Both the position numbers and the translations under genes were made by a program. The notes under the pieces were generated by a model, which was given only the letters and a program-made list of their open reading frames with translations, had not been told where the DNA came from and did not search any database. From Rhodococcus sp. W8901 (lineage in GTDB: Bacteria; Actinomycetota; Actinomycetes; Mycobacteriales; Mycobacteriaceae): a stretch of DNA of 64,000 nt. Positions 1 through 64,000 of the stretch are shown here, piece by piece (the first letter of the stretch is position 1; each line of letters begins with the position of its first letter). Location: contig NZ_CP054690.1 in the NCBI RefSeq assembly GCF_013348805.1, positions 1,240,001 to 1,304,000 of the forward strand. The letters are read 5' to 3'.

Positions 1-412
1 CGTCGTTGTCCTGGTTGATCGCCACTCCCGTGGCACCGGTGGCCAGGGCGTCGCCGTTAAGGGTTGCGGTGGTCTGAGGAGCGAGGGCGGCAAGAAGCTC
101 TGGGTCGCCGGTGATGCTGCTGGCATCTGCCTTGAGCGTCGCGTGCAGGTTGTCGCCAACCGCGCCGATCTTGGCCTTTGCGTTGTAGACGAGGACATCG
201 CCGGGAACGGCCTTGTAGCTGGAGATGGTGACCGGGCTTCCGCCCTTGGTCCAACCGGGAGTTCCCACGGTCTCGAGGGAGAGCTTGCCGGAGGAGATCG
301 TGCCGCCGTTGAGCGTCTCGGTGTCGCTCCACAGCGCGAATGTGCCGGCACCACCGGCGAGGAGCAGCGCCGCTGCGCCGGCGGCGATTGCGCCCTTGGT
401 CTGCTTGTTCAT
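1..412 (-). CDS. Exported protein with SipW-type (alternate) signal peptide, 3' end outside window
   Basis: The reading frame starts with ATG at 412 and runs off the left edge, giving about 137 residues. It opens MNKQTKGAIAAGAAALLLAG followed by GAGTFALWSDTETLNGGTI. This is the alternate-type signal peptide seen in actinobacterial exported proteins related to TasA/camelysin, where the signal ends in a short W-S-D-T/E motif and may be cleaved by a SipW-like peptidase. The mature part is rich in Gly, Ser and Thr and predicted to be beta-rich. Known relatives are secreted and sometimes assemble into fibres; function here is inferred only. No signal peptidase partner is visible, but the gene continues outside the window. 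Confidence 0.75.
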   Translation of the reverse strand, partial: MNKQTKGAIAAGAAALLLAGGAGTFALWSDTETLNGGTISSGKLSLETVGTPGWTKGGSPVTISSYKAVPGDVLVYNAKAKIGAVGDNLHATLKADASSITGDPELLAALAPQTTATLNGDALATGATGVAINQDND

Positions 413-735
413 GCGGGTGTTCTCGTTTCTTCTGGCCCCAGGACAGGGGTCGTTACAAGGGGTGGTGCGTCGGCACTCAGACACTTGGACCAGTCAAAAC
501 TTTGTTTCACGCATACACCTGGTCGGCGCTTGTCCGGCGCTGGCAGAGCTGGTGGAGCAGATGAACTGGTGGAACAGATCGGCACAACCCCCGCGCTGCG
601 CCGGAGTAATTTGTAGCACCTTCTGCGCCTGGTTGAAGGTGAAACTGGTCAAATGTCCAGTAGAAAGGTTTGTCCTGATCGGTTCAGCTGGTGCGGCAAC
701 GCCGACCAGCACCGACAGCCAGCACTGAACCCCCG
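413..735. other. Intergenic region without gene
   Basis: About 320 bases between the start of the exported-protein gene and the end of the thiamine-diphosphate enzyme gene. It is less GC-rich than the flanks around 480-660. I see no convincing coding frame. It should hold the promoter of the left gene and, at 687-710, a hairpin that could end transcription of the right operon. Confidence 0.5.
687..710 (-). terminator. Possible hairpin terminator after the ThDP enzyme gene
   Basis: Outer arms GCTGGT (687-692) and ACCAGC (705-710) enclose inner arms CGGC (694-697) and GCCG (701-704) with an AAC loop; G693 is bulged. It lies 26 bases past the stop codon of the minus-strand gene. There is no strong T-run, so this is tentative. 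Confidence 0.4.
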
Positions 736-2378
736 TCAGTGCCCCTTGAACGCCTCGGCGAGCCACCACGCGCCGCCGTCGGAGGCGACCTTCGCGTCGA
801 TCAGCAGCGGACGGGTTCGCGGACCCGCGACCCATGCGCGCACCGCGTCGAGGTCGCCGACCGACCGCACCGTGACCGCCTCGGCGCCGTACCCACGGGC
901 GATGGCCGCAATGTCGGTGTCGGGGAAGGTGACCGCCGAATGGTCGGTGCCGGGAGAGTCGAAGTGGTGCACCTCGGCGCCGTACGCGCTGTCGTTGTAG
1001 ACCACCAGCACCATCGGCAGTCCCAGGCGCACCACGGTCTCCAACTCGGAGATCCCCATGAGGAATCCGCCGTCACCGAGCGCCGCGACCGGCAGCCGAT
1101 CCGGTTGTGCCAGTGCGGTGCCGACCGCCGTGGCCAGGCCCAGCCCGATCGACTGGAACGCCTGCGTGAAGCAGAAGCCGAACTCGTCCGGCACCGACAG
1201 GTACGCGCTGGGGTAACCCATGAAGTTGCCGGAGTCCACCGACACCGTCCGCTCCCGCGGCAGGATCACGTCCAGCTCCCGTGAGAGCAGGCGCGGGTCG
1301 ATCGTCGTCGCGGTGGACAGGTCGTCGAACGGCACGTCGTTCCAACGGCCCTGCGCCGCAATGCGCGAGTGCACCTCGTCGCTGCGGTAGCCGCGACCGC
1401 CCTCACGCACCCGCTCGAGCGCGACGGCCGCGGTCTCCCCCGGCAGTCGCCCAGCACACCGAGGTCGATCGGCCGGTTCGCGCCCAGCGCCGAGTCCTCG
1501 ATGTCCACCTGCACGACGGTGGCCTCCGGGCCGATGAGCGACCCGTGCCGCATGGTCCACATGTTCAACGCGCAGCCCCAGCCCACGATCACGTCGGCGC
1601 CGGCGATCAGTTCCGCGGTGAGCGGGCTCGAGAAGCCGCCGGAGATGCCGAGCGAGAACGGATCTCCCTCGAACAAACCGTTGGCCACCGCCGACGTCGC
1701 GACCAGCGCGCCGACCTCATCCGCGAGCGCCGCGATCTGCGGGCCGGCATCGCGGGCGCCGCGCCCGGCGACGAACACCGGCCGCTGCGCCTTGTCCAGC
1801 ACCGACACCAGCGCGTGGAGCGCGTCCACGTCGGGTCGGATGCGCTGCACCGGCGGCAGCAGCGGAACCGTCCACGAATCCGGCGCCGGCGCCTCCTGCA
1901 CGTCCAGCGGCAGGCTCAGTACCACCGTCCGGCGCTCCCGCACCGCCGTGCGGTACGCGCGGACGGTGTCGGCCACCGCCGACGCCGCCGAATGCACCCG
2001 CTCGGCGACGGCACCGACGCTGCGCGCCAACGCGTCCTGGTCGATCCGGAAGTTCGACCGCACCGCCGCGCCCGCGGTGTCGGCGGTGCGCACGATCAGC
2101 GGCGTGCGGCTCTTGGCCGCCTCACCGATCCCCGTCAGCGCATTGGTCAGCCCGCACCCCTGGTGGGTGGTGACGACCGCGGGCAGCTCCGACATGCGCG
2201 AGTACGCGTCGGCCATGGTCGCGGCCCCGCCCTCGTGCCGGGCCGCGACGAACGGCACCCCCGCCGCGATCAGGGCGTTGGTGACCGCGAAGTTGCCGCT
2301 GCCCACCACCCCGAACGCGTGACCGATCCCGAGGTCGGCGAGGGTGCGACCGACCAGCTGCGCGACGGTGGAACTCAT
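736..2378 (-). pseudogene. Thiamine-diphosphate-dependent enzyme (acetolactate synthase-like), frameshifted
   Basis: Two frames together encode a full-length (about 547 aa) ThDP enzyme of the acetolactate synthase/benzoylformate decarboxylase superfamily. The N-terminal part starts at ATG 2378 and has the PYR-domain glutamate in FVAARHEGGAATMADAYSR. The C-terminal part ends at 736 and carries the cofactor motif GDGG...YNDSAYG of the PP domain. The frames change near 1440-1450, after LGVLGD and before PGETAAVALERV, so one base appears to be missing there. Either the gene is disrupted or the assembly has an error beside a G/C run. Its start overlaps the stop of the upstream cyclase gene (ATGA), so the two form an operon. 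Substrate is unknown. Confidence 0.75.
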
Positions 2379-3151
2379 GCGCGCTCGACCAGTGCGAACA
2401 CGCGTGCCGGGCTGCCGGTTCCGCCGACGATCGGCAGCGGCGACGCCACCAGCACCGCGCCCAGCGTCGGCAGCTTGTCGACGTTGCGCAGCTGCGTCAG
2501 GCCGTACTTGTCGTGGCCCAGCAGGAAGTAGTGCGCTGGGAACATCGGGTCGAAGCCGCCCGCGATGCCGGCGTCGATGCCGACCGTCTCCACACCGAAC
2601 CCGGTGATGGGGCTCGACTCGGCCAGCCATTTGGCCGCCGCCACCGACAGGCCGGGGGTGTGCGGGCCGTCGGCGTCCGCGTTCGCGAAACGCACCGGGT
2701 CGCTGCCCCGCTCGCCCCAGCCGGTGCGCAGGATCGGCCACGCGCCGTCGGGCAGCGGGCCGTGCTCGGCCTCCCACGCCTCGATGTGTTCCACCTCGAG
2801 CACGAAGTCCGGGTTCGCCTCCACCTCGGCGGTGACGTCGATGACCGCGACCGGACCGATCAGCCGCTCCGGCGGAATCTGGTCGACGCTGGCGCCGTCC
2901 CGCCCGGTGATCCAGTGCGTCGGCGCATCCAGATGGGTGCCGGTGTGCTCGCCGGTGTGCAGGTTGTTCCACGCCCACATCGGGCCGTCGTCGTCGAAGT
3001 TGCTGACCGTCTCGAGCGCCGCCGGAATGGTGTTGGCGAACGGCTCCGGCAGATGCAGGACCGGGGTGTCCGAGCAGAGCGGCGCGGTCAGGTCGAGCAC
3101 CTCGATGCTCTTGGAGCCGATCTTGGTGAGCAGGTCGGTCAGCGTCGTCAC
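2375..3151 (-). CDS. Cyclase family protein (kynurenine formamidase-like metal hydrolase)
   Basis: A 258-residue protein of the cyclase/Kfa family (PF04199). The metal-binding signature [16 protein letters not shown] is clear in the first third of the protein, followed by [12 protein letters not shown] and [12 protein letters not shown], both typical of the family. Members hydrolyse N-formylkynurenine, isatin or related cyclic amides using Mn or Zn. I chose the GTG at 3151 because the translation [21 protein letters not shown] begins the family-conserved region; the longer upstream frame reads into Arg-rich, non-conserved sequence. It is the first gene of a two-gene operon with the ThDP enzyme, suggesting that a ring-opened keto-acid product is passed on, but the pathway is not identified. 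Confidence 0.85.
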
Positions 3152-3431
3152 TATCTCGTCCCATCGGTCGTGGAGGGGTCGTCGGAGGGGTCGGGCCCGC
3201 CGAGCACCCCGACCATCTGCACAGTATCGAGCACGACGCCGACGAACCGACCGCCCGGTCACTCGGTCGAGAGGCCGCCGCGTGCTGGGAAAGGAGGATG
3301 CCGGGCAGCTGGCCAGGCGGGTACACTCGGCCATTCACGCGTCCCGCACTCCGAGTGGGGCGCGTTGTTTTGCATGTATCCACGCGCGCGCTCAACGACG
3401 AGTGCGGCAGGCAGATGAGCGGGTGAACACG

Positions 3432-3845
3432 GTGCCTACCGGCAAGGTGAAGTGGTACGACGTCGAGAAGGGTTTCGGCTTCCTGTCCCAGGAAGAGGGG
3501 GAGGACGTCTACGTCCGCGCAGCGGCGCTGCCCGAAGGCGTCGAGGGCCTCAAGGCCGGCCAGCGCGTCGAATTCGGCATGGCAGCCGGACGCCGCGGCC
3601 CGCAGGCGCTGAGCGTCAAGGTGCTCGATCCGGCGCCGACGCTGCGTCAGAGCGGCGGCGCGCGCAAGGAGGCCGTGGCCCGCAAGCACTCGCCCGACGA
3701 ACTGCACGGCATGGTCGAGGACATGATCACGCTGCTCGAGGCCAAGATCCAGCCGGACCTGCGCAAGGGCAAGTACCCGGACCGCAAGACCGCGCAGCGG
3801 ATCTCCGAGGTGGTGCGCGCCGTGGCGCGCGAGCTCGACAGCTGA
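3432..3845 (+). CDS. cspB: Cold-shock-domain protein (CspB/Rv0871 type)
   Basis: A 137-residue protein with an N-terminal cold-shock domain: [20 protein letters not shown] contains the RNP1 core KGFGF and is followed by DVYVR (RNP2-like). After the beta-barrel comes a helical tail with [20 protein letters not shown], characteristic of the long mycobacterial form rather than the 67-residue CspA. It is expected to bind single-stranded RNA or DNA. The GTG at 3432 gives [10 protein letters not shown], which matches the usual start; an in-frame GTG at 3423 would add three residues. It is monocistronic and followed by a perfect palindromic terminator. Confidence 0.9.
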
Positions 3846-3876
3846 GTGGACTCACTGCGGTAAGCAGTCGCTGACA

Positions 3877-3924
3877 GACGAAACGGGAGCCCTCCGATGA
3901 TCATCGGAGGGCTCCCGTTTCGTC
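3877..3924. terminator. Bidirectional terminator between cspB and the DUF2771 gene
   Basis: A 48-base perfect palindrome: the 24-base arm at 3877-3900 (GACGAAACGGGAGCCCTCCG...) is repeated in inverse at 3901-3924, with AAA/TTT steps near the outside on both strands. It lies between two convergent genes, 31 bases after the cspB stop and 10 bases before the end of the DUF2771 gene, so it can serve both. Confidence 0.85.
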
Positions 3925-3934
3925 GTTCCTGGGG

Positions 3935-4435
3935 TCAGGAGGCCGGGGCGACCTGTCCGCCGCCGGGCATCGGGATGGTCTGCAGGGCCCACACCGGTGC
4001 CAGCCCGCCCTGCGCGGGAAGCTGGATGATGGCGCTGATCAACTGCTCGCCCGGATTGCCGGGCACCGTCACCGCCCACGCCTCGCCGGGGGTGTAGTCG
4101 CGGTAGCCCTCGAAGATCTCGCCGGTCTTCGGGTTACCGATCTGGACGTTGAGACGCCAGTCGGAGTCCGCGACCTCCTTGGGCAGCGACAGCTGCAGCG
4201 GGTAGCCCTCGGGCACGTGGAGTTCGACGATCTCGAGCCCCTCGCACTGCAGCGTCTGGTCGCAGAACCCCGGCGTGGCCGAGACGGTCTCCTGCTTCGA
4301 GTACGCGGTGATGGTCGGCAGCTTCTCCTCCGACTGACCGACGAGGTAGGCGACGACCCCTGCAAGACCGGCCGCCGCGACCACCACTAGGGCCGCGATC
4401 AGCGCGACAATCTTTTTCGTCCGGTCCTGCATCAT
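3935..4435 (-). CDS. DUF2771 membrane-anchored exported protein (Rv0875c-like)
   Basis: 166 residues with one N-terminal membrane segment (KKIVALIAALVVVAAAGLAG, about residues 7-35) and an extracytoplasmic domain with two cysteines (PGFCDQTLQCEG) that could form a disulfide. There is no lipobox. The family is restricted to mycolate-producing actinobacteria and has no known function. The neighbouring MFS transporter gene ends 24 bases upstream of this start on the same strand, so the two are probably co-transcribed, as Rv0876c-Rv0875c are in mycobacteria. Two possible ATG codons are adjacent at the start (MMQD). Confidence 0.85.
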   Translation of the reverse strand: MMQDRTKKIVALIAALVVVAAAGLAGVVAYLVGQSEEKLPTITAYSKQETVSATPGFCDQTLQCEGLEIVELHVPEGYPLQLSLPKEVADSDWRLNVQIGNPKTGEIFEGYRDYTPGEAWAVTVPGNPGEQLISAIIQLPAQGGLAPVWALQTIPMPGGGQVAPAS

Positions 4436-4459
4436 GGAATCCGTTTCTCGTTCGGTGGA

Positions 4460-6259
4460 TCAGTCGGCACGAGGGCTGTGGCCGACGGTGGTCTCCTGGT
4501 TCACGTGCTCCGGTCGCTTGCCGCCCAGTCCCGGCAGCAGCGAGGCGCCGCGGTACGTGAGGACGGTCTGCACCAGCCCGATCGTAAGCACCACCGACAC
4601 GACCGTGAAACCGATCCACAGTTCGGTGGGCAGCAGGACGCCCATCGCGCCGCCGATGACCCAGCTGAGCTGCAGGACGGTCTCGGACCGGCCGAAACCG
4701 GATGCGATGGACTCTTCGGGCAGGTCTTGCTGCAGCGACGCGTCCAGCGACACCTTCGCCAGGGCGCTGGCGGCCGATGCCACGAGCGCTGCGAGCGCCG
4801 CGGTGAGCAGGTTACCGGTGACCGCCGCGATGATCGCGACGACCGTCACCGCGATCGTGCAGCGCAGCACCATCACCGCGGGCCGCCCCAGCTCCAGCCG
4901 GGCGCCGGCGGCATTGCCGGCGAAGTTGCCGATGCCGGCGGCCGCGCCGACCAGGCCGAGCATCGCGGCCTGCATCAGCGCCGCGTGTTCGGTGCTGGCC
5001 TTCGCGACGAACGCGATGTACAGCGTCAGGAATCCGGTGAGCACGCGGATGGTGCCGTTGCCCCACAGTCCGGTGACCACCACGCGGCCCAGGGGTTGGC
5101 GTCGCTTGTCCGGTTTGACGCTCGCCACGGCGGACACGTCGATCAGTTCGGTGGGGGAGTCGTCGCCGTGGAAGGTCAGCGTGGCCGGCACCTCACCCTC
5201 GGTGACCTCCACCCACGCCGGGATCCGCATGCTCAGGTAGGCGCCGAACGCGGTGATGAGCGCGGCCAACCAGAGCGCCCCGGTGGACCCGGTGACCAGC
5301 GCGAGGGCGCCGGCCAGCGCGCCCGCGCCGATGGTGCCGCCGAGCAGGCCGAACACCGTCAGCCGCGAATTGACCCGCACCAGATCGATTTCCGGTGGCA
5401 GCACACGAGGGGTCACGGCGCTCTTGAGGACCGAGAACGATTTGCTGAGCACCATCATGCCCAGCGCACACGGGTAGAGCGCCCAGCTGTCGAAGTTGAA
5501 GACGAGGACGAGCGCGAGCACCGTCCGCAGCGCGAACGACGACGCCAGCGCGATCCGGCGACCCCGCTGCAGGCGGTCGAGCGCCGGGCCGATCAGCGGG
5601 GCGATCACCGCGAACGGCGCGATCGTGATCAACAGGTACAGCGCGACCTTGGTCTTGTCCTCGCCGGTGGCCGCCGAGAAGAACAGCGTGTTGGCCAGCG
5701 CCACGGCGATCGCGGCGTCGGTCGCGAAGTTCGCCATCACCGCGTACGTGAGGGCGGTGAGCCCGGACTTGTCGGCGCCGTCCGCGGTCGCAGCCCGCCG
5801 GAACGTCGCGATGCTCTTGTTGGTCAGCTCGCGGCTGCGCATCGCGGCGACCCGGGTGACCGTCAGCTTCCGCGGCATCGGCCGCGGCTTGGGTGCCCCG
5901 TCGTCGGTGTCGGCCTCGAGCGCCTCCGCGTCCTGCTTGGAGAACCGTCGGGTCGACTGCTCCTGGTGTTCGGGCGGCTGCTCCACGCGCGCGGTCTCGT
6001 CGGGGCCCGGCGCGGCCTGCCCGTTCCGGTCCTGCCCGGTGCGGCTCGGCTCGCCCTGGCTGTGTCCGTTCGGTCCCGGCGGGATCCGATCGGTGGGCGC
6101 GGACCGGTCGACGGGATGCAGCGGGGGCAGCGGAGTGCGCCGGGCGGTGGCACGTCGCGCGGGCGGATAGTTGTCGTAGCCGGGGTGTCGCGGGGGCGCG
6201 GGGATACGCGGGTCCTGCCCACGCCGGTCGGCGTCGTGGGGTTCGCGAGGTCCGGTCAC
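4460..6259 (-). CDS. MFS-type membrane transporter with long N-terminal tail (Rv0876c-like)
   Basis: 599 residues. The first ~130 residues are rich in Pro, Arg and Gln and are likely cytoplasmic and disordered. About twelve hydrophobic segments follow, starting near LTALTYAVMANFATDAAIAV, with an MFS-like loop between segments 2 and 3 (LDRLQRGRRIAL). The central loop is long and charged. The substrate is unknown; mycobacterial orthologues are uncharacterised. I chose the GTG at 6259 (VTGPREPHDADRRG); the open frame extends to an ATG at 6298. The C-terminus is polar. It is followed after 24 bases by the DUF2771 gene, which may encode an accessory surface partner. Confidence 0.85.
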   Translation of the reverse strand: MTGPREPHDADRRGQDPRIPAPPRHPGYDNYPPARRATARRTPLPPLHPVDRSAPTDRIPPGPNGHSQGEPSRTGQDRNGQAAPGPDETARVEQPPEHQEQSTRRFSKQDAEALEADTDDGAPKPRPMPRKLTVTRVAAMRSRELTNKSIATFRRAATADGADKSGLTALTYAVMANFATDAAIAVALANTLFFSAATGEDKTKVALYLLITIAPFAVIAPLIGPALDRLQRGRRIALASSFALRTVLALVLVFNFDSWALYPCALGMMVLSKSFSVLKSAVTPRVLPPEIDLVRVNSRLTVFGLLGGTIGAGALAGALALVTGSTGALWLAALITAFGAYLSMRIPAWVEVTEGEVPATLTFHGDDSPTELIDVSAVASVKPDKRRQPLGRVVVTGLWGNGTIRVLTGFLTLYIAFVAKASTEHAALMQAAMLGLVGAAAGIGNFAGNAAGARLELGRPAVMVLRCTIAVTVVAIIAAVTGNLLTAALAALVASAASALAKVSLDASLQQDLPEESIASGFGRSETVLQLSWVIGGAMGVLLPTELWIGFTVVSVVLTIGLVQTVLTYRGASLLPGLGGKRPEHVNQETTVGHSPRAD

Positions 6260-6320
6260 CCCCCAATTCTGTCCTAGTCCCCGGACATTGCACGACACGG
6301 GCGGTCTGTTCCAGCTAGTT

Positions 6321-6357
6321 CGGACGTGTCGGATGCGTCACGCGCTCGTCACGTCCG
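6321..6357 (-). terminator. Possible terminator after the glutaminyl cyclase gene
   Basis: Inverted arms CGGACGTG (6321-6328) and CACGTCCG (6350-6357) lie directly downstream of the minus-strand stop codon at 6361. The 21-base loop is long and there is no T-run, so the call is weak. Confidence 0.35.
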
Positions 6358-6360
6358 CCC

Positions 6361-7182
6361 TCAGGCGACGAACCGGACCTCGAACATGCGCGGCCACAGC
6401 TTCCCGGTCACGAGGAAGCGGTCGGTGCCCGGAATCTGGGCGATGCCGTTGAGGACGTCGATGTCGCGGCTCTCACCGGACGGCAGGGCCTCGCGCAGCG
6501 CGGCGGCATCGATCCGGCCGACCGCCACTCCGGTCGCGGGATCGATCCGCAGGATGGTGTCGGTCTGCCACACATTCGCGTATACGAAACCGTCACTGCT
6601 GCATTCGAGTTCGTTGAGCTGATCGATCGCCCGGCCGTCGAGCGTGACATCCACCGACCCCGTCGGCTCGAACGTCGCGGGATCACGGAACGTCAGGGAG
6701 TCCGAGCCGTTGCTCATCACCAGGCGATCCGGTTGCGCGCACAGCCCCCACCCCTCGCCGTCGTACCGGACCTGCTGCTTTTGGGTGAGCGTGTCCCGGT
6801 CGCGCGCGACCGCGACACCGTCCTTCCAGGTGAGCTGCCACACCGTGTCGCCGACGACGGTGATCCCCTCGCCGAACATCGGGCGCATCAGATCGGCACG
6901 CGCCCGCTCGGCGCCGGTGTCGAACTCGGTGGCCCGCACCCACGACCGGCCCACCCGGCCGGTGCTCTCGTACAGCGTGCCGTCGGAGATCTCGAGGCCC
7001 TGCGTGAACGCGTCCGGGTCGTGCGGAAGCTCGCGGACGATCTCCGGGCGCAGCGATTGGGCGATGGTCGCGCCCTCCGGCGGGGTGCCGTCGTCGGTGC
7101 TTGCGGTGCAGCCGGCGAGCAGCGCAACAGCCAGCACGGACACTCCGACAGCGACGGGATACGGGGTGCGACGCCGATTCAC
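6361..7182 (-). CDS. Glutaminyl-peptide cyclotransferase lipoprotein
   Basis: 273 residues. The N-terminus has a basic start, a hydrophobic stretch and a lipobox (ALLAGC), so this is a lipoprotein anchored outside the membrane. The body is the plant-type glutamine cyclotransferase fold (PF05096, a beta propeller): DPDAFTQGLEISDGTLYEST is the family signature, with later blades such as QLTWKDGVAVARDRDTL and LNELECSSDGFVYANVWQTD. The family converts N-terminal glutamine of exported peptides to pyroglutamate. The GTG at 7182 was chosen because it gives a proper signal sequence. It is divergent from the DUF3027 gene. Confidence 0.88.
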   Translation of the reverse strand: MNRRRTPYPVAVGVSVLAVALLAGCTASTDDGTPPEGATIAQSLRPEIVRELPHDPDAFTQGLEISDGTLYESTGRVGRSWVRATEFDTGAERARADLMRPMFGEGITVVGDTVWQLTWKDGVAVARDRDTLTQKQQVRYDGEGWGLCAQPDRLVMSNGSDSLTFRDPATFEPTGSVDVTLDGRAIDQLNELECSSDGFVYANVWQTDTILRIDPATGVAVGRIDAAALREALPSGESRDIDVLNGIAQIPGTDRFLVTGKLWPRMFEVRFVA

Positions 7183-7242
7183 CGGACCAGCATGACAGCC
7201 CGCACGAGCACGGTCCGGACCCAGTGCGGCAAGATGGACATT

Positions 7243-8094
7243 GTGAGTGTTACGTCGTCTCCAGAGAGCGCCGTCGTGCGCCCCGTCCTCGCCGAAGCCG
7301 TCGAGCCTGCCCGAGCGGCACTGACCGCGCTCGGTGAGGGTGGTGTGGGGAAGCACCTGGGCGTGACCGGGGAGGACTTCTGCGCGGCCACCCACCGGTT
7401 CGAGGCCGAGCTTCCGGGCTATCGCGGCTGGCAGTGGGCCGTCGTGGTGGCCGCAGCCCCCGACTCCGATCGGGTGACGATCAGCGAGTTGGCGCTGCTG
7501 CCGGGACCCGACGCGCTCGTCGCCCCCGAATGGCTGCCGTGGGATCAGCGAGTCCGTCCCGGCGACCTGTCGCCCGGCGACCTGCTGGCGCCGCCCGCCG
7601 GCGACCCCCGTCTGGTGCCGGGGTACGTCGCGACCGGCGATCCCGAGGTGGACGACGTCGCGCTCGAGATCGGGCTGGGCCGCAAGCAGGTCATGAGCCG
7701 CGAGGGTCGACTGGAGTGCGCCGAGCGTTGGCACGACGGCGACTTCGGACCGGACTCGGACATGGCGAAGGCCGCGCCGTCCACGTGTGACCTGTGCGGT
7801 TTCTATCTGCCGCTGTCCGGTTCGCTGCACGCGGCGTTCGGCGTGTGCGGAAACGAGATGGCCGCCGACGGTCACGTCGTGCACGCCGCGCACGGCTGCG
7901 GCGCGCATTCCGACACCACCCTGCCGACCGGTGCCGGCACCCCGCGCTACGACGCGTACGACGACGCCGCCGTCGAGGTCGTCGAGATCGAGCGCCCGGT
8001 CGCGCCCGAGGCACAGGCCGAGGCGACCGCCGAGATGCAGGCCGACGAGCCCACCGATCCCGAGCCCCCGCTGGACCCGGCATCGACCAGCTGA
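7243..8094 (+). CDS. DUF3027 protein (Rv0877-like)
   Basis: 283 residues. The N-terminal two thirds match the conserved actinobacterial DUF3027 domain: YRGWQWAVVVAAAP, PEWLPWDQRVRPGDLSPGDL and a cysteine/histidine-rich part with CDLCGFYLPLSG and CGNEMAADGHVVHAAHGCGAH, which looks like a metal site. The C-terminal 50 residues are acidic and repetitive (Glu/Ala/Pro). Function is unknown. The GTG at 7243 is preferred; ATG 7234 is in frame three codons upstream. The stop overlaps the start of the next gene, which argues for translational coupling. Confidence 0.85.
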   Translation: MSVTSSPESAVVRPVLAEAVEPARAALTALGEGGVGKHLGVTGEDFCAATHRFEAELPGYRGWQWAVVVAAAPDSDRVTISELALLPGPDALVAPEWLPWDQRVRPGDLSPGDLLAPPAGDPRLVPGYVATGDPEVDDVALEIGLGRKQVMSREGRLECAERWHDGDFGPDSDMAKAAPSTCDLCGFYLPLSGSLHAAFGVCGNEMAADGHVVHAAHGCGAHSDTTLPTGAGTPRYDAYDDAAVEVVEIERPVAPEAQAEATAEMQADEPTDPEPPLDPASTS

Positions 8095-10862
8095 CGGATC
8101 CGTTCGGCACCGCGGCGCTGCAGGAGGGGACGCTCCTCGCGTGGCGGAACTCGCCGACGCGTCTGCGTGAGGACGCGGCGGCCGAGGCCGACCTCGTCCG
8201 CGCCGGCTACCGCGACCGGCTGCTGACCGAACTGGCGCAGAACGCGGCCGACGCCGCCGCCCGCACCGGGATCCCCGGCGCCCTGCGGGTCCAACTGCAC
8301 GACGACGTGCTCCGGATCGCGAACACCGGTGCACCCCTCGATGTCGAAGGCGTGCACGCGCTCGCCGCGCTCCGTGCCTCCGGGAAGACCGGAAGCTCCG
8401 GAGCGTTCGCGGGGGTAGGACGATTCGGCGTCGGATTCACCGCGGTCCGGGCCGTCAGCGACGAGGTGGAACTGCGGTCCACCAGCGGCTCGCTGCTGTT
8501 CTCCGCCGCCCGCACCCGTGCCGCCGTCGCGGAGGAGGGCCTGGAAGTGCCCGACGCGGGTGTCCCGGCGCTGCGCCTGGTGTGGGCCACCGACGAACGG
8601 CCGCCGTCCGGATTCGACACCGAGGTGGTGCTGCGGCTGCGCCCCGATGTCGATGCCGCGGCCCTGGTGGCCGGATTCGCCGCCGAGGCCGTCGACCTGC
8701 TGCTCGAGCTCCCGGGAATCGCGACGATCGAGGTCGGCGACACGGTGCTGCGCCGTACCGAGCGTGAACTCGACGGTGACCGCGCCGGGCTCACCGAGAT
8801 CACCGTCGGCGACCGCACGTGGTGGCAGTTCCGGGCCGATGCCGCGCGGTGGCTGGTGCCGGTGGTCGACGGGCGGGTGCGCACCGTGACCGCCGACGTC
8901 CTGCGTGCCCCCACCCGCTCCGACGAGGAACTGTCGATCCCGGCGCTGCTGATCGCCGACGTCCCGACGCAGCCCGACCGCCGGCGCGTGCTGCCCGGCG
9001 CGCCGTTGGCCGCCGTCGCCCGCGGCTACGCACGGTTCGTCGCGGCGCTCCCGCGCGACCAGCGCCCGGATCTGGTGCCGCAGCCCGGATTCGCGCGCAG
9101 CGAGGTGGACGCGGCCCTGCGCGAGGAGTTGCTGCGCGAGTTGCGCACGCAGCCGTGGGTGCCCGCCGCCCGCACCGCTGCCTACCCGGATGCCGCCGAC
9201 CTGGTCCCGACCCGCGCCACCGTGATCCCCGCACTGACCGACGAACTGGCCGATGCGCTCGCCGATGTCGTGCCCGACCTGGTGGACCCGGAGCTGTCGG
9301 GGCCGCGGCACGCCCCGGCGCTGGCGGCGGTGGACGTGCACCGGGTGGGACTGGCCCGTATCGCCGAACTGCTGGGCGGCCATCACCGGGAACCGTCGTG
9401 GTGGCACGCCCTCTACGACGCGCTCGAACCGCTGGTGGTGGATGCGCTGGCCGTCGAAGAGCTTGCCGCCGTTCCGGTTCCGCTCGCGGACGGTCGCACC
9501 GTCACCGGCCCGCGCACCACCGTCACCGGCACCGACCTGGGGCATGCGGTGGATGCGGCCGTCGCGGCCCTGGACTGGGTGCGGCTGGTGCACCCGGACG
9601 CCGCCCATCCGCTGCTCAACCGGTTGGGTGCCGAGCGGGCGACCGCGGGGGACCTGCTGTCCGATCCCGCGCTGCGCGCCCGCATCGAGGACGTCGACTA
9701 CGACGACCCCACCGCCGCAACCGAATTGGCGACCGCAGTGCTCTCGCTGGTCGGACTCGCGCCGCCCGACGCGCGGCCGGGTTGGCTGGGTGAGCTGCCG
9801 CTGCCCGACGCCGACGGCGAACTGGTGCCCGCCGACGAACTGCTGCTGCCGGGCGCCCCGCTCGCCGAGCTGCTCGACGACGACTCGCCGTTCGGCACCG
9901 TCGACGCGGCACTGGTCGAGCGGGTGGGGGAGGAGTCGCTGCGCGCGCTCGGCGTCGGCTGGGGCTTCTCCGTGATGCGTGCCGAGTTGCCCACCGGCCC
10001 CGAACACGACCTCGACGACGAGCCCCGCTGGTGGGACACCCTTTCCGAGGACCCCGAGACGCTGGTCGCGGTGCGGGACCTGGACCTGGTCGATCCCGCG
10101 CGGTGGTCGCAGGCGCTGACGCTGCTCGCCGGCGACCCGCTCACCGCGGCCGCGCTCGCCGACCGCGACGGCTACACCGCGTGGTGGCTGCGCACGCACG
10201 CCGAGATCGACGGACGGCGCCTCGGCCTGCTGCGCGCACCCGACGACGACACGTTCGCCGGACTGCTCGACGTCTTCGACCACCCGGCCGCACCCGCGCT
10301 GGCCGGTGCGCTGGCACCCACCGCGGTCGACGACACCGGGCTGGCCCGGGTGCTGCTCGACCGGCTCGCCGACCCCGAGCGCACCCCCACCCCGGACGTC
10401 GTGACCCGCACCCACCGGCTGCTGGCCGCGGCCGCGGACCGCGGCGTGCTGGATCTCGACGAACTGGGCCTGCCGTCCGGCGTGCGCAGCCTCGCGGGCG
10501 CCGTCGCCGATCCCGACGTCGCGCTGGTGCTCGACCGCGCGCACCTCGGCGCCGTCGTCCCACCGGGGCGCCTGGTGCTCGGTGCGCTGGACACCGCCGC
10601 CGCCCTCGCGGATCTGCTGGATCTGCCGCTCGCGTCGGCCGCGGTCCACGCACAGGTCCTCGGGGACGGCGAGACCAGCACGTGGGATCGCGAACCGGGG
10701 GCCGTGCTGGCGTGCACGGTGCTGGGGCTGCCGCTGCCGAGCGGATCCGTCGTCGTGCACGACGAGCTCGTCGTGCGGCTCGGCGGTGCGCTCGACGGTG
10801 ACGTCGCCGTCGCATGGTGGGTGGACACCGACGGCCGGACCCACTGCCGTCGCCGTCCGTGA
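8091..10862 (+). CDS. Sacsin/Hsp90-type GHKL ATPase-domain protein, apparent CTG start
   Basis: About 923 residues. Residues 30-200 form a GHKL ATP-binding domain of the sacsin type: LLTELAQNAADAA is the N-box with the catalytic Glu and Mg-binding Asn, and GVGRFGVGFTAV is the glycine lid. The rest is Ala/Asp-rich with no domain I recognise. Relatives in mycolate actinobacteria are annotated as sacsin-like ATP-binding proteins of unknown role. The conserved N-terminus (x-TDPFGTAALQEGTLLAWRNS) begins at a CTG that overlaps the preceding stop (CTGA); no ATG, GTG or TTG in frame is suitably placed. I therefore infer a CTG initiation codon in a CTGA overlap. Confidence 0.75.
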   Translation: MTDPFGTAALQEGTLLAWRNSPTRLREDAAAEADLVRAGYRDRLLTELAQNAADAAARTGIPGALRVQLHDDVLRIANTGAPLDVEGVHALAALRASGKTGSSGAFAGVGRFGVGFTAVRAVSDEVELRSTSGSLLFSAARTRAAVAEEGLEVPDAGVPALRLVWATDERPPSGFDTEVVLRLRPDVDAAALVAGFAAEAVDLLLELPGIATIEVGDTVLRRTERELDGDRAGLTEITVGDRTWWQFRADAARWLVPVVDGRVRTVTADVLRAPTRSDEELSIPALLIADVPTQPDRRRVLPGAPLAAVARGYARFVAALPRDQRPDLVPQPGFARSEVDAALREELLRELRTQPWVPAARTAAYPDAADLVPTRATVIPALTDELADALADVVPDLVDPELSGPRHAPALAAVDVHRVGLARIAELLGGHHREPSWWHALYDALEPLVVDALAVEELAAVPVPLADGRTVTGPRTTVTGTDLGHAVDAAVAALDWVRLVHPDAAHPLLNRLGAERATAGDLLSDPALRARIEDVDYDDPTAATELATAVLSLVGLAPPDARPGWLGELPLPDADGELVPADELLLPGAPLAELLDDDSPFGTVDAALVERVGEESLRALGVGWGFSVMRAELPTGPEHDLDDEPRWWDTLSEDPETLVAVRDLDLVDPARWSQALTLLAGDPLTAAALADRDGYTAWWLRTHAEIDGRRLGLLRAPDDDTFAGLLDVFDHPAAPALAGALAPTAVDDTGLARVLLDRLADPERTPTPDVVTRTHRLLAAAADRGVLDLDELGLPSGVRSLAGAVADPDVALVLDRAHLGAVVPPGRLVLGALDTAAALADLLDLPLASAAVHAQVLGDGETSTWDREPGAVLACTVLGLPLPSGSVVVHDELVVRLGGALDGDVAVAWWVDTDGRTHCRRRP

Positions 10863-10872
10863 GGGGAGAGAC

Positions 10873-11427
10873 ATGACGTTCGACCAGTCGGTACTGGACT
10901 GGATGCTCGACATCCGCACGCCCGGGCTCACGGACGCCGTCACGGTCGTCACGAACAGCGGCGGGACGCTCGCGGTGTTCGTCATCTCCGCGGTCGTGAC
11001 GACCGCGCTGCTCGCGCGGCGGTACACCGCGGACGCCGTGATGGTCGCCGGCGCGATGCTCTCCGGCTGGGCGGCGATGAGTTTGCTCAAACTTTTGTTC
11101 GGGCGTGAACGGCCGCCCCTGCCGGAGCGTCTCGTGATGCTCGAGAGCTATTCGTTCCCGTCCGGACACGCGATGATGTCCGCGATCCTCGCGTGCGTCC
11201 TGGGTGCGGTGGCGGTGCGGATCCTCGCCGCCGGCCTCCGGCGGAACCTGCTGCTGGTGCTGCTGGCGTGCTACACCCTGGCCGTCGGGCTCTCACGGGT
11301 GTACCTGGGCGCGCACTGGCTCACCGACGTGCTCGCCGGCTGGGCGTTCGGTGTGGCGTGGGCCGCACTGTGGATCTGGGCGATCACCCGTCGAAATACC
11401 CGTTTGACGCGCGCGAACTCCGTGTGA
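10873..11427 (+). CDS. PAP2-family phosphatase (membrane)
   Basis: 184 residues with about five transmembrane segments. All three acid-phosphatase motifs are present: KLLFGRERPP, SFPSGHAM and SRVYLGAHWLTDVLAG, which supply the catalytic histidines facing the outside of the membrane. Such proteins dephosphorylate phosphatidic acid, phosphatidylglycerol phosphate or undecaprenyl pyrophosphate; the substrate cannot be told from sequence. It begins 11 bases after the GHKL protein with the RBS GAGGGGAGAG, so it belongs to the same operon. The C-terminus is Arg-rich. Confidence 0.9.
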   Translation: MTFDQSVLDWMLDIRTPGLTDAVTVVTNSGGTLAVFVISAVVTTALLARRYTADAVMVAGAMLSGWAAMSLLKLLFGRERPPLPERLVMLESYSFPSGHAMMSAILACVLGAVAVRILAAGLRRNLLLVLLACYTLAVGLSRVYLGAHWLTDVLAGWAFGVAWAALWIWAITRRNTRLTRANSV

Positions 11428-11472
11428 ATTCCCTCACCCCGCGGATCGGGCGGCGGTGACGACGTCCGAGGC

Positions 11473-11721
11473 TCAGGCGAGGCCGCGCTGCGCGCCCCGG
11501 CTGCCGCGCCGCGCGGCCCGGCGCTGAACGAGGAACAACGCGAATCCCAGGAGGCCCAGGGCGGTTCCGGCATAACAGACCGGAAGTGCGTCGCTCCACC
11601 GGTCGCCCACCAGTAGCACCACGACGGTCGCCAGAACCCACGCTGCCGTGCCCACCGCGAGCACCGGGCGGGGATCGGACAGGCGGGCCACGAGCGTCGA
11701 CGTGCTATGGATTTCGGTCAC
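11473..11721 (-). CDS. DUF2530 small membrane protein
   Basis: 82 residues with two transmembrane helices (PVLAVGTAAWVLATVVVLLV and LPVCYAGTALGLLGFALFLV) joined by a short loop with GDRW, and an Arg-rich C-terminus. This is the DUF2530 arrangement found near MarR and purine-permease genes in mycobacteria and rhodococci. Function unknown. It is divergent from the NCS2 permease and convergent with the PAP2 gene. Confidence 0.8.
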   Translation of the reverse strand: MTEIHSTSTLVARLSDPRPVLAVGTAAWVLATVVVLLVGDRWSDALPVCYAGTALGLLGFALFLVQRRAARRGSRGAQRGLA

Positions 11722-11802
11722 ACGATTAAGTTACCCCTGCGTCGGTGCCCTAATCTGCCAGGTGCGAAACCCCACTTCCCGGCGATTGGACCGAAACTCG
11801 AC

Positions 11803-13293
11803 ATGGCGGTTACCGACAAAACGACCGAGCCCACGCGGCGGTCGGCGCCCTCGCGGTTGCTCGACACCTACTTCAAGATCACAGAGCGTGGCTCGACCAT
11901 CAGCACCGAGGTCCGCGGCGGCCTGGTCACGTTCGTGGCCATGGCGTACATCGTCGTCCTCAACCCGCTGATCCTCGGTAGCTTCTCGGCCGACGACGCC
12001 GCCGCCAAGACCGACGTCCTCGGCAACATCCTGCCGATCAGCCAGGTCGCGGCGGTGACCGCGCTGGTCGCCGGTCTGATGAGCATCGCCTTCGGCATCA
12101 TCGCGAACTATCCGTTCGGTATCGCCGCGGGTCTGGGCATCAACAGCCTCCTCGCCGTGTCGATCGCGCCGCAGGTCACCTGGCCCGAGGCGATGGGTCT
12201 GGTCGTCATCGACGGCATCATCATCGTGGTGCTGGCCGCGACCGGTTTCCGCACGGCGGTCTTCAACGCCATCCCGCGTGAACTCAAGGCCGCGATCGCC
12301 GCCGGTATCGGCATGTTCATCGCGTTCATCGGTCTGGTCGACGCCGGATTCGTCCGCCGCATCCCCGACGCCGCCGGCACGTCCGTCCCCGTCGGCCTCG
12401 GCATCAACGGTTCGATCGGCGCGTGGCCGACCGCAGTCTTCGTCTTCGGTGTCCTGCTCATGGGCGTCCTCGTGGTCCGGAAGGTCCGCGGCGGCCTGCT
12501 GATCGGCATCGTCGTCACCACCGTGCTCGCCGCGATCATCGAGGCCGTCTTCGATGTCGGCGCCTCCAAGGGCGTCGACCCCAAGGGCTGGAACCTCAGC
12601 GTTCCCGTGCTGCCCGACGTCGTCGCGCAGCTGCCCGACCTGAGCCTCGTCGGCGACGTCAGCCTGTTCGGTGCGTTCACCCGCATCGGTGTCCTCGCCG
12701 CCAGCCTGCTGGTCTTCACCCTGGTGCTCGCCAACTTCTTCGACGCGATGGGCACCATGACCGGCCTCGGCAAGGAAGCCGGGCTCACCGACAAGGACGA
12801 CAACCTGCCCGGCGTCGGCAAGGCCCTCGTCGTCGAGGGCGCCGGCGCGATCGTCGGCGGCGGCGCATCCGCGTCGTCCAACACGGTGTTCGTCGAGTCC
12901 GCCTCCGGCATCGCCGAGGGCGCCCGCACCGGCCTCGCCAACGTCGTCACCGGTGTGCTGTTCCTGGCCGCGATGTTCCTCACGCCGCTGTACTCGGTGG
13001 TCCCGATCGAGGCCGCGGCCCCGGCGCTGGTCGTGGTGGGCGCGTTGATGATCGGCCAGGTGCGCGACATCGACTTCGGCAAGTTCTCGATCGCGCTGCC
13101 GGCGTTCCTGACGATCGTCACGATGCCGTTCACGTACTCCATCGCCAACGGCATCGGTGTCGGCTTCATCTCCTACGTGGTCCTCGCGGCCGCGGGCGGC
13201 AACGCCAAGAAGGTGCACCCGCTGCTGTGGCTCGTTGCGGCACTGTTCGTCGCGTACTTCGCAGTCGGCCCGATCACTGACGCCGTTACGTGA
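11803..13293 (+). CDS. NCS2-family purine permease (AzgA-like)
   Basis: 496 residues, about 13 hydrophobic segments. The start (LDTYFKITERGSTISTEVRG) and segments such as AMAYIVVLNPLIL, PFGIAAGLGINSLLA and ANFFDAMGTMTGLGKEAGL are typical of the AzgA branch of nucleobase:cation symporters, which import adenine, guanine or hypoxanthine. The substrate-binding stretch GGGASASSNTVFVESASGIAEGARTG... begins at about residue 355. The ATG at 11803 gives the family length. A MarR regulator follows on the same strand after 35 bases, but no purine riboswitch is apparent in the 80-base leader. Confidence 0.92.
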   Translation: MAVTDKTTEPTRRSAPSRLLDTYFKITERGSTISTEVRGGLVTFVAMAYIVVLNPLILGSFSADDAAAKTDVLGNILPISQVAAVTALVAGLMSIAFGIIANYPFGIAAGLGINSLLAVSIAPQVTWPEAMGLVVIDGIIIVVLAATGFRTAVFNAIPRELKAAIAAGIGMFIAFIGLVDAGFVRRIPDAAGTSVPVGLGINGSIGAWPTAVFVFGVLLMGVLVVRKVRGGLLIGIVVTTVLAAIIEAVFDVGASKGVDPKGWNLSVPVLPDVVAQLPDLSLVGDVSLFGAFTRIGVLAASLLVFTLVLANFFDAMGTMTGLGKEAGLTDKDDNLPGVGKALVVEGAGAIVGGGASASSNTVFVESASGIAEGARTGLANVVTGVLFLAAMFLTPLYSVVPIEAAAPALVVVGALMIGQVRDIDFGKFSIALPAFLTIVTMPFTYSIANGIGVGFISYVVLAAAGGNAKKVHPLLWLVAALFVAYFAVGPITDAVT

Positions 13294-13328
13294 TTGGCGG
13301 GGCGCGAGTTCCCGTATTGTTTGATTCT

Positions 13329-13760
13329 GTGACATCGGATACTCGCGCCCTGGCCAGCGACCTGTCCTTAGCGGTTGTGCGTCTCACGCGCCACCTGCGG
13401 GGACGGCGTGCGGAGGCCCAGGTCTCGCTGACGCAGCTGTCGGCGCTCGCCACCCTCGCCGCCGAGGGGTCGATGACGCCGGGCGCTCTGGCCGCGCGCG
13501 AGAAGGTCCAGCCGCCGTCGATGACCCGGGTCATCGCGTCGCTCGCCGACCTCGGACTGGTCGATCGCACACCGCATCCCACCGACGGTCGGCAGATCAT
13601 CGTCTCGCTCTCCGATGCCGGTCACGCCCTCATCGAGGGCGAGACCCAGGCGCGCGAGGCGTGGATGACCGAGAAGCTGTCGGGCCTCGACGACGAGCAG
13701 ATCGAAACCCTGCGCAACGCCGTCACCATCATCTCCGGTCTGGTCTCCGAGAACGGCTGA
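13329..13760 (+). CDS. MarR-family transcriptional regulator (Rv0880-like)
   Basis: 143 residues, same length as Rv0880. The winged helix is clear: VSLTQLSALATLAAEGSMTP, then EKVQPPSMTRVIASLADLG (recognition helix) and the wing RTPHPTDGRQIIVSLSDAG. The GTG at 13329 gives VTSDTRALASDLSLAVVRLT, matching the mycobacterial start. It follows the NCS2 permease. The ligand and targets are unknown. In the H37Rv order the next gene would be the rRNA methyltransferase Rv0881, which here is displaced by more than 9 kb. Confidence 0.88.
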   Translation: MTSDTRALASDLSLAVVRLTRHLRGRRAEAQVSLTQLSALATLAAEGSMTPGALAAREKVQPPSMTRVIASLADLGLVDRTPHPTDGRQIIVSLSDAGHALIEGETQAREAWMTEKLSGLDDEQIETLRNAVTIISGLVSENG

Positions 13761-13813
13761 CTCGACCGATTGCGGCCCCGAAGTCGTTCACGCACAGCCT
13801 GATCGGGTCCGCG

Positions 13814-14827
13814 TCATCGCGAAGGTGATGCGGCGCTCGGTATCTTGTCGAGGTGTTGATCGGCGCGGGGCTCCACCGAGACGGTCCGCGCTTCCAGTGT
13901 CGTCTCGCAGTGATCGCACACGAGCCGCGGCACGAACGGCCTCCCGCACCCAGTGTGTGTGAAGACGATCGCCTCGCCCTCGGGTGCAGGAAACCAGTGC
14001 TGTCCCCACGTGATCATGCACAACACCACGGGGAAAAAGGCTCGACCCTTCTCGGTCAGGTGGTAGGTCACCCAGTCCGTACGGGCGGTGCTGGGCGATT
14101 CGCGAAGGACACCGAGTTCGAGGAACGTCCGTAGTCGATCCGCCACAATCGTGGGTGACGCCTGCATCCGCTCTGCGAACTCGCTGTAGCGCTGCGCCCC
14201 GAAGAACGCCGCTCCGAGCATCGCCGCGGACCACCGATTGCCGAGCAACTCCATGGTGTGCGGTAGTACTCGCGGCGGCCGGGCCGCGCCGCTGGACCGC
14301 CGCCGACTCGACGCCGCGGGCACGCTGCGGGTCCAGCCGCCACTGGGGCCCATCTCGGCGACAACGTCGCGGGCGCTGGCCGGACGACCGCACGCGGCGC
14401 AGTGCGTTACCGGTGTGAACTGGTGTCCACAAGGGGAGTGCCGCATGCTCGGCAGAATGCCCTCGTCCGGTGCCCACTGGAGTTCCCACGACCACACCGA
14501 GAGCAGAATCGGCCACACGGCGTGCCCGCACTGGGTGCGCCGGTACTCGTAACGCGCGGGTCTCTCCTGGTAGCAGACCCGATCGAACAGTCCGGCCTCC
14601 GTGAGCGCGGCCAGTCGGGCCGACAGGACCGCGTGCGAGATCCCGCCCACCGACATCCAGTCGCGGTACCGCAGTGCGCCTTGGAACGAATGGCGGAGAA
14701 TCCACAGGTTCCATTCGTCGCCGAGCAGACCGAGCGTCACCGCGATCGCGTTGTCACCACCCGGTGCGAGCATGCGCCCGGCGGTCGGAGCGGTCTGCGC
14801 CGCGCCGGAGGCATGTTCGTCGGACAT
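13814..14827 (-). CDS. Two-module HxlR transcriptional regulator with repeated His/Cys metal motif
   Basis: 337 residues made of two tandem HxlR-type winged-helix modules. Module 1 (about 25-150): LLGDEWNLWILRHSFQGALR then GGISHAVLSARLAALTEAG. Module 2 (about 187-310): LLGNRWSAAMLGAAFFGAQR then SPTIVADRLRTFLELG. Each module ends with the same putative zinc site: H130-x2-C133-x9-C143-x2-C146 and H291-x2-C294-x9-C304-x2-C307. A linker rich in Ser/Arg (165-185) joins them. HxlR proteins normally dimerise, so this looks like a covalent pseudo-dimer. It starts 8 bases after the carotenoid-oxygenase gene and is the last gene of the thiolase-oxygenase operon, so it probably controls that operon. Confidence 0.88.
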   Translation of the reverse strand: MSDEHASGAAQTAPTAGRMLAPGGDNAIAVTLGLLGDEWNLWILRHSFQGALRYRDWMSVGGISHAVLSARLAALTEAGLFDRVCYQERPARYEYRRTQCGHAVWPILLSVWSWELQWAPDEGILPSMRHSPCGHQFTPVTHCAACGRPASARDVVAEMGPSGGWTRSVPAASSRRRSSGAARPPRVLPHTMELLGNRWSAAMLGAAFFGAQRYSEFAERMQASPTIVADRLRTFLELGVLRESPSTARTDWVTYHLTEKGRAFFPVVLCMITWGQHWFPAPEGEAIVFTHTGCGRPFVPRLVCDHCETTLEARTVSVEPRADQHLDKIPSAASPSR

Positions 14828-14835
14828 CCCACGAA

Positions 14836-16368
14836 CTATAGTCCGGGACGGTCCAGTCCCACCGCGTCCGTCGGGCTGTCCGCCGTACGCCAACGGGGGA
14901 GCGCCGACCCCGGCGCCCACGTCGAATGCGTGCCGCTCGAGATCCGTTCGGGCAGGCGGATCCGCGCGATCGGTCCGTCGGCGACGCGCGCGGCGTCGAA
15001 CACGAGGCACTCGGAGATGTCCCGGTTGACGTCCGAGGTAATGGTCACCAGGTAGCCGTCGTCCTCGGACGTCGACCCGATCCGCGGGGCCATGACGGTC
15101 TCGCTGCCGAACACGCCCTCCCCGAACGCGAAGTGTTCCTCGTTCCCCGTGACGGTGTCGTGCTTGACCAGGCCGTTGAACAGGAACCAGCCCGGAAGCC
15201 CGGTCGCCGCGTAGGTGTAGCGGTGACTGCGCCCCGCATGCGCGGGGTTGATCATGCCGAACTCCGTCACCGTCTCCGAAAGACGTTCCTCCCGAACCTC
15301 TCCCGTGCGCATGTTCAGCCGCCATCGGTGCAGGTGCGTGCCCATGCGGTCGAGCGCGAGGAAGCGGAACATCCGCTGGTAGGGTCCGCCGTCTCCGGTG
15401 TCTTCGGGCTCCGGATGCTCCTGGTGGAAGCCTTCGAGGATGATCTCGTCGCCGCTCTCGTACGCGTTGGTCCAGTGCAGGACGTACGTCGGGTCCGCCT
15501 CGAACCACCGGATCTGATCCGAGTTTCCGCGGCGTGGGATCACGCCCAGTCGTAGCGGGACGTCCGGATGGAACCGGGAGACGTACTTGCCCACCGCGAG
15601 GGCCTCCGGAACCCAGAACAGGGGGCAGTCGTTGAGGATCGCGTAGTTGTCGGTGAACGCCATGTCGTGCGGCAGGCGCGGACCCGGCAACTCGATGTCG
15701 ACGTAGTGCACGAGGCGGTCGTCGGCGTCGACCACGCCGTAATGCATGTACGGAGCATCGGTGCCGTAGTTGAAGAACAACAACTCGCCGGTGCGTTCGT
15801 CGACCTTGGGATGCGCCGAGATGCCCAGGGCCGATGGGAAGTCGCCGTGCCACGTGGCCTTCCCCAGGGTCTCGAGCGTCGTCGGATCGAGCCGGTAGAG
15901 GTCGCCGCACTGCCAGAAACTGGTCTGGGCGACGCCGCCGTGGACCACGACATCGGTGCTCGACGCATCCTTCATCCGACCCCGGGCGCCCCAGCCGTCC
16001 TGCCGGATCGACTTCTCCGGCCGCTCGGCAATGCCCGCCCACAGCGGGCCACCGGCCTCCTGCTCGGCGAGGAATCCGTCGGTCTTGACGAAACGGTTGC
16101 GGTAGAAAGCCTTTCCGTCGCGGAAGCCGACGACGTGAATCATGCCGTCACCGTCGAAGGGGTGGTACCGGCCCTCCAAGGCCGGATGCGCCGGGTTCTC
16201 GGTGTTGCGGAGGTAGACGCCGTCGAGGTCGCTCGGCAACTCGCCCACCACCTCGAGATCGTCGGCGCTGCGCTCGACATGTTGGGGGCGCCACGCCCCC
16301 GTGCGGTACGGATGGTCGTCGTCGGCCGGCAGCGTCGTCAGGGCGCGCCCGAGTACCTCGATCTCCAT
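14836..16368 (-). CDS. Carotenoid/stilbene cleavage oxygenase family protein
   Basis: 510 residues, the usual size of the RPE65/carotenoid cleavage oxygenase family (PF03055), a seven-bladed propeller around a non-haem Fe(II). The four iron-ligand histidines can be assigned: H186 (GISAHPKVDE), H234 (LPHDMAFTDNYA), H298 (YVLHWTNAYESGDE) and H481 (SSGTHSTWAPG). The early motif VYLRNTENPAHP...YHPFDGDGMIH is also typical. The family splits a C=C bond of carotenoids, apocarotenoids or lignostilbenes into two carbonyls; sequence alone does not tell which. The RBS AGGAGGAACCAC lies before the ATG. It is sandwiched in one operon between a thiolase (10 bases upstream) and the HxlR regulator. Confidence 0.92.
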   Translation of the reverse strand: MEIEVLGRALTTLPADDDHPYRTGAWRPQHVERSADDLEVVGELPSDLDGVYLRNTENPAHPALEGRYHPFDGDGMIHVVGFRDGKAFYRNRFVKTDGFLAEQEAGGPLWAGIAERPEKSIRQDGWGARGRMKDASSTDVVVHGGVAQTSFWQCGDLYRLDPTTLETLGKATWHGDFPSALGISAHPKVDERTGELLFFNYGTDAPYMHYGVVDADDRLVHYVDIELPGPRLPHDMAFTDNYAILNDCPLFWVPEALAVGKYVSRFHPDVPLRLGVIPRRGNSDQIRWFEADPTYVLHWTNAYESGDEIILEGFHQEHPEPEDTGDGGPYQRMFRFLALDRMGTHLHRWRLNMRTGEVREERLSETVTEFGMINPAHAGRSHRYTYAATGLPGWFLFNGLVKHDTVTGNEEHFAFGEGVFGSETVMAPRIGSTSEDDGYLVTITSDVNRDISECLVFDAARVADGPIARIRLPERISSGTHSTWAPGSALPRWRTADSPTDAVGLDRPGL

Positions 16369-16378
16369 GTGGTTCCTC

Positions 16379-17602
16379 CTACTGTCCGATCACGAAACTG
16401 GCTGTCGTTGCGGTGCTTCCGCCGAAGTTCAACATTGCGGCGCGGCGCGCGTCGGGCACCTGGTTCGCGCCCGCCCGGCCGGTCACCTGGCGGTGGCAGT
16501 CGAGCAGCATACGAATTCCGGTGGCGCCCACCGGATGGCCGACGCCGAGCAGGCCGCCGCTCGGGTTCACGGGGATTCGGCCGCCGATCTCGAGGTCGCC
16601 GTTCTCGACGGCGCGCCAGCTCTCGCCGGGCGGCGTGATCCCGAAATGATCGATGGCCAGGTACTCGCTGACGGTGAAGCAGTCGTGGGTCTCGATCAGA
16701 TCGAGGGCGTCGACACCGTCGATCCCCGCGCGGCCGAACGTATCCCGGATCGTAGCCCGCACGTGGGGAGCCACGTAGGGGTCGTCGGCGCTGCATGAGA
16801 GCTTGTCCTCGAGTGACAGCCCCACGGTCCGGTGCCCCCAGCCCAGGATGCGGGACTGGTTCGACGTCGCCCCGCCGGAGCGGAGCACGGGGTGGTCCGC
16901 GCGGACCAGGACCACTCCGGCGGCGCCGTCGGTGAGGGGTCCGCAGTCGGCCTTCCGCAGCCGGCCCTCCACCGGCGGGTTGGCCACGAGGTCGTCGGTG
17001 AACGACGCCTCGGTCCGGTCCCAGCCGCGGGTCTGGGCCAGCGGATTGCGGGCCGCGTTGCGGGCATTGAGTTCCGCGATCGACCACAGGTGGCGTTCGT
17101 TCAGGCCGAAGCGCCGCTCGTACTCGTCGGCGATCTTTCCGAACATGTAGGGCCACATGAATTTTGCGTCGGATCCCTCGTGGCCTACCCATGCCGCGGC
17201 GCCCATGTGCTGCGCACCCAGGTCGCCGGGAACGGTCTTCTCGAGTTCGACGCCGACGACCAGCGCGCAGTCGTACCTGCCGGACTCGAGATCTGCCATT
17301 GCGGCGAGGAGTGCAAGTGACCCCGACGCGCAGGCGCCCTCGTGGCGGGTTGCGGGTGCGCCCCACAATCCGGGCACGACCGAGGCCGGCATCGCGCCGA
17401 GGTGGCCCTGGCCGGTGAAGAGCTGCCCGAATGCGTTGCCGACGTGCACGACGTCGATGTCGGAGGGGGTGACTCCCGCATCCGCGAGCGTGCCCTCCAC
17501 GACCTCTCGGGTCAGGTCTGCGACATCGAGACCCTCCTTCGTCAGGTTGCGGGCGAAATCTGTCTGGTAGCCACCGATCACTCTGATCGCGTCTGTGTCC
17601 AT
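16379..17602 (-). CDS. Thiolase family protein (SCP2-thiolase-like)
   Basis: 407 residues. Nucleophile C91 lies in HEGACASGSLALLAA. Instead of the NEAF motif it has HDCF (H306-F309, ETHDCFTVSEY), and the base histidine H356 lies in GGLLGVGHPVGATG; these mark the SCP-x/SCP2 thiolase group. The C-terminal motif is LNFGGSTATT, with Ser instead of the usual second catalytic cysteine region (CxG), as in other members of this group. It should cleave a branched or cyclic 3-ketoacyl-CoA, though some homologues act as lyase or scaffold partners. First gene of the operon with the oxygenase; divergent from the LLM oxidoreductase operon with a shared promoter region of 103 bases. Confidence 0.9.
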   Translation of the reverse strand: MDTDAIRVIGGYQTDFARNLTKEGLDVADLTREVVEGTLADAGVTPSDIDVVHVGNAFGQLFTGQGHLGAMPASVVPGLWGAPATRHEGACASGSLALLAAMADLESGRYDCALVVGVELEKTVPGDLGAQHMGAAAWVGHEGSDAKFMWPYMFGKIADEYERRFGLNERHLWSIAELNARNAARNPLAQTRGWDRTEASFTDDLVANPPVEGRLRKADCGPLTDGAAGVVLVRADHPVLRSGGATSNQSRILGWGHRTVGLSLEDKLSCSADDPYVAPHVRATIRDTFGRAGIDGVDALDLIETHDCFTVSEYLAIDHFGITPPGESWRAVENGDLEIGGRIPVNPSGGLLGVGHPVGATGIRMLLDCHRQVTGRAGANQVPDARRAAMLNFGGSTATTASFVIGQ

Positions 17603-17705
17603 GTCGGCTGTTGTCTCCTCGGGTCTTGCGGTTCCATGCGCGTCAGACTACAACTAACAGAGTGATGAAGGCCACTCATTCTTTCGAAGTGAGGATGACG
17701 ACGCG

Positions 17706-18713
17706 ATGAAGACCTCGGAGCCGCGACTGAGCGTGAGCCTCCCGTACTGGCAGGACCGCCCGCCGCTCGATGCGCTGGCCGTCGCCGACGAAACCGCCCG
17801 CCTGGGATTCGACCGTCTCTGGGTCGGCGAGATGGCGACCTTCGATGCCTTCGCGCTCGCCACGGCGATCGGCGCCAGGGTTCCGGACCTGCCGCTCTGC
17901 GTCGGACCACTGGCGGTGGACGTCCGTACGCCGGTGGCGATCGCACTCGGCGCGGCCAGCGTCGCCGCGCTGACGGGCGCGCGTGTCGATCTGGCGATCG
18001 GCACGTCCAGCACGGTGGTCGTCGAGGGATGGCACGGTCGTACGAGGCTCAGTCCCGCAATCCATCTGGAGGAGACGGCCCGCATCGTCCGGCAGGTTGC
18101 CGCGGGGCGGAAGGCGGACTTCGACGGTCGTGTCGAGCGTGCCCGCGGGTTCCGGCTCAGGTTGCCGGCCACCGACCCGGCGCTCGTCATCGCGGCCTTC
18201 GGCCCGCAGGCGCTCGCTGTCGCCGCCCGCGAGGCGGATGGTGTGGTGCTCAATCTCGTTACACCGCAGCAGGTGTCGCGGTGCGTATCCGTCGTACGTG
18301 CGGCGGCGGAGTCGGCCGGCCGGCCCTGTCCGCGAGTCTCGGTGTGGGTCACGGCCGCGGTGGACCCCAGTGCCGCGGACCTCGAGTCGTTCCGCCGCGC
18401 TGTCGTCGGCTATCTCGCGGCCCCCGGGTACGCCGAGATGTTCGCCGACGCCGGCTTCGCCACCGCGGTCGAGATCGCGCGTAGTGGAGCAACTCCTAAA
18501 CAGATCTACGGTGCCGTCACCGACGACCTCGCAGCCGTGATCGGCGCCTTCGGAGACGCCGGCGCCGTGGCTCGACGTCTCGCCGCGTACCGAGACTCGG
18601 GTGCCGACGAGATCGTGGTGGTGCCCGCGACCTCGGCCGACGACCCGGGCGGAGCCCGGACGCTCGACGTCGTGGCGCGTGCGTGCGCCCCTGCCGCCGA
18701 GATCCTCGCGTGA
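17706..18713 (+). CDS. LLM-class flavin/F420-dependent oxidoreductase
   Basis: 335 residues, TIM-barrel luciferase-like monooxygenase family (PF00296). Recognisable blocks are TARLGFDRLWVGEM near the N-terminus, ARVDLAIGTSS, RLPATDPALVIAAFGPQAL and GVVLNLVTPQQV. In mycolate actinobacteria most such proteins use coenzyme F420, but no motif here distinguishes F420 from FMN. It is the first gene of an operon whose next gene overlaps it (GTGA at 18710-18713) and lies divergent to the thiolase/oxygenase operon. A role in oxidising or reducing an aldehyde, alcohol or ketone after oxidative cleavage is possible but not shown. Confidence 0.87.
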   Translation: MKTSEPRLSVSLPYWQDRPPLDALAVADETARLGFDRLWVGEMATFDAFALATAIGARVPDLPLCVGPLAVDVRTPVAIALGAASVAALTGARVDLAIGTSSTVVVEGWHGRTRLSPAIHLEETARIVRQVAAGRKADFDGRVERARGFRLRLPATDPALVIAAFGPQALAVAAREADGVVLNLVTPQQVSRCVSVVRAAAESAGRPCPRVSVWVTAAVDPSAADLESFRRAVVGYLAAPGYAEMFADAGFATAVEIARSGATPKQIYGAVTDDLAAVIGAFGDAGAVARRLAAYRDSGADEIVVVPATSADDPGGARTLDVVARACAPAAEILA

Positions 18714-19894
18714 GCCGGGCGCTGGTGTTCGACGCCGTCCGCCTGCCGCGCGGGCGGGTACGGCGCGGCGGCGGCACGCTGGCGGAGATACCGCCGCACG
18801 TTCTGTTCGCGCACCTGCTGCGCGCGCTGGAACTGCGCGGCCTCGACCCCCAGCGGGTCGACGACGTCGTGGTCGGGATCGGCACCGTCACCGGCGAGCA
18901 GGCAGGCAACCTCGCGCGCGGCGCTGCGCTGTACACGGGCTGGCCCGACGCGGTCGGTGGTTCGGTCGTGACGCGCCTGTGCTGCTCGGGGCTCGAGGCA
19001 CTCGGCACCGCCGCGGCGAAGGTCGTCGCAGGGCACGCCGACGTGATCGTTGCCGGCGGCGTCGAGTCGATGTCGAGGGTGCCGATGCTCTCCGACGCCC
19101 CCGCGATCGCGACGGACGGTGAACTCGGTGAGCGGACCGGCTTCGTCACGATCGGTGTCTCCGCCGATGCGACCGCGACGGTGCACGGATTCACTCGCGA
19201 TCAGCTCGACGTCTACGCCGTGGAGTCGCACCGGCGCGCGTCGTCGGCGCCGTCGTCGGAGTCCGTGGTGCCGGTGCGTCGTGGTGACGAGGTGATCCTG
19301 TCGGTCGACGAGGGTGCCCGCCACGACGCGAGTGCGGCACAGTTCGCGGCTCTGCCGGCATTGTTCGGGGACGACCCGGCCTGGGGGCTGGTGCAGCGCC
19401 GACTGCCCGAGATGCAGCCGCCCACCGAGGGTTTGCACTCCATCGCGACGGCGCCGCAACTCGCGGACGGCGCGTCGGCGGTCGTGATCGGGAGCCCCGG
19501 TGCGGGGCCGATGCGCGGTCGTCGGCCGGTCGCCGAGATCGTCGCCGTCTCGCACCGCGCCGTCCGCTCGCCGCTGCTCGATGCTCCGGTCGACGCCGCG
19601 CGAGATGCGTTGCGCCGATCAGGAATCGGTGCGCACGATCTGGACGTCGTCGAGGCCAACGAATCGTTCGCGGTGAGCCCGTTGCTGCTGACACGGGAGT
19701 TGGACCTCGATCCCGCGCGGGTCAATCCCGTCGGCGGGGCGCTCGCCGTCGGGCACCCGCTCGGTGCGACGGGCGGCAACCTGCTGGTGTCGGCGTTGGA
19801 CGCGTTGCGCCGCGTCGACGGCGAACACGCTCTGATCACGATCCCGGCGGCGCTGGGCCTCGGCTCCGCCCTGGTCGTGCGTCGCCTCCGATGA
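18710..19894 (+). CDS. Thiolase-like acetyl-CoA acyltransferase lacking the second catalytic cysteine
   Basis: 394 residues, thiolase fold. Nucleophile C91 in RLCCSGLEALGTAAAK; NESF (317-320) in place of NEAF; H349 in GGALAVGHPLGATGGN. The C-terminal block that normally reads CxGGGxG is IPAALGLGSALVV (from 378), without any cysteine, so the usual acid/base residue is missing. The covering loop region (180-245) is also shortened compared with bacterial FadA. It may be a degenerate thiolase or one using another residue as base. The GTG start overlaps the stop of the LLM gene. Co-transcribed with the acyl-CoA synthetase 52 bases downstream. Confidence 0.85.
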   Translation: MSRALVFDAVRLPRGRVRRGGGTLAEIPPHVLFAHLLRALELRGLDPQRVDDVVVGIGTVTGEQAGNLARGAALYTGWPDAVGGSVVTRLCCSGLEALGTAAAKVVAGHADVIVAGGVESMSRVPMLSDAPAIATDGELGERTGFVTIGVSADATATVHGFTRDQLDVYAVESHRRASSAPSSESVVPVRRGDEVILSVDEGARHDASAAQFAALPALFGDDPAWGLVQRRLPEMQPPTEGLHSIATAPQLADGASAVVIGSPGAGPMRGRRPVAEIVAVSHRAVRSPLLDAPVDAARDALRRSGIGAHDLDVVEANESFAVSPLLLTRELDLDPARVNPVGGALAVGHPLGATGGNLLVSALDALRRVDGEHALITIPAALGLGSALVVRRLR

Positions 19895-19946
19895 CGAACA
19901 TCCCACATTCCAGACCCGTTCCCCCGCTCAGTCGAGGAAGGTAGCC

Positions 19947-21698
19947 ATGCCCCGAGAGTTAACCGCCACAACACTTTCCGGATCGAGTAGTCGCGGCGCC
20001 GTGCTGTGCCATTCGGAGAGCAAGATCCGCGACTACGTCGAGAAGGGGTGGTGGCGGACCACCACGCTGCTCGACGCGTTCGACGACTGGGTCGCCACTC
20101 GACCGCACGAGGACGCGGTGTCCGATCCGGTGAACCTGCCCGCCCTCACCGGCGCCGTGCCGGAGACCGTGACGTGGACCCGGATGGGGGAACGCGTGGA
20201 CGATATCGCGGCACGACTGTACGAGAACGGGATCCGGCAGGGCGACGTCGTGGTGGTGCTGCTGCCCAACACGGTGTCGCTCGTGGCGACCTACCTTGCC
20301 CTGTGGCGGCTCGGGGCGGTTGCGAGCCCGGCCCCGGTCGCGTACCGGCAGCACGAGCTGTCGAACATCTGCCGTGCGACGGGGGCGGTGGCCATCGTGA
20401 CGGTGGGCCGGCTCACGGACCGCGACCTCGCGGCCGAGGCTCTCGAGCTCGTCGACTCGGGCGTCGGCCTGGAGACGGTGTTCGCGTTCGGGCCGGATGC
20501 CGACGTGCGCGCAGTGCCGATGGACCCAGAAGTGAACGACGCCGCGAAGGCGCAGGCCCGCAGCTACATCGACGATCTGCACGTCACGATCGGCGACCGG
20601 ATCACGATCTGCTGGACCAGTGGGACCGAGGCCGCGCCGAAGGGTGTGCCCCGGTGTCACGCAGACTGGTTCGCGAGCGGGCAAGCCGCCCAGGACGGGC
20701 TCGAGACCGACACGTCGTCGGTGATCCTGAACCCGTTTCCGATGGTCAACATGGCGGGCTTCGCCGGCGCGTTCCTGCCCTGGCTGCTCGGCGGCGGTCA
20801 CCTCGTTCAGCATCAGCCGCTCGACCTGCCCGTCTTCCTGTCCCAGATCGAGCGGCACCGCGTCACCCATACTGCGATGCCTCCGGCGATCCTGACGATG
20901 CTGCTGCAGCGCGACGAGCTCCGCGACTCGGTCGATCTGACATCCCTGCAGCGCGTAGGTTCGGGTGGTGCGCCGCTGCCACCCGCCGTGGTGCGTCGGT
21001 GGCAGGAAGAGTTCGGCATCGAGGTCCTCAACTTCTTCGGTTCGAACGAGGGTGTGTGCCTGCTCGGCGCACCCTCCGACATTCCGGATCCGACGGTGCG
21101 CGCCCGTCACCTGCCGAACTACGGTGCACCGGGTAAGGAATGGGCAACGCGGGTCGCGAAGATGACGGCGGTCCGACTGGTGGATCCGGTCTCGGGTGCC
21201 GATGTGCACGCGGTCGGCGAGCGCGGTGAACTACGCCTCGTGGGGCCGACCGTGTTCGGTGGATACCTCGAAGGCACCGCTACCTCGAGCCCGTTCGACG
21301 ACCAGGGCTACCTCTGTAGCGGAGACGTGTTCGAGTTGGGCGGCACCGACGGGGAATACCTCGAGTTCGTCGACCGGATCAAGGAGATCATCATCCGTGG
21401 CGGCATGAACATCGCCCCCGCCGAGATCGAGGGACTGCTCTTCGAACATCCGGCCGTCGGCGACGTCGCGGTCGTCGGGTATCCCGACGAGGTCCTGGGA
21501 GAGAAGTGCTGCGCCGTAGTGGTGCCGGCCGGCGCGTCCGACGTGTCTCTCGCCGATCTTGTCGAACACCTACGTTCCCACCAGGTCGCCTCGTTCAAGC
21601 TGCCGGAGCGACTCGAGATCGTCGCGAGCATCCCTCGGAACCCCGTCGGCAAGATACTGCGCCGAGATCTGCGCGACAGGCTGCAGTCGAGGACGTGA
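19947..21698 (+). CDS. Acyl-CoA synthetase, ANL superfamily
   Basis: 583 residues. Adenylation motifs: P-loop WTSGTEAAPKGVPRCH (about residue 225), FFGSNEG (A5), GELRLVGPTVFGGYL (A7 region), YLCSGDVF and DRIKEIIIRGGMNIAPAEIE (hinge, A8), and the catalytic lysine in PRNPVGKILRRDL near the C-terminus. It activates a carboxylic acid to its acyl-CoA through an AMP ester. The unusual, long N-terminus (HSESKIRDYVEKGWWRTTTLLDA...) resembles cyclohexanecarboxylate/aromatic acid ligases rather than fatty-acid ligases. RBS GAGGAAGGTAGCC. Third gene of the plus-strand operon, likely loading the acid produced after oxidative cleavage. Confidence 0.9.
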   Translation: MPRELTATTLSGSSSRGAVLCHSESKIRDYVEKGWWRTTTLLDAFDDWVATRPHEDAVSDPVNLPALTGAVPETVTWTRMGERVDDIAARLYENGIRQGDVVVVLLPNTVSLVATYLALWRLGAVASPAPVAYRQHELSNICRATGAVAIVTVGRLTDRDLAAEALELVDSGVGLETVFAFGPDADVRAVPMDPEVNDAAKAQARSYIDDLHVTIGDRITICWTSGTEAAPKGVPRCHADWFASGQAAQDGLETDTSSVILNPFPMVNMAGFAGAFLPWLLGGGHLVQHQPLDLPVFLSQIERHRVTHTAMPPAILTMLLQRDELRDSVDLTSLQRVGSGGAPLPPAVVRRWQEEFGIEVLNFFGSNEGVCLLGAPSDIPDPTVRARHLPNYGAPGKEWATRVAKMTAVRLVDPVSGADVHAVGERGELRLVGPTVFGGYLEGTATSSPFDDQGYLCSGDVFELGGTDGEYLEFVDRIKEIIIRGGMNIAPAEIEGLLFEHPAVGDVAVVGYPDEVLGEKCCAVVVPAGASDVSLADLVEHLRSHQVASFKLPERLEIVASIPRNPVGKILRRDLRDRLQSRT

Positions 21699-21720
21699 GC
21701 TGCCCGCCGACCGCCCCCTT

Positions 21721-22272
21721 CTACGTCCGCCGCTCGACCGCCTTCGCCCGTGCCGGGAACACCGTGTAGCTCAGGGCGATGACGCCCCAGATCCCGAGTA
21801 CGACGGTGAGGGTGTCGATCCAGTCGGACAGGGCTGCGGTGCGGGTCGGGTCGTCGACCATCGCGATCGCCGCGGACAGCAATCCGCACGCGATGCCCCA
21901 CGCGATCACGGCCTTTCCGAACTCGCGCCACTCGCGGATCGCCCGGCCCGCGCCGTGCCGCGGCGGCTTCACCGGGGCCGGCCCGCCGGCGAACCGGTAC
22001 GCGAATCGGGCGTCGGCCCAGCGGATGATGCTGTGCCCGAACGCCACCGAGAAGCCGATGTAGGCGGCCGCCAGGCCGTGACTCCACGACGCCGCACTGC
22101 CGCTGTGCAGGTCGATCGTGGTGGCGACGAGGAGCACTACGTCGACCAGCGGTGCGCCGATGAGTAGCGCGGCACCCAGGGCGGGGCGGCGCAGCAGGTA
22201 GCGGGCGACGAGGCCAGCGCTGAGGAACACCCAGAAGAGGATCTCGCACACGACGATCAGTTGGACGATCAT
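21721..22272 (-). CDS. Multi-pass membrane protein of unknown function
   Basis: 183 residues with about five or six hydrophobic helices (LIVVCEILFWVFLSAGLVAR, LGAALLIGAPLVDVVLLVAT, HGLAAAYIGFSVAFGHSII, FGKAVIAWGIACGLLSAAIA and VVLGIWGVIALSYTVFPA). It resembles uncharacterised YmcC-type membrane proteins. It is divergent from a TetR regulator, with a large dyad in the 70 bases between them, so it is very likely that regulator's target. No substrate can be proposed. Confidence 0.75.
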   Translation of the reverse strand: MIVQLIVVCEILFWVFLSAGLVARYLLRRPALGAALLIGAPLVDVVLLVATTIDLHSGSAASWSHGLAAAYIGFSVAFGHSIIRWADARFAYRFAGGPAPVKPPRHGAGRAIREWREFGKAVIAWGIACGLLSAAIAMVDDPTRTAALSDWIDTLTVVLGIWGVIALSYTVFPARAKAVERRT

Positions 22273-22291
22273 GCTCGACCCCGTTTCTAGT

Positions 22292-22328
22292 ACGACTGTG
22301 TTAGTTGTTCGAAAGCTAGCACAGTCGT
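22292..22328. promoter_or_regulatory. Operator-like dyad between membrane protein and TetR genes
   Basis: Arms ACGACTGTGTTAG (22292-22304) and CTAGCACAGTCGT (22316-22328) are inverted repeats with a single mismatch, separated by 11 bases centred on TTCGAA. In addition GTGTTAGTT occurs as a direct repeat at 22298-22306 and 22327-22335. The dyad lies in the 70-base divergent region, overlapping where both promoters should be, as expected for a TetR operator. Confidence 0.7.
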
Positions 22329-22342
22329 GTTAGTTTTGCGAT

Positions 22343-22948
22343 GTGGTGAAGAGGTCGAGCCCCGAATGCAGACGCGAGGAGATCGCCGACGCCGTGCTGC
22401 GCGTGATCCGCCGCAACGGCATCGGCGCGGCCAGCGTGCGAACCGTCGCCGACGAGGCGGGCATGTCGACCGGGTCGCTCCGGCACTTCTTCGGCACCCA
22501 GTCCGAACTGCTGCTCTTCGCGATGGAACTCGTCACCAAACGGGTCTACGACCGCATCGCCGGGATCGAGTTCAGTGGGGATCTGCGGGCCGACGTGCGC
22601 GTTCTGGCCGAGCAGTTCGTCCCCCTCGACGACGACCGTCGCGGCGAGATGGAGGTGTGGCAGGCGTTCACCGTCGCCGCCCAGGCCGATCCCGCGCTCG
22701 CCGAGGTGCGCGACCGCTCCGACTTCGCGGTGTACGAGGGCTTCCTGGGAGCCACTCGGTTGCTCGCGGAGGCCGGGGTGCTCGCGGCGTCCGCGGTCGA
22801 GGTCGAGGCGATGCGGATGCACGCCCTGGTGGACGGCCTCGCGGCACACGGCCTCAACCACCCCCACCGGATCGGTCCCGACCAGATCCACGCCGTCCTC
22901 GACGCACACTTCGCCGCGCTGTTCGCGGCGGGCGGGAGCGCCCGCTAG
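22343..22948 (+). CDS. TetR/AcrR-family transcriptional regulator
   Basis: 201 residues. Helix-turn-helix: IGAASVRTVADEAGMSTGSL then RHFFGTQSELLLFAME, the classical TetR recognition region. The C-terminal ligand domain resembles the BetI-like TetR_C_6 group (DDRRGEMEVWQAFTVAAQADP). Two GTG codons are adjacent (22343, 22346) and either could start. It is divergent from the membrane protein and flanks a dyad that it probably binds. It closes the accessory island; the next gene, a TrmH-like methyltransferase, returns to the conserved core order. Confidence 0.88.
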   Translation: MVKRSSPECRREEIADAVLRVIRRNGIGAASVRTVADEAGMSTGSLRHFFGTQSELLLFAMELVTKRVYDRIAGIEFSGDLRADVRVLAEQFVPLDDDRRGEMEVWQAFTVAAQADPALAEVRDRSDFAVYEGFLGATRLLAEAGVLAASAVEVEAMRMHALVDGLAAHGLNHPHRIGPDQIHAVLDAHFAALFAAGGSAR

Positions 22949-22979
22949 CCGTCGACCACCCATACGGCACGATGGATCC

Positions 22980-23786
22980 GTGGTTCACGTCATCGACATC
23001 GCAGACCCCGCCGATCCCCGGCTGGACGACTTCCGAGACCTCAACTCGTCGGATCGTCGGCCGGACCTGCCCGGGGGCAAGGGGCTGGTGATCGCCGAGG
23101 GTGTGCTGGTGGTCCAGCGGATGCTTGCGTCCCGGTACGCGCCGATCGGCCTGCTGGGTGTGGACCGCCGGCTCGGCGAGCTGTCCGCGGACCTCGAGGG
23201 CGTGGACGTGCCGTTCTACCGAACCACGGCCGACGTGATGGCCGAGGTGGTGGGCTTCCATCTCAACCGGGGTGTGCTCGCTGCGGCGCACCGGCCGCCT
23301 CCGCTCGACGTCGAGGACGCACTGCGCGACGCGCGGACGGTCGCGGTGCTCGAGGGCGTCAACGACCACGAGAACATCGGCTCGATGTTCCGCAACGCCG
23401 CCGGCCTGGGTGTGGACGCGATCCTGTTCGGTGCCGCCGTCGCCGACCCGCTCTACCGCCGCGCGGTACGGGTGTCGATGGGGCACGTGCTGCGCGTACC
23501 GTTCGCGCAGGTCCCCGAGTGGCCGCGTGGGCTGAACATTTTGCGCGACAAGGGCTTCCAGTTGATCTCGCTCACCCCCGATCCTGCAGCGGTGCCACTG
23601 GCCGAGGCGATGACGGGGGAGAAGGTGGCGGTGCTGCTCGGAGCGGAGGGCCCCGGCCTCACCGAGCACGCGATGCGCGTCACCGACGTGCGCGCCCGCA
23701 TCCCGATGGCGCCGGGCACCGACTCGCTCAACGTCGCGACCGCCGCTGCGATGGCGTTCTACGAGCGCATCCGGACCGGCTCGTGA
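22980..23786 (+). CDS. SPOUT/TrmH-family RNA 2'-O-methyltransferase (Rv0881-like)
   Basis: 268 residues. The C-terminal knotted SPOUT domain shows all three motifs: GVNDHENIGSMFRNAAGLG (motif 1), LLGAEGPGLTEHAM (motif 2) and IPMAPGTDSLNVATAAAMAF (motif 3). The N-terminal ~100 residues form the L30e-like RNA-recognition domain (VIAEGVLVVQRMLAS). It methylates a ribose in rRNA or tRNA using SAM; the target is not predictable. GTG start at 22980. Its stop overlaps the start of the DUF2537 gene (GTGA). Confidence 0.92.
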   Translation: MVHVIDIADPADPRLDDFRDLNSSDRRPDLPGGKGLVIAEGVLVVQRMLASRYAPIGLLGVDRRLGELSADLEGVDVPFYRTTADVMAEVVGFHLNRGVLAAAHRPPPLDVEDALRDARTVAVLEGVNDHENIGSMFRNAAGLGVDAILFGAAVADPLYRRAVRVSMGHVLRVPFAQVPEWPRGLNILRDKGFQLISLTPDPAAVPLAEAMTGEKVAVLLGAEGPGLTEHAMRVTDVRARIPMAPGTDSLNVATAAAMAFYERIRTGS

Positions 23787-24061
23787 CGGCAGGTCCGGCG
23801 TCGCCACCCACCCCGTGGTGCACGGGACTGCTGGTCAGTGGCTTCGCGGCGCTCGTGACGTTGGTCGCCGTGGTGGCCTTCGGGTCCGCGCTGGCGCACA
23901 TCCACGTGCTGCTCGCGGTCGGCTTCAACCTGGTGGTCGTCGGCGGCGCCGCCCCCACCGTGTGGCGCTGGCGGCACCGGCCGGTATGGCGCTGGGTGGT
24001 GTACGGCGTCGGGGCCGGCGTGGTGTTCGGTTGGGCCGCGCTGTTTTTCGGGGCCCTCTGA
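23783..24061 (+). CDS. DUF2537 small membrane protein (Rv0882-like)
   Basis: 92 residues with three hydrophobic helices: GLLVSGFAALVTLVAVVAFG, HVLLAVGFNLVVVGGAAPTV and WVVYGVGAGVVFGWAALFF. Size, topology and position directly after the TrmH-like gene match Rv0882 (DUF2537). GTG start overlaps the preceding stop, indicating co-translation. Function unknown. Convergent with the DUF6928 gene, only six bases apart. Confidence 0.85.
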   Translation: MTAGPASPPTPWCTGLLVSGFAALVTLVAVVAFGSALAHIHVLLAVGFNLVVVGGAAPTVWRWRHRPVWRWVVYGVGAGVVFGWAALFFGAL

Positions 24062-24067
24062 CGTCGG

Positions 24068-24883
24068 TCAGTGGTCGCGACGGAACAGGCGGGAGAGCAG
24101 CGACGGCCTCTTCGGTGACGGCACCGACTCCTGGTCGCTGCCGTCCTCCGGCTGGCTGTGCTCGTTCGGTTCGCTGTGCTCGTCCGGTGCGCCAGGCTCC
24201 TCCTGCTCCCGGGCCGGTTCCGCGCGGCGCGCCTCCTCGAGTCGGAGGACCGACTCGGGAACCTGTCCGGACGGGTGCACCGCGAACCGCGAGACCGTGA
24301 TCGACGCCGGATCCAGGTCGTCGCCCAGCCAGCCCCGGGGTGCCGCCTCCGCGAACTCGCCGGGATTGAACGGCAGCGTCTGCGGGTCCGGTAACACGTC
24401 CAGCGAGGGGCGCACCGGATGCTCCCCGGCCCAGAACGGACGCTCCCACACCTGTGGGAGGCCGAGGTCCTCGATGATGTGAACCGGTGTGGCGCTGAAC
24501 GATCGCTTCAGTTCCCCGTGGTCCCAGTGCGCGAACGCGCCCCACGAACCGGCCTTCGTCACCGGACTCGACGAGCAGAGAAACGTGTGGCGGAAGCCCG
24601 TCGGGTGGATCCAGTGCTCCACCAGTGAAGACGGGACCGGCGGCAGGGATTCGCCCGTGCGGACGACGACCACCCCGGGGTACCAGCCGGCGATCACCTC
24701 GCCCGCTTCAGGTTTCGCGGCGTCCGTCAACGGTTCGTCGCCGAGATACGACACCTCGAGCCCTGGATGCAACTGCCCGACGAGGTCGCGGGCGGCGTCC
24801 CGGTCCGGTTCCGCGTCACGCAGAACCGAGGCGGGCTCGGTGGCGTCGACGTACCAGATGGTGGATGCGTTGACCCCCAGCAC
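24068..24883 (-). CDS. DUF6928 family protein
   Basis: 271 residues. The N-terminus STIWYVDATEPASVLRD and the conserved centre with SSLVEHWIHPTGFRHTFLCS and GSWGAFAHWDHGELKRSFSA are characteristic of DUF6928, an actinobacterial family of unknown function. The last 80 residues are acidic, rich in Glu/Pro/Ser and end with a basic LLSRLFRRDH. No signal peptide or membrane helix. GTG start at 24883, five bases after the sepH stop, so it is co-transcribed with sepH. Confidence 0.8.
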   Translation of the reverse strand: MLGVNASTIWYVDATEPASVLRDAEPDRDAARDLVGQLHPGLEVSYLGDEPLTDAAKPEAGEVIAGWYPGVVVVRTGESLPPVPSSLVEHWIHPTGFRHTFLCSSSPVTKAGSWGAFAHWDHGELKRSFSATPVHIIEDLGLPQVWERPFWAGEHPVRPSLDVLPDPQTLPFNPGEFAEAAPRGWLGDDLDPASITVSRFAVHPSGQVPESVLRLEEARRAEPAREQEEPGAPDEHSEPNEHSQPEDGSDQESVPSPKRPSLLSRLFRRDH

Positions 24884-24888
24884 TGACG

Positions 24889-25764
24889 TCAGCCGCGCCC
24901 GTTGCTCCGAACGCCCAGCAGAACGTCGTCCCAGGACGGCAGTGCGGGCTTACCGCGCTTGTCCTTGCCGTGGGTGTGCTGGGGTGCGGTCTTCGGCTCG
25001 TCGTGCTCGGCCTCGTCGACGGGCTCCGGCGTGTCGACCTGCTCCGCCGATTCCTCTTCGATGTCGTTGTCCGCCAAGATGATCGACGAGTCTTCCGCGG
25101 CCTCGTGATCGTGGTCCTGCTCCATGTCGGCCGGGCCGTAGATGCCGTCGCTGGGGACGGGAGTCAGCCCGCGGAGCGGACGCCCGAAGTCGGGGTCGAT
25201 AAGCTGGACCGCGGCGTCGTCGAGGGAGTTGATGGTGCCGCCGTGCGCGTCCGGCTGGTAGCGCCAGTGCGCGGCGTTGGTGCTCCGTCCGGCCTGCCAC
25301 TGCAGCTGGGCCACCCAGTGGCCGTCCTCGTCCTTCCACGCGTCCCACGTGGCGGCGTCCATGTCGTGGCCGCGGGCTCGGAAGGCCTGCGCGACGATCT
25401 CGGACAGGGTGTCCACGGCGGGGCCGTCCGGGCGGACCGGGTGACCGGCCTGTGCCATCTCGGCCGCGCGACTGCGTTCGAGAAGCACGGGATGTGCGTA
25501 GCGCTCCACCTTGGAGTACGGAATGCCCGCCTGCTCGGCGACTTGTTCGATGGATGCGCCGGCGCGGATACGGGCCTGGATCTCTCGCGGGCGAAGCTGA
25601 CTGTCCATTTCGATCTCAATCTGGCCGAGTCGAGCGATGTCTCCGCGAGAGGCCGCGCGGAGCTTGTCATCGGCGGGGAGCCGGAACTTTTCGCCGGTAT
25701 CTGGATCCGAACACACTACGTGCGCGCCGCCAGGTTCGAGACCGATCACTCGCAGCTCTCGCAC
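24889..25764 (-). CDS. sepH: SepH, septation/cell-division regulator (DUF3071)
   Basis: 291 residues. The N-terminal DUF3071 domain (1-170) contains the helix-turn-helix ASIEQVAEQAGIPYSKVERY and the conserved HPVLLERSRAAEMA. A long acidic linker follows, and the protein ends with the conserved PALPSWDDVLLGVR motif. SepH of Streptomyces and mycobacteria binds FtsZ and promotes Z-ring assembly. The GTG at 25764 has an excellent RBS (GAGGAGGACAGT) and gives the family start VRELRVIGLEPGG. The gene is the Rv0883c orthologue by position, next to serC. Confidence 0.92.
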   Translation of the reverse strand: MRELRVIGLEPGGAHVVCSDPDTGEKFRLPADDKLRAASRGDIARLGQIEIEMDSQLRPREIQARIRAGASIEQVAEQAGIPYSKVERYAHPVLLERSRAAEMAQAGHPVRPDGPAVDTLSEIVAQAFRARGHDMDAATWDAWKDEDGHWVAQLQWQAGRSTNAAHWRYQPDAHGGTINSLDDAAVQLIDPDFGRPLRGLTPVPSDGIYGPADMEQDHDHEAAEDSSIILADNDIEEESAEQVDTPEPVDEAEHDEPKTAPQHTHGKDKRGKPALPSWDDVLLGVRSNGRG

Positions 25765-25864
25765 ACTGTCCTCCTCATCGCGCCGACTCGCGATCACGCC
25801 GGAATCGACTGTAATTCATCTGTGACCCGTGTGCAGGAAAGACACGCGTGTGAATACGTTTCCT

Positions 25865-25928
25865 CGCGATTTGCGCACGTATCGGTGTTTCGCGGGCGTC
25901 CCCGGGACCGATACGTGCGCAAATCGCG
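25865..25928. repeat. Long perfect inverted repeat between sepH and serC
   Basis: Arm CGCGATTTGCGCACGTATCGGT at 25865-25886 is matched perfectly by its complement at 25907-25928, a 22-base stem with a 20-base GC-rich loop. It lies in the ~250-base gap between the sepH start and the serC terminator. It has no T-run and is upstream of sepH, so it is not an ordinary terminator. It could be a dispersed palindromic repeat, a cruciform or a protein-binding element. Confidence 0.8.
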
Positions 25929-25959
25929 GGGCGGCGGGGCGCGCGGACGACGAAGACGA

Positions 25960-26000
25960 AAGGGAGGGGCGGTCACGCAATTCGTGACCGCCCCTCCCTT
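25960..26000 (-). terminator. serC terminator
   Basis: Arms AAGGGAGGGGCGGTCACG (25960-25977) and CGTGACCGCCCCTCCCTT (25983-26000) form an 18-base perfect stem with a CAATT loop, beginning 16 bases after the serC stop on the minus strand. Confidence 0.85.
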
Positions 26001-26016
26001 CAGAGGTAGTGCGGGA

Positions 26017-27189
<1,173 letters not shown>

Positions 27190-28317
27190 CTAGCTGTGCG
27201 AGATCTGGTCCCAGCCCTCGACCGAGTCGGGGGTGCGGGGCTCGGGGCCGGTGTAGATCGCGGCCGGGCGGACGAGCTTGCCCAGACGCTTCTGCTCCAT
27301 GATGTGCGCGCACCAGCCGGCGGTGCGGCCACACGTGAACATCGCGGGCATCATGTGCGCCGGGACCTCGGCGAAGTCGAGGATGACCGCCGCCCAGAAC
27401 TCGACGTTGGTCTCGATCGCGCGGTCGGGGCGACGCTCGCGCAGTTCGGCCAGCGCGGCCTGCTCGAGGGCGGCAGCCGCCTCGAAGCGGGGGGCGTTGA
27501 GGCGCTTGGCTGTGGCGCGGAGCACGCGGGCGCGGGGATCCTCGGCCCGATACACCCGGTGACCGAAGCCCATGAGTTTCTCCTTGCGATCCAGGATGCC
27601 CTTGACCAGTGCGCGGGCGTCGCCGGTGCGCTCGGTCTCCTCGATCATCGGCAGCACGCGGGCCGGGGCGCCGCCGTGCAGCGGGCCGGACATCGCGCCG
27701 ATCGCGCCGGACAGCGAGGCCGCGACGTCGGCGCCGGTGGACGCGATGACGCGCGCGGTGAAGGTGGAGGCGTTCATGCCGTGCTCGGCGGCCGACACCC
27801 AGTAGGCGTCGATGGCCTCGATGTGCGCGGGGTCCGGGTCGCCCTTCCAGCGCGTCATGAAACGTGCTGTGACGGTGGGGCATTCGTCGATCAGCTTCTG
27901 CGGGACGGCGGGCTGGTAGATCCCGCGGGCCGACTGCGCGACGTAGGACAGTGCCATGACGGACGCGCGGGCAGCCTGCTCGCGGGCGGTCTCGTCGTCG
28001 ATGTCCAGCAGCGGCTGGTAGCCCCAGATCGGGGCGAGCATCGCCAGGCCGGCCTGCACGTCGACGCGGACGTCGCCGGTGTGGATGGGCAGCGGGAACG
28101 GCTCGGCCGGGGGCAGTCCGGGGCCGAATCGACCGTCGACCAGCAGGGCCCACACGTTGCCGAACGTGACACGACGACCGACCAGGTCCTCGATGTCGAC
28201 ACCGCGGTAGCGCAGCGCGCCGCCGTCCTTGTCGGGCTCGGCGATGTCAGTGGTGAAGGCGACGACGCCTTCGAGGCCGCTGACGAAATCCTCGGGTACT
28301 ACAGCGCTTGGTGCCAT
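27190..28317 (-). CDS. citA: Citrate synthase 2
   Basis: 375 residues, the short bacterial/methylcitrate-type citrate synthase. Catalytic residues are visible: AAEHGMNASTF (first His), SGPLHGGAP (second His), MGFGHRVYRAEDPRA (substrate-binding His/Arg) and ETNVEFWAAVILD in the region of the catalytic Asp, here with Glu-Phe-Trp in place of the usual VDFY. It condenses acetyl-CoA (or propionyl-CoA) with oxaloacetate. RBS GGAGAGTCCAGGAGCA. Orthologous by position to Rv0889c. A second citrate synthase, gltA2, lies 3 kb away. Divergent from pdxH. Confidence 0.94.
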   Translation of the reverse strand: MAPSAVVPEDFVSGLEGVVAFTTDIAEPDKDGGALRYRGVDIEDLVGRRVTFGNVWALLVDGRFGPGLPPAEPFPLPIHTGDVRVDVQAGLAMLAPIWGYQPLLDIDDETAREQAARASVMALSYVAQSARGIYQPAVPQKLIDECPTVTARFMTRWKGDPDPAHIEAIDAYWVSAAEHGMNASTFTARVIASTGADVAASLSGAIGAMSGPLHGGAPARVLPMIEETERTGDARALVKGILDRKEKLMGFGHRVYRAEDPRARVLRATAKRLNAPRFEAAAALEQAALAELRERRPDRAIETNVEFWAAVILDFAEVPAHMMPAMFTCGRTAGWCAHIMEQKRLGKLVRPAAIYTGPEPRTPDSVEGWDQISHS

Positions 28318-28486
28318 TGCTCCTGGACTCTCCTCATCCGAGTGCGTCCCGGTGAGGGGTGCACTGCCTTGGACCGAATCAGCCTTCGACTACTGCGGTA
28401 ACTGTCAGGTGCGGGATGCGCCGCCGGGCCTGGTACCCAAACTTTAGCCGGTGTCACCGGTCACCTGGTCAGCGCATACCCGGGGG

Positions 28487-28492
28487 TAGCGT
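28487..28492 (+). promoter_or_regulatory. Candidate -10 element for leaderless pdxH transcript
   Basis: TAGCGT fits the actinobacterial -10 form TANNNT and ends 8 bases before the GTG at 28501, so transcription would begin at or next to the start codon. No Shine-Dalgarno-like sequence precedes this GTG, consistent with a leaderless mRNA. Confidence 0.45.
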
Positions 28493-28500
28493 CTGAGGCT

Positions 28501-29202
28501 GTGTCACCAGATTCCCAACGCCGGGGTTCCCGGAAGTCCGACCTCTCCGCGATGCGGGTGAGCTACGGCGAGATCGGACCCGAACGGCCCGTCGTCGACC
28601 CCGATCTGGAACCGTCGTGGCTCGACGACGGCTGGCCCGCGCTGGCGCGGCACTGGGTGGAGGACGCCGTCCAGGCCGCACTGCCCGAACCCAACGCGAT
28701 GGTGCTCGGCACCGTCGACGCCGCCGGACACCCCTGCACGCGAACGGTGCTGTGCAAGGGACTCGACGCCGACGGGGTGCTGTTCTTCACGAACTACGAC
28801 TCCGACAAGGGCCGTCAACTCGCGGCCACCCCCTACGCGTCGGTGACGTTCACCTGGATTCCGCTGGCCCGGCAGATCACCGTCCGCGGCCCGGTGGAAA
28901 GAACCAGCGAGAACACGACCTCCGACTACTGGGCCAGCCGGCCCCGCGGCTCGCAGTTGGGGGCGTGGGCGTCGCAGCAGTCGCGGCCGATCGGCTCCCG
29001 GGCCGAACTCGAGGCGGCACTGATCGAGGCGGGCGAGCGGTTCGCCGTCGACGGGGACATCCCGGTCCCGGGACACTGGGGCGGATTCCGGATCCGACCG
29101 GAGTCGGTGGAGTTCTGGCAGGGCCGACCCAATCGCATGCACAACCGGATCCGCACCCGTCTGGTCGACGGTGTGTGGATCGTCGAACGCCTCCAGCCGT
29201 GA
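28501..29202 (+). CDS. pdxH: Pyridoxamine/pyridoxine 5'-phosphate oxidase
   Basis: 233 residues. FMN-binding split-barrel with family motifs: TRTVLCKGLDADGVLFFTNY, DSDKGRQLAATPYASVTFTW, SRPRGSQLGAWASQQS and the C-terminal EFWQGRPNRMHNRIR. It oxidises pyridoxamine or pyridoxine phosphate to PLP with O2, supplying the cofactor of SerC nearby. The GTG at 28501 adds a short non-conserved N-terminus before MRVSYGEIGPERP; the ATG at 28552 is an alternative start. It overlaps the next MFS gene (TGATG). Confidence 0.95.
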   Translation: MSPDSQRRGSRKSDLSAMRVSYGEIGPERPVVDPDLEPSWLDDGWPALARHWVEDAVQAALPEPNAMVLGTVDAAGHPCTRTVLCKGLDADGVLFFTNYDSDKGRQLAATPYASVTFTWIPLARQITVRGPVERTSENTTSDYWASRPRGSQLGAWASQQSRPIGSRAELEAALIEAGERFAVDGDIPVPGHWGGFRIRPESVEFWQGRPNRMHNRIRTRLVDGVWIVERLQP

Positions 29203-30482
29203 TGCGGGGACTGCTCGCCGACACCACACCGCTGCGCAATCCCGACTACCGCCGGCTGTGGACGAGCGGCATCGTCACGGTCATCGGCGGTCAGCTGACC
29301 GTGGTCGCGGTGCCGGTGCAGATCTACGCGATGACGCAGAACTCGGCGTACGTCGGCCTCGCCGGCTTGTTCGGGCTGGTCCCGCTGGTCATCTTCGGGC
29401 TGTGGGGCGGCGCGCTGGCCGACGTCATGGACCGCCGAAAGCTGATCATCATCACCACGCTCGGGCTCATCGGCACGTCGGTGCTGCTGTGGCTGCAGGC
29501 CGCGTCCGGGGTGAACAACGTGTGGCTGCTGCTGTGCCTGTTCTCGCTGCAACAGGTGTTCTTCGCGGTGAACTCGCCCACCCGCAGCGCGATCATCCCC
29601 CGCCTGCTGCCGCTGAAGGACCTGCCCGCCGCGAACTCGCTCAACATGACGGTGATGCAGTTCGGTGCGATCGCCGGTCCGCTGCTCGCGGGCGTGCTCA
29701 TCCCGCACCTGGGCTTCGCGACGATCTACCTGCTGGACTCGCTCGCGCTGCTCGCGACGCTGTGGGCGGTGATCAAGCTGCCCGCGCTGCCGCCGACCGG
29801 GGAGGCGCGCCGCGTCGGCCTGCGGGTGCTGGGGGAGGGCTTCACGTACCTCGCGACCCAGAAGGTGCTGCTGGCGTCGTTCGTCGTCGACATCATCGCG
29901 ATGGTGTTCGGCATGCCGCGCGCGCTGTTCCCGCAGATCGCCGAGGACACCTTCGGCGACCCGAGCGGCGGCGGGCTCGCACTCGGGCTGCTGTTCGCCG
30001 CGATGTCGGCGGGCGCGGTCCTCGGCGGCGTCTTCTCCGGGTGGCTGCCGCGGATCCGCTACCAGGGCCGTGCGGTGATCGTCTGCATCGTGCTGTGGGG
30101 GCTGGCGATGGTCGGCTTCGGCGTGGTCGTCGGGATCTCGACCCCGGGCAGCTCCGCGGTGCTGTTGTGGCTCGCGCTCGGCTTCCTCGCGTTCGGCGGT
30201 GCCGTCGACATGGTCTCGGCGGCACTGCGTTCCACGATGCTGCAGCAGGTCGCCACCGACGACATGCGCGGCCGACTGCAGGGCGTGTTCACCGTCGTCG
30301 TCGCGGGCGGGCCGCGGATCGGCGACGTGCTGCACGGCGGCGCGGCCTTCCTGTTCGGCACCGCCGTCGCGTCCGCGGGCGGAGGCGTCCTGGTGGTGAT
30401 CGGGGTGGTCGGGTCGATGCTGGCGTTCCCGGCGTTCGTCCGGTACCGCGTCAGCCGATCGGGTAGCCCCGAACATGTCTGA
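29202..30482 (+). CDS. MFS transporter, enterobactin-exporter-like (MFS_3) group
   Basis: 426 residues with twelve hydrophobic helices. LADTTPLRNPDYRRLWTSG at the N-terminus and ALADVMDRRKLIIITTLGL in the loop between helices 2 and 3 are typical of the MFS_3/EntS branch of efflux proteins. The substrate is unknown. The ATG at 29202 overlaps the pdxH stop, and its end overlaps the PfkB gene by 8 bases, so the three genes pdxH-MFS-pfkB form one operon. Confidence 0.88.
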   Translation: MRGLLADTTPLRNPDYRRLWTSGIVTVIGGQLTVVAVPVQIYAMTQNSAYVGLAGLFGLVPLVIFGLWGGALADVMDRRKLIIITTLGLIGTSVLLWLQAASGVNNVWLLLCLFSLQQVFFAVNSPTRSAIIPRLLPLKDLPAANSLNMTVMQFGAIAGPLLAGVLIPHLGFATIYLLDSLALLATLWAVIKLPALPPTGEARRVGLRVLGEGFTYLATQKVLLASFVVDIIAMVFGMPRALFPQIAEDTFGDPSGGGLALGLLFAAMSAGAVLGGVFSGWLPRIRYQGRAVIVCIVLWGLAMVGFGVVVGISTPGSSAVLLWLALGFLAFGGAVDMVSAALRSTMLQQVATDDMRGRLQGVFTVVVAGGPRIGDVLHGGAAFLFGTAVASAGGGVLVVIGVVGSMLAFPAFVRYRVSRSGSPEHV

Positions 30483-31395
30483 GTCGCGAATCGTCGTGTG
30501 CGGTGAGGCCCTCGTCGACCTGGTGCCGACGGGGGAGACCACGTTCGCGGCGCACCTCGGCGGCGGCCCGTTCAACGTCGCGATCGCACTCGGCCGCCTC
30601 GGCAGCCGCGTCGCCTTCTGCTCGAGGCTCTCCACCGACTCGTTCGGGGAACGGCTGCTCGCGGCGCTGGTCGCGGCGGGTGTCGACGTCTCGATCACGC
30701 AGCGGGGACCCGAACCCGCGACGCTCGCCGTCGCTGCCGTCGACCCCGACGGCGGTGCCGGCTACACGTTTCATGCCGACGGCACCGCCGATCGTCTCGT
30801 CGCCGATCCCGGACCGTTGCCGGCATCGGCGGCCGCGGTGTCGTTCGGCACGCTCTCGCTCGTGTTCGAACCCGGCGCGAGCGTGTACACGGATCTGTTG
30901 CGCCGCAGCCACGGCGAGGGGCGGCTCACGATCGTCGACCCCAACATTCGGCCGGACGTGTTCCCCGCCGACTACCGCCGCCGCTTCACCGAGTTGCTGC
31001 CGTCGATCGACATCGTCAAAGTCTCCGACGACGACGTCCAATGGTTGGGACGGGGTGTGGACGGCACGACGCCGGCGCAGTGGCTCGACCGCGGGGTCGC
31101 CGCGGTCGTCACCACCCACGGCGCCGACGGTCTGAGCGTGCGGACGCGTCGGTTCCGCGTAGAGGTTCCCGGTTTCCGGGTTCCCGTCGCGGACACCATC
31201 GGTGCAGGTGACACCGTTCACGGTGCGCTGCTGCATTGGCTCGACGAGCATCGCGCGCTGGATTCGGATTCGGTCGAGGGCCTCGGCGGGGGACAATGGC
31301 AGGACGCCCTGGAATTCGCGGCGCGAGCGGCCGCGGTCACCGTTTCCAGGCCTGCGGCGGACCCTCCGTGGGCATCGGAGCTCACGGGCGGCTAG
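30475..31395 (+). CDS. PfkB-family carbohydrate kinase
   Basis: 306 residues, ribokinase fold. N-terminal signature CGEALVDLVPTGETTF then LGGGPFNVAIALGRLGSRVA; C-terminal ATP/catalytic motif VADTIGAGDTVHGALLHW with the catalytic Asp of GAGD. It resembles fructokinases and 2-keto-3-deoxygluconate kinases; the exact sugar is not clear. ATG at 30475 overlaps the end of the MFS gene. Whether the MFS protein carries its substrate is speculation. Confidence 0.9.
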   Translation: MSESRIVVCGEALVDLVPTGETTFAAHLGGGPFNVAIALGRLGSRVAFCSRLSTDSFGERLLAALVAAGVDVSITQRGPEPATLAVAAVDPDGGAGYTFHADGTADRLVADPGPLPASAAAVSFGTLSLVFEPGASVYTDLLRRSHGEGRLTIVDPNIRPDVFPADYRRRFTELLPSIDIVKVSDDDVQWLGRGVDGTTPAQWLDRGVAAVVTTHGADGLSVRTRRFRVEVPGFRVPVADTIGAGDTVHGALLHWLDEHRALDSDSVEGLGGGQWQDALEFAARAAAVTVSRPAADPPWASELTGG

Positions 31396-31452
31396 TTTCT
31401 ACTTGAATGTTACGAAGTTACTCACTGGTCTGAGTTTGAGAGGGATCCTTCC

Positions 31453-32751
<1,299 letters not shown>

Positions 32752-32789
32752 CCCGTCCTGCCCGACTACGACTGATCGGACAACACACC

Positions 32790-33515
32790 ATGAGCACCAA
32801 GCCCGAGATCGATTTCCAGGAGGGCCCCGCGCCCACCGAACTCGTCATCAAGGACATTGTCGTCGGTGACGGCCCCGAGGCCACCCCCGGCGCCAAGGTC
32901 GAGGTCCACTACCTCGGCGTCGAGTTCGACTCCGGCGAGGAGTTCGACTCCTCGTGGAGCCGTGGCGAATCCATCACCTTCCCGCTCGCCGGCCTCATCG
33001 CCGGATGGCAGGAGGGCATCCCGGGCATGCGCGTGGGTGGTCGGCGTCAGCTGACGATCCCGCCGGAGCTCGCGTACGGTCCGGCCGGCGGCGGCCACCA
33101 GCTGTCGGGCAAGACACTGGTGTTCGTCATCGACCTGCTCGACGTCGTCGTCCCGCCGCCCGCTCCCGAGATCGAGCCGGCCACCGGCCCGGCCCCGGCC
33201 GAGCTGGTCATCGAGGACATCGAGGTCGGTGACGGCGCGGAGGCTCAGCCCGGCGGCGTCGTCGATGTCCACTACCACGGTGTCGAGTACGACACGAACG
33301 AGGTGTTCGACTCGTCGTTCCTGCGCGGGGAGTCCGTCGCGTTCCCGCTGAACCGGCTCATCCCGGGCTGGCAGGAAGGCATCCCCGGCATGAAGGTCGG
33401 CGGTCGCCGCAAGCTCACGGTTCCGCCGGAGCTCGCGTACGGTCCGGCCGGTGCCGGTCACCAGCTGTCGGGCAAGACGCTGGTGTTCGTCATCGACCTG
33501 CTGGGCACCCAGTAG
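32790..33515 (+). CDS. Tandem FKBP-type peptidyl-prolyl isomerase
   Basis: 241 residues made of two consecutive FKBP domains (about 15-120 and 130-241) with no signal peptide, so it is cytoplasmic. Each repeats the same blocks: VEVHYLGVEFDSGEEFDSSW / VDVHYHGVEYDTNEVFDSSF, and GWQEGIPGMRVGGRRQLTIP / GWQEGIPGMKVGGRRKLTVP, ending in HQLSGKTLVFVIDLL both times. The near-identity of the two halves suggests a recent internal duplication. Single-domain FKBPs are the rule in mycobacteria. It catalyses cis-trans proline isomerisation in folding proteins. Followed by a strong terminator. Confidence 0.93.
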   Translation: MSTKPEIDFQEGPAPTELVIKDIVVGDGPEATPGAKVEVHYLGVEFDSGEEFDSSWSRGESITFPLAGLIAGWQEGIPGMRVGGRRQLTIPPELAYGPAGGGHQLSGKTLVFVIDLLDVVVPPPAPEIEPATGPAPAELVIEDIEVGDGAEAQPGGVVDVHYHGVEYDTNEVFDSSFLRGESVAFPLNRLIPGWQEGIPGMKVGGRRKLTVPPELAYGPAGAGHQLSGKTLVFVIDLLGTQ

Positions 33516-33532
33516 TCCTGTAGAGCAACAGA

Positions 33533-33571
33533 ACTCGGGCCCCGCACCGTTCCTCGGTGCGGGGCCCGAGT
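33533..33571 (+). terminator. Terminator after the tandem FKBP gene
   Basis: Arms ACTCGGGCCCCGCACCG (33533-33549) and CGGTGCGGGGCCCGAGT (33555-33571) give a 17-base perfect stem with a TTCCT loop, 17 bases after the FKBP stop. It also lies just beyond the end of the convergent Ddn-like gene and may serve it. Confidence 0.82.
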
Positions 33572-33591
33572 CGTGTCCGGGCTCGGTCGTC

Positions 33592-33900
33592 TCAGGACCG
33601 GCGGGTCAGCCGGATGACCGGCAGTTCACGATCGGTCTTCTGTTCGTATTCGGTGAACTGCGGCGCCGCCGCCGTGATCGTCGCCCGGGCGTCGTCGCGC
33701 TCGGTGTCCTGGAGTTCGCGTGCCGTCACCGGAATCGACTCGCCGCCCACCTCGATCGTCACCCGGTCGGGGTGCGCGGCCAGGTTCATGAACCTGCCGC
33801 CGCGCCGGACCCGGCCCATCGCGAACTTGTCGACCCAGCGCACCATGCGTCCGTGCGGTGGGCGTGCTCCCCGGGTTCCACGTGGGTGGCTGAAGGTCAT
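33592..33900 (-). CDS. Short Ddn-like (deazaflavin-dependent nitroreductase family) protein with central deletion
   Basis: 102 residues. The C-terminal half fits the F420-dependent nitroreductase/Ddn family: NLAAHPDRVTIEVGGESIPV then ATITAAAPQFTEYEQKTDRE, and ends LPVIRLT. The N-terminal part RMVRWVDKFAMGRVRRGGRF also resembles full-length relatives, but the intervening 35-45 residues, including the usual TTxGRKSG F420-contact motif and the PAWYxN block, are absent. This looks like an in-frame internal deletion, so F420 binding is doubtful. The ATG at 33900 has an RBS (GAGGAGACGCAGCC), so it may still be translated. Confidence 0.65.
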   Translation of the reverse strand: MTFSHPRGTRGARPPHGRMVRWVDKFAMGRVRRGGRFMNLAAHPDRVTIEVGGESIPVTARELQDTERDDARATITAAAPQFTEYEQKTDRELPVIRLTRRS

Positions 33901-33976
33901 GGCTGCGTCTCCTCGTTCCGGGTCGGTACGGGACACGACCAGTATGAGCCGCTCGCGGGACTCTGCGGGACGAGAG

Positions 33977-34006
33977 AGGGCGCCCCGGCCGAAGCCGGAG
34001 CGCCCT
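33977..34006 (-). terminator. Terminator after the mycolyltransferase gene
   Basis: Arms AGGGCGC (33977-33983) and GCGCCCT (34000-34006), continued after one mismatch by CCGGC/GCCGG with a CGAA loop. It lies 32 bases past the stop of the secreted esterase gene on the minus strand. Confidence 0.6.
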
Positions 34007-34038
34007 TGTCGCAGCGTGGTGAAGCTACCGCCGGATGA

Positions 34039-35121
34039 CTACCGCGGGGTGCCCATGGCGTCGGCCAGCATCGGCCACGAGTTGTTCAGGTCGTCACGCC
34101 AGTAGCCCCACGAGTGGGTGCCGGCCGGCTTGAAGTCGAAGAACGCCTGCTCGCCCATGCCGTTGGCGTTGACCGCGTTGAACAGTCGGTGGGTGCACTC
34201 GTTGGTCGCAGCCTCGATGATGCCGCCGACGACGACCTGGTTGGCCAGCGTCCCGACGTTGCCGTTGATGCCCTGGCTGTCGAGGGTGTCGTGCGGGCCG
34301 GGCAGGCCGGACGCGTTGGAGACGTACAGCTTGGGGCCGCCCCTGAGCTTGCCGATGTTGATGATCGGGTCGTGTGCAATCCAGTCCGGGCTGCCGACCG
34401 GGCCCCACATGTTCTCGGTGTCGGCGTCGCCGCGGGCCGCGATCACGATCTGGATGTAGGTCTGGCCGACCGGAGTCGCGGTGTCCGCGCAGCCGCTGTA
34501 CGCGCCGACGGCCTTGTACAGCTGGGGGTCCTTGAGCGCGAGGTTGAACACCGAGGTGCCCGACGTCGAGATGCCCGCGAGCGTGTTGACACCGGTGGTG
34601 CCGAGCGCCGAGTCGATGACCGGCGGGAGTTCCTCGGTGAGGAAGGTCTCCCACTTGTTGGCGCCGTGGAGAGACGGATCCGCCTTCTGCCAGTCGGTGT
34701 AGTAGGTGAACGCACCCTGCATCGGGGTGACGACGTTGACCTGCTTGCCCGCGAAGAACGTGCCGATGTCGGCCTGCTTCTGCCACGAAGCCGAATCCTC
34801 GCCACCACCGGCGCCGTTGAGCAGGTAGAGCGTGGGGGCCGGCTTGGAGGTGTCCGCCGGACGGATCACCTCGAGCGGGATGTCCCGGCCCATCGACTCG
34901 GAGCGGACGACCAGGGACATCTTGTTGCCCGTGCCCTGCTTGGCGGAGACCAGCTTGGTGCCGCCGTTCGACTGGGCAGCCGCCTCGACCTTGGCTGCGT
35001 CGGTTCCCGGCGCTGCGGCCGTGGCCACCCCGGCCCCCAAGAACACGGGAAGTGCGGCGACCGTCGCCGTCGTGGCGCCGATCAACGCTTTGAGCCGGCG
35101 GGACTTCTTGGTTACACGCAT
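34039..35121 (-). CDS. Secreted mycolyltransferase-type esterase (antigen 85 family)
   Basis: 360 residues. A Sec signal peptide (KKSRRLKALIGATTATVAAL, cleavage near ATAAAP) is followed by an alpha/beta-hydrolase esterase D domain (PF00756). Features shared with corynebacterial and mycobacterial mycolyltransferases are LYLLNGAGGGEDSASW, a nucleophile block GISTSGTSVFNLAL and the terminal histidine motif GTHSWGYWRDDLNNSWPML. These enzymes move mycolic acids between trehalose monomycolate and arabinogalactan or another trehalose in the outer membrane. The nucleophile motif reads GIST rather than the Ag85 GLSM. ATG at 35121 chosen for the signal peptide. Monocistronic, with a terminator downstream. 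Confidence 0.9.
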   Translation of the reverse strand: MRVTKKSRRLKALIGATTATVAALPVFLGAGVATAAAPGTDAAKVEAAAQSNGGTKLVSAKQGTGNKMSLVVRSESMGRDIPLEVIRPADTSKPAPTLYLLNGAGGGEDSASWQKQADIGTFFAGKQVNVVTPMQGAFTYYTDWQKADPSLHGANKWETFLTEELPPVIDSALGTTGVNTLAGISTSGTSVFNLALKDPQLYKAVGAYSGCADTATPVGQTYIQIVIAARGDADTENMWGPVGSPDWIAHDPIINIGKLRGGPKLYVSNASGLPGPHDTLDSQGINGNVGTLANQVVVGGIIEAATNECTHRLFNAVNANGMGEQAFFDFKPAGTHSWGYWRDDLNNSWPMLADAMGTPR

Positions 35122-35275
35122 ACTTACTCGCCTTCGGTGGTCGGCCGGGGAGCGCGGCTGTGCTCCCACGGTGCTGGACGTGTGTATATCACTTTCGCTA
35201 TCGGGTCTACGTCACGATTTGCTACGGGTTGCCCGAAAGTTCTCGACACGTTCCAGAATTATCGAACACAAACCA

Positions 35276-37669
35276 TCAGACCATGTCGTTTTTCTGCAAC
35301 CAACGCAAGGTAGGCCAGCCACAGAAGACCGGCAGCCAACACGTCAGGACGCGGTACAGCAGTACGGACGGTACCGCGATCCCCACGGGCAGCCCGAAAG
35401 CGGTGAGGCCACCGATGAGTGCGGCTTCCACGGCGCCGACACCGCCCGGCGTCGGCGCAGCCGAGGCGAGGGTGCCGCCGATCATCGTGACGATCGTGAC
35501 GGTGACGAACGTGGTGCCGCCGCCGAACGCCTCGACGCTGGCCCACAGGGCGAGCGCGGCGCCGAGGGTGGTGCCCGCGCTGCCGAGCACGATCAGCAGG
35601 AATCGGCCCGGGCTGCGCGCCAGTTGGGTCAGCGACCCCAGCACCTCGGTGAGCTGTGGGCGGACCTCGTCGTTGAGCCAGCGTCGCGCCTTCGGGATGA
35701 ACATGAACGTGCCGATCGCACCGAGGGCGATGCCCGCGATGAGGTACAGCGTCGTGCCCTTGGGGACGAAGTGCGACAGGTCGGCGTCGCGCCCGGCCGC
35801 CACGCTGAAGAAGATCAGCAGCGCGATGTGGGTGACCACCTGCACGGTCTGCTGCAGCGCCACGGCCGCCGTGGCGCGGACCGTGCCGAGACCGCCCTTC
35901 TGCAGGAAACGCACGCTCAGTGCGAGCCCGCCGACGCCGGCCGGGGTGGTGGTGGCGGCGAACGTGTTCGCCACCTGCATGATCAGCAGGTCCCGGTAGC
36001 GCACGAGCTCGGATGCGCACGCCCACAGTGCCGCCGCCGCCCCGACGTAGGTGAGTGCCGACACCACCAGCCCGGCCAGTGCCCACCACCAGTTCGCCGT
36101 CTTCAGTTCGGTGAGGAACGTGGGGACCTGGCTGATGAACGGGTACGCGACGTAGACCAGGCCGATCAGCAGCACCAGCTGGATGATCTGGTTCCGGGTG
36201 AAGCGGGTGACCTGTTCGGGCGCGATCTTCTCGATGTCGGTCTGCCGGCCCACCTCGTCGCGGATCGCCGAGAGCATCGCCGACGAATCGGGGACGTGTT
36301 TGCGCAGCCGCGACGGCATCGCCGACTTGGTGAGCCGACCCGACGCGGCGAGGATCCGGTCGCGGCCCTGAGCGTCCAGTGCGGCCCGCACGGCCGGTTC
36401 CACGCCGAACAACGCTGCCGTGGTCAGCAGCAACTGCGCGGTGTCGGAGAGGACCTGTGCCTCGGTCGGCCCGAGCTCGGCGTACGCGAACCCGTCGAAC
36501 AGGGCGCGGCCGTCGTCGATCCGGATCTCGCTCGCCCGCAGGTCTCCATGGGTGATCTGGTTGGTGTGGAGTTCGCCGAGCGATCGCCACATCATCTCGA
36601 GCAGGGTGTCGCGGGGTTCCGGGTGATCGGTGGCCAGCGTCGCGACGGGGGCGCCGTAGGAGACGGGGTGCGCGTACAGCTGCCATCCACGGTCCAGGGC
36701 GGACACCGCGATCGGCTTGGACGCCGCCAGGCCCGCATCGGCGACCGCGATGCCCATCAGGGCGCGGTGCTCGACGGCCCGCGCGAGCGACGCGTGCACC
36801 GGTGCACTCTCGCTGCTGCGCAGCGCCAGCCACTGCGAGACCTGTCGGATCGCGCCGCGGCTGCGCTGATTCTGTCCGTACAGTTCGACGATCAGTTCGG
36901 GCTCTCCGTCGTCGCGCGAGGCGCCGAGGATCAGCGGACCGCTGCCGGCCGGGGCGATCACCCGGAACGCGGTGATGCGGTGACCGAGCCGCTCCAGCGA
37001 TTCCACCGCGGACTCGAGCGGCACCTCCAACGCCGGCGTGCCGACCACCAGGACGATGACGGCGCCGACCAGGTAGCCGACCGCCAGCCCCAGCATCGAG
37101 CGCGCGGGCACGATGGAGCTGACGATCAGGTGGATCGGCGCGAACGCCAGCAGCAGCGCCCACCACAGTCGCCGCCACCGCTTCGGCAGCCACGGCCCCG
37201 ACACCGTCAGGACGGCCGCGAGCATCGCGATCCAGCGGGGGTCGTCGAGGAACTGGGACAGGAACGTGTTGAGGCGGTCCGAGACGTCGAGGTGCCACTG
37301 CGGAGCGGCCAGCCCGGTCCCGGTGAACGACAGTGCGAGCCCCGCGATCAGCCCGGCCGCGGCGTAGCCGGCCAGCAGCTTCCAGCGGCGTCCGACGATC
37401 AGCTGGATCAGGATCGCGAACGGCAGCGCGAGGATCGCGACCCCGTACAGGAGATAGACGGTGTCCGAGACCCCTGGCGACAGGATGCCGACGATGTCGG
37501 ACACCGACGTCTCGAGCGCGTCCCATTCGCTGCGGGTGATCACCGAACCGGCGATGACCGCGCCGAGCAGGGTCAGCGCGATGACCACCCGCAGGATGTC
37601 GCTCGTGCGCCGGACCAACGGCTGCAGGAGGCTGCCGGTGACCGGGATGTCGCGCCCGTCAACTCGCAA
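35276..37669 (-). CDS. YbhN/LPG-synthase-TM flippase-like protein with embedded kinase-like domain
   Basis: 797 residues. About six hydrophobic segments occupy 25-210; a soluble domain spans about 215-460; the C-terminal third (465-797) is a UPF0104/YbhN lysylphosphatidylglycerol-synthase-type membrane domain (NTFAATTTPAGVGGLALSVR, ASAAPTPGGVGAVEAALIGG). The soluble domain has a kinase-like catalytic loop HGDLRASE (374-381) and DGF (392-394), but the position normally Asn is Glu381 and DFG is altered, suggesting a pseudokinase. The most probable start is TTG 37669, overlapping the prrB stop region. Mycobacterial relatives are uncharacterised; lipid translocation is inferred. Confidence 0.85.
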   Translation of the reverse strand: MRVDGRDIPVTGSLLQPLVRRTSDILRVVIALTLLGAVIAGSVITRSEWDALETSVSDIVGILSPGVSDTVYLLYGVAILALPFAILIQLIVGRRWKLLAGYAAAGLIAGLALSFTGTGLAAPQWHLDVSDRLNTFLSQFLDDPRWIAMLAAVLTVSGPWLPKRWRRLWWALLLAFAPIHLIVSSIVPARSMLGLAVGYLVGAVIVLVVGTPALEVPLESAVESLERLGHRITAFRVIAPAGSGPLILGASRDDGEPELIVELYGQNQRSRGAIRQVSQWLALRSSESAPVHASLARAVEHRALMGIAVADAGLAASKPIAVSALDRGWQLYAHPVSYGAPVATLATDHPEPRDTLLEMMWRSLGELHTNQITHGDLRASEIRIDDGRALFDGFAYAELGPTEAQVLSDTAQLLLTTAALFGVEPAVRAALDAQGRDRILAASGRLTKSAMPSRLRKHVPDSSAMLSAIRDEVGRQTDIEKIAPEQVTRFTRNQIIQLVLLIGLVYVAYPFISQVPTFLTELKTANWWWALAGLVVSALTYVGAAAALWACASELVRYRDLLIMQVANTFAATTTPAGVGGLALSVRFLQKGGLGTVRATAAVALQQTVQVVTHIALLIFFSVAAGRDADLSHFVPKGTTLYLIAGIALGAIGTFMFIPKARRWLNDEVRPQLTEVLGSLTQLARSPGRFLLIVLGSAGTTLGAALALWASVEAFGGGTTFVTVTIVTMIGGTLASAAPTPGGVGAVEAALIGGLTAFGLPVGIAVPSVLLYRVLTCWLPVFCGWPTLRWLQKNDMV

Positions 37670-38966
37670 GGGACACCACCAGTCGCACGCCGCCGAGCGG
37701 GCTGTCCTCGAACCGCGCCCGGCCCCCGTGGAGGTGGGCCTGCTGAGCTATCAACGCGAGGCCCAGTCCGGACCCGCCCTTCGCGGCGCCGCTGCCGCGT
37801 CGGAAGCGTTCGAACACCTCGGTTCGTTCCTCCTCGGGAATGCCGGTGCCGTCGTCGTCGACGGTGACGGTGACGGTGCCTGGCGCGTCCCGGCCTGCGC
37901 CGATCGACACGTGTCGCGCGCCGCCGTGACGGAAGGCGTTGGCGATGGCGTTGTCGAGCGCCAGCCGCAGTCCCGCCGGCAGTCCTCGCAGCACGAGACC
38001 GGGTGGGGCGTCGACCGTCACGGTGAGGCCGGGGTGCTGACGCTGTGCGTCCTCGGCGGCGAGGTCGCACAGCTCCGTCAGATCGGTGTCGACATGGTCC
38101 TTCTCGCTGGACAGTTCGCCCGACGCGAGGCGCTCGAGCGCGGTGAGGGTCGCCTCGACGCGACCCTGGGTGCGGATGAGGTCGCCGAGGATCTCGGCGC
38201 GCTGGTCGTCGGACAGATCGAGCGTGTCGAGCACCTCGAGGTCGGTCCGCATCGCGGTGAGCGGGGTTCGCAGTTCGTGTGCGGAGGCGGCCGCGAAGTC
38301 GCGCGCGGTGTCGAGGGCGGCGGCGGTGCGGGACTGCGCATCGGAGACGTCCTGCAGCATCGCGCCGGCGGCCGCGGCCAGTTCGTCGGCCTCGCGGACC
38401 CCGGACGCGGCGGTGGCGAGGTCGCGGTCGCGGCGGCTCACCCGATGGGTCAGTTCGACCAGGGGCCGCACCGCCCGCCCACCGAAGATCCAGCCGAGGC
38501 CGCCCGCGGCGACGATCGCGAGCACACCCACGAGCGCGACCTGCTGCTGTTGTTCGGTCGTCGGATCCTGCGCCTCCGCGAGCGGAACGGCCACAGACAG
38601 CAGCGCCGTGGATTCGGGCCCGAGCGGGGCGGTGAAGGTTCGGAACGGGGTGCCGCCGACGTCGACGGTGTGCGACCCGAGGTCGAGCGCGGGAAGCCGG
38701 CTCGACGTGCTGGAGACGACCTTGTCGCCCGCCCGGATCGTGACCGCGAACGCTCCGCCGTCGCCGAGGACGTTGAGGAACGGTGCGGCGGCGGGCGCGT
38801 TGACGACCAGCACCCGCGACGCGGTCTCGAGGCGTCGGTCCAGTTGCTGCAGGTTGTTCCGCGCGATCGCGAGCGCGAGGTAGACGCCGACGGCGGCGAC
38901 GATGATCGTCGCTCCCAGTGCCGTCGCCATCGCGACCCGCGCGCGCAGCGAATGCGGGCGACTCAC
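37659..38966 (-). CDS. prrB: Sensor histidine kinase PrrB
   Basis: 435 residues. TM1 at about 11-35, an extracellular sensor domain of ~100 residues, TM2 at about 142-162, HAMP, then the phosphoacceptor helix with H230 in [15 protein letters not shown]. ATPase boxes: [11 protein letters not shown] (N), [12 protein letters not shown] (G1) and [10 protein letters not shown] (G2). Length, order and its overlap with a PrrA-type regulator identify it as PrrB (Rv0902c), needed for early intracellular adaptation and respiratory control in mycobacteria. GTG start overlaps the prrA stop (GTGA). The 3' end overlaps the following flippase-like gene. Confidence 0.92.
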
Positions 38967-39661
38967 GCCGGTTCCCGGAGAACGAATCCCACGCCGCGCA
39001 CCGTGTGCAGCAGCCTCGGTGTGCCGTCGGTTTCGAACTTGCGCCGCAGGTAGCCGACGAAGACGTCGACGACGTTGGTGTCGGCGACGAAGTCGTAGCC
39101 CCACACCAGATCCAGTAGCCGTTCCCGGCTGAGCACGACGCCGGCGTTGCGGGCCAGCACCTCGAGCAGCTCGAATTCCCGCTTGGTCAGCGGAATCTCG
39201 GTGTCGTCGAGCCACACGCGGCGGCCCGAGAGGTCGATGGACAGGGGGCCGACGGTCAGCGGCGGCTCGGTGCCGGGGCCGGCGGCGGCCGAGCGGCGTC
39301 GCAGCATCGCGCGGATCCGGGCGACGAGTTCGGCCAGGACGAACGGTTTGACGAGGTAGTCGTCCGCGCCGGATTCGAGGCCCGCGATGCGGTCGTCGAC
39401 CGAGCTGCGGGCGCTGAGTACACAGATCGGGATGTCGTTGCCCATCCCGCGCAGCGCCGTGACCACACCGGTGCCGTCGAGCACGGGCATGTTCATGTCG
39501 AGCACGAGAGCGTCGGGCTCGACGTCGGCGATCACCCGCAGCGCGATCGCGCCGTCGGCCGCGGTGAGAACGGTGAATCCGGACAGCCGCAGCCCACGCT
39601 CGAGTGAGGCGAGAACATCCTGGTCGTCGTCCACGACCAGGACCGTCGCGGGTGTGGTCAC
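38963..39661 (-). CDS. prrA: Response regulator PrrA
   Basis: 232 residues, OmpR/PhoB class. Receiver domain with acidic pocket DDDQD (11-15), phospho-acceptor D55 ([13 protein letters not shown]) and K in LVKPF; DNA-binding winged helix with [17 protein letters not shown] and [15 protein letters not shown]. Very similar to mycobacterial PrrA, including [23 protein letters not shown] start at 39661. First gene of the prrA-prrB operon. Confidence 0.95.
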
Positions 39662-39705
39662 GTGAGCATTGTGCCTGGAACGAGGGTCCGATTCGTGCAT
39701 GATCG

Positions 39706-40158
39706 TCACCGGTCCGATTCCGGTGGCTGCAGGTGTCGGTGCGTGATGAGCACGTCCGCCACGCGCACGAATGCCTCCAGATCCGCGGCGGGGACACCGT
39801 CGAAAAGGTCGTGCGCGGCCTGCTGCCGCAGTTCCCGGATCCGCGCGGCGTCGGTGTGTCCGCGCTCGGTGAGGGCGACGATGTGGGCGCGGCGGTCGGT
39901 CGGATGGGGGTCACGCCGCAGGTGACCGGACTTCTCGAGCGCGTCGACCAGGGCGGTGACCTGGCGGGTGCTGCAGCGCAGGACGCTCGCGAGGTCGCGC
40001 TGCGTCATCGGCGGATTCTCGAGGACGTACAGCAGGGCGCGGGTGCGTGCCGTCGTCAGCCCGAAGGTGCGCATACCTGCAGCCGTCGACGACGACAGGT
40101 GCTCGGCCAGAAGGTAGGCGCGAGCCAGCGCATCGCGAGTGTCGGGGGTGTCGGGCAC
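39706..40158 (-). CDS. MarR-family transcriptional regulator
   Basis: 150 residues with a winged helix: [35 protein letters not shown] and wing [18 protein letters not shown] perfect dyad sits 21-35 bases upstream of the start, so it likely represses itself. It is on the same strand as prrA, 44 bases upstream, and read-through into prrA-prrB is possible. Ligand unknown. Confidence 0.87.
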
Positions 40159-40178
40159 GGCGATGATGCTAATTCATT

Positions 40179-40193
40179 GTGAACACTGTTCAC
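40179..40193. promoter_or_regulatory. Operator-like palindrome upstream of the MarR gene
   Basis: GTGAACACTGTTCAC has perfect 7-base arms around a single central base. It is AT-richer than its surroundings and lies in the promoter region of the minus-strand MarR gene, between it and the end of the FAH gene. Confidence 0.6.
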
Positions 40194-40214
40194 GAACCGT
40201 GCCCGACGGCCGGG

Positions 40215-41060
40215 TCACTGCACGCAGCGCTGCACCAGGGCGCCGATGCCCTCGATCCGAGTGGTGACGACGTTGCCGGGGACGAGGAAGCGCTGCGGGC
40301 TGCGTCCCACGCCCACGCCGGCCGGGGTGCCGGTGAACACGATGTCGCCGGGGCGCAGGGTGCACACCGCCGACAGGTGCGCGATCAACTCCGCGACCGG
40401 GAACATCATCTGCGAGGTGCGGCCCGACTGGACCGTCTCGCCGTCGATCTCGCACGTGATCGCGAGGTCGGTCGGGTCGGCGAACTCGTCCGGGGTGACC
40501 AGCCACGGGCCGGTCGGCCCGAAGCCGGGGTGCGACTTGGCCAGCGAGAACTGCGGTGCGGGGCCGGTCATCTGGGAGGTCCGCTCCGAGAAGTCCTGTC
40601 CGACAGTGAGCCCGGCGACGTGTGCCCACGCATCGGCCGCCGCCACGTCGGTCGCCTCGCGGCCGATGACGGCCACCAGTTCCACCTCCCAGTCGACGGT
40701 GTCGGTGGGCAGGCGCAGGTCCGTCTCGGGGCCGGTGAGGCAGCTCGCGAACTTGGTGAAGGTGGGCGGCGCGTCCGGCGCGTCGAGGCCCGTCTCCGCC
40801 GCGTGGTCCCGGTAGTTGAGGCCGATCGCGAACACCTGACTCGGCGCCGGAGATGGGGCGCCGAGGTCGCGGACCTCGAACGGGGCGCCGGAGGTGGTGA
40901 CCGTGGCGGTGTCGGCGGCCGCCCACGTCGTGAAGGCCTCCCACTCGGCGTAGATGGCGGGCAGGTCGGGGCCGAAGCGTCCCGCGCTGGCGGTGTGGAT
41001 GTCGACGGCCAGGTGTCCGTCGACGAGAACTGCTCGTCCGGAGAGGTTGGCGATGCGCAC
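40215..41060 (-). CDS. Fumarylacetoacetate hydrolase family protein
   Basis: 281 residues. FAH fold motifs: FAIGLNYRDHAAETG (start of the catalytic domain), WEVELVAVIGREATDV with the metal-binding Glu, VAGLTVGQDFSER, and the C-terminal PGDIVFTGTPAGVGVG. Members hydrolyse or decarboxylate acylpyruvates and 2-oxo-hydroxy acids from aromatic degradation, using Mg or Mn. The exact substrate is unclear. GTG 41060 gives VRIANLSGRAVLV; GTG 41069 is an alternative. Divergent from a GntR regulator with a 112-base AT-rich shared region. Confidence 0.9.
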   Translation of the reverse strand: MRIANLSGRAVLVDGHLAVDIHTASAGRFGPDLPAIYAEWEAFTTWAAADTATVTTSGAPFEVRDLGAPSPAPSQVFAIGLNYRDHAAETGLDAPDAPPTFTKFASCLTGPETDLRLPTDTVDWEVELVAVIGREATDVAAADAWAHVAGLTVGQDFSERTSQMTGPAPQFSLAKSHPGFGPTGPWLVTPDEFADPTDLAITCEIDGETVQSGRTSQMMFPVAELIAHLSAVCTLRPGDIVFTGTPAGVGVGRSPQRFLVPGNVVTTRIEGIGALVQRCVQ

Positions 41061-41172
41061 GGTCGTCACGTCCTGTCTGTGGTCGGGTGTGGACAGTAGA
41101 TCCGAGAAATATCGGAAAAGCAATATAATTTCGAAACTTGACTCTCGATTCGCATCGTCCTGTACTTGCGGA
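41061..41172. promoter_or_regulatory. Divergent promoter region between FAH and GntR genes
   Basis: The central part is unusually AT-rich for this genome (41105-41140). It holds an inverted repeat TCCGA-N6-TCGGA (41101-41116) and TATAAT at 41124-41129. Either could belong to the promoter/operator of one or both divergent genes; I cannot place a matching -35 box. Confidence 0.4.
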
Positions 41173-41835
41173 ATGGCACGAGCGAGCGGAACCCGCGCTG
41201 ACGAGATCCACGCGCGGCTGCGAGCGGACATCCTCGGAGGTGTGCTCGCGCCGGGGGAGAAGCTCGCGTTCGGCCAGTTGCAGGCCCGCTACGACGCGAG
41301 CACCGGCGTCCTGCGGGAAGTCCTGCCCCGCCTCGTCGAGCGGGGGCTCGCGGTCTCCGAGGCGCAGCTCGGCTTCCGCGTGGTGCCGGTGTCCGTACCG
41401 GACCTGTTGGAGCTCACCGAGACCCGCGTGTTCGTCGAATCCGAGGCGCTGCGGCAGTCGATCGCGCACGGCGACGTCGAATGGGAGTCGGCGGTGCTCG
41501 CGGCGCGGCACACCCTCGCGCGGACGGCGGCCGTGGACGCGGACGGCAGGGTCGCCGAGGCGTGGCTGTCGGCGCACGGCAACTTCCACGGCGCACTCCT
41601 GCGCGCGTGTCCCAACGGGCGCCTGGTCCGAATCGCCGAATCGCTGCGCGACGTCTCGGAGGTGTACCGCTGCTGGAGTGTTCGCAGTGCAGAGTCCGAG
41701 AAACGCGACGTCGACGCCGAGCACGGACGGATCGCCGCGGCCGCCGTCGAACGGGACGTGGACCGCGCGGTGGACGAACTGCGACGGCACATCGAGTCGA
41801 CGACTGCGCTGCTGATCGCCGGGGTGGACGCGTGA
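41173..41835 (+). CDS. GntR-family transcriptional regulator (FCD type)
   Basis: 220 residues. N-terminal winged helix: IHARLRADILGGVLAPGEKL, AFGQLQARYDASTGVLREVL and PRLVERGLAVSEAQLGFRV. The C-terminal all-helical effector domain fits the FCD class, with TRVFVESEALRQSI and AHGNFHGALLRACPN supplying likely metal-binding residues. It probably controls the divergent FAH gene in response to an organic acid. Its stop overlaps the start of the BlaI-type gene (GTGA), an unusual coupling of two regulators. Confidence 0.88.
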   Translation: MARASGTRADEIHARLRADILGGVLAPGEKLAFGQLQARYDASTGVLREVLPRLVERGLAVSEAQLGFRVVPVSVPDLLELTETRVFVESEALRQSIAHGDVEWESAVLAARHTLARTAAVDADGRVAEAWLSAHGNFHGALLRACPNGRLVRIAESLRDVSEVYRCWSVRSAESEKRDVDAEHGRIAAAAVERDVDRAVDELRRHIESTTALLIAGVDA

Positions 41836-42209
41836 TCGGGCTCGGCGACCTCGAGACCGCGGTGATGGACGTGCTGTGGAGCGTGGACGAATCGGTGCGG
41901 GTGCGGGACGTGATGGATCGACTGCAGTCGCCGCGGCCGCTCGCGTACACCACCGTGATGACCGTCCTCGACAACCTGCACACCAAGGGCATGGCGTCGC
42001 GGCAACGCGTCGGACGGGCCTATCGATATCGCGCCACCCGCAGCCGGGAGGAGACCGCGGCCGATCTGGTTCGTCAGGTGCTCCGGTCGAGCGGTGACGC
42101 CGAGCAGGTCATGCTGCACTTCGCGAACTCCGCCTCGGAGGACGAGTCGAGGATCCTGCGTCGGGCCGCGCGGCGTACACAGACGCGCCGACCGGGTGGC
42201 GTCGGGTGA
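41832..42209 (+). CDS. BlaI/MecI/CopY-family repressor
   Basis: 125 residues, Penicillinase_R family (PF03965). LGDLETAVMDVLWSVDESVR and YTTVMTVLDNLHTKGMASRQ are the typical winged-helix blocks, with dimerisation helices after VGRAYRYRATRSREET. Such repressors bind short TAC/GTA dyads and in known systems are inactivated by proteolysis signalled by a partner M56 peptidase, which is encoded next (overlap GTGA). No beta-lactamase gene is in the window. A TACTA/TAGTA-containing dyad 1 kb downstream, in front of the DsbA gene, is a candidate target. Confidence 0.9.
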   Translation: MIGLGDLETAVMDVLWSVDESVRVRDVMDRLQSPRPLAYTTVMTVLDNLHTKGMASRQRVGRAYRYRATRSREETAADLVRQVLRSSGDAEQVMLHFANSASEDESRILRRAARRTQTRRPGGVG

Positions 42210-43159
42210 TCGCCGCGATCGGCCTCACGGTCGCCGCGGTGGTGCTCGGGTTCGCGGCGCCGCACTGGCTCGGCCTGCTCGCGGCACCCCACCGGCACCC
42301 ACGGGTGGCCCTCGCGGCATGGCTGTCGTCGCAGGCGTTGTTCGTCGGTGTGGTGGCGGCCGTGCCCCTCGTCCTCTGGGTGCGGCCGGGGGACCGCTGG
42401 CACCTCCTGCCGTCGTCGACGCTGTCGTGTGTCAACTCCCTGCGCCGGAACGGCACTGTTCCTTGGTTTTCCGCGGTCGAGGCAACGCTCTGGGGCGCCG
42501 GTCTGCTGGTGCTCGGACGGATCGTGGTCGTCGTCTCGCGGGCTCTGCTCCGCCATCGCCGAGTCACCGAGGAGCACGCGTCGGTGTTGCGTCTGGTGGG
42601 CCGGCCCACCGTGACCGACGGCGACGACGTCTTCCACCTCGTCGGGCAGGGCGTCGCGGCGTACAGCATCGGCGGCCGCTCCCCGGCGATCGTGTTGGGA
42701 ACCGGTGTACGCGAACTCGATCCGTCGGCCCGGGCGGCGGTCCTGGCCCACGAACGCGCCCATCTGACCGGGCGTCACCACCTGCTGGTGGCGTGGGCAG
42801 ACGCACTGGATGCTGCCGTCCCGTTCGTCCCGGTGGCGCGGGTGGGGGCAACGTGGATTCGTGTGCTGGTGGAGTTGTCCGCGGACCGTCACGCCGCCGC
42901 GTCGTGCGGTTCGGGAGCGGTGTGCGCCGCGCTCGAGAGTTGGCACGGCGAGGCGCGGGACCCTCGGCCGGCGGCGATGTCGGCCGCGGGCTTCGTCGAG
43001 GATCGGGTGGTGTGGCTCTCGGGACTGCGCGCGCCGCGTCGTGGAGCGCAGGTCCTGCACTATCCGCTCGCGCTCGCCCTGTCGGCGCTGCCGGTGCTGG
43101 CGACGTTCTCCGCCCTGGTCGCGGCGCTCGCGGCCTCCTGCGCGATCTTCGGCGGCTGA
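42206..43159 (+). CDS. M56-family membrane metallopeptidase (BlaR/MecR-like)
   Basis: 317 residues, three or four membrane helices, with the zinc motif H182-E183-R-A-H186 (VLAHERAHLTGRHH) and a downstream Glu region ELSADRHAA. It lacks a C-terminal penicillin-binding sensor domain, ending with a hydrophobic helix, as in most actinobacterial M56 proteins. The expected role is to relay an envelope signal and cause cleavage of the BlaI-type repressor. GTG start overlaps the blaI-like stop. Confidence 0.88.
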   Translation: MIAAIGLTVAAVVLGFAAPHWLGLLAAPHRHPRVALAAWLSSQALFVGVVAAVPLVLWVRPGDRWHLLPSSTLSCVNSLRRNGTVPWFSAVEATLWGAGLLVLGRIVVVVSRALLRHRRVTEEHASVLRLVGRPTVTDGDDVFHLVGQGVAAYSIGGRSPAIVLGTGVRELDPSARAAVLAHERAHLTGRHHLLVAWADALDAAVPFVPVARVGATWIRVLVELSADRHAAASCGSGAVCAALESWHGEARDPRPAAMSAAGFVEDRVVWLSGLRAPRRGAQVLHYPLALALSALPVLATFSALVAALAASCAIFGG

Positions 43160-43272
43160 CCCGTACCGGACCGCTCGGCCGGCGCGGTGCAGGCGGGTCC
43201 GCAGAGCAAATACCTCCCGCCGCTGAAGGTTTCGGTCACGGTGTGCCGATCCCGCTCGTCGGCGGAGGCCTC

Positions 43273-43299
43273 GGAACTACTAAGGATGATAGTAGTTCC
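43273..43299. promoter_or_regulatory. BlaI-type operator candidate upstream of dsbA-like gene
   Basis: Arms GGAACTACTA (43273-43282) and TAGTAGTTCC (43290-43299) are perfect inverse complements around a 7-base spacer. They contain ACTA/TAGT half sites of the kind used by BlaI/MecI/CopY repressors. The dyad is about 58 bases upstream of the DsbA-like start, and the repressor gene is just upstream. Confidence 0.6.
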
Positions 43300-43357
43300 A
43301 TGTACGATCACCGATTGGTAGTCGTGGGCGAGTGTGCATGGAACGAACGGAGGACGG

Positions 43358-44089
43358 ATGGCGTCGCGGAGCAAGCTCTTCGGGATCAGGCGGGACGTAT
43401 GGCTGCTCGGAGCGCTCGGCGTCGTCGCGCTCGTACTGGCCGGGGTTCTCGTGCTGGAACGGATGCGCACCACGGACGAGCCGACCTCGGCGGCGGTGGC
43501 AGCCACCGAAGGTCTCGAGGCCGGAATCGGGCCGGTCGGCGACATGGCCCGCCGGGTGGACGGCGACCCGTTGGCGCGCGGACCGGTCGACGCTCCGGTG
43601 GTGCTGGTCGTGTACTCGGACTATCGCTGCCCCTTCTGCGCGAAGTTCAGTCACGACACCGAACCCCAGCTCGTCGACAAGTACGTCGAGGCGGGAAAGC
43701 TGCGGATCGAATGGCGCGACCTGCCGATCTTCGGAGAGGAGTCGATGGTCGCCGCGCGGGCCGGCCGGGCCGCGGCCGCGCAGGGCAAGTTCTGGGAGTT
43801 CAACTCGGCTCTCTACGCCGCCGCGCCGGATCGCGGACATCCGACCTTCGACCAGGCCGCACTTCGGGGGTTCGCGGAACAGGCCGGTGTGCCGGACCTG
43901 GATCGCTTCGCGCGTGACGCCGCGGACACCTCGGTGGACACCGAGATCGCGTCGGACGTCATGGAGGCCAACATGATCGGAGTGTCGAGCACACCGTCGT
44001 TCGTGGTCGACGGCTATCCCGTGCTCGGCGCCCAGCCGCTGTCGGTCTTCGAGCAGTTGATCGCGAAGACCGGTGGGCAACTTCCGTGA
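43358..44089 (+). CDS. Membrane-anchored DsbA-family thiol:disulfide oxidoreductase
   Basis: 243 residues. One N-terminal membrane anchor (about 13-35) then a thioredoxin/DsbA domain with the active site C91-P-F-C94 (YSDYRCPFCAKFSHDTEP) and the cis-proline region GVSSTPSFVVDG. It acts outside the membrane to form or rearrange disulfides. RBS ACGGAGGACGG before the ATG at 43358. Its end overlaps the CcdA-like gene, which probably supplies or removes electrons for it. Confidence 0.9.
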   Translation: MASRSKLFGIRRDVWLLGALGVVALVLAGVLVLERMRTTDEPTSAAVAATEGLEAGIGPVGDMARRVDGDPLARGPVDAPVVLVVYSDYRCPFCAKFSHDTEPQLVDKYVEAGKLRIEWRDLPIFGEESMVAARAGRAAAAQGKFWEFNSALYAAAPDRGHPTFDQAALRGFAEQAGVPDLDRFARDAADTSVDTEIASDVMEANMIGVSSTPSFVVDGYPVLGAQPLSVFEQLIAKTGGQLP

Positions 44090-44946
44090 CCGACATCGGA
44101 CTGCTCGGTGCGCTGTTGGGCGGTCTGCTCTCACTGGTAAGTCCCTGTTCGGCGTTGCTACTGCCGTCCTTCTTCGCCTACGCCTTCGACGGTGTGGGAC
44201 GGCTCGCAGCCCGGACCGCGGTGTTCTACGTCGGCCTCGCGGTGGTGCTGGTGCCGCTCGGCGCCGGCCTCGGGGCGATGGGATCGTTGCTGACCCAGCA
44301 CCGCGAGACGGTGACGACGGTCAGCGGTCTGGTGCTGATCGCGCTCGGTGTGATGACGGTGTTCGGCCGGGGATTCGCGTTCGCTCCCGCGCAACGCGCG
44401 GCGGGATCCGTCCGCATCTCCGGGACCGTGTCGGTGTTCGCGCTCGGAGCGGTCTACGGGTTCGCCGGGTTCTGTTCCGGGCCCCTGCTCGGCAGCGTTC
44501 TCACGATCGCGGTGGCCGGGGGCGGTGCCGGCTACGGCGGACTGCTGATGGCCGTCTACGCGCTCGGGATGACCGTGCCGCTCTTCGTGCTGGCGTTGCT
44601 CTGGGATCGATTCGAACTGGGACGGCGTCAGTGGTTGCGGGGCAAGCAGATCGCGCTCGGCCCGGTGCGTCTACACACGACGTCGCTGGTGTCGGGCCTG
44701 CTGTTCGTGGCACTCGGGGCCCTCTTTCTCGTCACGGACGGGACGGCGAACCTCGGCAGTGTGATGGGCGTGGACGACCAGTTCTCGCTCCAGGTCACGT
44801 TGAGTGAATGGGCCCGGAACGTCTCCGACGCGGGGATCCTGCTGGCGCTCGTGCTGGTGCTGTTCACGGTGGTGGCGGTGCGGGTGGTGCGTCGGCGCCG
44901 ATCCGAGTCCGCGGCGTCGGAGCCGGATCCGGGCCAGGGCGGCTGA
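44086..44946 (+). CDS. CcdA/DsbD-like electron-transfer membrane protein
   Basis: 286 residues, six to seven hydrophobic helices. The paired cysteines of the CcdA family are present: C21 in SLVSPCSALLLPSFFAY and C130 in GFAGFCSGPLLG. It should carry reducing equivalents across the membrane to extracytoplasmic thiol proteins, here most likely the DsbA-like protein encoded immediately upstream with an overlapping start (GTGA). Also similar to proteins supporting cytochrome c maturation, but no other ccs genes are nearby. Confidence 0.88.
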   Translation: MTDIGLLGALLGGLLSLVSPCSALLLPSFFAYAFDGVGRLAARTAVFYVGLAVVLVPLGAGLGAMGSLLTQHRETVTTVSGLVLIALGVMTVFGRGFAFAPAQRAAGSVRISGTVSVFALGAVYGFAGFCSGPLLGSVLTIAVAGGGAGYGGLLMAVYALGMTVPLFVLALLWDRFELGRRQWLRGKQIALGPVRLHTTSLVSGLLFVALGALFLVTDGTANLGSVMGVDDQFSLQVTLSEWARNVSDAGILLALVLVLFTVVAVRVVRRRRSESAASEPDPGQGG

Positions 44947-44993
44947 ACTACCGTGGGTGGCGCACCGCATGCACCATCGACGGAGAGGACGAC

Positions 44994-46325
44994 GTGGCCG
45001 AGTCTCTTGTGTGGTTTCGGCGCGATCTGCGACTGGCGGACCTGCCGACGTTGAGTTCGGCGGGGGAGCGCGCGTTGGGGTTGTTCGTCCTCGACGACCG
45101 GCTGCTCGGTCCGTCCGGCGGTCCCCGTCGAGACTTCCTGTGCCGCAGCCTCGTCGCGCTCGACGAGCGGATGGACGGGCGGCTGCTGGTGATGCGCGGC
45201 GATCCTGCCGAGGTGGTCCCTCGGGTCGCGAAAGCCGTTGGTGCGCGGGAGGTGCACGTCAGCGCCGACTACGGGCCGTACGGGCGGGAGCGCGACGCGG
45301 CGGTGGCCGAGCAGGTCGAGTTGGTGGCCACGGGCTCGCCGTACGCGATCGCGCCGGGCCGGGTGACCAAGGACGACGGCACCCCGTACAAGGTGTTCAC
45401 GCCGTGGTTCAAGCGGTGGCTCGACCACGGCTGGCGCGGGCCCGCGCAGACCGGCGTGGACACCGTCGCGTGGATCGACCCGGATGACGTTGGCGGGCTG
45501 CGTGATCGAGTGGCGATTCCGGCACCGTCGGAGCCGGGCCTCGAGGCGGGCGAGAGCGCGGCACTGACGCGGTGGCGGGAGTTCTGCGACGACGACCTGA
45601 TCCGCTACGACCACGAACGTGACCGTCCGGACCTCGACACCACCAGCCGGATGTCGGTGTACCTCAAGTTCGGCAACATCCACCCGCGCACCATGCTCGC
45701 GGATCTGGCGCGCCGGCGCAGCCGCGGCGCCGAGCAGTACCGGCGCCAGCTCGCGTGGCGAGACTTCTACGCGGACATCCTGTTCCAGCGTCCCGACAGC
45801 GCGCGCCGCAACTACGACCGCAGATTCGATGCGATCCGGCACGACGCCGGACTCGACGCCGACGCCTTGTTCGATGCGTGGTGCGCGGGCCGCACCGGGT
45901 ACCCGATCGTCGATGCCGGCATGCGGCAGCTGGCCGTCGAGGGGTGGATGCACAACCGGGTGCGGATGATCGTGGCGTCGTTCCTCGTCAAGGACCTGCA
46001 CCTGCCCTGGTGGCGCGGCGCGCGGTACTTCATGCAGCAGTTGGTGGACGGCGATCTGGCGTCGAATCAGCACGGCTGGCAGTGGACCGCCGGGTCCGGC
46101 ACCGACGCGGCCCCGTACTTCCGGGTGTTCAACCCGATCAGCCAGGGCGAGAAGTTCGATCCGACGGGCGAGTACGTGCGGCGGTGGGTGCCCGAACTGC
46201 GCGGCGTCGAGGGCAAGGCGGTGCACGCGTTGAAGGCCGGGCGCCCCGACGACTATCCCGGCCAGGTCGTCGACCACGCCGAGGAGCGGCGCGAGGCGCT
46301 GGCGCGCTACGGCGAACTGGGCTGA
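44994..46325 (+). CDS. Deoxyribodipyrimidine photolyase
   Basis: 443 residues, class I CPD photolyase/cryptochrome family. N-terminal antenna domain: VAESLVWFRRDLRLADLPTL. C-terminal FAD domain: RRQLAWRDFYADILFQRPDS, GYPIVDAGMRQLAVEGWMHN, QLVDGDLASNQHGWQWTAGS and DAAPYFRVFNPISQGEKFDP. It repairs UV-induced pyrimidine dimers with blue light. The length (443) is slightly short but all FAD-contact blocks are present. GTG start with RBS GGAGAGGACGAC. A hairpin follows the stop. Confidence 0.94.
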   Translation: MAESLVWFRRDLRLADLPTLSSAGERALGLFVLDDRLLGPSGGPRRDFLCRSLVALDERMDGRLLVMRGDPAEVVPRVAKAVGAREVHVSADYGPYGRERDAAVAEQVELVATGSPYAIAPGRVTKDDGTPYKVFTPWFKRWLDHGWRGPAQTGVDTVAWIDPDDVGGLRDRVAIPAPSEPGLEAGESAALTRWREFCDDDLIRYDHERDRPDLDTTSRMSVYLKFGNIHPRTMLADLARRRSRGAEQYRRQLAWRDFYADILFQRPDSARRNYDRRFDAIRHDAGLDADALFDAWCAGRTGYPIVDAGMRQLAVEGWMHNRVRMIVASFLVKDLHLPWWRGARYFMQQLVDGDLASNQHGWQWTAGSGTDAAPYFRVFNPISQGEKFDPTGEYVRRWVPELRGVEGKAVHALKAGRPDDYPGQVVDHAEERREALARYGELG

Positions 46326-46331
46326 TCGCCC

Positions 46332-46355
46332 GGGTGTCCCACTGGGTGGACACCC
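46332..46355 (+). terminator. Possible terminator after the photolyase gene
   Basis: Arms GGGTGTCC (46332-46339) and GGACACCC (46348-46355) with an 8-base loop, 7 bases after the photolyase stop. No T-run. Confidence 0.45.
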
Positions 46356-46414
46356 CCACTTTCGAGACCGCTGGCTGCGGTATAGCCTCGGCCCGCCCCT
46401 CGACGGAAGGTTTC

Positions 46415-47611
46415 ATGGTGTCCCAGATCGCTCCTCCTGACGTGTTCGCGCCGGCCAAGCTGGGCCCGATCACGCTGCGCAACCGCATCATCAAGTCGGC
46501 GACGTTCGAGGGACGGACGCCGCAAGCGCTGGTCACGGACGAGCTGATCGAGTTCCATCGCCAGCCGGCCGCGGGCGGTGTCGGCATGACGACCGTCGCG
46601 TACTGCGCCGTGCAGCCCGAGGGGCGCACCGAACGCGGGCAGCTGTGGATGCGTCCCGAGGTGGTGCCGGGACTGCGCAGGCTGACCGACGCCATCCACG
46701 CCGAGGGCGCCGCGGCGTCCGCGCAGATCGGGCACGCCGGTCCGGTCGCGAACGAGAAGTCCAACCGGCTGCCGGCGCTGGCACCGTCGACGTCGTTCAA
46801 CCCCATGAGCATGAAGAAGATCCACGCCGCGACCGCCGCCGACATCGCACGGATCACCCAGGCGCACGCCGACGCCGCCAAGTTCGCGATCGAGGGCGGC
46901 TTCGACGCCGTCGAGATCCATTTCGGCCACAACTACTTCGCGAGTTCGTTCCTGAGCCCCAAGCTGAACAAGCGCAAGGACAACTACGGCGGATCGCTCG
47001 AGAACCGGGCGCGGATCGTGCTGGAGACTGCGCGTGCCGTACGCGAGGCCGTCGGTGACCGGATCGCGATCCTCGCCAAGCTCAACATGGACGACGGCGT
47101 GCCCGGCGGCTTCTGGGTGGACGAGGCGATCCAGGTGGCCCAGTGGCTCGAGGCCGACGGCAGCCTCGACGCCCTCGAACTCACCATGGGCAGTTCGCTG
47201 CTGAACCCGATGTACCTGTTCAAGGGCGACGCCCCGGTCCGCGACTTCGCCAACGCGATGCCGCAGCCGATCAAGCTCGGCGTGCAAATGGTCGGCAAGG
47301 CGTTCATCAAGACCTACCCGTACGAGCCGCTGTTCATGCTCGAGGAGGCCCGGCAGATCCGGGCTGCGGTGAAGATGCCGCTGGTGCTGCTGGGCGGCGT
47401 GACCGACAAGGCCGGCATGGACACCGCGATGGCCGAGGGCTTCGAGTTCGTCGCGATGGCCCGCGCGCTGCTGCGGGAGCCGGACCTGATCAACCGCATC
47501 GAGGCCGAGTCGCGCACCCGGTCGCTGTGCATCCACTGCAACAAGTGCATGCCGACGATCTTCTCGGGTGCTCGCTGCGTCCTGGTCGATCCGGTGCCCG
47601 TCCGCCGCTAG
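46415..47611 (+). CDS. NADH:flavin oxidoreductase (old yellow enzyme family) with C-terminal cysteine cluster
   Basis: 398 residues, FMN TIM barrel. Family motifs: PDVFAPAKLGPITLRNRIIK, EIHFGHNYFASSFLSP, NKRKDNYGGSLENRARIVLE and LGGVTDKAGMDTAMAEGFEF. The C-terminus has CIHCNKCMPTIFSGARC (C-x2-C-x2-C-x9-C), resembling the FeS-cluster segment of 2,4-dienoyl-CoA/trimethylamine dehydrogenases, but the protein ends shortly after and has no FAD/NAD domain. It may reduce an activated alkene; substrate unknown. RBS GACGGAAGG. Confidence 0.9.
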   Translation: MVSQIAPPDVFAPAKLGPITLRNRIIKSATFEGRTPQALVTDELIEFHRQPAAGGVGMTTVAYCAVQPEGRTERGQLWMRPEVVPGLRRLTDAIHAEGAAASAQIGHAGPVANEKSNRLPALAPSTSFNPMSMKKIHAATAADIARITQAHADAAKFAIEGGFDAVEIHFGHNYFASSFLSPKLNKRKDNYGGSLENRARIVLETARAVREAVGDRIAILAKLNMDDGVPGGFWVDEAIQVAQWLEADGSLDALELTMGSSLLNPMYLFKGDAPVRDFANAMPQPIKLGVQMVGKAFIKTYPYEPLFMLEEARQIRAAVKMPLVLLGGVTDKAGMDTAMAEGFEFVAMARALLREPDLINRIEAESRTRSLCIHCNKCMPTIFSGARCVLVDPVPVRR

Positions 47612-47627
47612 CGTGCCGGGCGAGCCG

Positions 47628-48467
47628 TCAGATGCACGCCCACGCGTACTCGACGGCCGCCCGGACGTCGGCGGCCCACTCGCTCCAGACGGACTCGTGT
47701 GTCAGCAGGTCGGCCACGGAACACAACGCGTCGGTGGCCTCGCGCACGATCTCGAGCACAAGATGGAACTGGTAGCCGCCGACGGTGGCCAGGTGGACGT
47801 AGTCGGTGGCGTGCGGCGACGCGTGCAGCGACTGCACGTCCAGCGGGCCGCCGTCACGCGCGGTGGCGGCGCCCAGTTCGACGAGTTCGACCAGCGCGGC
47901 GACCGGTGCATGCGGACCGGGCAGTGGCAGCGGATCGGTTTCCGTCGCAACAAGCTCCGCGGACACCAAGGCGGCCGGGAGGTCCAGGTCGACGTTCTCG
48001 GACGCCGCCGCCGCGGTGAGCCGGCCACGGGTGCGCGCCGATGCGGCCGCGAGCTGCGCCGCCACCCGCTCGCCCGCGGATGATTCCAGCGCAGCCAGGA
48101 TGCGGAGTCGTTCGGCGGCCGACCCGAGCAGTGTCCACACGGTTGTCATGCGTCCGGCCTCGAACGGCGCGACGGCGTCGAGCAGCGTGTTCAGGATCTC
48201 GTCGTACTGGGCGATCGACGCGATCAAACGTATGCCCGGTCCGTCGGCCCAGTCGGGATCGGTGGACCGCTCCTTGCGTTCCGACTCGCGGAGGGCGTTC
48301 AGGTCCCGCTCCAGGCACGCCTGGACCGTCGCGACGAATTCGCGCAGCAGGGCACCCTGGTTCGACAGCTCCACGCCCTCGGTGTCGTGCAGGAAATGGC
48401 GCCGCGGGCTGTTCGCGACGAGATCACGCAGGAGGGCGTGGACGGACGGCGTGGCGACTGCGGACAA
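47628..48467 (-). CDS. Hypothetical helical protein
   Basis: 279 residues, no recognised family. Predicted mostly alpha-helical, Ala-rich, with no signal peptide or membrane helix. Segments such as ALLREFVATVQACLERDLNA and IASIAQYDEILNTLLDAVAP suggest a coiled helical bundle. The likely start is TTG 48467, preceded by GAGGGGGAGAA. Upstream lies an AT-rich stretch with a tandem 11-base repeat and a palindrome. Convergent with the OYE gene, 16 bases apart. Confidence 0.6.
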   Translation of the reverse strand: MSAVATPSVHALLRDLVANSPRRHFLHDTEGVELSNQGALLREFVATVQACLERDLNALRESERKERSTDPDWADGPGIRLIASIAQYDEILNTLLDAVAPFEAGRMTTVWTLLGSAAERLRILAALESSAGERVAAQLAAASARTRGRLTAAAASENVDLDLPAALVSAELVATETDPLPLPGPHAPVAALVELVELGAATARDGGPLDVQSLHASPHATDYVHLATVGGYQFHLVLEIVREATDALCSVADLLTHESVWSEWAADVRAAVEYAWACI

Positions 48468-48538
48468 TTCTCCCCCTCGGGCAAATGCGAATCGGTGGCG
48501 TCGAATCGAGGATCGGGTGAAACCCTGTCCGTGAACCT

Positions 48539-48560
48539 ACCGTGATTGTACCGTGATGGT
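48539..48560. repeat. Tandem 11-base repeat upstream of the hypothetical gene
   Basis: ACCGTGATTGT and ACCGTGATGGT adjoin each other (10 of 11 bases equal), about 72 bases upstream of the TTG start of the minus-strand hypothetical gene. Together with the palindrome GTCGAATTGATTCGAC at 48619-48634 it marks a regulatory-looking region. Confidence 0.45.
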
Positions 48561-48655
48561 CAAGGATGGCGCATGTCCTGACCTGCGGGTTTGGGTGATT
48601 GAACTTATATGTCGTTTGGTCGAATTGATTCGACTGGTCCCATTTATCCGAAATA

Positions 48656-48691
48656 GGAAAGGCTCCGCACCTTGCGGTGCGGAGCCTTTCC
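48656..48691 (-). terminator. prpE terminator
   Basis: Arms GGAAAGGCTCCGCACC (48656-48671) and GGTGCGGAGCCTTTCC (48676-48691) with a TTGC loop, 16-base perfect stem, starting 14 bases past the prpE stop on the minus strand and followed by an A/T-rich stretch. Confidence 0.85.
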
Positions 48692-48705
48692 GTCGACGGC
48701 GGTTC

Positions 48706-50619
48706 CTATCCGCGCAGCAGCTTCTCGAGCTCCTCGAGGACCGAGGGATCCTCGATCGTGGACGGCACGGTGTACTCGGCGTTGTCGGCGATCTGACGCA
48801 TCGTCTTGCGCAGGATCTTGCCGGAGCGGGTCTTCGGCAGCGCCTGCACGACGGTGACGTCGCGGAACGTGGCGACGGCGCCGATCTGCTCGCGCACCAT
48901 CGCGACCAGTTCCTTGCGCAGCACCTCGTCGTCGATCTCCACACCCGCCTTGAGGACGACGTAGCCGCTGGGGCGCTGGCCCTTGAGTTCGTCGTGGATG
49001 CCGATGACGGCGCACTCGGCAACCGCCGGGTGCCCGGCGACCACGGCCTCCATGCTGCCCGTCGAAAGCCGGTGCCCGGCAACGTTGATGACGTCGTCGC
49101 TGCGGCCGAGGACGAAGACATAGCCGTCCTCGTCGATGTAGCCGGAGTCGCCCGTGAGGTAGTACCCGTCGAACGTCGACAGGTACGACTTCACGTACCG
49201 GTCCTCGTCGCGCCACAGCCCGGCCAGGGTGCCCGGGGGCAGCGGCAGGGCGATCACGATGTTGCCCTCGGTGCCGGCCGAGACGGGGGCGCCCTCGCCG
49301 TCGACGATGCCCACCCGGTAGCCGGGGACGGGCACGGTGGGGGAGCCGGCCTTGATCGGCATCGGTTCCAGCCCACGCATGTTCGCGCAGATCGCCCAGC
49401 CGGTCTCGGTCTGCCACCAGTGGTCGATCACCGGGACGCCGAGCTTCTCGGTGGCCCAGACGTACGTGTCGGGGTCGAGGCGCTCGCCGGCCGCGAACAG
49501 CGTCGTCATCGACGAGATGTCGTACTTGGCAAGCTCGTTCGCATCCGGGTCGGCCTTGCGGATGGCGCGGATCGCGGTGGGGGCGGTGAACAGCGCGGAG
49601 ACGTTGTGCTCCTGGACGACTCGCCAGAACGCGCCGGCGTCGGGCGTGCCGACGGGCTTGCCCTCGTACATCACCGTGGTCGCACCCGCGAGCAGCGGCG
49701 CGTAGACGATGTAGGAGTGGCCCACGACCCAGCCGACGTCGGACGCGGTCCACATGACCTGGCCGGGACCGATGTCGTAGATGTTGCGCATCGACCACGT
49801 CAGCGCGACGGCGTGACCACCGTTGTCCCGGACGACGCCCTTGGGCTTTCCGGTGGTGCCGGAGGTGTAGAGGATGTACAGCGGGTCCGTGGCCGCAACG
49901 GAGACCGGCGCGGCATCGGTTGCGTCGGCGGCAAGTTCGTCCCAGTCGAACCACGCCGCGCCGCGGTCGCGGTAGTCGGCGGCCGAGCCGGGGATCGTCT
50001 CGCGGTTCTTGACGATGACGGTGTGCGGCGGGTGCGCCGACATCCCCAGCGCCTGATCGACCATCGGCAGGTACTCGATGGTGCGGCCGGGTTCGAGGCC
50101 GCCCGAGGCGGTGACCAGCACGACGGGCTGGGCGTCGTCGATGCGGGTGGCGAGCTCCTTGGCGGCGAAGCCGCCGAACACGACCGAGTGGACGGCGCCG
50201 ATGCGCGCGCACGCGAGCATCGCGATCGCGGCCTCGGGGATCATCGGCATGTAGATGATGACGCGGTCGCCGGCGACGACACCCTGCTCGGCGAGCACAC
50301 CCGCGAAGCGCGCGACCTCCGCCAGCAGTTCGGCATAGGTGTACGTGCGCTGGGCCGGAACCATGGCCGAGTCGTAGATCAGCGCGGCCTGGTCGCCGTG
50401 GCCGTCGCGCACGTGCCGGTCGAGCGCGTTGAAGCACGTGTTGAGGGCGGCGTCCGGGAACCAGCGGTACGCGGGCGCGTTCGAGTCGTCGAGGGCGCGG
50501 GTCGGCGCGGTGTCCCACTCGACGGCGTCGGCGGCGGCGAGCCAGAACTTCTCCGGCTGCTCCACGCTCTGGCGGAAGGCCTCGGCGTACGCGCCTGTTG
50601 CGTGCTCGGCTGGGCTCAT
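48706..50619 (-). CDS. prpE: Propionyl-CoA synthetase (acetyl-CoA synthetase family)
   Basis: 637 residues. N-terminal ACAS_N block with EQPEKFWLAAADAVEWDTAP; P-loop YTSGTTGKPKGVVRDNGGHA; DVGWVVGHSYIVYAPLLAG, where VVGHS is typical of PrpE as opposed to VTGHS in Acs; TGDSGYIDEDGYVFVLGRSD; and the acetylatable catalytic lysine in LPKTRSGKILRK near the end. It activates propionate (possibly also acetate) to the CoA ester. ATG 50619 with RBS GAGAGGACACG. Single gene with its own terminator; no methylcitrate genes are adjacent, though citA lies in the window. Confidence 0.92.
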   Translation of the reverse strand: MSPAEHATGAYAEAFRQSVEQPEKFWLAAADAVEWDTAPTRALDDSNAPAYRWFPDAALNTCFNALDRHVRDGHGDQAALIYDSAMVPAQRTYTYAELLAEVARFAGVLAEQGVVAGDRVIIYMPMIPEAAIAMLACARIGAVHSVVFGGFAAKELATRIDDAQPVVLVTASGGLEPGRTIEYLPMVDQALGMSAHPPHTVIVKNRETIPGSAADYRDRGAAWFDWDELAADATDAAPVSVAATDPLYILYTSGTTGKPKGVVRDNGGHAVALTWSMRNIYDIGPGQVMWTASDVGWVVGHSYIVYAPLLAGATTVMYEGKPVGTPDAGAFWRVVQEHNVSALFTAPTAIRAIRKADPDANELAKYDISSMTTLFAAGERLDPDTYVWATEKLGVPVIDHWWQTETGWAICANMRGLEPMPIKAGSPTVPVPGYRVGIVDGEGAPVSAGTEGNIVIALPLPPGTLAGLWRDEDRYVKSYLSTFDGYYLTGDSGYIDEDGYVFVLGRSDDVINVAGHRLSTGSMEAVVAGHPAVAECAVIGIHDELKGQRPSGYVVLKAGVEIDDEVLRKELVAMVREQIGAVATFRDVTVVQALPKTRSGKILRKTMRQIADNAEYTVPSTIEDPSVLEELEKLLRG

Positions 50620-50775
50620 CGATTCGTGTCCTCTCGGTAACTGACCACGCATCTGTGATGCACACAACACATTATTCGACCGGTGGTCGTTCGACGTGTC
50701 GGTCCGCCCTCCGTGGGTTCGGCGTGCGCCGGACGGTGGGGAACGGTCGGTGAACGGCATGGACGGTTGTCCGAG

Positions 50776-51513
50776 TCACCGTCGGCGCAGGCTCCGGTAG
50801 TGCGCGCGCAGGTCGGTGTCGAGATGCTCGGTCGCGTAGCTCAGCGCGGTCGCGCCCATGTCGGCGGCGTGCTCGTCGAGGAATCCGGTGAGCAGGACGC
50901 GGTCCACCCGCTTGCCCACCTCCCGCAACATCCACCCGGTCGCCTTCTGCGTCAGGTCGCGCCGATCCCCGAGGACGCGGGCCGCCATCGCGAGGGTGGT
51001 CGACGCGTCACCGTTGCGGACGAATCCGAACGTCGTCAGCAGCGCAACCCGGCGGCGCCACAGGTCCTCGTCGGTTCCCAGCTCGAAGACGAGATCGCGA
51101 GGACGGTCGTACAGCCAGTCGCCGAGGATGTACGGGGCGGACTGGTCCACCAGGTCCCAGTTGTTCACCCGTCCCCGTCGGACCGCCGCGAGATAGCTGT
51201 CCGCGATCCGTCCACGCGCGGCGTCGTCCCGCGTGCGAGCCGCGCTCGCCCGGCCGAACTGTTCGACCAGGATCAGCAGGCCCGCGAGGCGGTGCTCGTG
51301 GACGGGGGAGTCGAGCAGGACGTCGACCTCGGTGAGCGGGAGTGCGGCGAACTGCTTCGCGAGCTTGCGGATCGCGGGCACCCGCACCCCGATGAAGACG
51401 TCGCCCTCGCCGTACTCACCGGGGCCGGTCTTGAAGAACCGCTGGAGGTGCTGCGCGTCGCCCGCGTCGGCGTTCTCGGCCAGCGCGTCGGCCACCTGGG
51501 AGACATCGGGCAT
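50776..51513 (-). CDS. DNA alkylation repair protein (AlkD-like)
   Basis: 245 residues, ARM/HEAT-repeat alkylpurine glycosylase family (PF08713). GVRVPAIRKLAKQFAALPLT, VNNWDLVDQSAPYILGDWLY and QKATGWMLREVGKRV are typical of this family, the W-D of NNWDLVD being the region that contacts the lesion. It removes bulky N-alkylated purines without base flipping. ATG 51513. Divergent from the GPP34 gene with only 40 bases between starts, so regulation is shared. Confidence 0.9.
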   Translation of the reverse strand: MPDVSQVADALAENADAGDAQHLQRFFKTGPGEYGEGDVFIGVRVPAIRKLAKQFAALPLTEVDVLLDSPVHEHRLAGLLILVEQFGRASAARTRDDAARGRIADSYLAAVRRGRVNNWDLVDQSAPYILGDWLYDRPRDLVFELGTDEDLWRRRVALLTTFGFVRNGDASTTLAMAARVLGDRRDLTQKATGWMLREVGKRVDRVLLTGFLDEHAADMGATALSYATEHLDTDLRAHYRSLRRR

Positions 51514-51553
51514 GGTCGGACCCTGCCACATCCGGGATCCGTACGGTGGAGCC

Positions 51554-52231
51554 ATGACGCTCATCGCCGAAGATCTGCTGCTGTTGCTGCTCGACGACGA
51601 GTCCGGCACCCCGCTCGTGGACGGCACGAAACTGCCCCGCGTGCTCGCCGGCGCCGTGCTGCTCGAGCTCGCCCTCGACGGCTACGTCACGCCCGCCGAG
51701 GCGGGGGAGGACGTCAAGAAGGGTCGCCTGGCCGTGCGACTCGACGGGACCCCCGACGATCCGATCCTCGCTCGCACCCTCGACGTGATCCGCGATGTCG
51801 GCCGGCCGATGAAGCCCGAGACCGTGATCGAGAAGCTCGACGCCGAACTGCGGATCGCGGTGTTCGAGCGGGTGATCGGCCGCGGCTGGGTTCGCGAGAG
51901 CCGCCGCAAGGTTCTCGGGATCTTCCCCACGAAGACATGGCCGCCGGTCGACGAGAGCCACGAGCGTGCGGTCCGGGACCAGCTGTCCGGCGTTCTGATC
52001 GAGGGCCTGGACCCCGGTCCCCGCACCGCCGCGCTGGTCTCGTTGCTGTCCGCCGTCGACGCCGCGGCCAAGGCGTTCCCCGACGCCGATCGCAAGGCGA
52101 TCCGCAAGCGTGCCAAGGATATTGCGGACGGCGAATGGGCGGGAGCCGCGGTGCGCAAGGCCGTCGACGCGATCAACACCGCCGTCATGGTGGCCGTCAT
52201 CGTGCCGGCGGCCATGATCGGCAGTTCCTGA
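51554..52231 (+). CDS. GPP34 (GOLPH3-like) family phosphoprotein
   Basis: 225 residues. LIAEDLLLLLLDDESGTPLV at the start and ELALDGYVT...GRLAV follow the GPP34 fold; FERVIGRGWVRESRRKVLGI and KTWPPVDESHERAVRDQL occur in all actinobacterial members. The eukaryotic relative GOLPH3 binds phosphatidylinositol-4-phosphate; bacterial roles are unknown. The C-terminus contains a hydrophobic helix (AVMVAVIVPAAMIG). RBS GGTGGAG. Confidence 0.88.
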   Translation: MTLIAEDLLLLLLDDESGTPLVDGTKLPRVLAGAVLLELALDGYVTPAEAGEDVKKGRLAVRLDGTPDDPILARTLDVIRDVGRPMKPETVIEKLDAELRIAVFERVIGRGWVRESRRKVLGIFPTKTWPPVDESHERAVRDQLSGVLIEGLDPGPRTAALVSLLSAVDAAAKAFPDADRKAIRKRAKDIADGEWAGAAVRKAVDAINTAVMVAVIVPAAMIGSS

Positions 52232-52306
52232 CCCCTGCCGGCCGGGTTCAACTGCCGAACGGCCACAGCGCCACCCCGTCGATGTTCGCGACGTCGGACG
52301 TTCAGA

Positions 52307-53365
52307 TCACTCGCGTCCGGCCGAGATCCACTGCGGTCCATTGAAGGTGAGATTTCTGCCGCCTGCGGCCATGTCGGCCGCACCGTCGAGGCACGTCAGC
52401 TGTTCGTCGGACAGCGATATCGACAGCGACGCGGCATTCTCGTCGATCCGTGTCGCTCGCCGAGTTCCTGGGATCGGTACGACGGGTATGCCCATCCGCG
52501 TGCCGCGGGAGTAGAGCCAGGCCAGGGCAGCCTGAGCCGGCGTTGCGCCAATCTCGTCGGCGATCGACCGGACGATGTCGACGACCGCTTGGTTCGCCTC
52601 GAAGTTCTGATCGAATCGCGACTGTCCGGCGCGCATGGAGTTCGCGACGGACTCCTTCGTCAGCGTGCCGGTGAGAAATCCCCGACCCAGCGGAGAGTAC
52701 GGAACGAATCCGGCGCCGACCTCGATCGCCGCAGGCACCACGTGCCGTTCCACATCACGCGACCAGATGCTCCACTCGCTCTGAACGGCCGCCACCGGAT
52801 GTACAGCCGCCGCTGCGCGTAACTCGGTGCCGGTCACTTCCGACAGGCCGACGTGTCGAATCTTGCCCTCGCGGACGAGCTCGGCCATAGCGCCGACCGT
52901 TTCCTCGATCGGTCGGTCGAGTTCGCGTCGGTGCATGTAGTACAGGTCGATGACATCGGTTCCCAGCCGCCGCAACGACGCTTCGCAAGCCGACTTCACG
53001 TAGTCTCGATCGCCCCTGATCGAGTTGCCGCCCGCGCTGCCCCCGACCGTGCCGGTTATTCCGAACTTCGTCGCCAGCCGCACCTCGTCGCGCCGGTGCC
53101 TCAGCACTTCTGCGATGAGTTCCTCGTTGGTTCCGGCGGGCCCCTCGGCGCCCGGGCGGGGTTCACCGTACACATCGGCCGTGTCGATGAAGGAGATCCC
53201 GATGTCGATGGCGTGGTTGATGGTTTGCAGGGCCTCTGCCGGATCCGACCGGCCGTAGACATGGCTGAATGCCATAGCTCCGAGGCCCATTCGGCTAACC
53301 GAGAGACCATCACCGAGTTCCACGGTTGATACGACATCAGGATTGGTGGGGGAGTGTTCTGTCAT
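52307..53365 (-). CDS. Aldo/keto reductase
   Basis: 352 residues, TIM-barrel NADPH-dependent reductase. Catalytic tetrad: Asp and Tyr in FIDTADVYGEPRPG, Lys in VRLATKFGI, His in DLYYMHRRELDRPIE. C-terminal cofactor motif IPVVPIPGTRRATRIDENAA. It reduces a reactive carbonyl. Its start overlaps the stop of the MerR regulator (ATGA), so the pair is one operon and the reductase is probably induced by the compound that MerR senses. Confidence 0.92.
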   Translation of the reverse strand: MTEHSPTNPDVVSTVELGDGLSVSRMGLGAMAFSHVYGRSDPAEALQTINHAIDIGISFIDTADVYGEPRPGAEGPAGTNEELIAEVLRHRRDEVRLATKFGITGTVGGSAGGNSIRGDRDYVKSACEASLRRLGTDVIDLYYMHRRELDRPIEETVGAMAELVREGKIRHVGLSEVTGTELRAAAAVHPVAAVQSEWSIWSRDVERHVVPAAIEVGAGFVPYSPLGRGFLTGTLTKESVANSMRAGQSRFDQNFEANQAVVDIVRSIADEIGATPAQAALAWLYSRGTRMGIPVVPIPGTRRATRIDENAASLSISLSDEQLTCLDGAADMAAGGRNLTFNGPQWISAGRE

Positions 53366-53796
53366 GCCGGTTGACCTTGTCTCTCGCGGATGGAGGTATC
53401 GGTAATCGGGGTGTCGTCGCAGTCGAGGCCGTCCGCTATGAGTCCGCGGTAATGGCGGATCTTGTCGTCGACGGCAGCGAGGTCCTCGCGCAGCTCGGCG
53501 AGCTGACTCGCCACTCGCGCGCGGTGTTCCTCCAGCAATGACATGCGCCGACCGTGACTCGCGGCCCCCTCGTCGTACATCGCGAGGAACCGGCGGACCT
53601 CCGCCACCGGCATGCCCGTGCGTTTGAGCCGGACGATGAGCTGGATGATCCGAATGGATGCATCGTCGTATCGGCGTCGTCCGTCGGTGTCACGCGCAAC
53701 GCGTGGAATGAGACCCTCGCGCTCGTACCAGCGAAGCGTGTCCTGCGTGAGACCTGTGACCTCTGCTACAGATGCGATTCCCAGTGAAGCGGTCAT
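53362..53796 (-). CDS. MerR-family transcriptional regulator
   Basis: 144 residues. N-terminal MerR helix-turn-helix GIASVAEVTGLTQDTLRWYE REGLIP with wing DGRRRYDDASIRIIQLI, then a coiled-coil dimerisation helix (EEHRARVASQLAELREDLAA). The C-terminus has one cysteine (DGLDCDDTP) and no metal-site pattern like CueR, so it is closer to the aldehyde/electrophile-responsive NmlR/AdhR group. A GGAGTGCACTCC operator lies 19-32 bases upstream of the start. Upstream gene of the merR-AKR operon. Confidence 0.9.
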   Translation of the reverse strand: MTASLGIASVAEVTGLTQDTLRWYEREGLIPRVARDTDGRRRYDDASIRIIQLIVRLKRTGMPVAEVRRFLAMYDEGAASHGRRMSLLEEHRARVASQLAELREDLAAVDDKIRHYRGLIADGLDCDDTPITDTSIRERQGQPA

Positions 53797-53814
53797 GATT
53801 GCGACGCTAGGCGC

Positions 53815-53828
53815 TGGAGTGCACTCCA
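53815..53828. promoter_or_regulatory. MerR operator in its own promoter
   Basis: TGGAGTGCACTCCA is a perfect 14-base palindrome in the promoter region of the merR-AKR operon. GGAGT-N2-ACTCC dyads are typical targets of MerR-family activators located between -35 and -10. Confidence 0.7.
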
Positions 53829-53918
53829 ACGCAAGTTCGCCGATCTCGTATCACCGTGATCCCACTGGAAGTCGATCTCCAGGAGCGCGGTGGGCGGGAG
53901 GATTGGGTGCATACCCGG

Positions 53919-53944
53919 ACTCCAGAAGCTGGAGTGGACTCCAG
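53919..53944. promoter_or_regulatory. Second MerR-type operator cluster
   Basis: Three alternating half-sites ACTCCAG (53919-53925), CTGGAGT (53929-53935) and ACTCCAG (53938-53944) make two overlapping dyads; the second has arms CTGGAGT-GG-ACTCCAG. They share GGAGT/ACTCC with the operator 100 bases away. No gene starts directly beside them on either strand. Confidence 0.6.
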
Positions 53945-54022
53945 CACAACCGATTACGTCCGGGTCCGTGAGTGACCCTCCTCCGTTCGACCGCTCCTGC
54001 GCGTGCGATCGGGGCCGGATGC

Positions 54023-55027
54023 CTAGATCTTCACCAACATCTTCCCGATGTTTGCGCCGCGCATGAGCTGGAGGAAGGCGTCGACGGAGTTGTCGATGCC
54101 GTCGACGACGGTCTCCTCGAACACCACGTCGCCGGATGCCAGCCAGGGGCCCATCTTGGCGGCGAACTCGGGGAAGAAGTGGGTGTAGTTGCCGAGCGTG
54201 AAGCCCTGCAGGGTCAGTCCGCGGGTGATGATGTTGGCCATGTTGTCGGGACCGGGGGTGCGCTCGGTCGCGTTGTAGGCCGCAATGGCGCCGCACAGCG
54301 CGGCCCGGCCGCCGCCCCGCATCACGTCGAGGGCGGCCTCGAGGTGGTCGCCGCCGACGTTGTCGAAGTAGACGTCGATGCCGTCCCCGGCGATCTCTCG
54401 CAGCTGGTCCCGCACGGGCGCCTGCTTGTAGTCGAACGCCGCGCTGTATCCGTAGCGGTCGGTGAGCAGCTCCACCTTCTCGGCGGTCCCCGCGGAACCG
54501 ATCACCCGGGCGGCGCCCTCGAGTCGGGCGATCTGCCCGGCGGCCGTGCCCACGGCGCCCGCGGCGCCGGAGATGAACACGGACTCGCCCGGCTTCAGGT
54601 GGGCGATGTGCATCAGCCCGACGTATGCGGTCAATCCGGTCAGCCCGAGGATGCCGAGGTACGCGGAGACCGGAACCCCCGGAATCTCCTCCACGACACG
54701 GAAGCTCGCGGCATCCCCCTGGGCGACGTCGCGCCAGCCGAAATCGTGCACGACGACGGATCCGACGGGGTGGGCGGGCGACGTCGACTCGACGATCCGG
54801 CCCACCGCGCCACCGGTCATCGTCTCGCCCAGGGCGAACGGCGGCACGTACGACTTCACATCGTTCATCCGGCCGCGCATGTACGGATCGACGGAGAGGA
54901 ACTCGTTGGCCACCCGCACCTGGTTGGGAGCGAGGTCGGGCAGTTCGACGGTCACGGTCCGGAAGTTGTCGGGCGTGGGCCATCCCGTCGGGCGGGCGGT
55001 GAGCTGGATCTGGGTGCTGGTCGACAT
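54023..55027 (-). CDS. Medium-chain NADP-dependent oxidoreductase (CurA/leukotriene B4 dehydrogenase type)
   Basis: 334 residues, zinc-independent MDR. N-terminal RPTGWPTPDNFRTVTVELPD and SVDPYMRGRMND are characteristic; the nucleotide-binding motif SGAAGAVGTAAGQIARLEGA and DVYFDNVGGDHLEAALDVM follow. It reduces the C=C bond of alpha,beta-unsaturated ketones or aldehydes. It lies 29 bases after the DUF1304 gene on the same strand, and both are divergent from a TetR regulator. Confidence 0.93.
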   Translation of the reverse strand: MSTSTQIQLTARPTGWPTPDNFRTVTVELPDLAPNQVRVANEFLSVDPYMRGRMNDVKSYVPPFALGETMTGGAVGRIVESTSPAHPVGSVVVHDFGWRDVAQGDAASFRVVEEIPGVPVSAYLGILGLTGLTAYVGLMHIAHLKPGESVFISGAAGAVGTAAGQIARLEGAARVIGSAGTAEKVELLTDRYGYSAAFDYKQAPVRDQLREIAGDGIDVYFDNVGGDHLEAALDVMRGGGRAALCGAIAAYNATERTPGPDNMANIITRGLTLQGFTLGNYTHFFPEFAAKMGPWLASGDVVFEETVVDGIDNSVDAFLQLMRGANIGKMLVKI

Positions 55028-55056
55028 GGGTCTGTCCCTTCGGGGGTGTGCGGGGT

Positions 55057-55443
55057 TCAGAGGATCAGTCCGAGCGTGAGGAGAACGACGGCGAGGAGGG
55101 GGAGGGTGCCCTGTGTGATCGCCGCCCGGGCCTTGTCCGGCGACGACAGCAGCAGCACGAGCGCCGCGAGGAACATGGATCCGGTTCCGGCGAACACGAG
55201 TGCCGATCCGACCGCGGTCGCGCCGATCAGCACACCGACGATGCCGGCGGCCGTGACGATCGCCAGGAACAGGTTGTAGAAGCCCTGATTGAAGGCGAGT
55301 TCCTTGGTCGCGACGGCCTCCTCGGCGCTGGTGCCGAACGTCGCGCGGGTGCGCGGGGCGGTCCAGCGCATGGACTCGAGGAAGAAGATGTAGACGTGCA
55401 GCGCGCCGGCGAGTGCGGCGAGAATCAGTCCCGCGACGACCAT
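55057..55443 (-). CDS. DUF1304 membrane protein
   Basis: 128 residues with four hydrophobic helices; begins MVVAGLILAALAGALHVYIF and includes KELAFNQGFYNLFLAIVTAA, the DUF1304 signature. Function unknown; often found beside TetR regulators. ATG 55443 has the ideal RBS AAGGAGG seven bases upstream; the GTG 55449 is too close to it. First gene of the DUF1304-MDR operon. Confidence 0.88.
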   Translation of the reverse strand: MVVAGLILAALAGALHVYIFFLESMRWTAPRTRATFGTSAEEAVATKELAFNQGFYNLFLAIVTAAGIVGVLIGATAVGSALVFAGTGSMFLAALVLLLSSPDKARAAITQGTLPLLAVVLLTLGLIL

Positions 55444-55460
55444 GGTCACTCCTCCTTATT

Positions 55461-55486
55461 TTGAACTGATCGTTTCAATATATACT
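55461..55486. promoter_or_regulatory. Divergent promoter/operator region for TetR and DUF1304
   Basis: TTGAA (55461-55465) and TTCAA (55474-55478) form a short dyad, followed by TATACT (55481-55486), which could be a plus-strand -10. The whole 80-base divergent region is AT-rich compared with its neighbours. Confidence 0.4.
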
Positions 55487-55522
55487 GCAATGGTCGTTCC
55501 ATAACGAGAAGTGAGGGTCGTC

Positions 55523-56119
55523 ATGCCGCGGACGCAGGAGTTCGACACCGACACGGTGGTCGGTCGGGCACGGGACCTCTTCTGGGACAGGGGGTTCGGG
55601 GAGACGTCCGTTCCGGACCTCGAGCGGGCCACGGGCTTGAATCGGTCGAGCCTGTACAACGCCTTCGGTAGCAAGCGCGGTCTGTTCGACGCCGCCGTGC
55701 AGGACTACCTGGACCGCGTCGTGCGCCCGCGACTGCGGATCCTCACCGACGAGCCCACCGCCCCGGACGCCGCGACGCGGTACTACTGCGGTGTCGTCGA
55801 GGCGCTCGAATCCCTGCCCGACGACTACCCGGGCCGCGGCTGCCTGCTCCTCAACAGCGCCGCCGGCTTCGCCGCGCACGACGACGCCCAGCGGGCGGTG
55901 GTCGACGCCTACCGATCGGAGTTGGCCGCGGCGCTGGCCCACGCGCTGCGCGCCCTCGACCCCGGCACCCCGGCCGACCGGATCGTGCATCGCACCCGAC
56001 TCCTGACGTCGCTGTCGATCAGTGCGCTCCTGCTCTCCCGCGTCAATCGGGACGAGGCCGCGGCCCTCGCGCGGACCGCACTGGACCAGTTGGCGGAGTG
56101 GTCCGCGGCACGGAGCTAG
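55523..56119 (+). CDS. TetR/AcrR-family transcriptional regulator
   Basis: 198 residues. HTH: VGRARDLFWDRGFGETSVPD then ATGLNRSSLYNAFGSKRGLF. The C-terminal domain (GRGCLLLNSAAGFAAHDDAQ) matches the TetR_C_16/AcuR-like group with a conserved cysteine in the ligand pocket. ATG 55523 is preferred over the ATG at 55511 because of the GAGGG box upstream. Divergent from the DUF1304-MDR operon, its likely target. Confidence 0.88.
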   Translation: MPRTQEFDTDTVVGRARDLFWDRGFGETSVPDLERATGLNRSSLYNAFGSKRGLFDAAVQDYLDRVVRPRLRILTDEPTAPDAATRYYCGVVEALESLPDDYPGRGCLLLNSAAGFAAHDDAQRAVVDAYRSELAAALAHALRALDPGTPADRIVHRTRLLTSLSISALLLSRVNRDEAAALARTALDQLAEWSAARS

Positions 56120-56648
56120 CGGAACCGTCCCGTCGTCGCTTCCTGGTGGCCGAGACCATCCACCGTCGGCGGGACCGTTCGAACGGAGCAGCTTCAGCCA
56201 CTCCTCGCGCTGAGGGGCTGTCCTGGAAGATCGGCGCATCGTCCATCACCGACGCGAAGTCGACGGTGGTGACGGTGGCCCCGAGCGCGCTGCCCCCGGC
56301 GGAGAGATCACCGACGCGGGTCATCAGTGCGTCGACGTCCTCGTCCGTGAGATACATCAGCAGGCCCTCGAGGACCCACGCGGTCGGGACGTCGTCGCGG
56401 AATCCGGCGTCGTGGAGGGCGGCGGGCCAGTCGTCGCGCAGGTCGATCGGGATCGGCACCCGGGTCGCATTCTCGTTCGGCGCGGCGTCGCTCACGACCG
56501 AGGCCTTGAACTCGAGCATGTCCGGGGTGTCGAGTTCGTAGACGGTCACGGGCGCCGGCCAGCGCAGCCGGTCCTCGCGCTGGCTCTCCAGCGCTCTCGC
56601 CGCGGCGACGAACACCGCCGTCGCGCCGAGGCCTCTAGGTTGATTCAT
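56120..56648 (-). pseudogene. Decayed SAM-dependent methyltransferase (PF04072 / TIGR00027 type)
   Basis: The frame from ATG 56648 reads LGATAVFVAAARALESQRED, then directly RLRWPAPVTVYELDTPDMLE, RVPIPIDLRDDWPAALHDAG and AWVLEGLLMYLTDEDVDAL. These are pieces of the mycobacterial-type class I methyltransferase family, but the ~80-90 residues between the first two, which normally hold the SAM-binding ASGLDARAYR segment, are missing. Near 56210 the family-like continuation (EEWLKLLRSNGPADGGW) lies in another frame, so there is also a frameshift. The gene is most likely non-functional. Convergent with the TetR gene. Confidence 0.65.
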
Positions 56649-56728
56649 GGTGTCCCTTCCTCGTTCCCCGTTTCACGGTCCCGAGCGGGTGTTCACCTCC
56701 AGTGTCCTCCGGGTCGACCCCGAGGGAG

Positions 56729-58234
56729 TCAACTCGCGGGCAACCCCAGCGTGCGGTAGCGGGCGACCCGGGCCGCAATCCGGTCGTCGCCCGACATTCC
56801 GCCCAGCGCGACCAGCTCACGCGCGATCGCCGCCCCGACACGCCTCGAGAACTCGACCGGTTCGATCGCGGCGTCCGGGCGCTCGGGGATGACGCCGTCG
56901 ACGACACCGTCGCGCAGCAGGTCCCGCGCCCGAATGCCCTGAGCCGCCGCCATCTGCGGCGCGTGGCTGGTGTCGCGATGGACGATCGCGCTCGCACCCT
57001 CCGGGGGAAGCGGTGCGAGCCAGCCGTTCTGGGCGGCGAGGACGCGGTCGGCCGGGAGCAGCGCGAGTGCGCCGCCGCCGGTGCCCTGCCCGAGCAGCAC
57101 CGAGACGGTGGGGGTGCGCAGGGTGACGAGATCGGAGATGCACCGCGCGATCTCCGGTGCCAGGCCGCGCTCCTCGGCCTCCTTCGACAGCGCCGCGCCG
57201 AGCGTGTCGATCACCAGCACCAGCGGCAACCGCAGTTCGGCCGCCATCCGCATGCCGCGGCGGGCCTCGCGCAGCGCGGCCGGGCCCATCGTGTTCAGGG
57301 CCGACTGGCCGGCGCGGTCCTGCCCGAACAGCACACACGGCTGACCCTGGAAACGGGCGAGTGACAGTAGGACCGTCGAATCGACCTCGCCCTGTCCGGT
57401 GCCGCTCAGCGGTACCCGGGTGGAAGTGGCGTGACGGACCAGCTCGCGAATGCCGGGGCGGTCGGCGCGGCGCGAGATCATGACGGACTGCCACGCCGGG
57501 ACGTCCGGAACATCCTGTTCTGCAACAGGATCGGTACTCGTATCGAGCGGGTCGGCCGGATCCACCAGCACATGCAGCGCGCGCTCGACGAGGTCCCGCA
57601 ACTGCGTCGTCGACGCGACACCGTCGATCACGCCGTTGCGGTACAGGTTCTCCGACGTCTGCACCCCCTCCGGGAACTTCTCGCCGTAGAGGGCCTCGTA
57701 GACGCGGGGACCGAGGAACCCGACCAGGGCGCCGGGTTCGGCGATGGTGACGTGCCCGAGCGACCCCCACGACGCGAACACGCCACCGGTCGTCGGGTTC
57801 CGCAGATACACGAGGTAGGGCAGGTGCGCGGCCTTGTGTGCCGCGATGGCCGCCGCGATCTTCACCATCTGCACGAAGGCCAGCGTGCCCTCCTGCATCC
57901 GGGTACCGCCGGAGGTCGGCGACGCGAGCAGCGGCAGCCCCTCCGCGGTGGCCCGCTCGATCGCGGTGACGATCCGCTCGGACGCCGCCACCCCGATGGA
58001 GCCCGCGAGGAACGCGAACTCGCACGCGATCACCGCGACCCGACGACCACCGAGCGTGGCGGTGCCGGTGATCACGGACTCGTCGATGCCCGACTTCACT
58101 GCGGCGGCGTCGAGTTCGGCCCGATACTTCGGATCGGGCGAGACGTCGATCGGGACGGTGTCCCACGAGACGAAGCTGTCGGCGTCGAACACCTGGCCGA
58201 TCAGTTCACGAGCCGAGATCTTCTTGGGGGCCAC
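56729..58234 (-). CDS. accD3: Acetyl/propionyl-CoA carboxyltransferase AccD3
   Basis: 501 residues, carboxyltransferase with fused beta- and alpha-like halves. Beta half: FLAGSIGVAASERIVTAIER, LASPTSGGTRMQEGTLAFVQ, TTGGVFASWGSLGHVTIAEP. Alpha half: GIRELVRHATSTRVPLSGTG, LPLVLVIDTLGAALSKEAEE and LLGQGTGGGALALLPADRVL, where paired glycines make the oxyanion holes. Corresponds to Rv0904c in size and in being linked to prrA, though 17 kb of extra genes separate them here. It transfers CO2 from biotin to an acyl-CoA. GTG start with RBS GGAGGAAGATCC. Confidence 0.92.
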   Translation of the reverse strand: MAPKKISARELIGQVFDADSFVSWDTVPIDVSPDPKYRAELDAAAVKSGIDESVITGTATLGGRRVAVIACEFAFLAGSIGVAASERIVTAIERATAEGLPLLASPTSGGTRMQEGTLAFVQMVKIAAAIAAHKAAHLPYLVYLRNPTTGGVFASWGSLGHVTIAEPGALVGFLGPRVYEALYGEKFPEGVQTSENLYRNGVIDGVASTTQLRDLVERALHVLVDPADPLDTSTDPVAEQDVPDVPAWQSVMISRRADRPGIRELVRHATSTRVPLSGTGQGEVDSTVLLSLARFQGQPCVLFGQDRAGQSALNTMGPAALREARRGMRMAAELRLPLVLVIDTLGAALSKEAEERGLAPEIARCISDLVTLRTPTVSVLLGQGTGGGALALLPADRVLAAQNGWLAPLPPEGASAIVHRDTSHAPQMAAAQGIRARDLLRDGVVDGVIPERPDAAIEPVEFSRRVGAAIARELVALGGMSGDDRIAARVARYRTLGLPAS

Positions 58235-58260
58235 GGATCTTCCTCCACTTCGTTACGAAG

Positions 58261-58293
58261 CGGCCGCCGCCGCTCGAGGAGCGGCGGCGGCCG
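58261..58293 (-). terminator. Terminator of the ABC exporter operon
   Basis: Arms CGGCCGCCGCCGCTC (58261-58275) and GAGCGGCGGCGGCCG (58279-58293) with a 3-base loop: 15-base perfect GC stem, 17 bases after the permease stop on the minus strand and before accD3. Confidence 0.75.
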
Positions 58294-58310
58294 TCACGGC
58301 TCCAGACTAG

Positions 58311-59522
58311 TTACCGGGCGAGAGCCTCACGCCACGAGACCGTCTTGCCCATCCGCAGGATCGACCGCTGATAGATGCGGGCGGCGAGGGCCGACATCGC
58401 CACGGTGACGACGAGCATCAGCGCGATCGTGCCGGCGATCTGCGCGGGAGACGCGACGCCCGCGGCGATGCGCAGCGGCATCAGGATCGCGGAGAACGGC
58501 GGAATCCAGCTGAGCACGTTCGACAGCGTGCCGTCCGGATCCTGCACGGCGGTGAACGCGGAGAAGAACATCGCCATCACGAGGATGGTCAGCGGCATCG
58601 CCGTGGAATTGACGTCCTCCTGACGCGAGACCATCGATCCGGTCGCGGCGTAGAGCACCGCGAAGAACGCGAACCCGAGCACGAACCAGCCGAGCGTGCC
58701 GGCCAGTGTGCCCCACGCGGTGCCGCCCAGCGTCAGTGCTCCGGTCGCGACGCCCGTGCCGACACCCGCGACGCCGTACGCCGTCAGCTGCGCGAGCCCG
58801 ACTGCGCCGATGCCGATCACCTTGCCCCACAACAGCTGCAGCGGACGCAGCGTGGACAGCAGCAACTCGACGACGCGGGACGACTTCTCCTCGACCACGC
58901 CCATTGCGACGTACATGCCGAACACCAGGATCTGCATGTAGAGCAGGAAGACGACGGCGGTCGAGAGCGCGATGCGCTGTCCGCGCTCGGGGTCCGGCGG
59001 ATCGATCGCTTCCACGGTGACGACGGCGCCCTCGGTGGCCGCGGCGAGCTGTGTGGCGTCCACGCCCTGGGCGGCCAGCGCTGCCGACTGGGCCTGCGTC
59101 GCGACGGCGGCGTCGAGCACGACCCGCAGCGACGAGTCGATCTCGGACTCGGTGATCGCGGTGACGCCGTTGTCGGCGCCGGGAATCAGTGCGACGTCGA
59201 GGTCGCCGCTCTCCACCTGGCTGCGGGCAGTCTGCTCGTCGGCGATCTCGGTCACCTCGACCGGGTTACCGGCCGCGTCCCCGGTCGCGACCAGGGCCGC
59301 GCTCAGCGACTGGTCGCCCACGAGTCCGACCTTCGCGCGGTCGTCGTCGTCGCCTCCCGAGAAGAGCGACACAGCGAGGATGCCGCCGACGATGGCGATG
59401 AGGATGATCGCGTTGCTGATGACGAAGCTCTTCTTCGACACCTGCGTCAGGAATTCACGGCGGGCGACCAGCGCGATCGCGCGGGCCGGGCTGATCCCTC
59501 CCCTCTCTCGAGTGCCGCTCAT
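58311..59522 (-). CDS. ABC-2 type transporter permease (NatB-like)
   Basis: 403 residues. One N-terminal helix (SFVISNAIILIAIVGGILAV), an extracytoplasmic domain of ~130 residues, then five or six helices with FLLYMQILVFGMYVAMGVVE and EKSSRVVELLLSTLRPLQLL, the signature of ABC2_membrane_3 permeases related to NatB. It forms an exporter with the ATPase whose stop overlaps its start (ATGA). Substrate unknown; homologues export Na+, peptides or drugs. Confidence 0.9.
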   Translation of the reverse strand: MSGTRERGGISPARAIALVARREFLTQVSKKSFVISNAIILIAIVGGILAVSLFSGGDDDDRAKVGLVGDQSLSAALVATGDAAGNPVEVTEIADEQTARSQVESGDLDVALIPGADNGVTAITESEIDSSLRVVLDAAVATQAQSAALAAQGVDATQLAAATEGAVVTVEAIDPPDPERGQRIALSTAVVFLLYMQILVFGMYVAMGVVEEKSSRVVELLLSTLRPLQLLWGKVIGIGAVGLAQLTAYGVAGVGTGVATGALTLGGTAWGTLAGTLGWFVLGFAFFAVLYAATGSMVSRQEDVNSTAMPLTILVMAMFFSAFTAVQDPDGTLSNVLSWIPPFSAILMPLRIAAGVASPAQIAGTIALMLVVTVAMSALAARIYQRSILRMGKTVSWREALAR

Positions 59523-60418
59523 GCGGACACCACCTCTCGGAACAGGTCGGTCAGGGACGGCTTGCGGACGGTGAACTCGTGCACCGGTCCGGTCTTCAGA
59601 GCGGCGTCGAGGACGGCCTGGTCGTCGGCGCCCGCGCCGAGGGAGAGCAGGGTCCGCCCCTCGGTATGGCTCACGGTGGTGACGCCGAAGAGATGGTCGG
59701 CCCATCCGGGCGGCGCCGCGGGGGCGTGGACCTCGAGTCGGACATCGCCCCGGCCGCGCAGTTCGTCGACGGTTCCGATCGTGCTCATCCGACCCTTGGC
59801 GACGATCCCGACCCGGTCGCACAGGCGCTGCACGAGGTCCAGCTGGTGGCTCGAGAAGATCACCGGGACACCGGTTTTCGCCTTCTCGATCAGGACGTTG
59901 CTCATGACGTCGACGGCGACCGGGTCCAGCCCGGAGAACGGCTCGTCGAGGATCAGCACCGCAGGATCGTGGACGAGCGCGGCCGCGAGCTGCACGCGCT
60001 GCTGGTTGCCCAGGCTCAGCGAGTCGACGGTGTCGTTCACGCGCTCGGCGATGCCGAGGCGCTCGGTCCACCGGCGCACCGAATCGGCGGCGTCGGCGCG
60101 GGACAGCCCGTGCAGCTCCGCGAAGTACGCGAGCTGGCGGCCCACCTTCATCTTCGGGTAGAGGCCACGTTCCTCGGGCATGTAGCCGATCGAGCGCCGC
60201 ACCTCGAGATCGACGGGCTTGCCGCCGAGGCGGACCTCGCCGCTGTCGGCCGCGAGGACTCCGAGCGCGATCCGCATCGTGGTGGTCTTGCCGGCGCCGT
60301 TGCTGCCGACGAACCCGAAGATCTCGCCTGGGCGGACCTCGAAGCTGAGGCTCTCGAGGGCTACGAGGTCGCCGTAGCGTTTCGAGATCCCGTCGAAGGT
60401 GAGGGTCTGTCCGGTCAT
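59519..60418 (-). CDS. ABC transporter ATP-binding protein
   Basis: 299 residues. Walker A GSNGAGKTT, signature LSLGNQQRVQ (normally LSGGxxQ; Leu-Gly-Asn here is common in the NatA group), Walker B VLILDEPFSGLDP, H-loop IFSSHQLDLVQ, and YMPEERGLYPKMKV of the Q-loop. C-terminal ~80 residues form the DUF4162 domain. Partner of the following permease and overlapped by ATGA at both ends, so it is the third gene of the XRE-membrane-ATPase-permease operon. Confidence 0.93.
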   Translation of the reverse strand: MTGQTLTFDGISKRYGDLVALESLSFEVRPGEIFGFVGSNGAGKTTTMRIALGVLAADSGEVRLGGKPVDLEVRRSIGYMPEERGLYPKMKVGRQLAYFAELHGLSRADAADSVRRWTERLGIAERVNDTVDSLSLGNQQRVQLAAALVHDPAVLILDEPFSGLDPVAVDVMSNVLIEKAKTGVPVIFSSHQLDLVQRLCDRVGIVAKGRMSTIGTVDELRGRGDVRLEVHAPAAPPGWADHLFGVTTVSHTEGRTLLSLGAGADDQAVLDAALKTGPVHEFTVRKPSLTDLFREVVSA

Positions 60419-60960
60419 TCGGGCTCCAGATGGTCGTCGGGATCGGGGTCGGGGATGGTCCAGGCGAGGATCATTGCGGGCAGGCACCCGCCGAGTAGCA
60501 GTGCGGAGAGAACGGTGCCGCCGCCGGAGTAGGCGAGAGCGCGATGGTCGATCCCGTCGAAGCCCGCACCCCAGGTCAGCGCAAAGATCGGCAGCAACAT
60601 GAGCCACTGGAGCACGGTCAGTCCGATCGACCGGGCGCTGTTTCGTTCGGCGATCTCACGCTCGTCCAACGCGAACCGGGGCGCATCGGACTGCCGGCTG
60701 GACACGATCTGCAGGGTTGTCCAGATCGGAAGGAACAGAACGAGGAGGGCGACCCAGCCGAGGACGATCGTGTCCGAGAAATAGGAGCCGACCGCGGTCA
60801 CGAACATCCCGGTGAAGACGACGGCCAGCGCCACAACGAGGGCTCGACGGCGCGTCCGGGTGCGCCAGCGCGGCAGCCAGCTCGCGGTCTGGGCTTCGCG
60901 ACGCAGAAATCGTCGCGTGCGGAAGTCCTCGTACCGTTCGAGCATGCCGGCGTCAGGCAT
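60415..60960 (-). CDS. Membrane protein of XRE/ABC operon
   Basis: 181 residues with four hydrophobic helices (ALVVALAVVFTGMFVTAVGS, IVLGWVALLVLFLPIWTTLQ, VLQWLMLLPIFALTWGAG, TVLSALLLGGCLPAMILAW). The N-terminus is Arg-rich and the C-terminus acidic (DPDPDDHLEPE). No family recognised. Its start overlaps the XRE regulator stop by 8 bases and its stop overlaps the ATPase start. It may be an accessory or sensing partner of the exporter. Confidence 0.75.
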   Translation of the reverse strand: MPDAGMLERYEDFRTRRFLRREAQTASWLPRWRTRTRRRALVVALAVVFTGMFVTAVGSYFSDTIVLGWVALLVLFLPIWTTLQIVSSRQSDAPRFALDEREIAERNSARSIGLTVLQWLMLLPIFALTWGAGFDGIDHRALAYSGGGTVLSALLLGGCLPAMILAWTIPDPDPDDHLEPE

Positions 60961-61243
60961 GGCTCTCTCCTTCTCGGGCTCGATCGTTTCGGTACAGCTC
61001 GGCGCTGAGGGGTCCGAACTCCGTTCGCGAGAACACGGCCTCCACCGGAAGCTCGAACACCGCGCAGATTCGCAACGCCAGGTCGAGGCTGGGGTAGTGG
61101 TCGCCCCGCTCGAGCGCGCCGACGGTCTGAGGGTTCACCTCGATCAGTTCGGCGAGTCGAGCCCGACTGATCTTGCGCTCGGCGCGCAGCACGGCGATGC
61201 GGTTGTGGATGGGGAGGTTGGCCCCACGTCGCACCGGACTCAT
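60953..61243 (-). CDS. XRE-family helix-turn-helix regulator
   Basis: 96 residues. HTH_3 domain: NRIAVLRAERKISRARLAEL IEVNPQTVGALERGDHYPSL DLALRICAVF (about 15-65), similar to YozG/YgzD-type small regulators. First gene of the four-gene exporter operon. A perfect TTGTTGGG-N4-CCCAACAA dyad lies 9-28 bases upstream of the ATG and is its probable autoregulatory site. Confidence 0.9.
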   Translation of the reverse strand: MSPVRRGANLPIHNRIAVLRAERKISRARLAELIEVNPQTVGALERGDHYPSLDLALRICAVFELPVEAVFSRTEFGPLSAELYRNDRAREGESHA

Positions 61244-61251
61244 GCAACAGA

Positions 61252-61271
61252 TTGTTGGGAAAACCCAACAA
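61252..61271. promoter_or_regulatory. XRE operator
   Basis: TTGTTGGG (61252-61259) and CCCAACAA (61264-61271) are perfect inverse arms around AAAA, immediately upstream of the XRE gene start and within its likely promoter. Confidence 0.72.
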
Positions 61272-61344
61272 CCTGTCAAATCGAGCGAACAGTCCGTGGT
61301 GCACCGGGGCAGGCCGATACGACGACCTGTAGTAACCTCGGGGC

Positions 61345-61887
61345 ATGCGTATCGGCCCAGGTGAGGAGCTCGCACGTCAAGTGCGTGGCGTCGCCGTCGC
61401 CGGGTCCGGAATCGCGCTGGCGATCGGTGCGCACGGAATCGCCGGTGGCGGCGCCCCGCACGGCGTGACCCTGTTGCTGCTCGCCGGTGTCGCCACGGTG
61501 CTGGCCGCGTGTGTGGTTGCGGTGCCCGCCCTCGCCGTCCGGCGGATGTGGCTCGTGCCCGTCCTGGCCACCGGTCAGGTGCTCTCCCATACGGCGTTGT
61601 CGCTGGGCGACGCGCACGCCGGGGCTCACGCGGGTTCACACCTGACGGTGCCGATGCTGCTCGCGCACTCCGTCGCTGTCGTGCTGTGTGCGGCCCTCAT
61701 CGCGGGTGCCGAACGCATCGGCCCCCGCGCCTACGCCGCGCTGCGCCGCATCGTGCCGCGGATACTCGCCGCCCTGCCGGTCCGGCTCGAGCCGGCGTCT
61801 CCGCATGTCGTCACCGACATCCGCCCGCCCCTGTCGGTGGTGCGCGTCGGTCCCATCGCGCGCCGCGGACCACCCGTCTTCTGCTGA
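61345..61887 (+). CDS. Multi-pass membrane protein upstream of the copper/DyP genes
   Basis: 180 residues with four helices in the first 135 (VAVAGSGIALAIGAHGIAG, VTLLLLAGVATVLAACVVAV, MWLVPVLATGQVLSHTALSL, LLAHSVAVVLCAALIAG) and a Pro/Arg-rich cytoplasmic-like tail. A His-rich loop (DAHAGAHAGSH) could bind metal, which fits the following copper-chaperone gene. Same strand, 126 bases upstream of PCu(A)C. Family not recognised. Confidence 0.75.
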   Translation: MRIGPGEELARQVRGVAVAGSGIALAIGAHGIAGGGAPHGVTLLLLAGVATVLAACVVAVPALAVRRMWLVPVLATGQVLSHTALSLGDAHAGAHAGSHLTVPMLLAHSVAVVLCAALIAGAERIGPRAYAALRRIVPRILAALPVRLEPASPHVVTDIRPPLSVVRVGPIARRGPPVFC

Positions 61888-62013
61888 TCGCCTCACCTCA
61901 CTTCACCGCGTCACGGCCGTCTCGCGCCATCGACGCGTGTCCCCCCACACCCTGCGGGCCGCGCCCGCGCGCCTGACGGCTGCCGCGCGCCCGCACACGA
62001 AAGGCACAGATTC

Positions 62014-62571
62014 ATGAAGGCATTCACCCGCGCCCGCACCCTCGCGATCGGCGTGGCGGTCGCCGCCGGCCTCGTTCTCACCGGCTGCAGCAGCGACTCG
62101 GACGACTCGAAGTCGAGCGGTACCGACACCGCGGCGATCGCGTTGCAGGACTCGTGGGTCAAGGCGGCCGACACGGGCATGACCGCACTGTTCGGCACCA
62201 TCGTCAACAACTCCGACAACGCGGTCAACCTCACCAAGGTCACCACGACGGCATCGCCGCGCGTCGAACTGCACGAGATGGCGCCCGACGGCACCGGCGC
62301 GATGAAGATGCGCGAGAAGGACGGCGGCGTGACGGTGGCGGCACACAGCACGTACGAGCTCAAGCCGGGAGCCGACCACATCATGCTGTTCGACCTGCCC
62401 GCACCGGTCCAGGCCGGCACCGACGTCCCGTTCACGTTCGAGTTCGCCGACGGTGCCACCGCCCAGTTCACGGCGCAGGTCCGTGACTTCACCGGCGCCC
62501 GCGAGGAGTACAGCGGTGGCGACCACGGTGCGGCGCCCGCGGAAACCCAGGGGATGAACCACGGTGGCTGA
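62014..62571 (+). CDS. Copper chaperone PCu(A)C lipoprotein
   Basis: 185 residues. Lipobox LTGC25 makes it a membrane-anchored exported protein. The PCu(A)C copper-binding pattern is present: H87-E-M89, M99 and H122-I-M124. The tail ends in His/Met-rich sequence (GGDHGAAPAETQGMNHGG), a possible second copper site. It delivers Cu(I) outside the membrane, usually to cytochrome oxidase. Its stop overlaps the start of the DyP peroxidase by 8 bases. Confidence 0.93.
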   Translation: MKAFTRARTLAIGVAVAAGLVLTGCSSDSDDSKSSGTDTAAIALQDSWVKAADTGMTALFGTIVNNSDNAVNLTKVTTTASPRVELHEMAPDGTGAMKMREKDGGVTVAAHSTYELKPGADHIMLFDLPAPVQAGTDVPFTFEFADGATAQFTAQVRDFTGAREEYSGGDHGAAPAETQGMNHGG

Positions 62572-63754
62572 TATCAGCCGCCGTCGGCTGCTCGGGGCCG
62601 GTGCCGTCGCTGTCGGCGGCGTCGGCCTCGGCCTCGGGGCGGGCGCCGTTGTCGCCCGCCCCGCCAGGGCCGAAGCCGTCTCGCCGGTGGTCCCGTTCCA
62701 CGGGGAACACCAGGCGGGCATCGAGACGACGCCGCAGGCGCACACCACGTTCGTCGGACTCGACCTGCGTCCCGGCACCGACCGGGCCGCGCTGGTCAGG
62801 ATGATGCGGGTGTGGACCGACGACGCGGCCCGGCTCACCGCGGGGCGCGGCGCACTCGCCGACACCGAGCCCGGCCTCGCGACGGCACCGGCCCGGCTCA
62901 CCGTCACCGTCGGATTCGGCCCGGGCGCGTTCCTGGCCGCGGGACTCGAGGATCGGCGGCCGTCGTGGTGCAAGCCGTTGCCGCCGTACGAGATCGACCG
63001 ACTCGAGGAGCGGTGGAACGACGGCGACATCCTGCTGCAGGTGGGCTCGGACGATCCGGTCACCGTCGCCCACACGCTGCGGGTGCTGCTCAAGGCTGCC
63101 CGCAACACCGCGACCGTGCGCTGGGTGCAGCGCGGGTTCCGCCGCGCCCGCGGCAGCGAACCGGACGGCACCACGATGCGGAATCTGATGGGGCAGGTGG
63201 ACGGCACCGTCAACCCGCAGGCCGGCAGCGACGACTTCGCGCAGGTGGTGTGGAACGACGGTGCGGAGCAGCCGTGGCTGGCCGGCGGGACGTCGGTGGT
63301 GATCCGGCGCATCCACCTCGACCTCGACGGGTGGGACGAACTCGACGGTCCCGGCCGTGACGTGGTGATGGGCCGACGGATGTCCGACGGCTCGCCGCTC
63401 ACCGGTGAATCCGAGCACGACACACCCGATTTCGAGGCCACCGGACCTGGCGGGCTCACGATCATCTCCGAGTTCTCGCACATCGCTCGGGCCCGTCCCG
63501 TCGACCCGCGGGAGCGGTTCCACCGCCGGGCGTACAACTACGACGAGGCGCCGGATGGTGTCGGAGTCTCCGACTCGGGGCTGATCTTCGTGGCCTACCA
63601 GGCCGACGTCGACGCCCAGTACCTGCCGGTGCAACAGCGCCTCGCCGAGTTGGACATGTTCAACCAGTGGTCGACGCCGATCGGGTCCGCGGTGTTCGCG
63701 ATCCTTCCGGGATGCCGTGAGGGCGAGTACCTGGGGCAGGTTCTGCTGGGCTGA
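62564..63754 (+). CDS. Tat-exported DyP-type haem peroxidase
   Basis: 396 residues. Twin-arginine signal SRRRLLGAGAVAVGGVGLGL with cleavage near ARA36. Catalytic GxxDG motif with D213 (GQVDGTVNP), proximal haem ligand H306 (ISEFSHIARARP) and the distal arginine region nearby. This is the exported class related to EfeB/DyP A. It oxidises dyes, lignin-like phenols or haem-related substrates with H2O2. GTG start overlaps the PCu(A)C gene, so the two are co-translated. Confidence 0.93.
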   Translation: MADISRRRLLGAGAVAVGGVGLGLGAGAVVARPARAEAVSPVVPFHGEHQAGIETTPQAHTTFVGLDLRPGTDRAALVRMMRVWTDDAARLTAGRGALADTEPGLATAPARLTVTVGFGPGAFLAAGLEDRRPSWCKPLPPYEIDRLEERWNDGDILLQVGSDDPVTVAHTLRVLLKAARNTATVRWVQRGFRRARGSEPDGTTMRNLMGQVDGTVNPQAGSDDFAQVVWNDGAEQPWLAGGTSVVIRRIHLDLDGWDELDGPGRDVVMGRRMSDGSPLTGESEHDTPDFEATGPGGLTIISEFSHIARARPVDPRERFHRRAYNYDEAPDGVGVSDSGLIFVAYQADVDAQYLPVQQRLAELDMFNQWSTPIGSAVFAILPGCREGEYLGQVLLG

Positions 63755-63773
63755 CGCCCAGTCGGTGGCCGGC

Positions 63774-64000
63774 TCAGCTCTCGCTGAGTCGGCCGCCGTC
63801 CATCCGCCACCGTCGGGTGCTGCGCGTCGACTCCAGCATCCGCCGGTCGTGGGTGACCAACAGCAGTGTGCCGGTGAAGGATTCCATCGCCTGCTCGAGC
63901 TGTTCGATCGCCGGCAGGTCGAGGTGATTGGTGGGTTCGTCGAGGACCAGGAGGTTCACGCCCCGAGCCTGTAGCAGCGCGAGGGCCGCACGGGTACGTT
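63774..64000 (-). CDS. ABC-F family ATPase, C-terminal end only
   Basis: The frame enters from the right edge and ends at 63774 (about 75 residues). ALALLQARGVNLLVLDEPTN contains Walker B and the ABC-F specific DEPTNHLDLPAIEQLEQA; the H-loop LLVTHDRRMLE follows. These are soluble ribosome-associated ATPases, some protecting against antibiotics. N-terminal part is outside the window. Confidence 0.88.
   Translation of the reverse strand, partial: RTRAALALLQARGVNLLVLDEPTNHLDLPAIEQLEQAMESFTGTLLLVTHDRRMLESTRSTRRWRMDGGRLSES

What the first reader, a model, noticed from the sequence alone, without database searches (positions are those of the whole stretch)
13814..22272. Candidate undescribed catabolic island built around a carotenoid/stilbene oxygenase
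Between the Rv0880-like MarR and the Rv0881-like methyltransferase, which are neighbours in H37Rv as I recall it, lie two divergent operons: thiolase-oxygenase-HxlR and LLM oxidoreductase-thiolase-acyl-CoA synthetase, followed by a membrane protein. The oxygenase keeps all four iron histidines (186, 234, 298, 481). Cleavage of a C=C bond, oxidation of the aldehyde, CoA activation and thiolysis could form one pathway for a stilbenoid, apocarotenoid or isoprenoid. I know of no described pathway with this gene set, and the substrate is unknown.
Basis: partly seen in the sequence, partly recalled or inferred. Interest (0 to 1): 0.75.

Follow-up and report, generated by a model that had tools for sequence, protein, structure and literature searches.

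The report
Conserved oxygenase-thiolase degradation gene cluster
The six genes look like one jointly controlled degradation pathway, found in many actinobacteria and mycobacteria and on some proteobacterial plasmids, that probably splits a carbon-carbon double bond of an unknown organic acid; its substrate and its odd thiolase still have to be tested.

Summary
Window 13814-21698 carries two divergent operons: thlA-CCO-hxlR (minus) and LLM-thlB-ACS (plus). All four iron histidines are kept. Homologues do co-occur: among 301 family genomes, 64 of the 65 with thlA also have the oxygenase. The set recurs in shuffled orders across actinobacterial families and, with ALDH and SDR, on Cupriavidus and Sphingopyxis plasmids. 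An element, CTACAACTANNAGAGT, lies between the divergent operons and occurs exactly once in this 5.7 Mb genome. Its presence tracks that of the regulator, a fusion of two HxlR domains. In two genomes of other families it also precedes importer, LLM and ligase genes. So this looks like one regulon.

Corrections: the membrane protein is not part of the island; a TetR gene was missed; the oxygenase lacks the stilbene-type Lys/Tyr pair (roles recalled) and reaches no characterised NCBIfam cut-off; the second thiolase lacks its C-terminal catalytic Cys in 49 of 49 distinct homologues. The core pair is probably the uncharacterised Rv0913c-Rv0914c; 192 of 248 Mycobacterium genomes have the oxygenase. 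The substrate is unknown.

The parts
13814..14827 (-). hxlR2: regulator made of two fused HxlR domains (337 aa), each half with a Cys-rich tail; proposed repressor
   Evidence: Pfam HxlR, 2 stretches; halves self-similar in 114 of 114 homologues, 105 distinct; presence tracks the element
14836..16368 (-). RPE65/carotenoid-oxygenase family oxygenase (CCO), 510 aa, probably Rv0913c-type
   Evidence: PF03055 409.7 bits; four His invariant in 22 of 22; clade support 0.979
16379..17602 (-). thlA: SCP2-type thiolase with all catalytic motifs, probably Rv0914c-type
   Evidence: PRK06289 624.6 bits, cut-off 375; GACASG, HDCF and GHP kept
17626..17654 (+). candidate promoter TTGCGG-N17-TACAAC of the LLM-thlB-ACS operon
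   Evidence: present in the window and 6 congener islands; consensus likeness only
17648..17663 (.). proposed operator CTACAACTAACAGAGT between the divergent operons
17706..18713 (+). LLM-class (F420-family) oxidoreductase, 335 aa
   Evidence: TIGR03841 349.8 bits; LLM relatives follow the same element in two genomes of other families
18710..19894 (+). thlB: FadA-type thiolase homologue without the C-terminal catalytic Cys
   Evidence: PF00108/PF02803; CxG Cys absent in 60 of 60 rows, 49 of 49 distinct
20001..21698 (+). acyl/aryl-CoA synthetase (AMP-binding, 565 aa; alternative start 19947)
   Evidence: PF00501/PF13193; nearest solved chains are aryl-acid AMP ligases and 4-coumarate CoA ligases

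Best explanation
This is an inducible catabolic module for an unsaturated carboxylic acid taken from outside the cell. Shown by sequence: oxygenase and SCP2-type thiolase belong together; a fused double-HxlR regulator goes with a private element over the divergent promoters; the same element precedes importer, LLM and ligase genes in two relatives. Inferred: without ligand the double HxlR blocks both promoters and the substrate or its CoA ester releases it; the ligase (ACS) makes CoA thioesters; the iron oxygenase splits a C=C bond into two carbonyls; an aldehyde is oxidised by an ALDH (not in the window island, inside the cluster in proteobacteria) and re-activated; a flavin-type enzyme (LLM here, an NMO/FabK-like one elsewhere) reduces a conjugated C=C; ThlA thiolyses the resulting, probably methyl-branched, 3-ketoacyl-CoA. 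ThlB does a related step that does not need the second Cys. Most likely substrate class, weakly supported: a cyclic isoprenoid or apocarotenoid-type acid.
For: Phylogenetic profile: 64 of 65 thlA genomes have the CCO (42-48% or 66-100% identity); 7 of 71 CCO genomes lack thlA; n = 301. In the 65 of 80 named loci with at least 6 kb on both sides: thlA within 8 kb in 54, HxlR in 51, thlB in 25, ACS in 23. Element: upstream of thlA in 72 of 117 distinct genes against 0 of 117 shuffles, of thlB in 25 of 52 against 0; in 69 of 87 loci with HxlR against 2 of 28 without; 15 of 18 sites in 13 genomes lie at module genes by my reading of positions. Cross-phylum recurrence with ALDH, SDR, NMO, ACS and double HxlR. 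ThlA keeps all thiolase motifs.
Against: No substrate, induction or enzyme data. In many Mycobacterium loci only CCO and thlA remain, without HxlR, ACS or thlB nearby, so the full set is not obligatory. 18 of 87 loci with HxlR lack the element, and 2 of the 13 genomes searched have no site. Element totals do not clearly exceed the reversed-pattern control: 4 against 24 in the own genome at up to 2 mismatches, 18 against 14 in 13 genomes at up to 1; the case rests on position. Three of 18 sites lie inside unrelated genes. The isoprenoid guess rests on recalled family habits. LLM is absent from the 6 other islands of the genus.
Confidence: 0.6

Rival explanations
1. The oxygenase cleaves aryl alkenes (stilbenes, isoeugenol- or vinylphenol-like acids) and the island is a phenylpropanoid or lignin-fragment pathway.
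For: The ligase is nearest to salicyl/dihydroxybenzoyl-AMP ligases and 4-coumarate CoA ligases among solved chains; the second cluster has a PaaN-like ALDH (541 bits, cut-off 579); a Rieske oxygenase lies beside the Sphingopyxis copy.
Against: The Lys and Tyr that bind 4-hydroxystilbenes (roles recalled) are absent at the aligned positions; NCBIfam lignostilbene models score 239 and 188 bits against cut-offs 800 and 650; in the tree it does not group with LSD-I or 5v2d (three references, midpoint root).
Confidence: 0.2
2. The module degrades the plant hormone abscisic acid or a close apocarotenoid acid.
For: Rhodococcus sp. P1Y splits the abscisic acid side chain to dehydrovomifoliol and then rhodococcal acid, enzymes unknown (PMC7996341 and PMC9599779, passages); Rhodococcus sp. 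P-2 carries the large cluster with a liv-type importer, CoA ligase and a DUF1295 steroid-reductase-like protein (L202).
Against: Of the candidate C2 products only acetate, not glycolate or glyoxylate, supported growth of P1Y, which fits C2 removal better than oxygenase cleavage of C2=C3; 192 of 248 Mycobacterium genomes carry the CCO, too wide for a plant hormone alone; the P1Y genome was not examined.
Confidence: 0.1
3. The oxygenase recycles the cell's own carotenoids and the neighbours are general fatty-acid genes.
For: It belongs to the carotenoid-oxygenase family; its best solved-chain match is a carotenoid 9,10-dioxygenase.
Against: M. tuberculosis has Rv0913c but no carotenogenic genes (PMC5133782, passage); importer genes behind the same element and a private regulator point to an outside substrate.
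Confidence: 0.1
4. The gene set is a loose collection of catabolic genes sharing a variable site between marR and the SpoU gene.
For: The site is variable in the genus: of the 7 genomes without the island, five show memb behind an intervening stretch (an ORF of 405-413 aa in the three that were read, MFS-like by eye in the two printed), one has memb-tetR only, one nothing; LLM is present only in the window's island among the genus members.
Against: The same set recurs at other sites across families and phyla and shares one element within the actinobacteria.
Confidence: 0.04

Closest known systems
Rv0913c-Rv0914c of Mycobacterium tuberculosis (putative carotenoid oxygenase; lipid carrier protein or keto acyl-CoA thiolase)
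   Same: Same two protein families side by side; Mycobacterium loci have CCO about 65-70% and thlA about 60-65% identical to the window, in the gene order that I recall for Rv0906-Rv0914c
   Different: Uncharacterised; one type of Mycobacterium locus has no HxlR, ACS or thlB beside the pair; H37Rv itself was not fetched
8'-apocarotenoid 13,14-dioxygenase type (Rv0654/MtCCO is the recalled mycobacterial example)
   Same: Family, four His
   Different: The window protein scores 231.8 bits against a cut-off of 675; Rv0654 was not compared directly
Lignostilbene dioxygenase LSD-I (6ojr)
   Same: Family, four His, two of three second-shell Glu (roles recalled)
   Different: Stilbene-binding Lys/Tyr and the third Glu absent
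SCP2-type thiolases (3zbg, 6hsj)
   Same: ThlA keeps Cys, HDCF and GHP
   Different: Substrate unknown
FadA-type thiolases (3svk, Rv0859)
   Same: ThlB sequence family and nucleophile Cys
   Different: C-terminal CxG Cys absent in 49 of 49 distinct homologues
HxlR-family repressors
   Same: HxlR domain
   Different: Two domains fused in one chain and an asymmetric element; the single-domain habit of the family is recalled

Membership tests
Carotenoid cleavage oxygenase / RPE65 family | PF03055 above gathering score | tested here: met
   409.7 bits, cut-off 27
Carotenoid cleavage oxygenase / RPE65 family | four iron-binding His | tested here: met
   H186, H234, H298, H481 invariant in 22 of 22
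Carotenoid cleavage oxygenase / RPE65 family | three second-shell Glu (role recalled) | tested here: not met
   E369 and E423 kept; no Glu in the TSFWQCGDL stretch where LSD-I has MKED; several relatives shown lack a Glu there too, so this lowers only the claim of a standard family member
Carotenoid cleavage oxygenase / RPE65 family | oxidative C=C cleavage | not testable with these tools
   needs enzyme assay
Lignostilbene dioxygenase | NCBIfam NF053778 / NF053780 cut-offs | tested here: not met
   239.1 of 800; 187.6 of 650
Lignostilbene dioxygenase | Lys and Tyr for the 4-hydroxyl (role recalled) | tested here: not met
8'-apocarotenoid 13,14-dioxygenase | NCBIfam NF052295 cut-off | tested here: not met
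   231.8 of 675
Rv0913c-Rv0914c pair | orthology and adjacency in Mycobacterium | tested here: inconclusive
   Mycobacterium orthologues mostly adjacent to thlA; H37Rv not fetched, Rv gene order recalled
SCP2-type thiolase (ThlA) | nucleophile Cys, HDCF, GHP | tested here: met
   distinct ThlA: Cys 117 of 117, GHP 117 of 117, HDCF 115 of 117, the other two HDCM
Canonical thiolase (ThlB) | C-terminal CxG catalytic Cys | tested here: not met
   absent in 60 of 60 rows with that stretch, 61 aligned; 49 of 49 distinct; also in 2 of 2 proteobacterial copies; ThlC of the second-cluster type keeps it in 3 of 3
F420-dependent LLM oxidoreductase (TIGR03841) | model cut-off | tested here: met
   349.8 of 213.65
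F420-dependent LLM oxidoreductase (TIGR03841) | F420 rather than FMN use | not testable with these tools
   cofactor assay
HxlR regulator | PF01638 domain | tested here: met
   108.7 bits, 2 stretches
HxlR regulator | binds the element and represses | tested here: inconclusive
   association of element with regulator, Fisher p = 6e-12 over related loci; no binding data

The most novel reading that the evidence does not exclude
The oxygenase and the SCP2-type thiolase are a two-enzyme solution to the methyl-branch block of beta-oxidation: on a 3-methyl-3-enoyl-CoA (isoprenoid) the oxygenase splits the 3,4 double bond and so unmasks a 3-ketoacyl-CoA, which ThlA cleaves directly; ThlB has left thiolase chemistry and become another C-C lyase. 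The pair would be the retained core in mycobacteria, including Rv0913c-Rv0914c.
Probability: 0.12. Interest if true: 0.85.

Novelty: new variant of a known kind. Interest (0 to 1): 0.6.

Why it matters
It ties an uncharacterised oxygenase, found in 192 of 248 Mycobacterium genomes examined, to a fixed thiolase partner, a dedicated regulator with a predicted operator and, in relatives, an importer and CoA ligases. That makes the function testable: the operator can be used to find an inducer, and the inducer points to the substrate. A thiolase homologue that has consistently lost its second catalytic Cys is a concrete lead for other C-C bond chemistry.

Tried and rejected
Stilbene cleavage: weakened by the missing Lys/Tyr pair and low model scores. 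Membrane protein as part of the island: rejected, since G009 has marR-memb-tetR-spoU without the island and five further genomes of the genus have memb near marR without it. M. massiliense island MmGI-1 as a relative: the one carotenoid oxygenase named in that paper lies outside the island (PMC4263727, passages). Nocardioides simplex steroid paper: no mention of carotenoid, HxlR or DUF1295 in its main text (PMC7807495, passages). Abscisic acid as sole explanation: kept only as a rival. A wider regulon in the window's own genome: only one site with at most 1 mismatch and three with 2. Composition as a sign of recent transfer: 2-kb windows over the island have G+C 0.68-0.72 inside a window range of 0.65-0.75. 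Deep placement in the tree is not claimed (three reference chains, midpoint root). Passages on Rv0913c/Rv0914c in PMC10468300, PMC11754781, PMC9363015, PMC8669151 and PMC10407107 gave annotations or list entries, no tested function. PMC12509608 was read whole and PMC12349427 in passages: no abscisic acid genes named. The results of searches were seen as listings only.
Full report
WHAT IS THERE. The window (G000, 5.71 Mb, one contig) holds, between a MarR gene that passes the NCBIfam Rv0880 cut-off and a SpoU-family methylase, two divergent gene runs: thlA-CCO-hxlR on the minus strand (17602 down to 13814, gaps of 10 and 8 bases) and LLM-thlB-ACS on the plus strand (17706-21698, LLM and thlB overlap by 4 bases).

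ISLAND BORDERS. 7 of 14 genomes of the genus, the window's included, have a CCO at 83-100% identity, and in all 7 it sits next to marR. Of the other 7, one has marR directly before the SpoU gene, one has marR-memb-tetR-spoU, and five show memb after an intervening stretch; three of these five were read and hold an ORF of 405-413 aa there, MFS-like by eye in the two that were printed. So the island proper is 13814-21698; memb and tetR look like a separate accessory pair. LLM was not found in the 6 other islands of the genus.

HOMOLOGUES CO-OCCUR. In 301 genomes of the family, 58 have a CCO at 66-100% identity and 23 one at 42-48% (71 genomes in all); 65 have thlA at E <= 1e-110; 64 of these 65 have the CCO; the exception is a partial gene at a contig end. 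Seven CCO genomes lack thlA at that threshold. In the 65 of 80 named loci with enough flank, thlA lies within 8 kb in 54, HxlR in 51, thlB in 25, ACS in 23, DUF1295 in 17, NMO in 11, SDR1 in 11, LLM in 3; 4 of 65 have none of these eight. Those 80 loci are the best of a capped list of 582 confirmed matches. Orders differ among genera, which argues for selection on linkage. The orthologue clade is monophyletic for the tips used (31 of 31, support 0.979). Orthologues at 57-75% identity occur in other families of the order and of the phylum. In Mycobacterium, 192 of 248 genomes have a match at E <= 1e-150; the genus label rests on DNA matches to named Mycobacterium loci.

OUTSIDE THE PHYLUM. Six plasmid records of Cupriavidus (4), Polaromonas and Sphingopyxis carry CCOs at 42-52% identity. 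Of the four opened, Cupriavidus basilensis pRK1-2 and Sphingopyxis granuli pRW412b have beside it a ligase (39-42% to module ligases), an NMO enzyme (48-51%), a thiolase (44% to ThlB), a double HxlR (24-33%), SDR, ALDH and alpha/beta hydrolase; Cupriavidus necator C39 has CCO (52%) followed by thlA (56%), with a second CCO and a ligase; Polaromonas shows CCO, hydrolases and ALDH/SDR pieces but no ThlA, ThlB, NMO or HxlR match. The element was not found in these plasmid loci at up to 2 mismatches. The second cluster of the window's own genome (L109) also holds a CCO (45%), thlA, ACS, thlB, two HxlR genes, an ALDH near PaaN and a hotdog thioesterase.

REGULATION. The HxlR protein is two fused HxlR domains; halves are self-similar in 114 of 114 homologues, 105 distinct. 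A sequence CTACAACTANNAGAGT stands between thlA and its divergent neighbour. At up to 3 of 14 mismatches it occurs within 250 bp upstream of 72 of 117 distinct thlA and 25 of 52 thlB genes, 0 in shuffles; less often for SDR1 (5 of 19), LLM (2 of 11), CCO (13 of 146), ACS (8 of 70) and HxlR (5 of 102) (with other shuffles, one search had 3 chance hits for CCO and 1 for ACS); for NMO, DUF1295, DapB and SDR2 none was seen. In the own genome there is one exact site, window 17648-17663, none with 1 mismatch and three with 2. In 13 other genomes there are 18 sites with at most 1 mismatch, in 11 genomes; by position I place 10 at thlA and 5 at other module genes, and the remaining three (G008, G092, G094) lie inside unrelated genes. 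The reversed-pattern control gives 24 against 4 and 14 against 18, so position, not number, carries the argument. In two genomes of other families (G682, G698) the element stands between SnoaL and liv-type ABC genes (with ligases further along the same run), before LLM, between thlA and SDR1, and once before an unlinked ligase. Over 115 loci with distinct ThlA the element is present in 69 of 87 with HxlR and 2 of 28 without; of the Mycobacterium loci without HxlR only L097 has it, at 3 mismatches. Of the 18 loci with HxlR but no element, ten have regulators only 30-36% identical to the window's; the other eight I cannot explain. In the window and 6 congener islands the element overlaps the -10 of TTGCGG-N17-TACAAC. 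A repressor over both promoters is my inference.

ENZYMES. The oxygenase keeps the four His and two of the three second-shell Glu; the third, and the Lys and Tyr that contact 4-hydroxystilbenes (roles recalled), are absent. It reaches none of the three NCBIfam subfamily cut-offs it matches. ThlA is a complete SCP2-type thiolase; such enzymes often handle 2-methyl-branched substrates (recalled). ThlB has the nucleophile Cys but no C-terminal catalytic Cys in 49 of 49 distinct sequences; one subtype also lost the Asn of NEAF and the Pro of GHP. ThlC in the second-cluster type keeps the Cys (3 of 3), so the loss is not a habit of all thiolases there. The LLM protein belongs to an F420 family.

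HOW IT PROBABLY WORKS. A carboxylic acid enters (liv-type importer in relatives), is activated by ACS, a C=C is split by CCO, the aldehyde is oxidised and re-activated, a conjugated C=C is reduced by LLM or NMO, and ThlA removes acyl units. Only linkage, regulation pattern and motif content are shown; every reaction step is inferred. A cyclic isoprenoid or apocarotenoid-type acid is my first guess for the substrate, at about one in three.

KNOWN OR NEW. Rv0913c is named as a putative carotenoid oxygenase in a review (PMC5133782, passage) and Rv0914c as a lipid carrier protein or keto acyl-CoA thiolase in a table (PMC8669151, passage). A search for either name found 8 papers, of which I saw passages of six. 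No open paper held together the terms carotenoid oxygenase, HxlR, thiolase and gene cluster; carotenoid cleavage oxygenase, Rhodococcus and acyl-CoA synthetase; carotenoid oxygenase, thiolase and Actinobacteria; or carotenoid oxygenase, nitronate monooxygenase and gene cluster. A looser search listed 15 of 24 papers, of which I read passages of two. Subscription papers were not covered.

Noticed in passing
L109 (G000:C1:5503000-5522900): The same genome has a second, diverged cluster with CCO, thlA, ACS, thlB, two HxlR genes, PaaN-like ALDH, hotdog thioesterase and a canonical thiolase, with a variant of the element (ACTACAAGATGCAGAGT).
   Followed up: partly
L286 and L288 (plasmids of Cupriavidus basilensis and Sphingopyxis granuli): Plasmid-borne versions of the module in another phylum, with ALDH, alpha/beta hydrolase and, in Sphingopyxis, a Rieske oxygenase.
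   Followed up: partly
ThlB homologues in loci L055-L238: FadA-type thiolase homologues in this module lack the C-terminal catalytic Cys in every copy with that stretch, in two subtypes.
   Followed up: partly
L080, L155, L158, L173, L181, L202: A larger version adds SDRs, DUF1295 (steroid-reductase-like), TesB, DapB-like reductase, SnoaL or VOC proteins and, in several, liv-type ABC importer genes.
   Followed up: partly
window 13760-22980 against L244-L247, L251, L254, L255: The gap between marR and the SpoU gene is a variable site: the CCO island, an MFS-like gene before memb, memb-tetR only, or nothing.
   Followed up: yes
L060 (G003): CCO and hxlR are read in pieces in a 79% complete assembly; possibly sequencing error, left as is.
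   Followed up: no
L095, L152, L157, L159, L220, L223, L225, L231: Loci with a fairly similar double HxlR but no recognisable element upstream of thlA.
   Followed up: no
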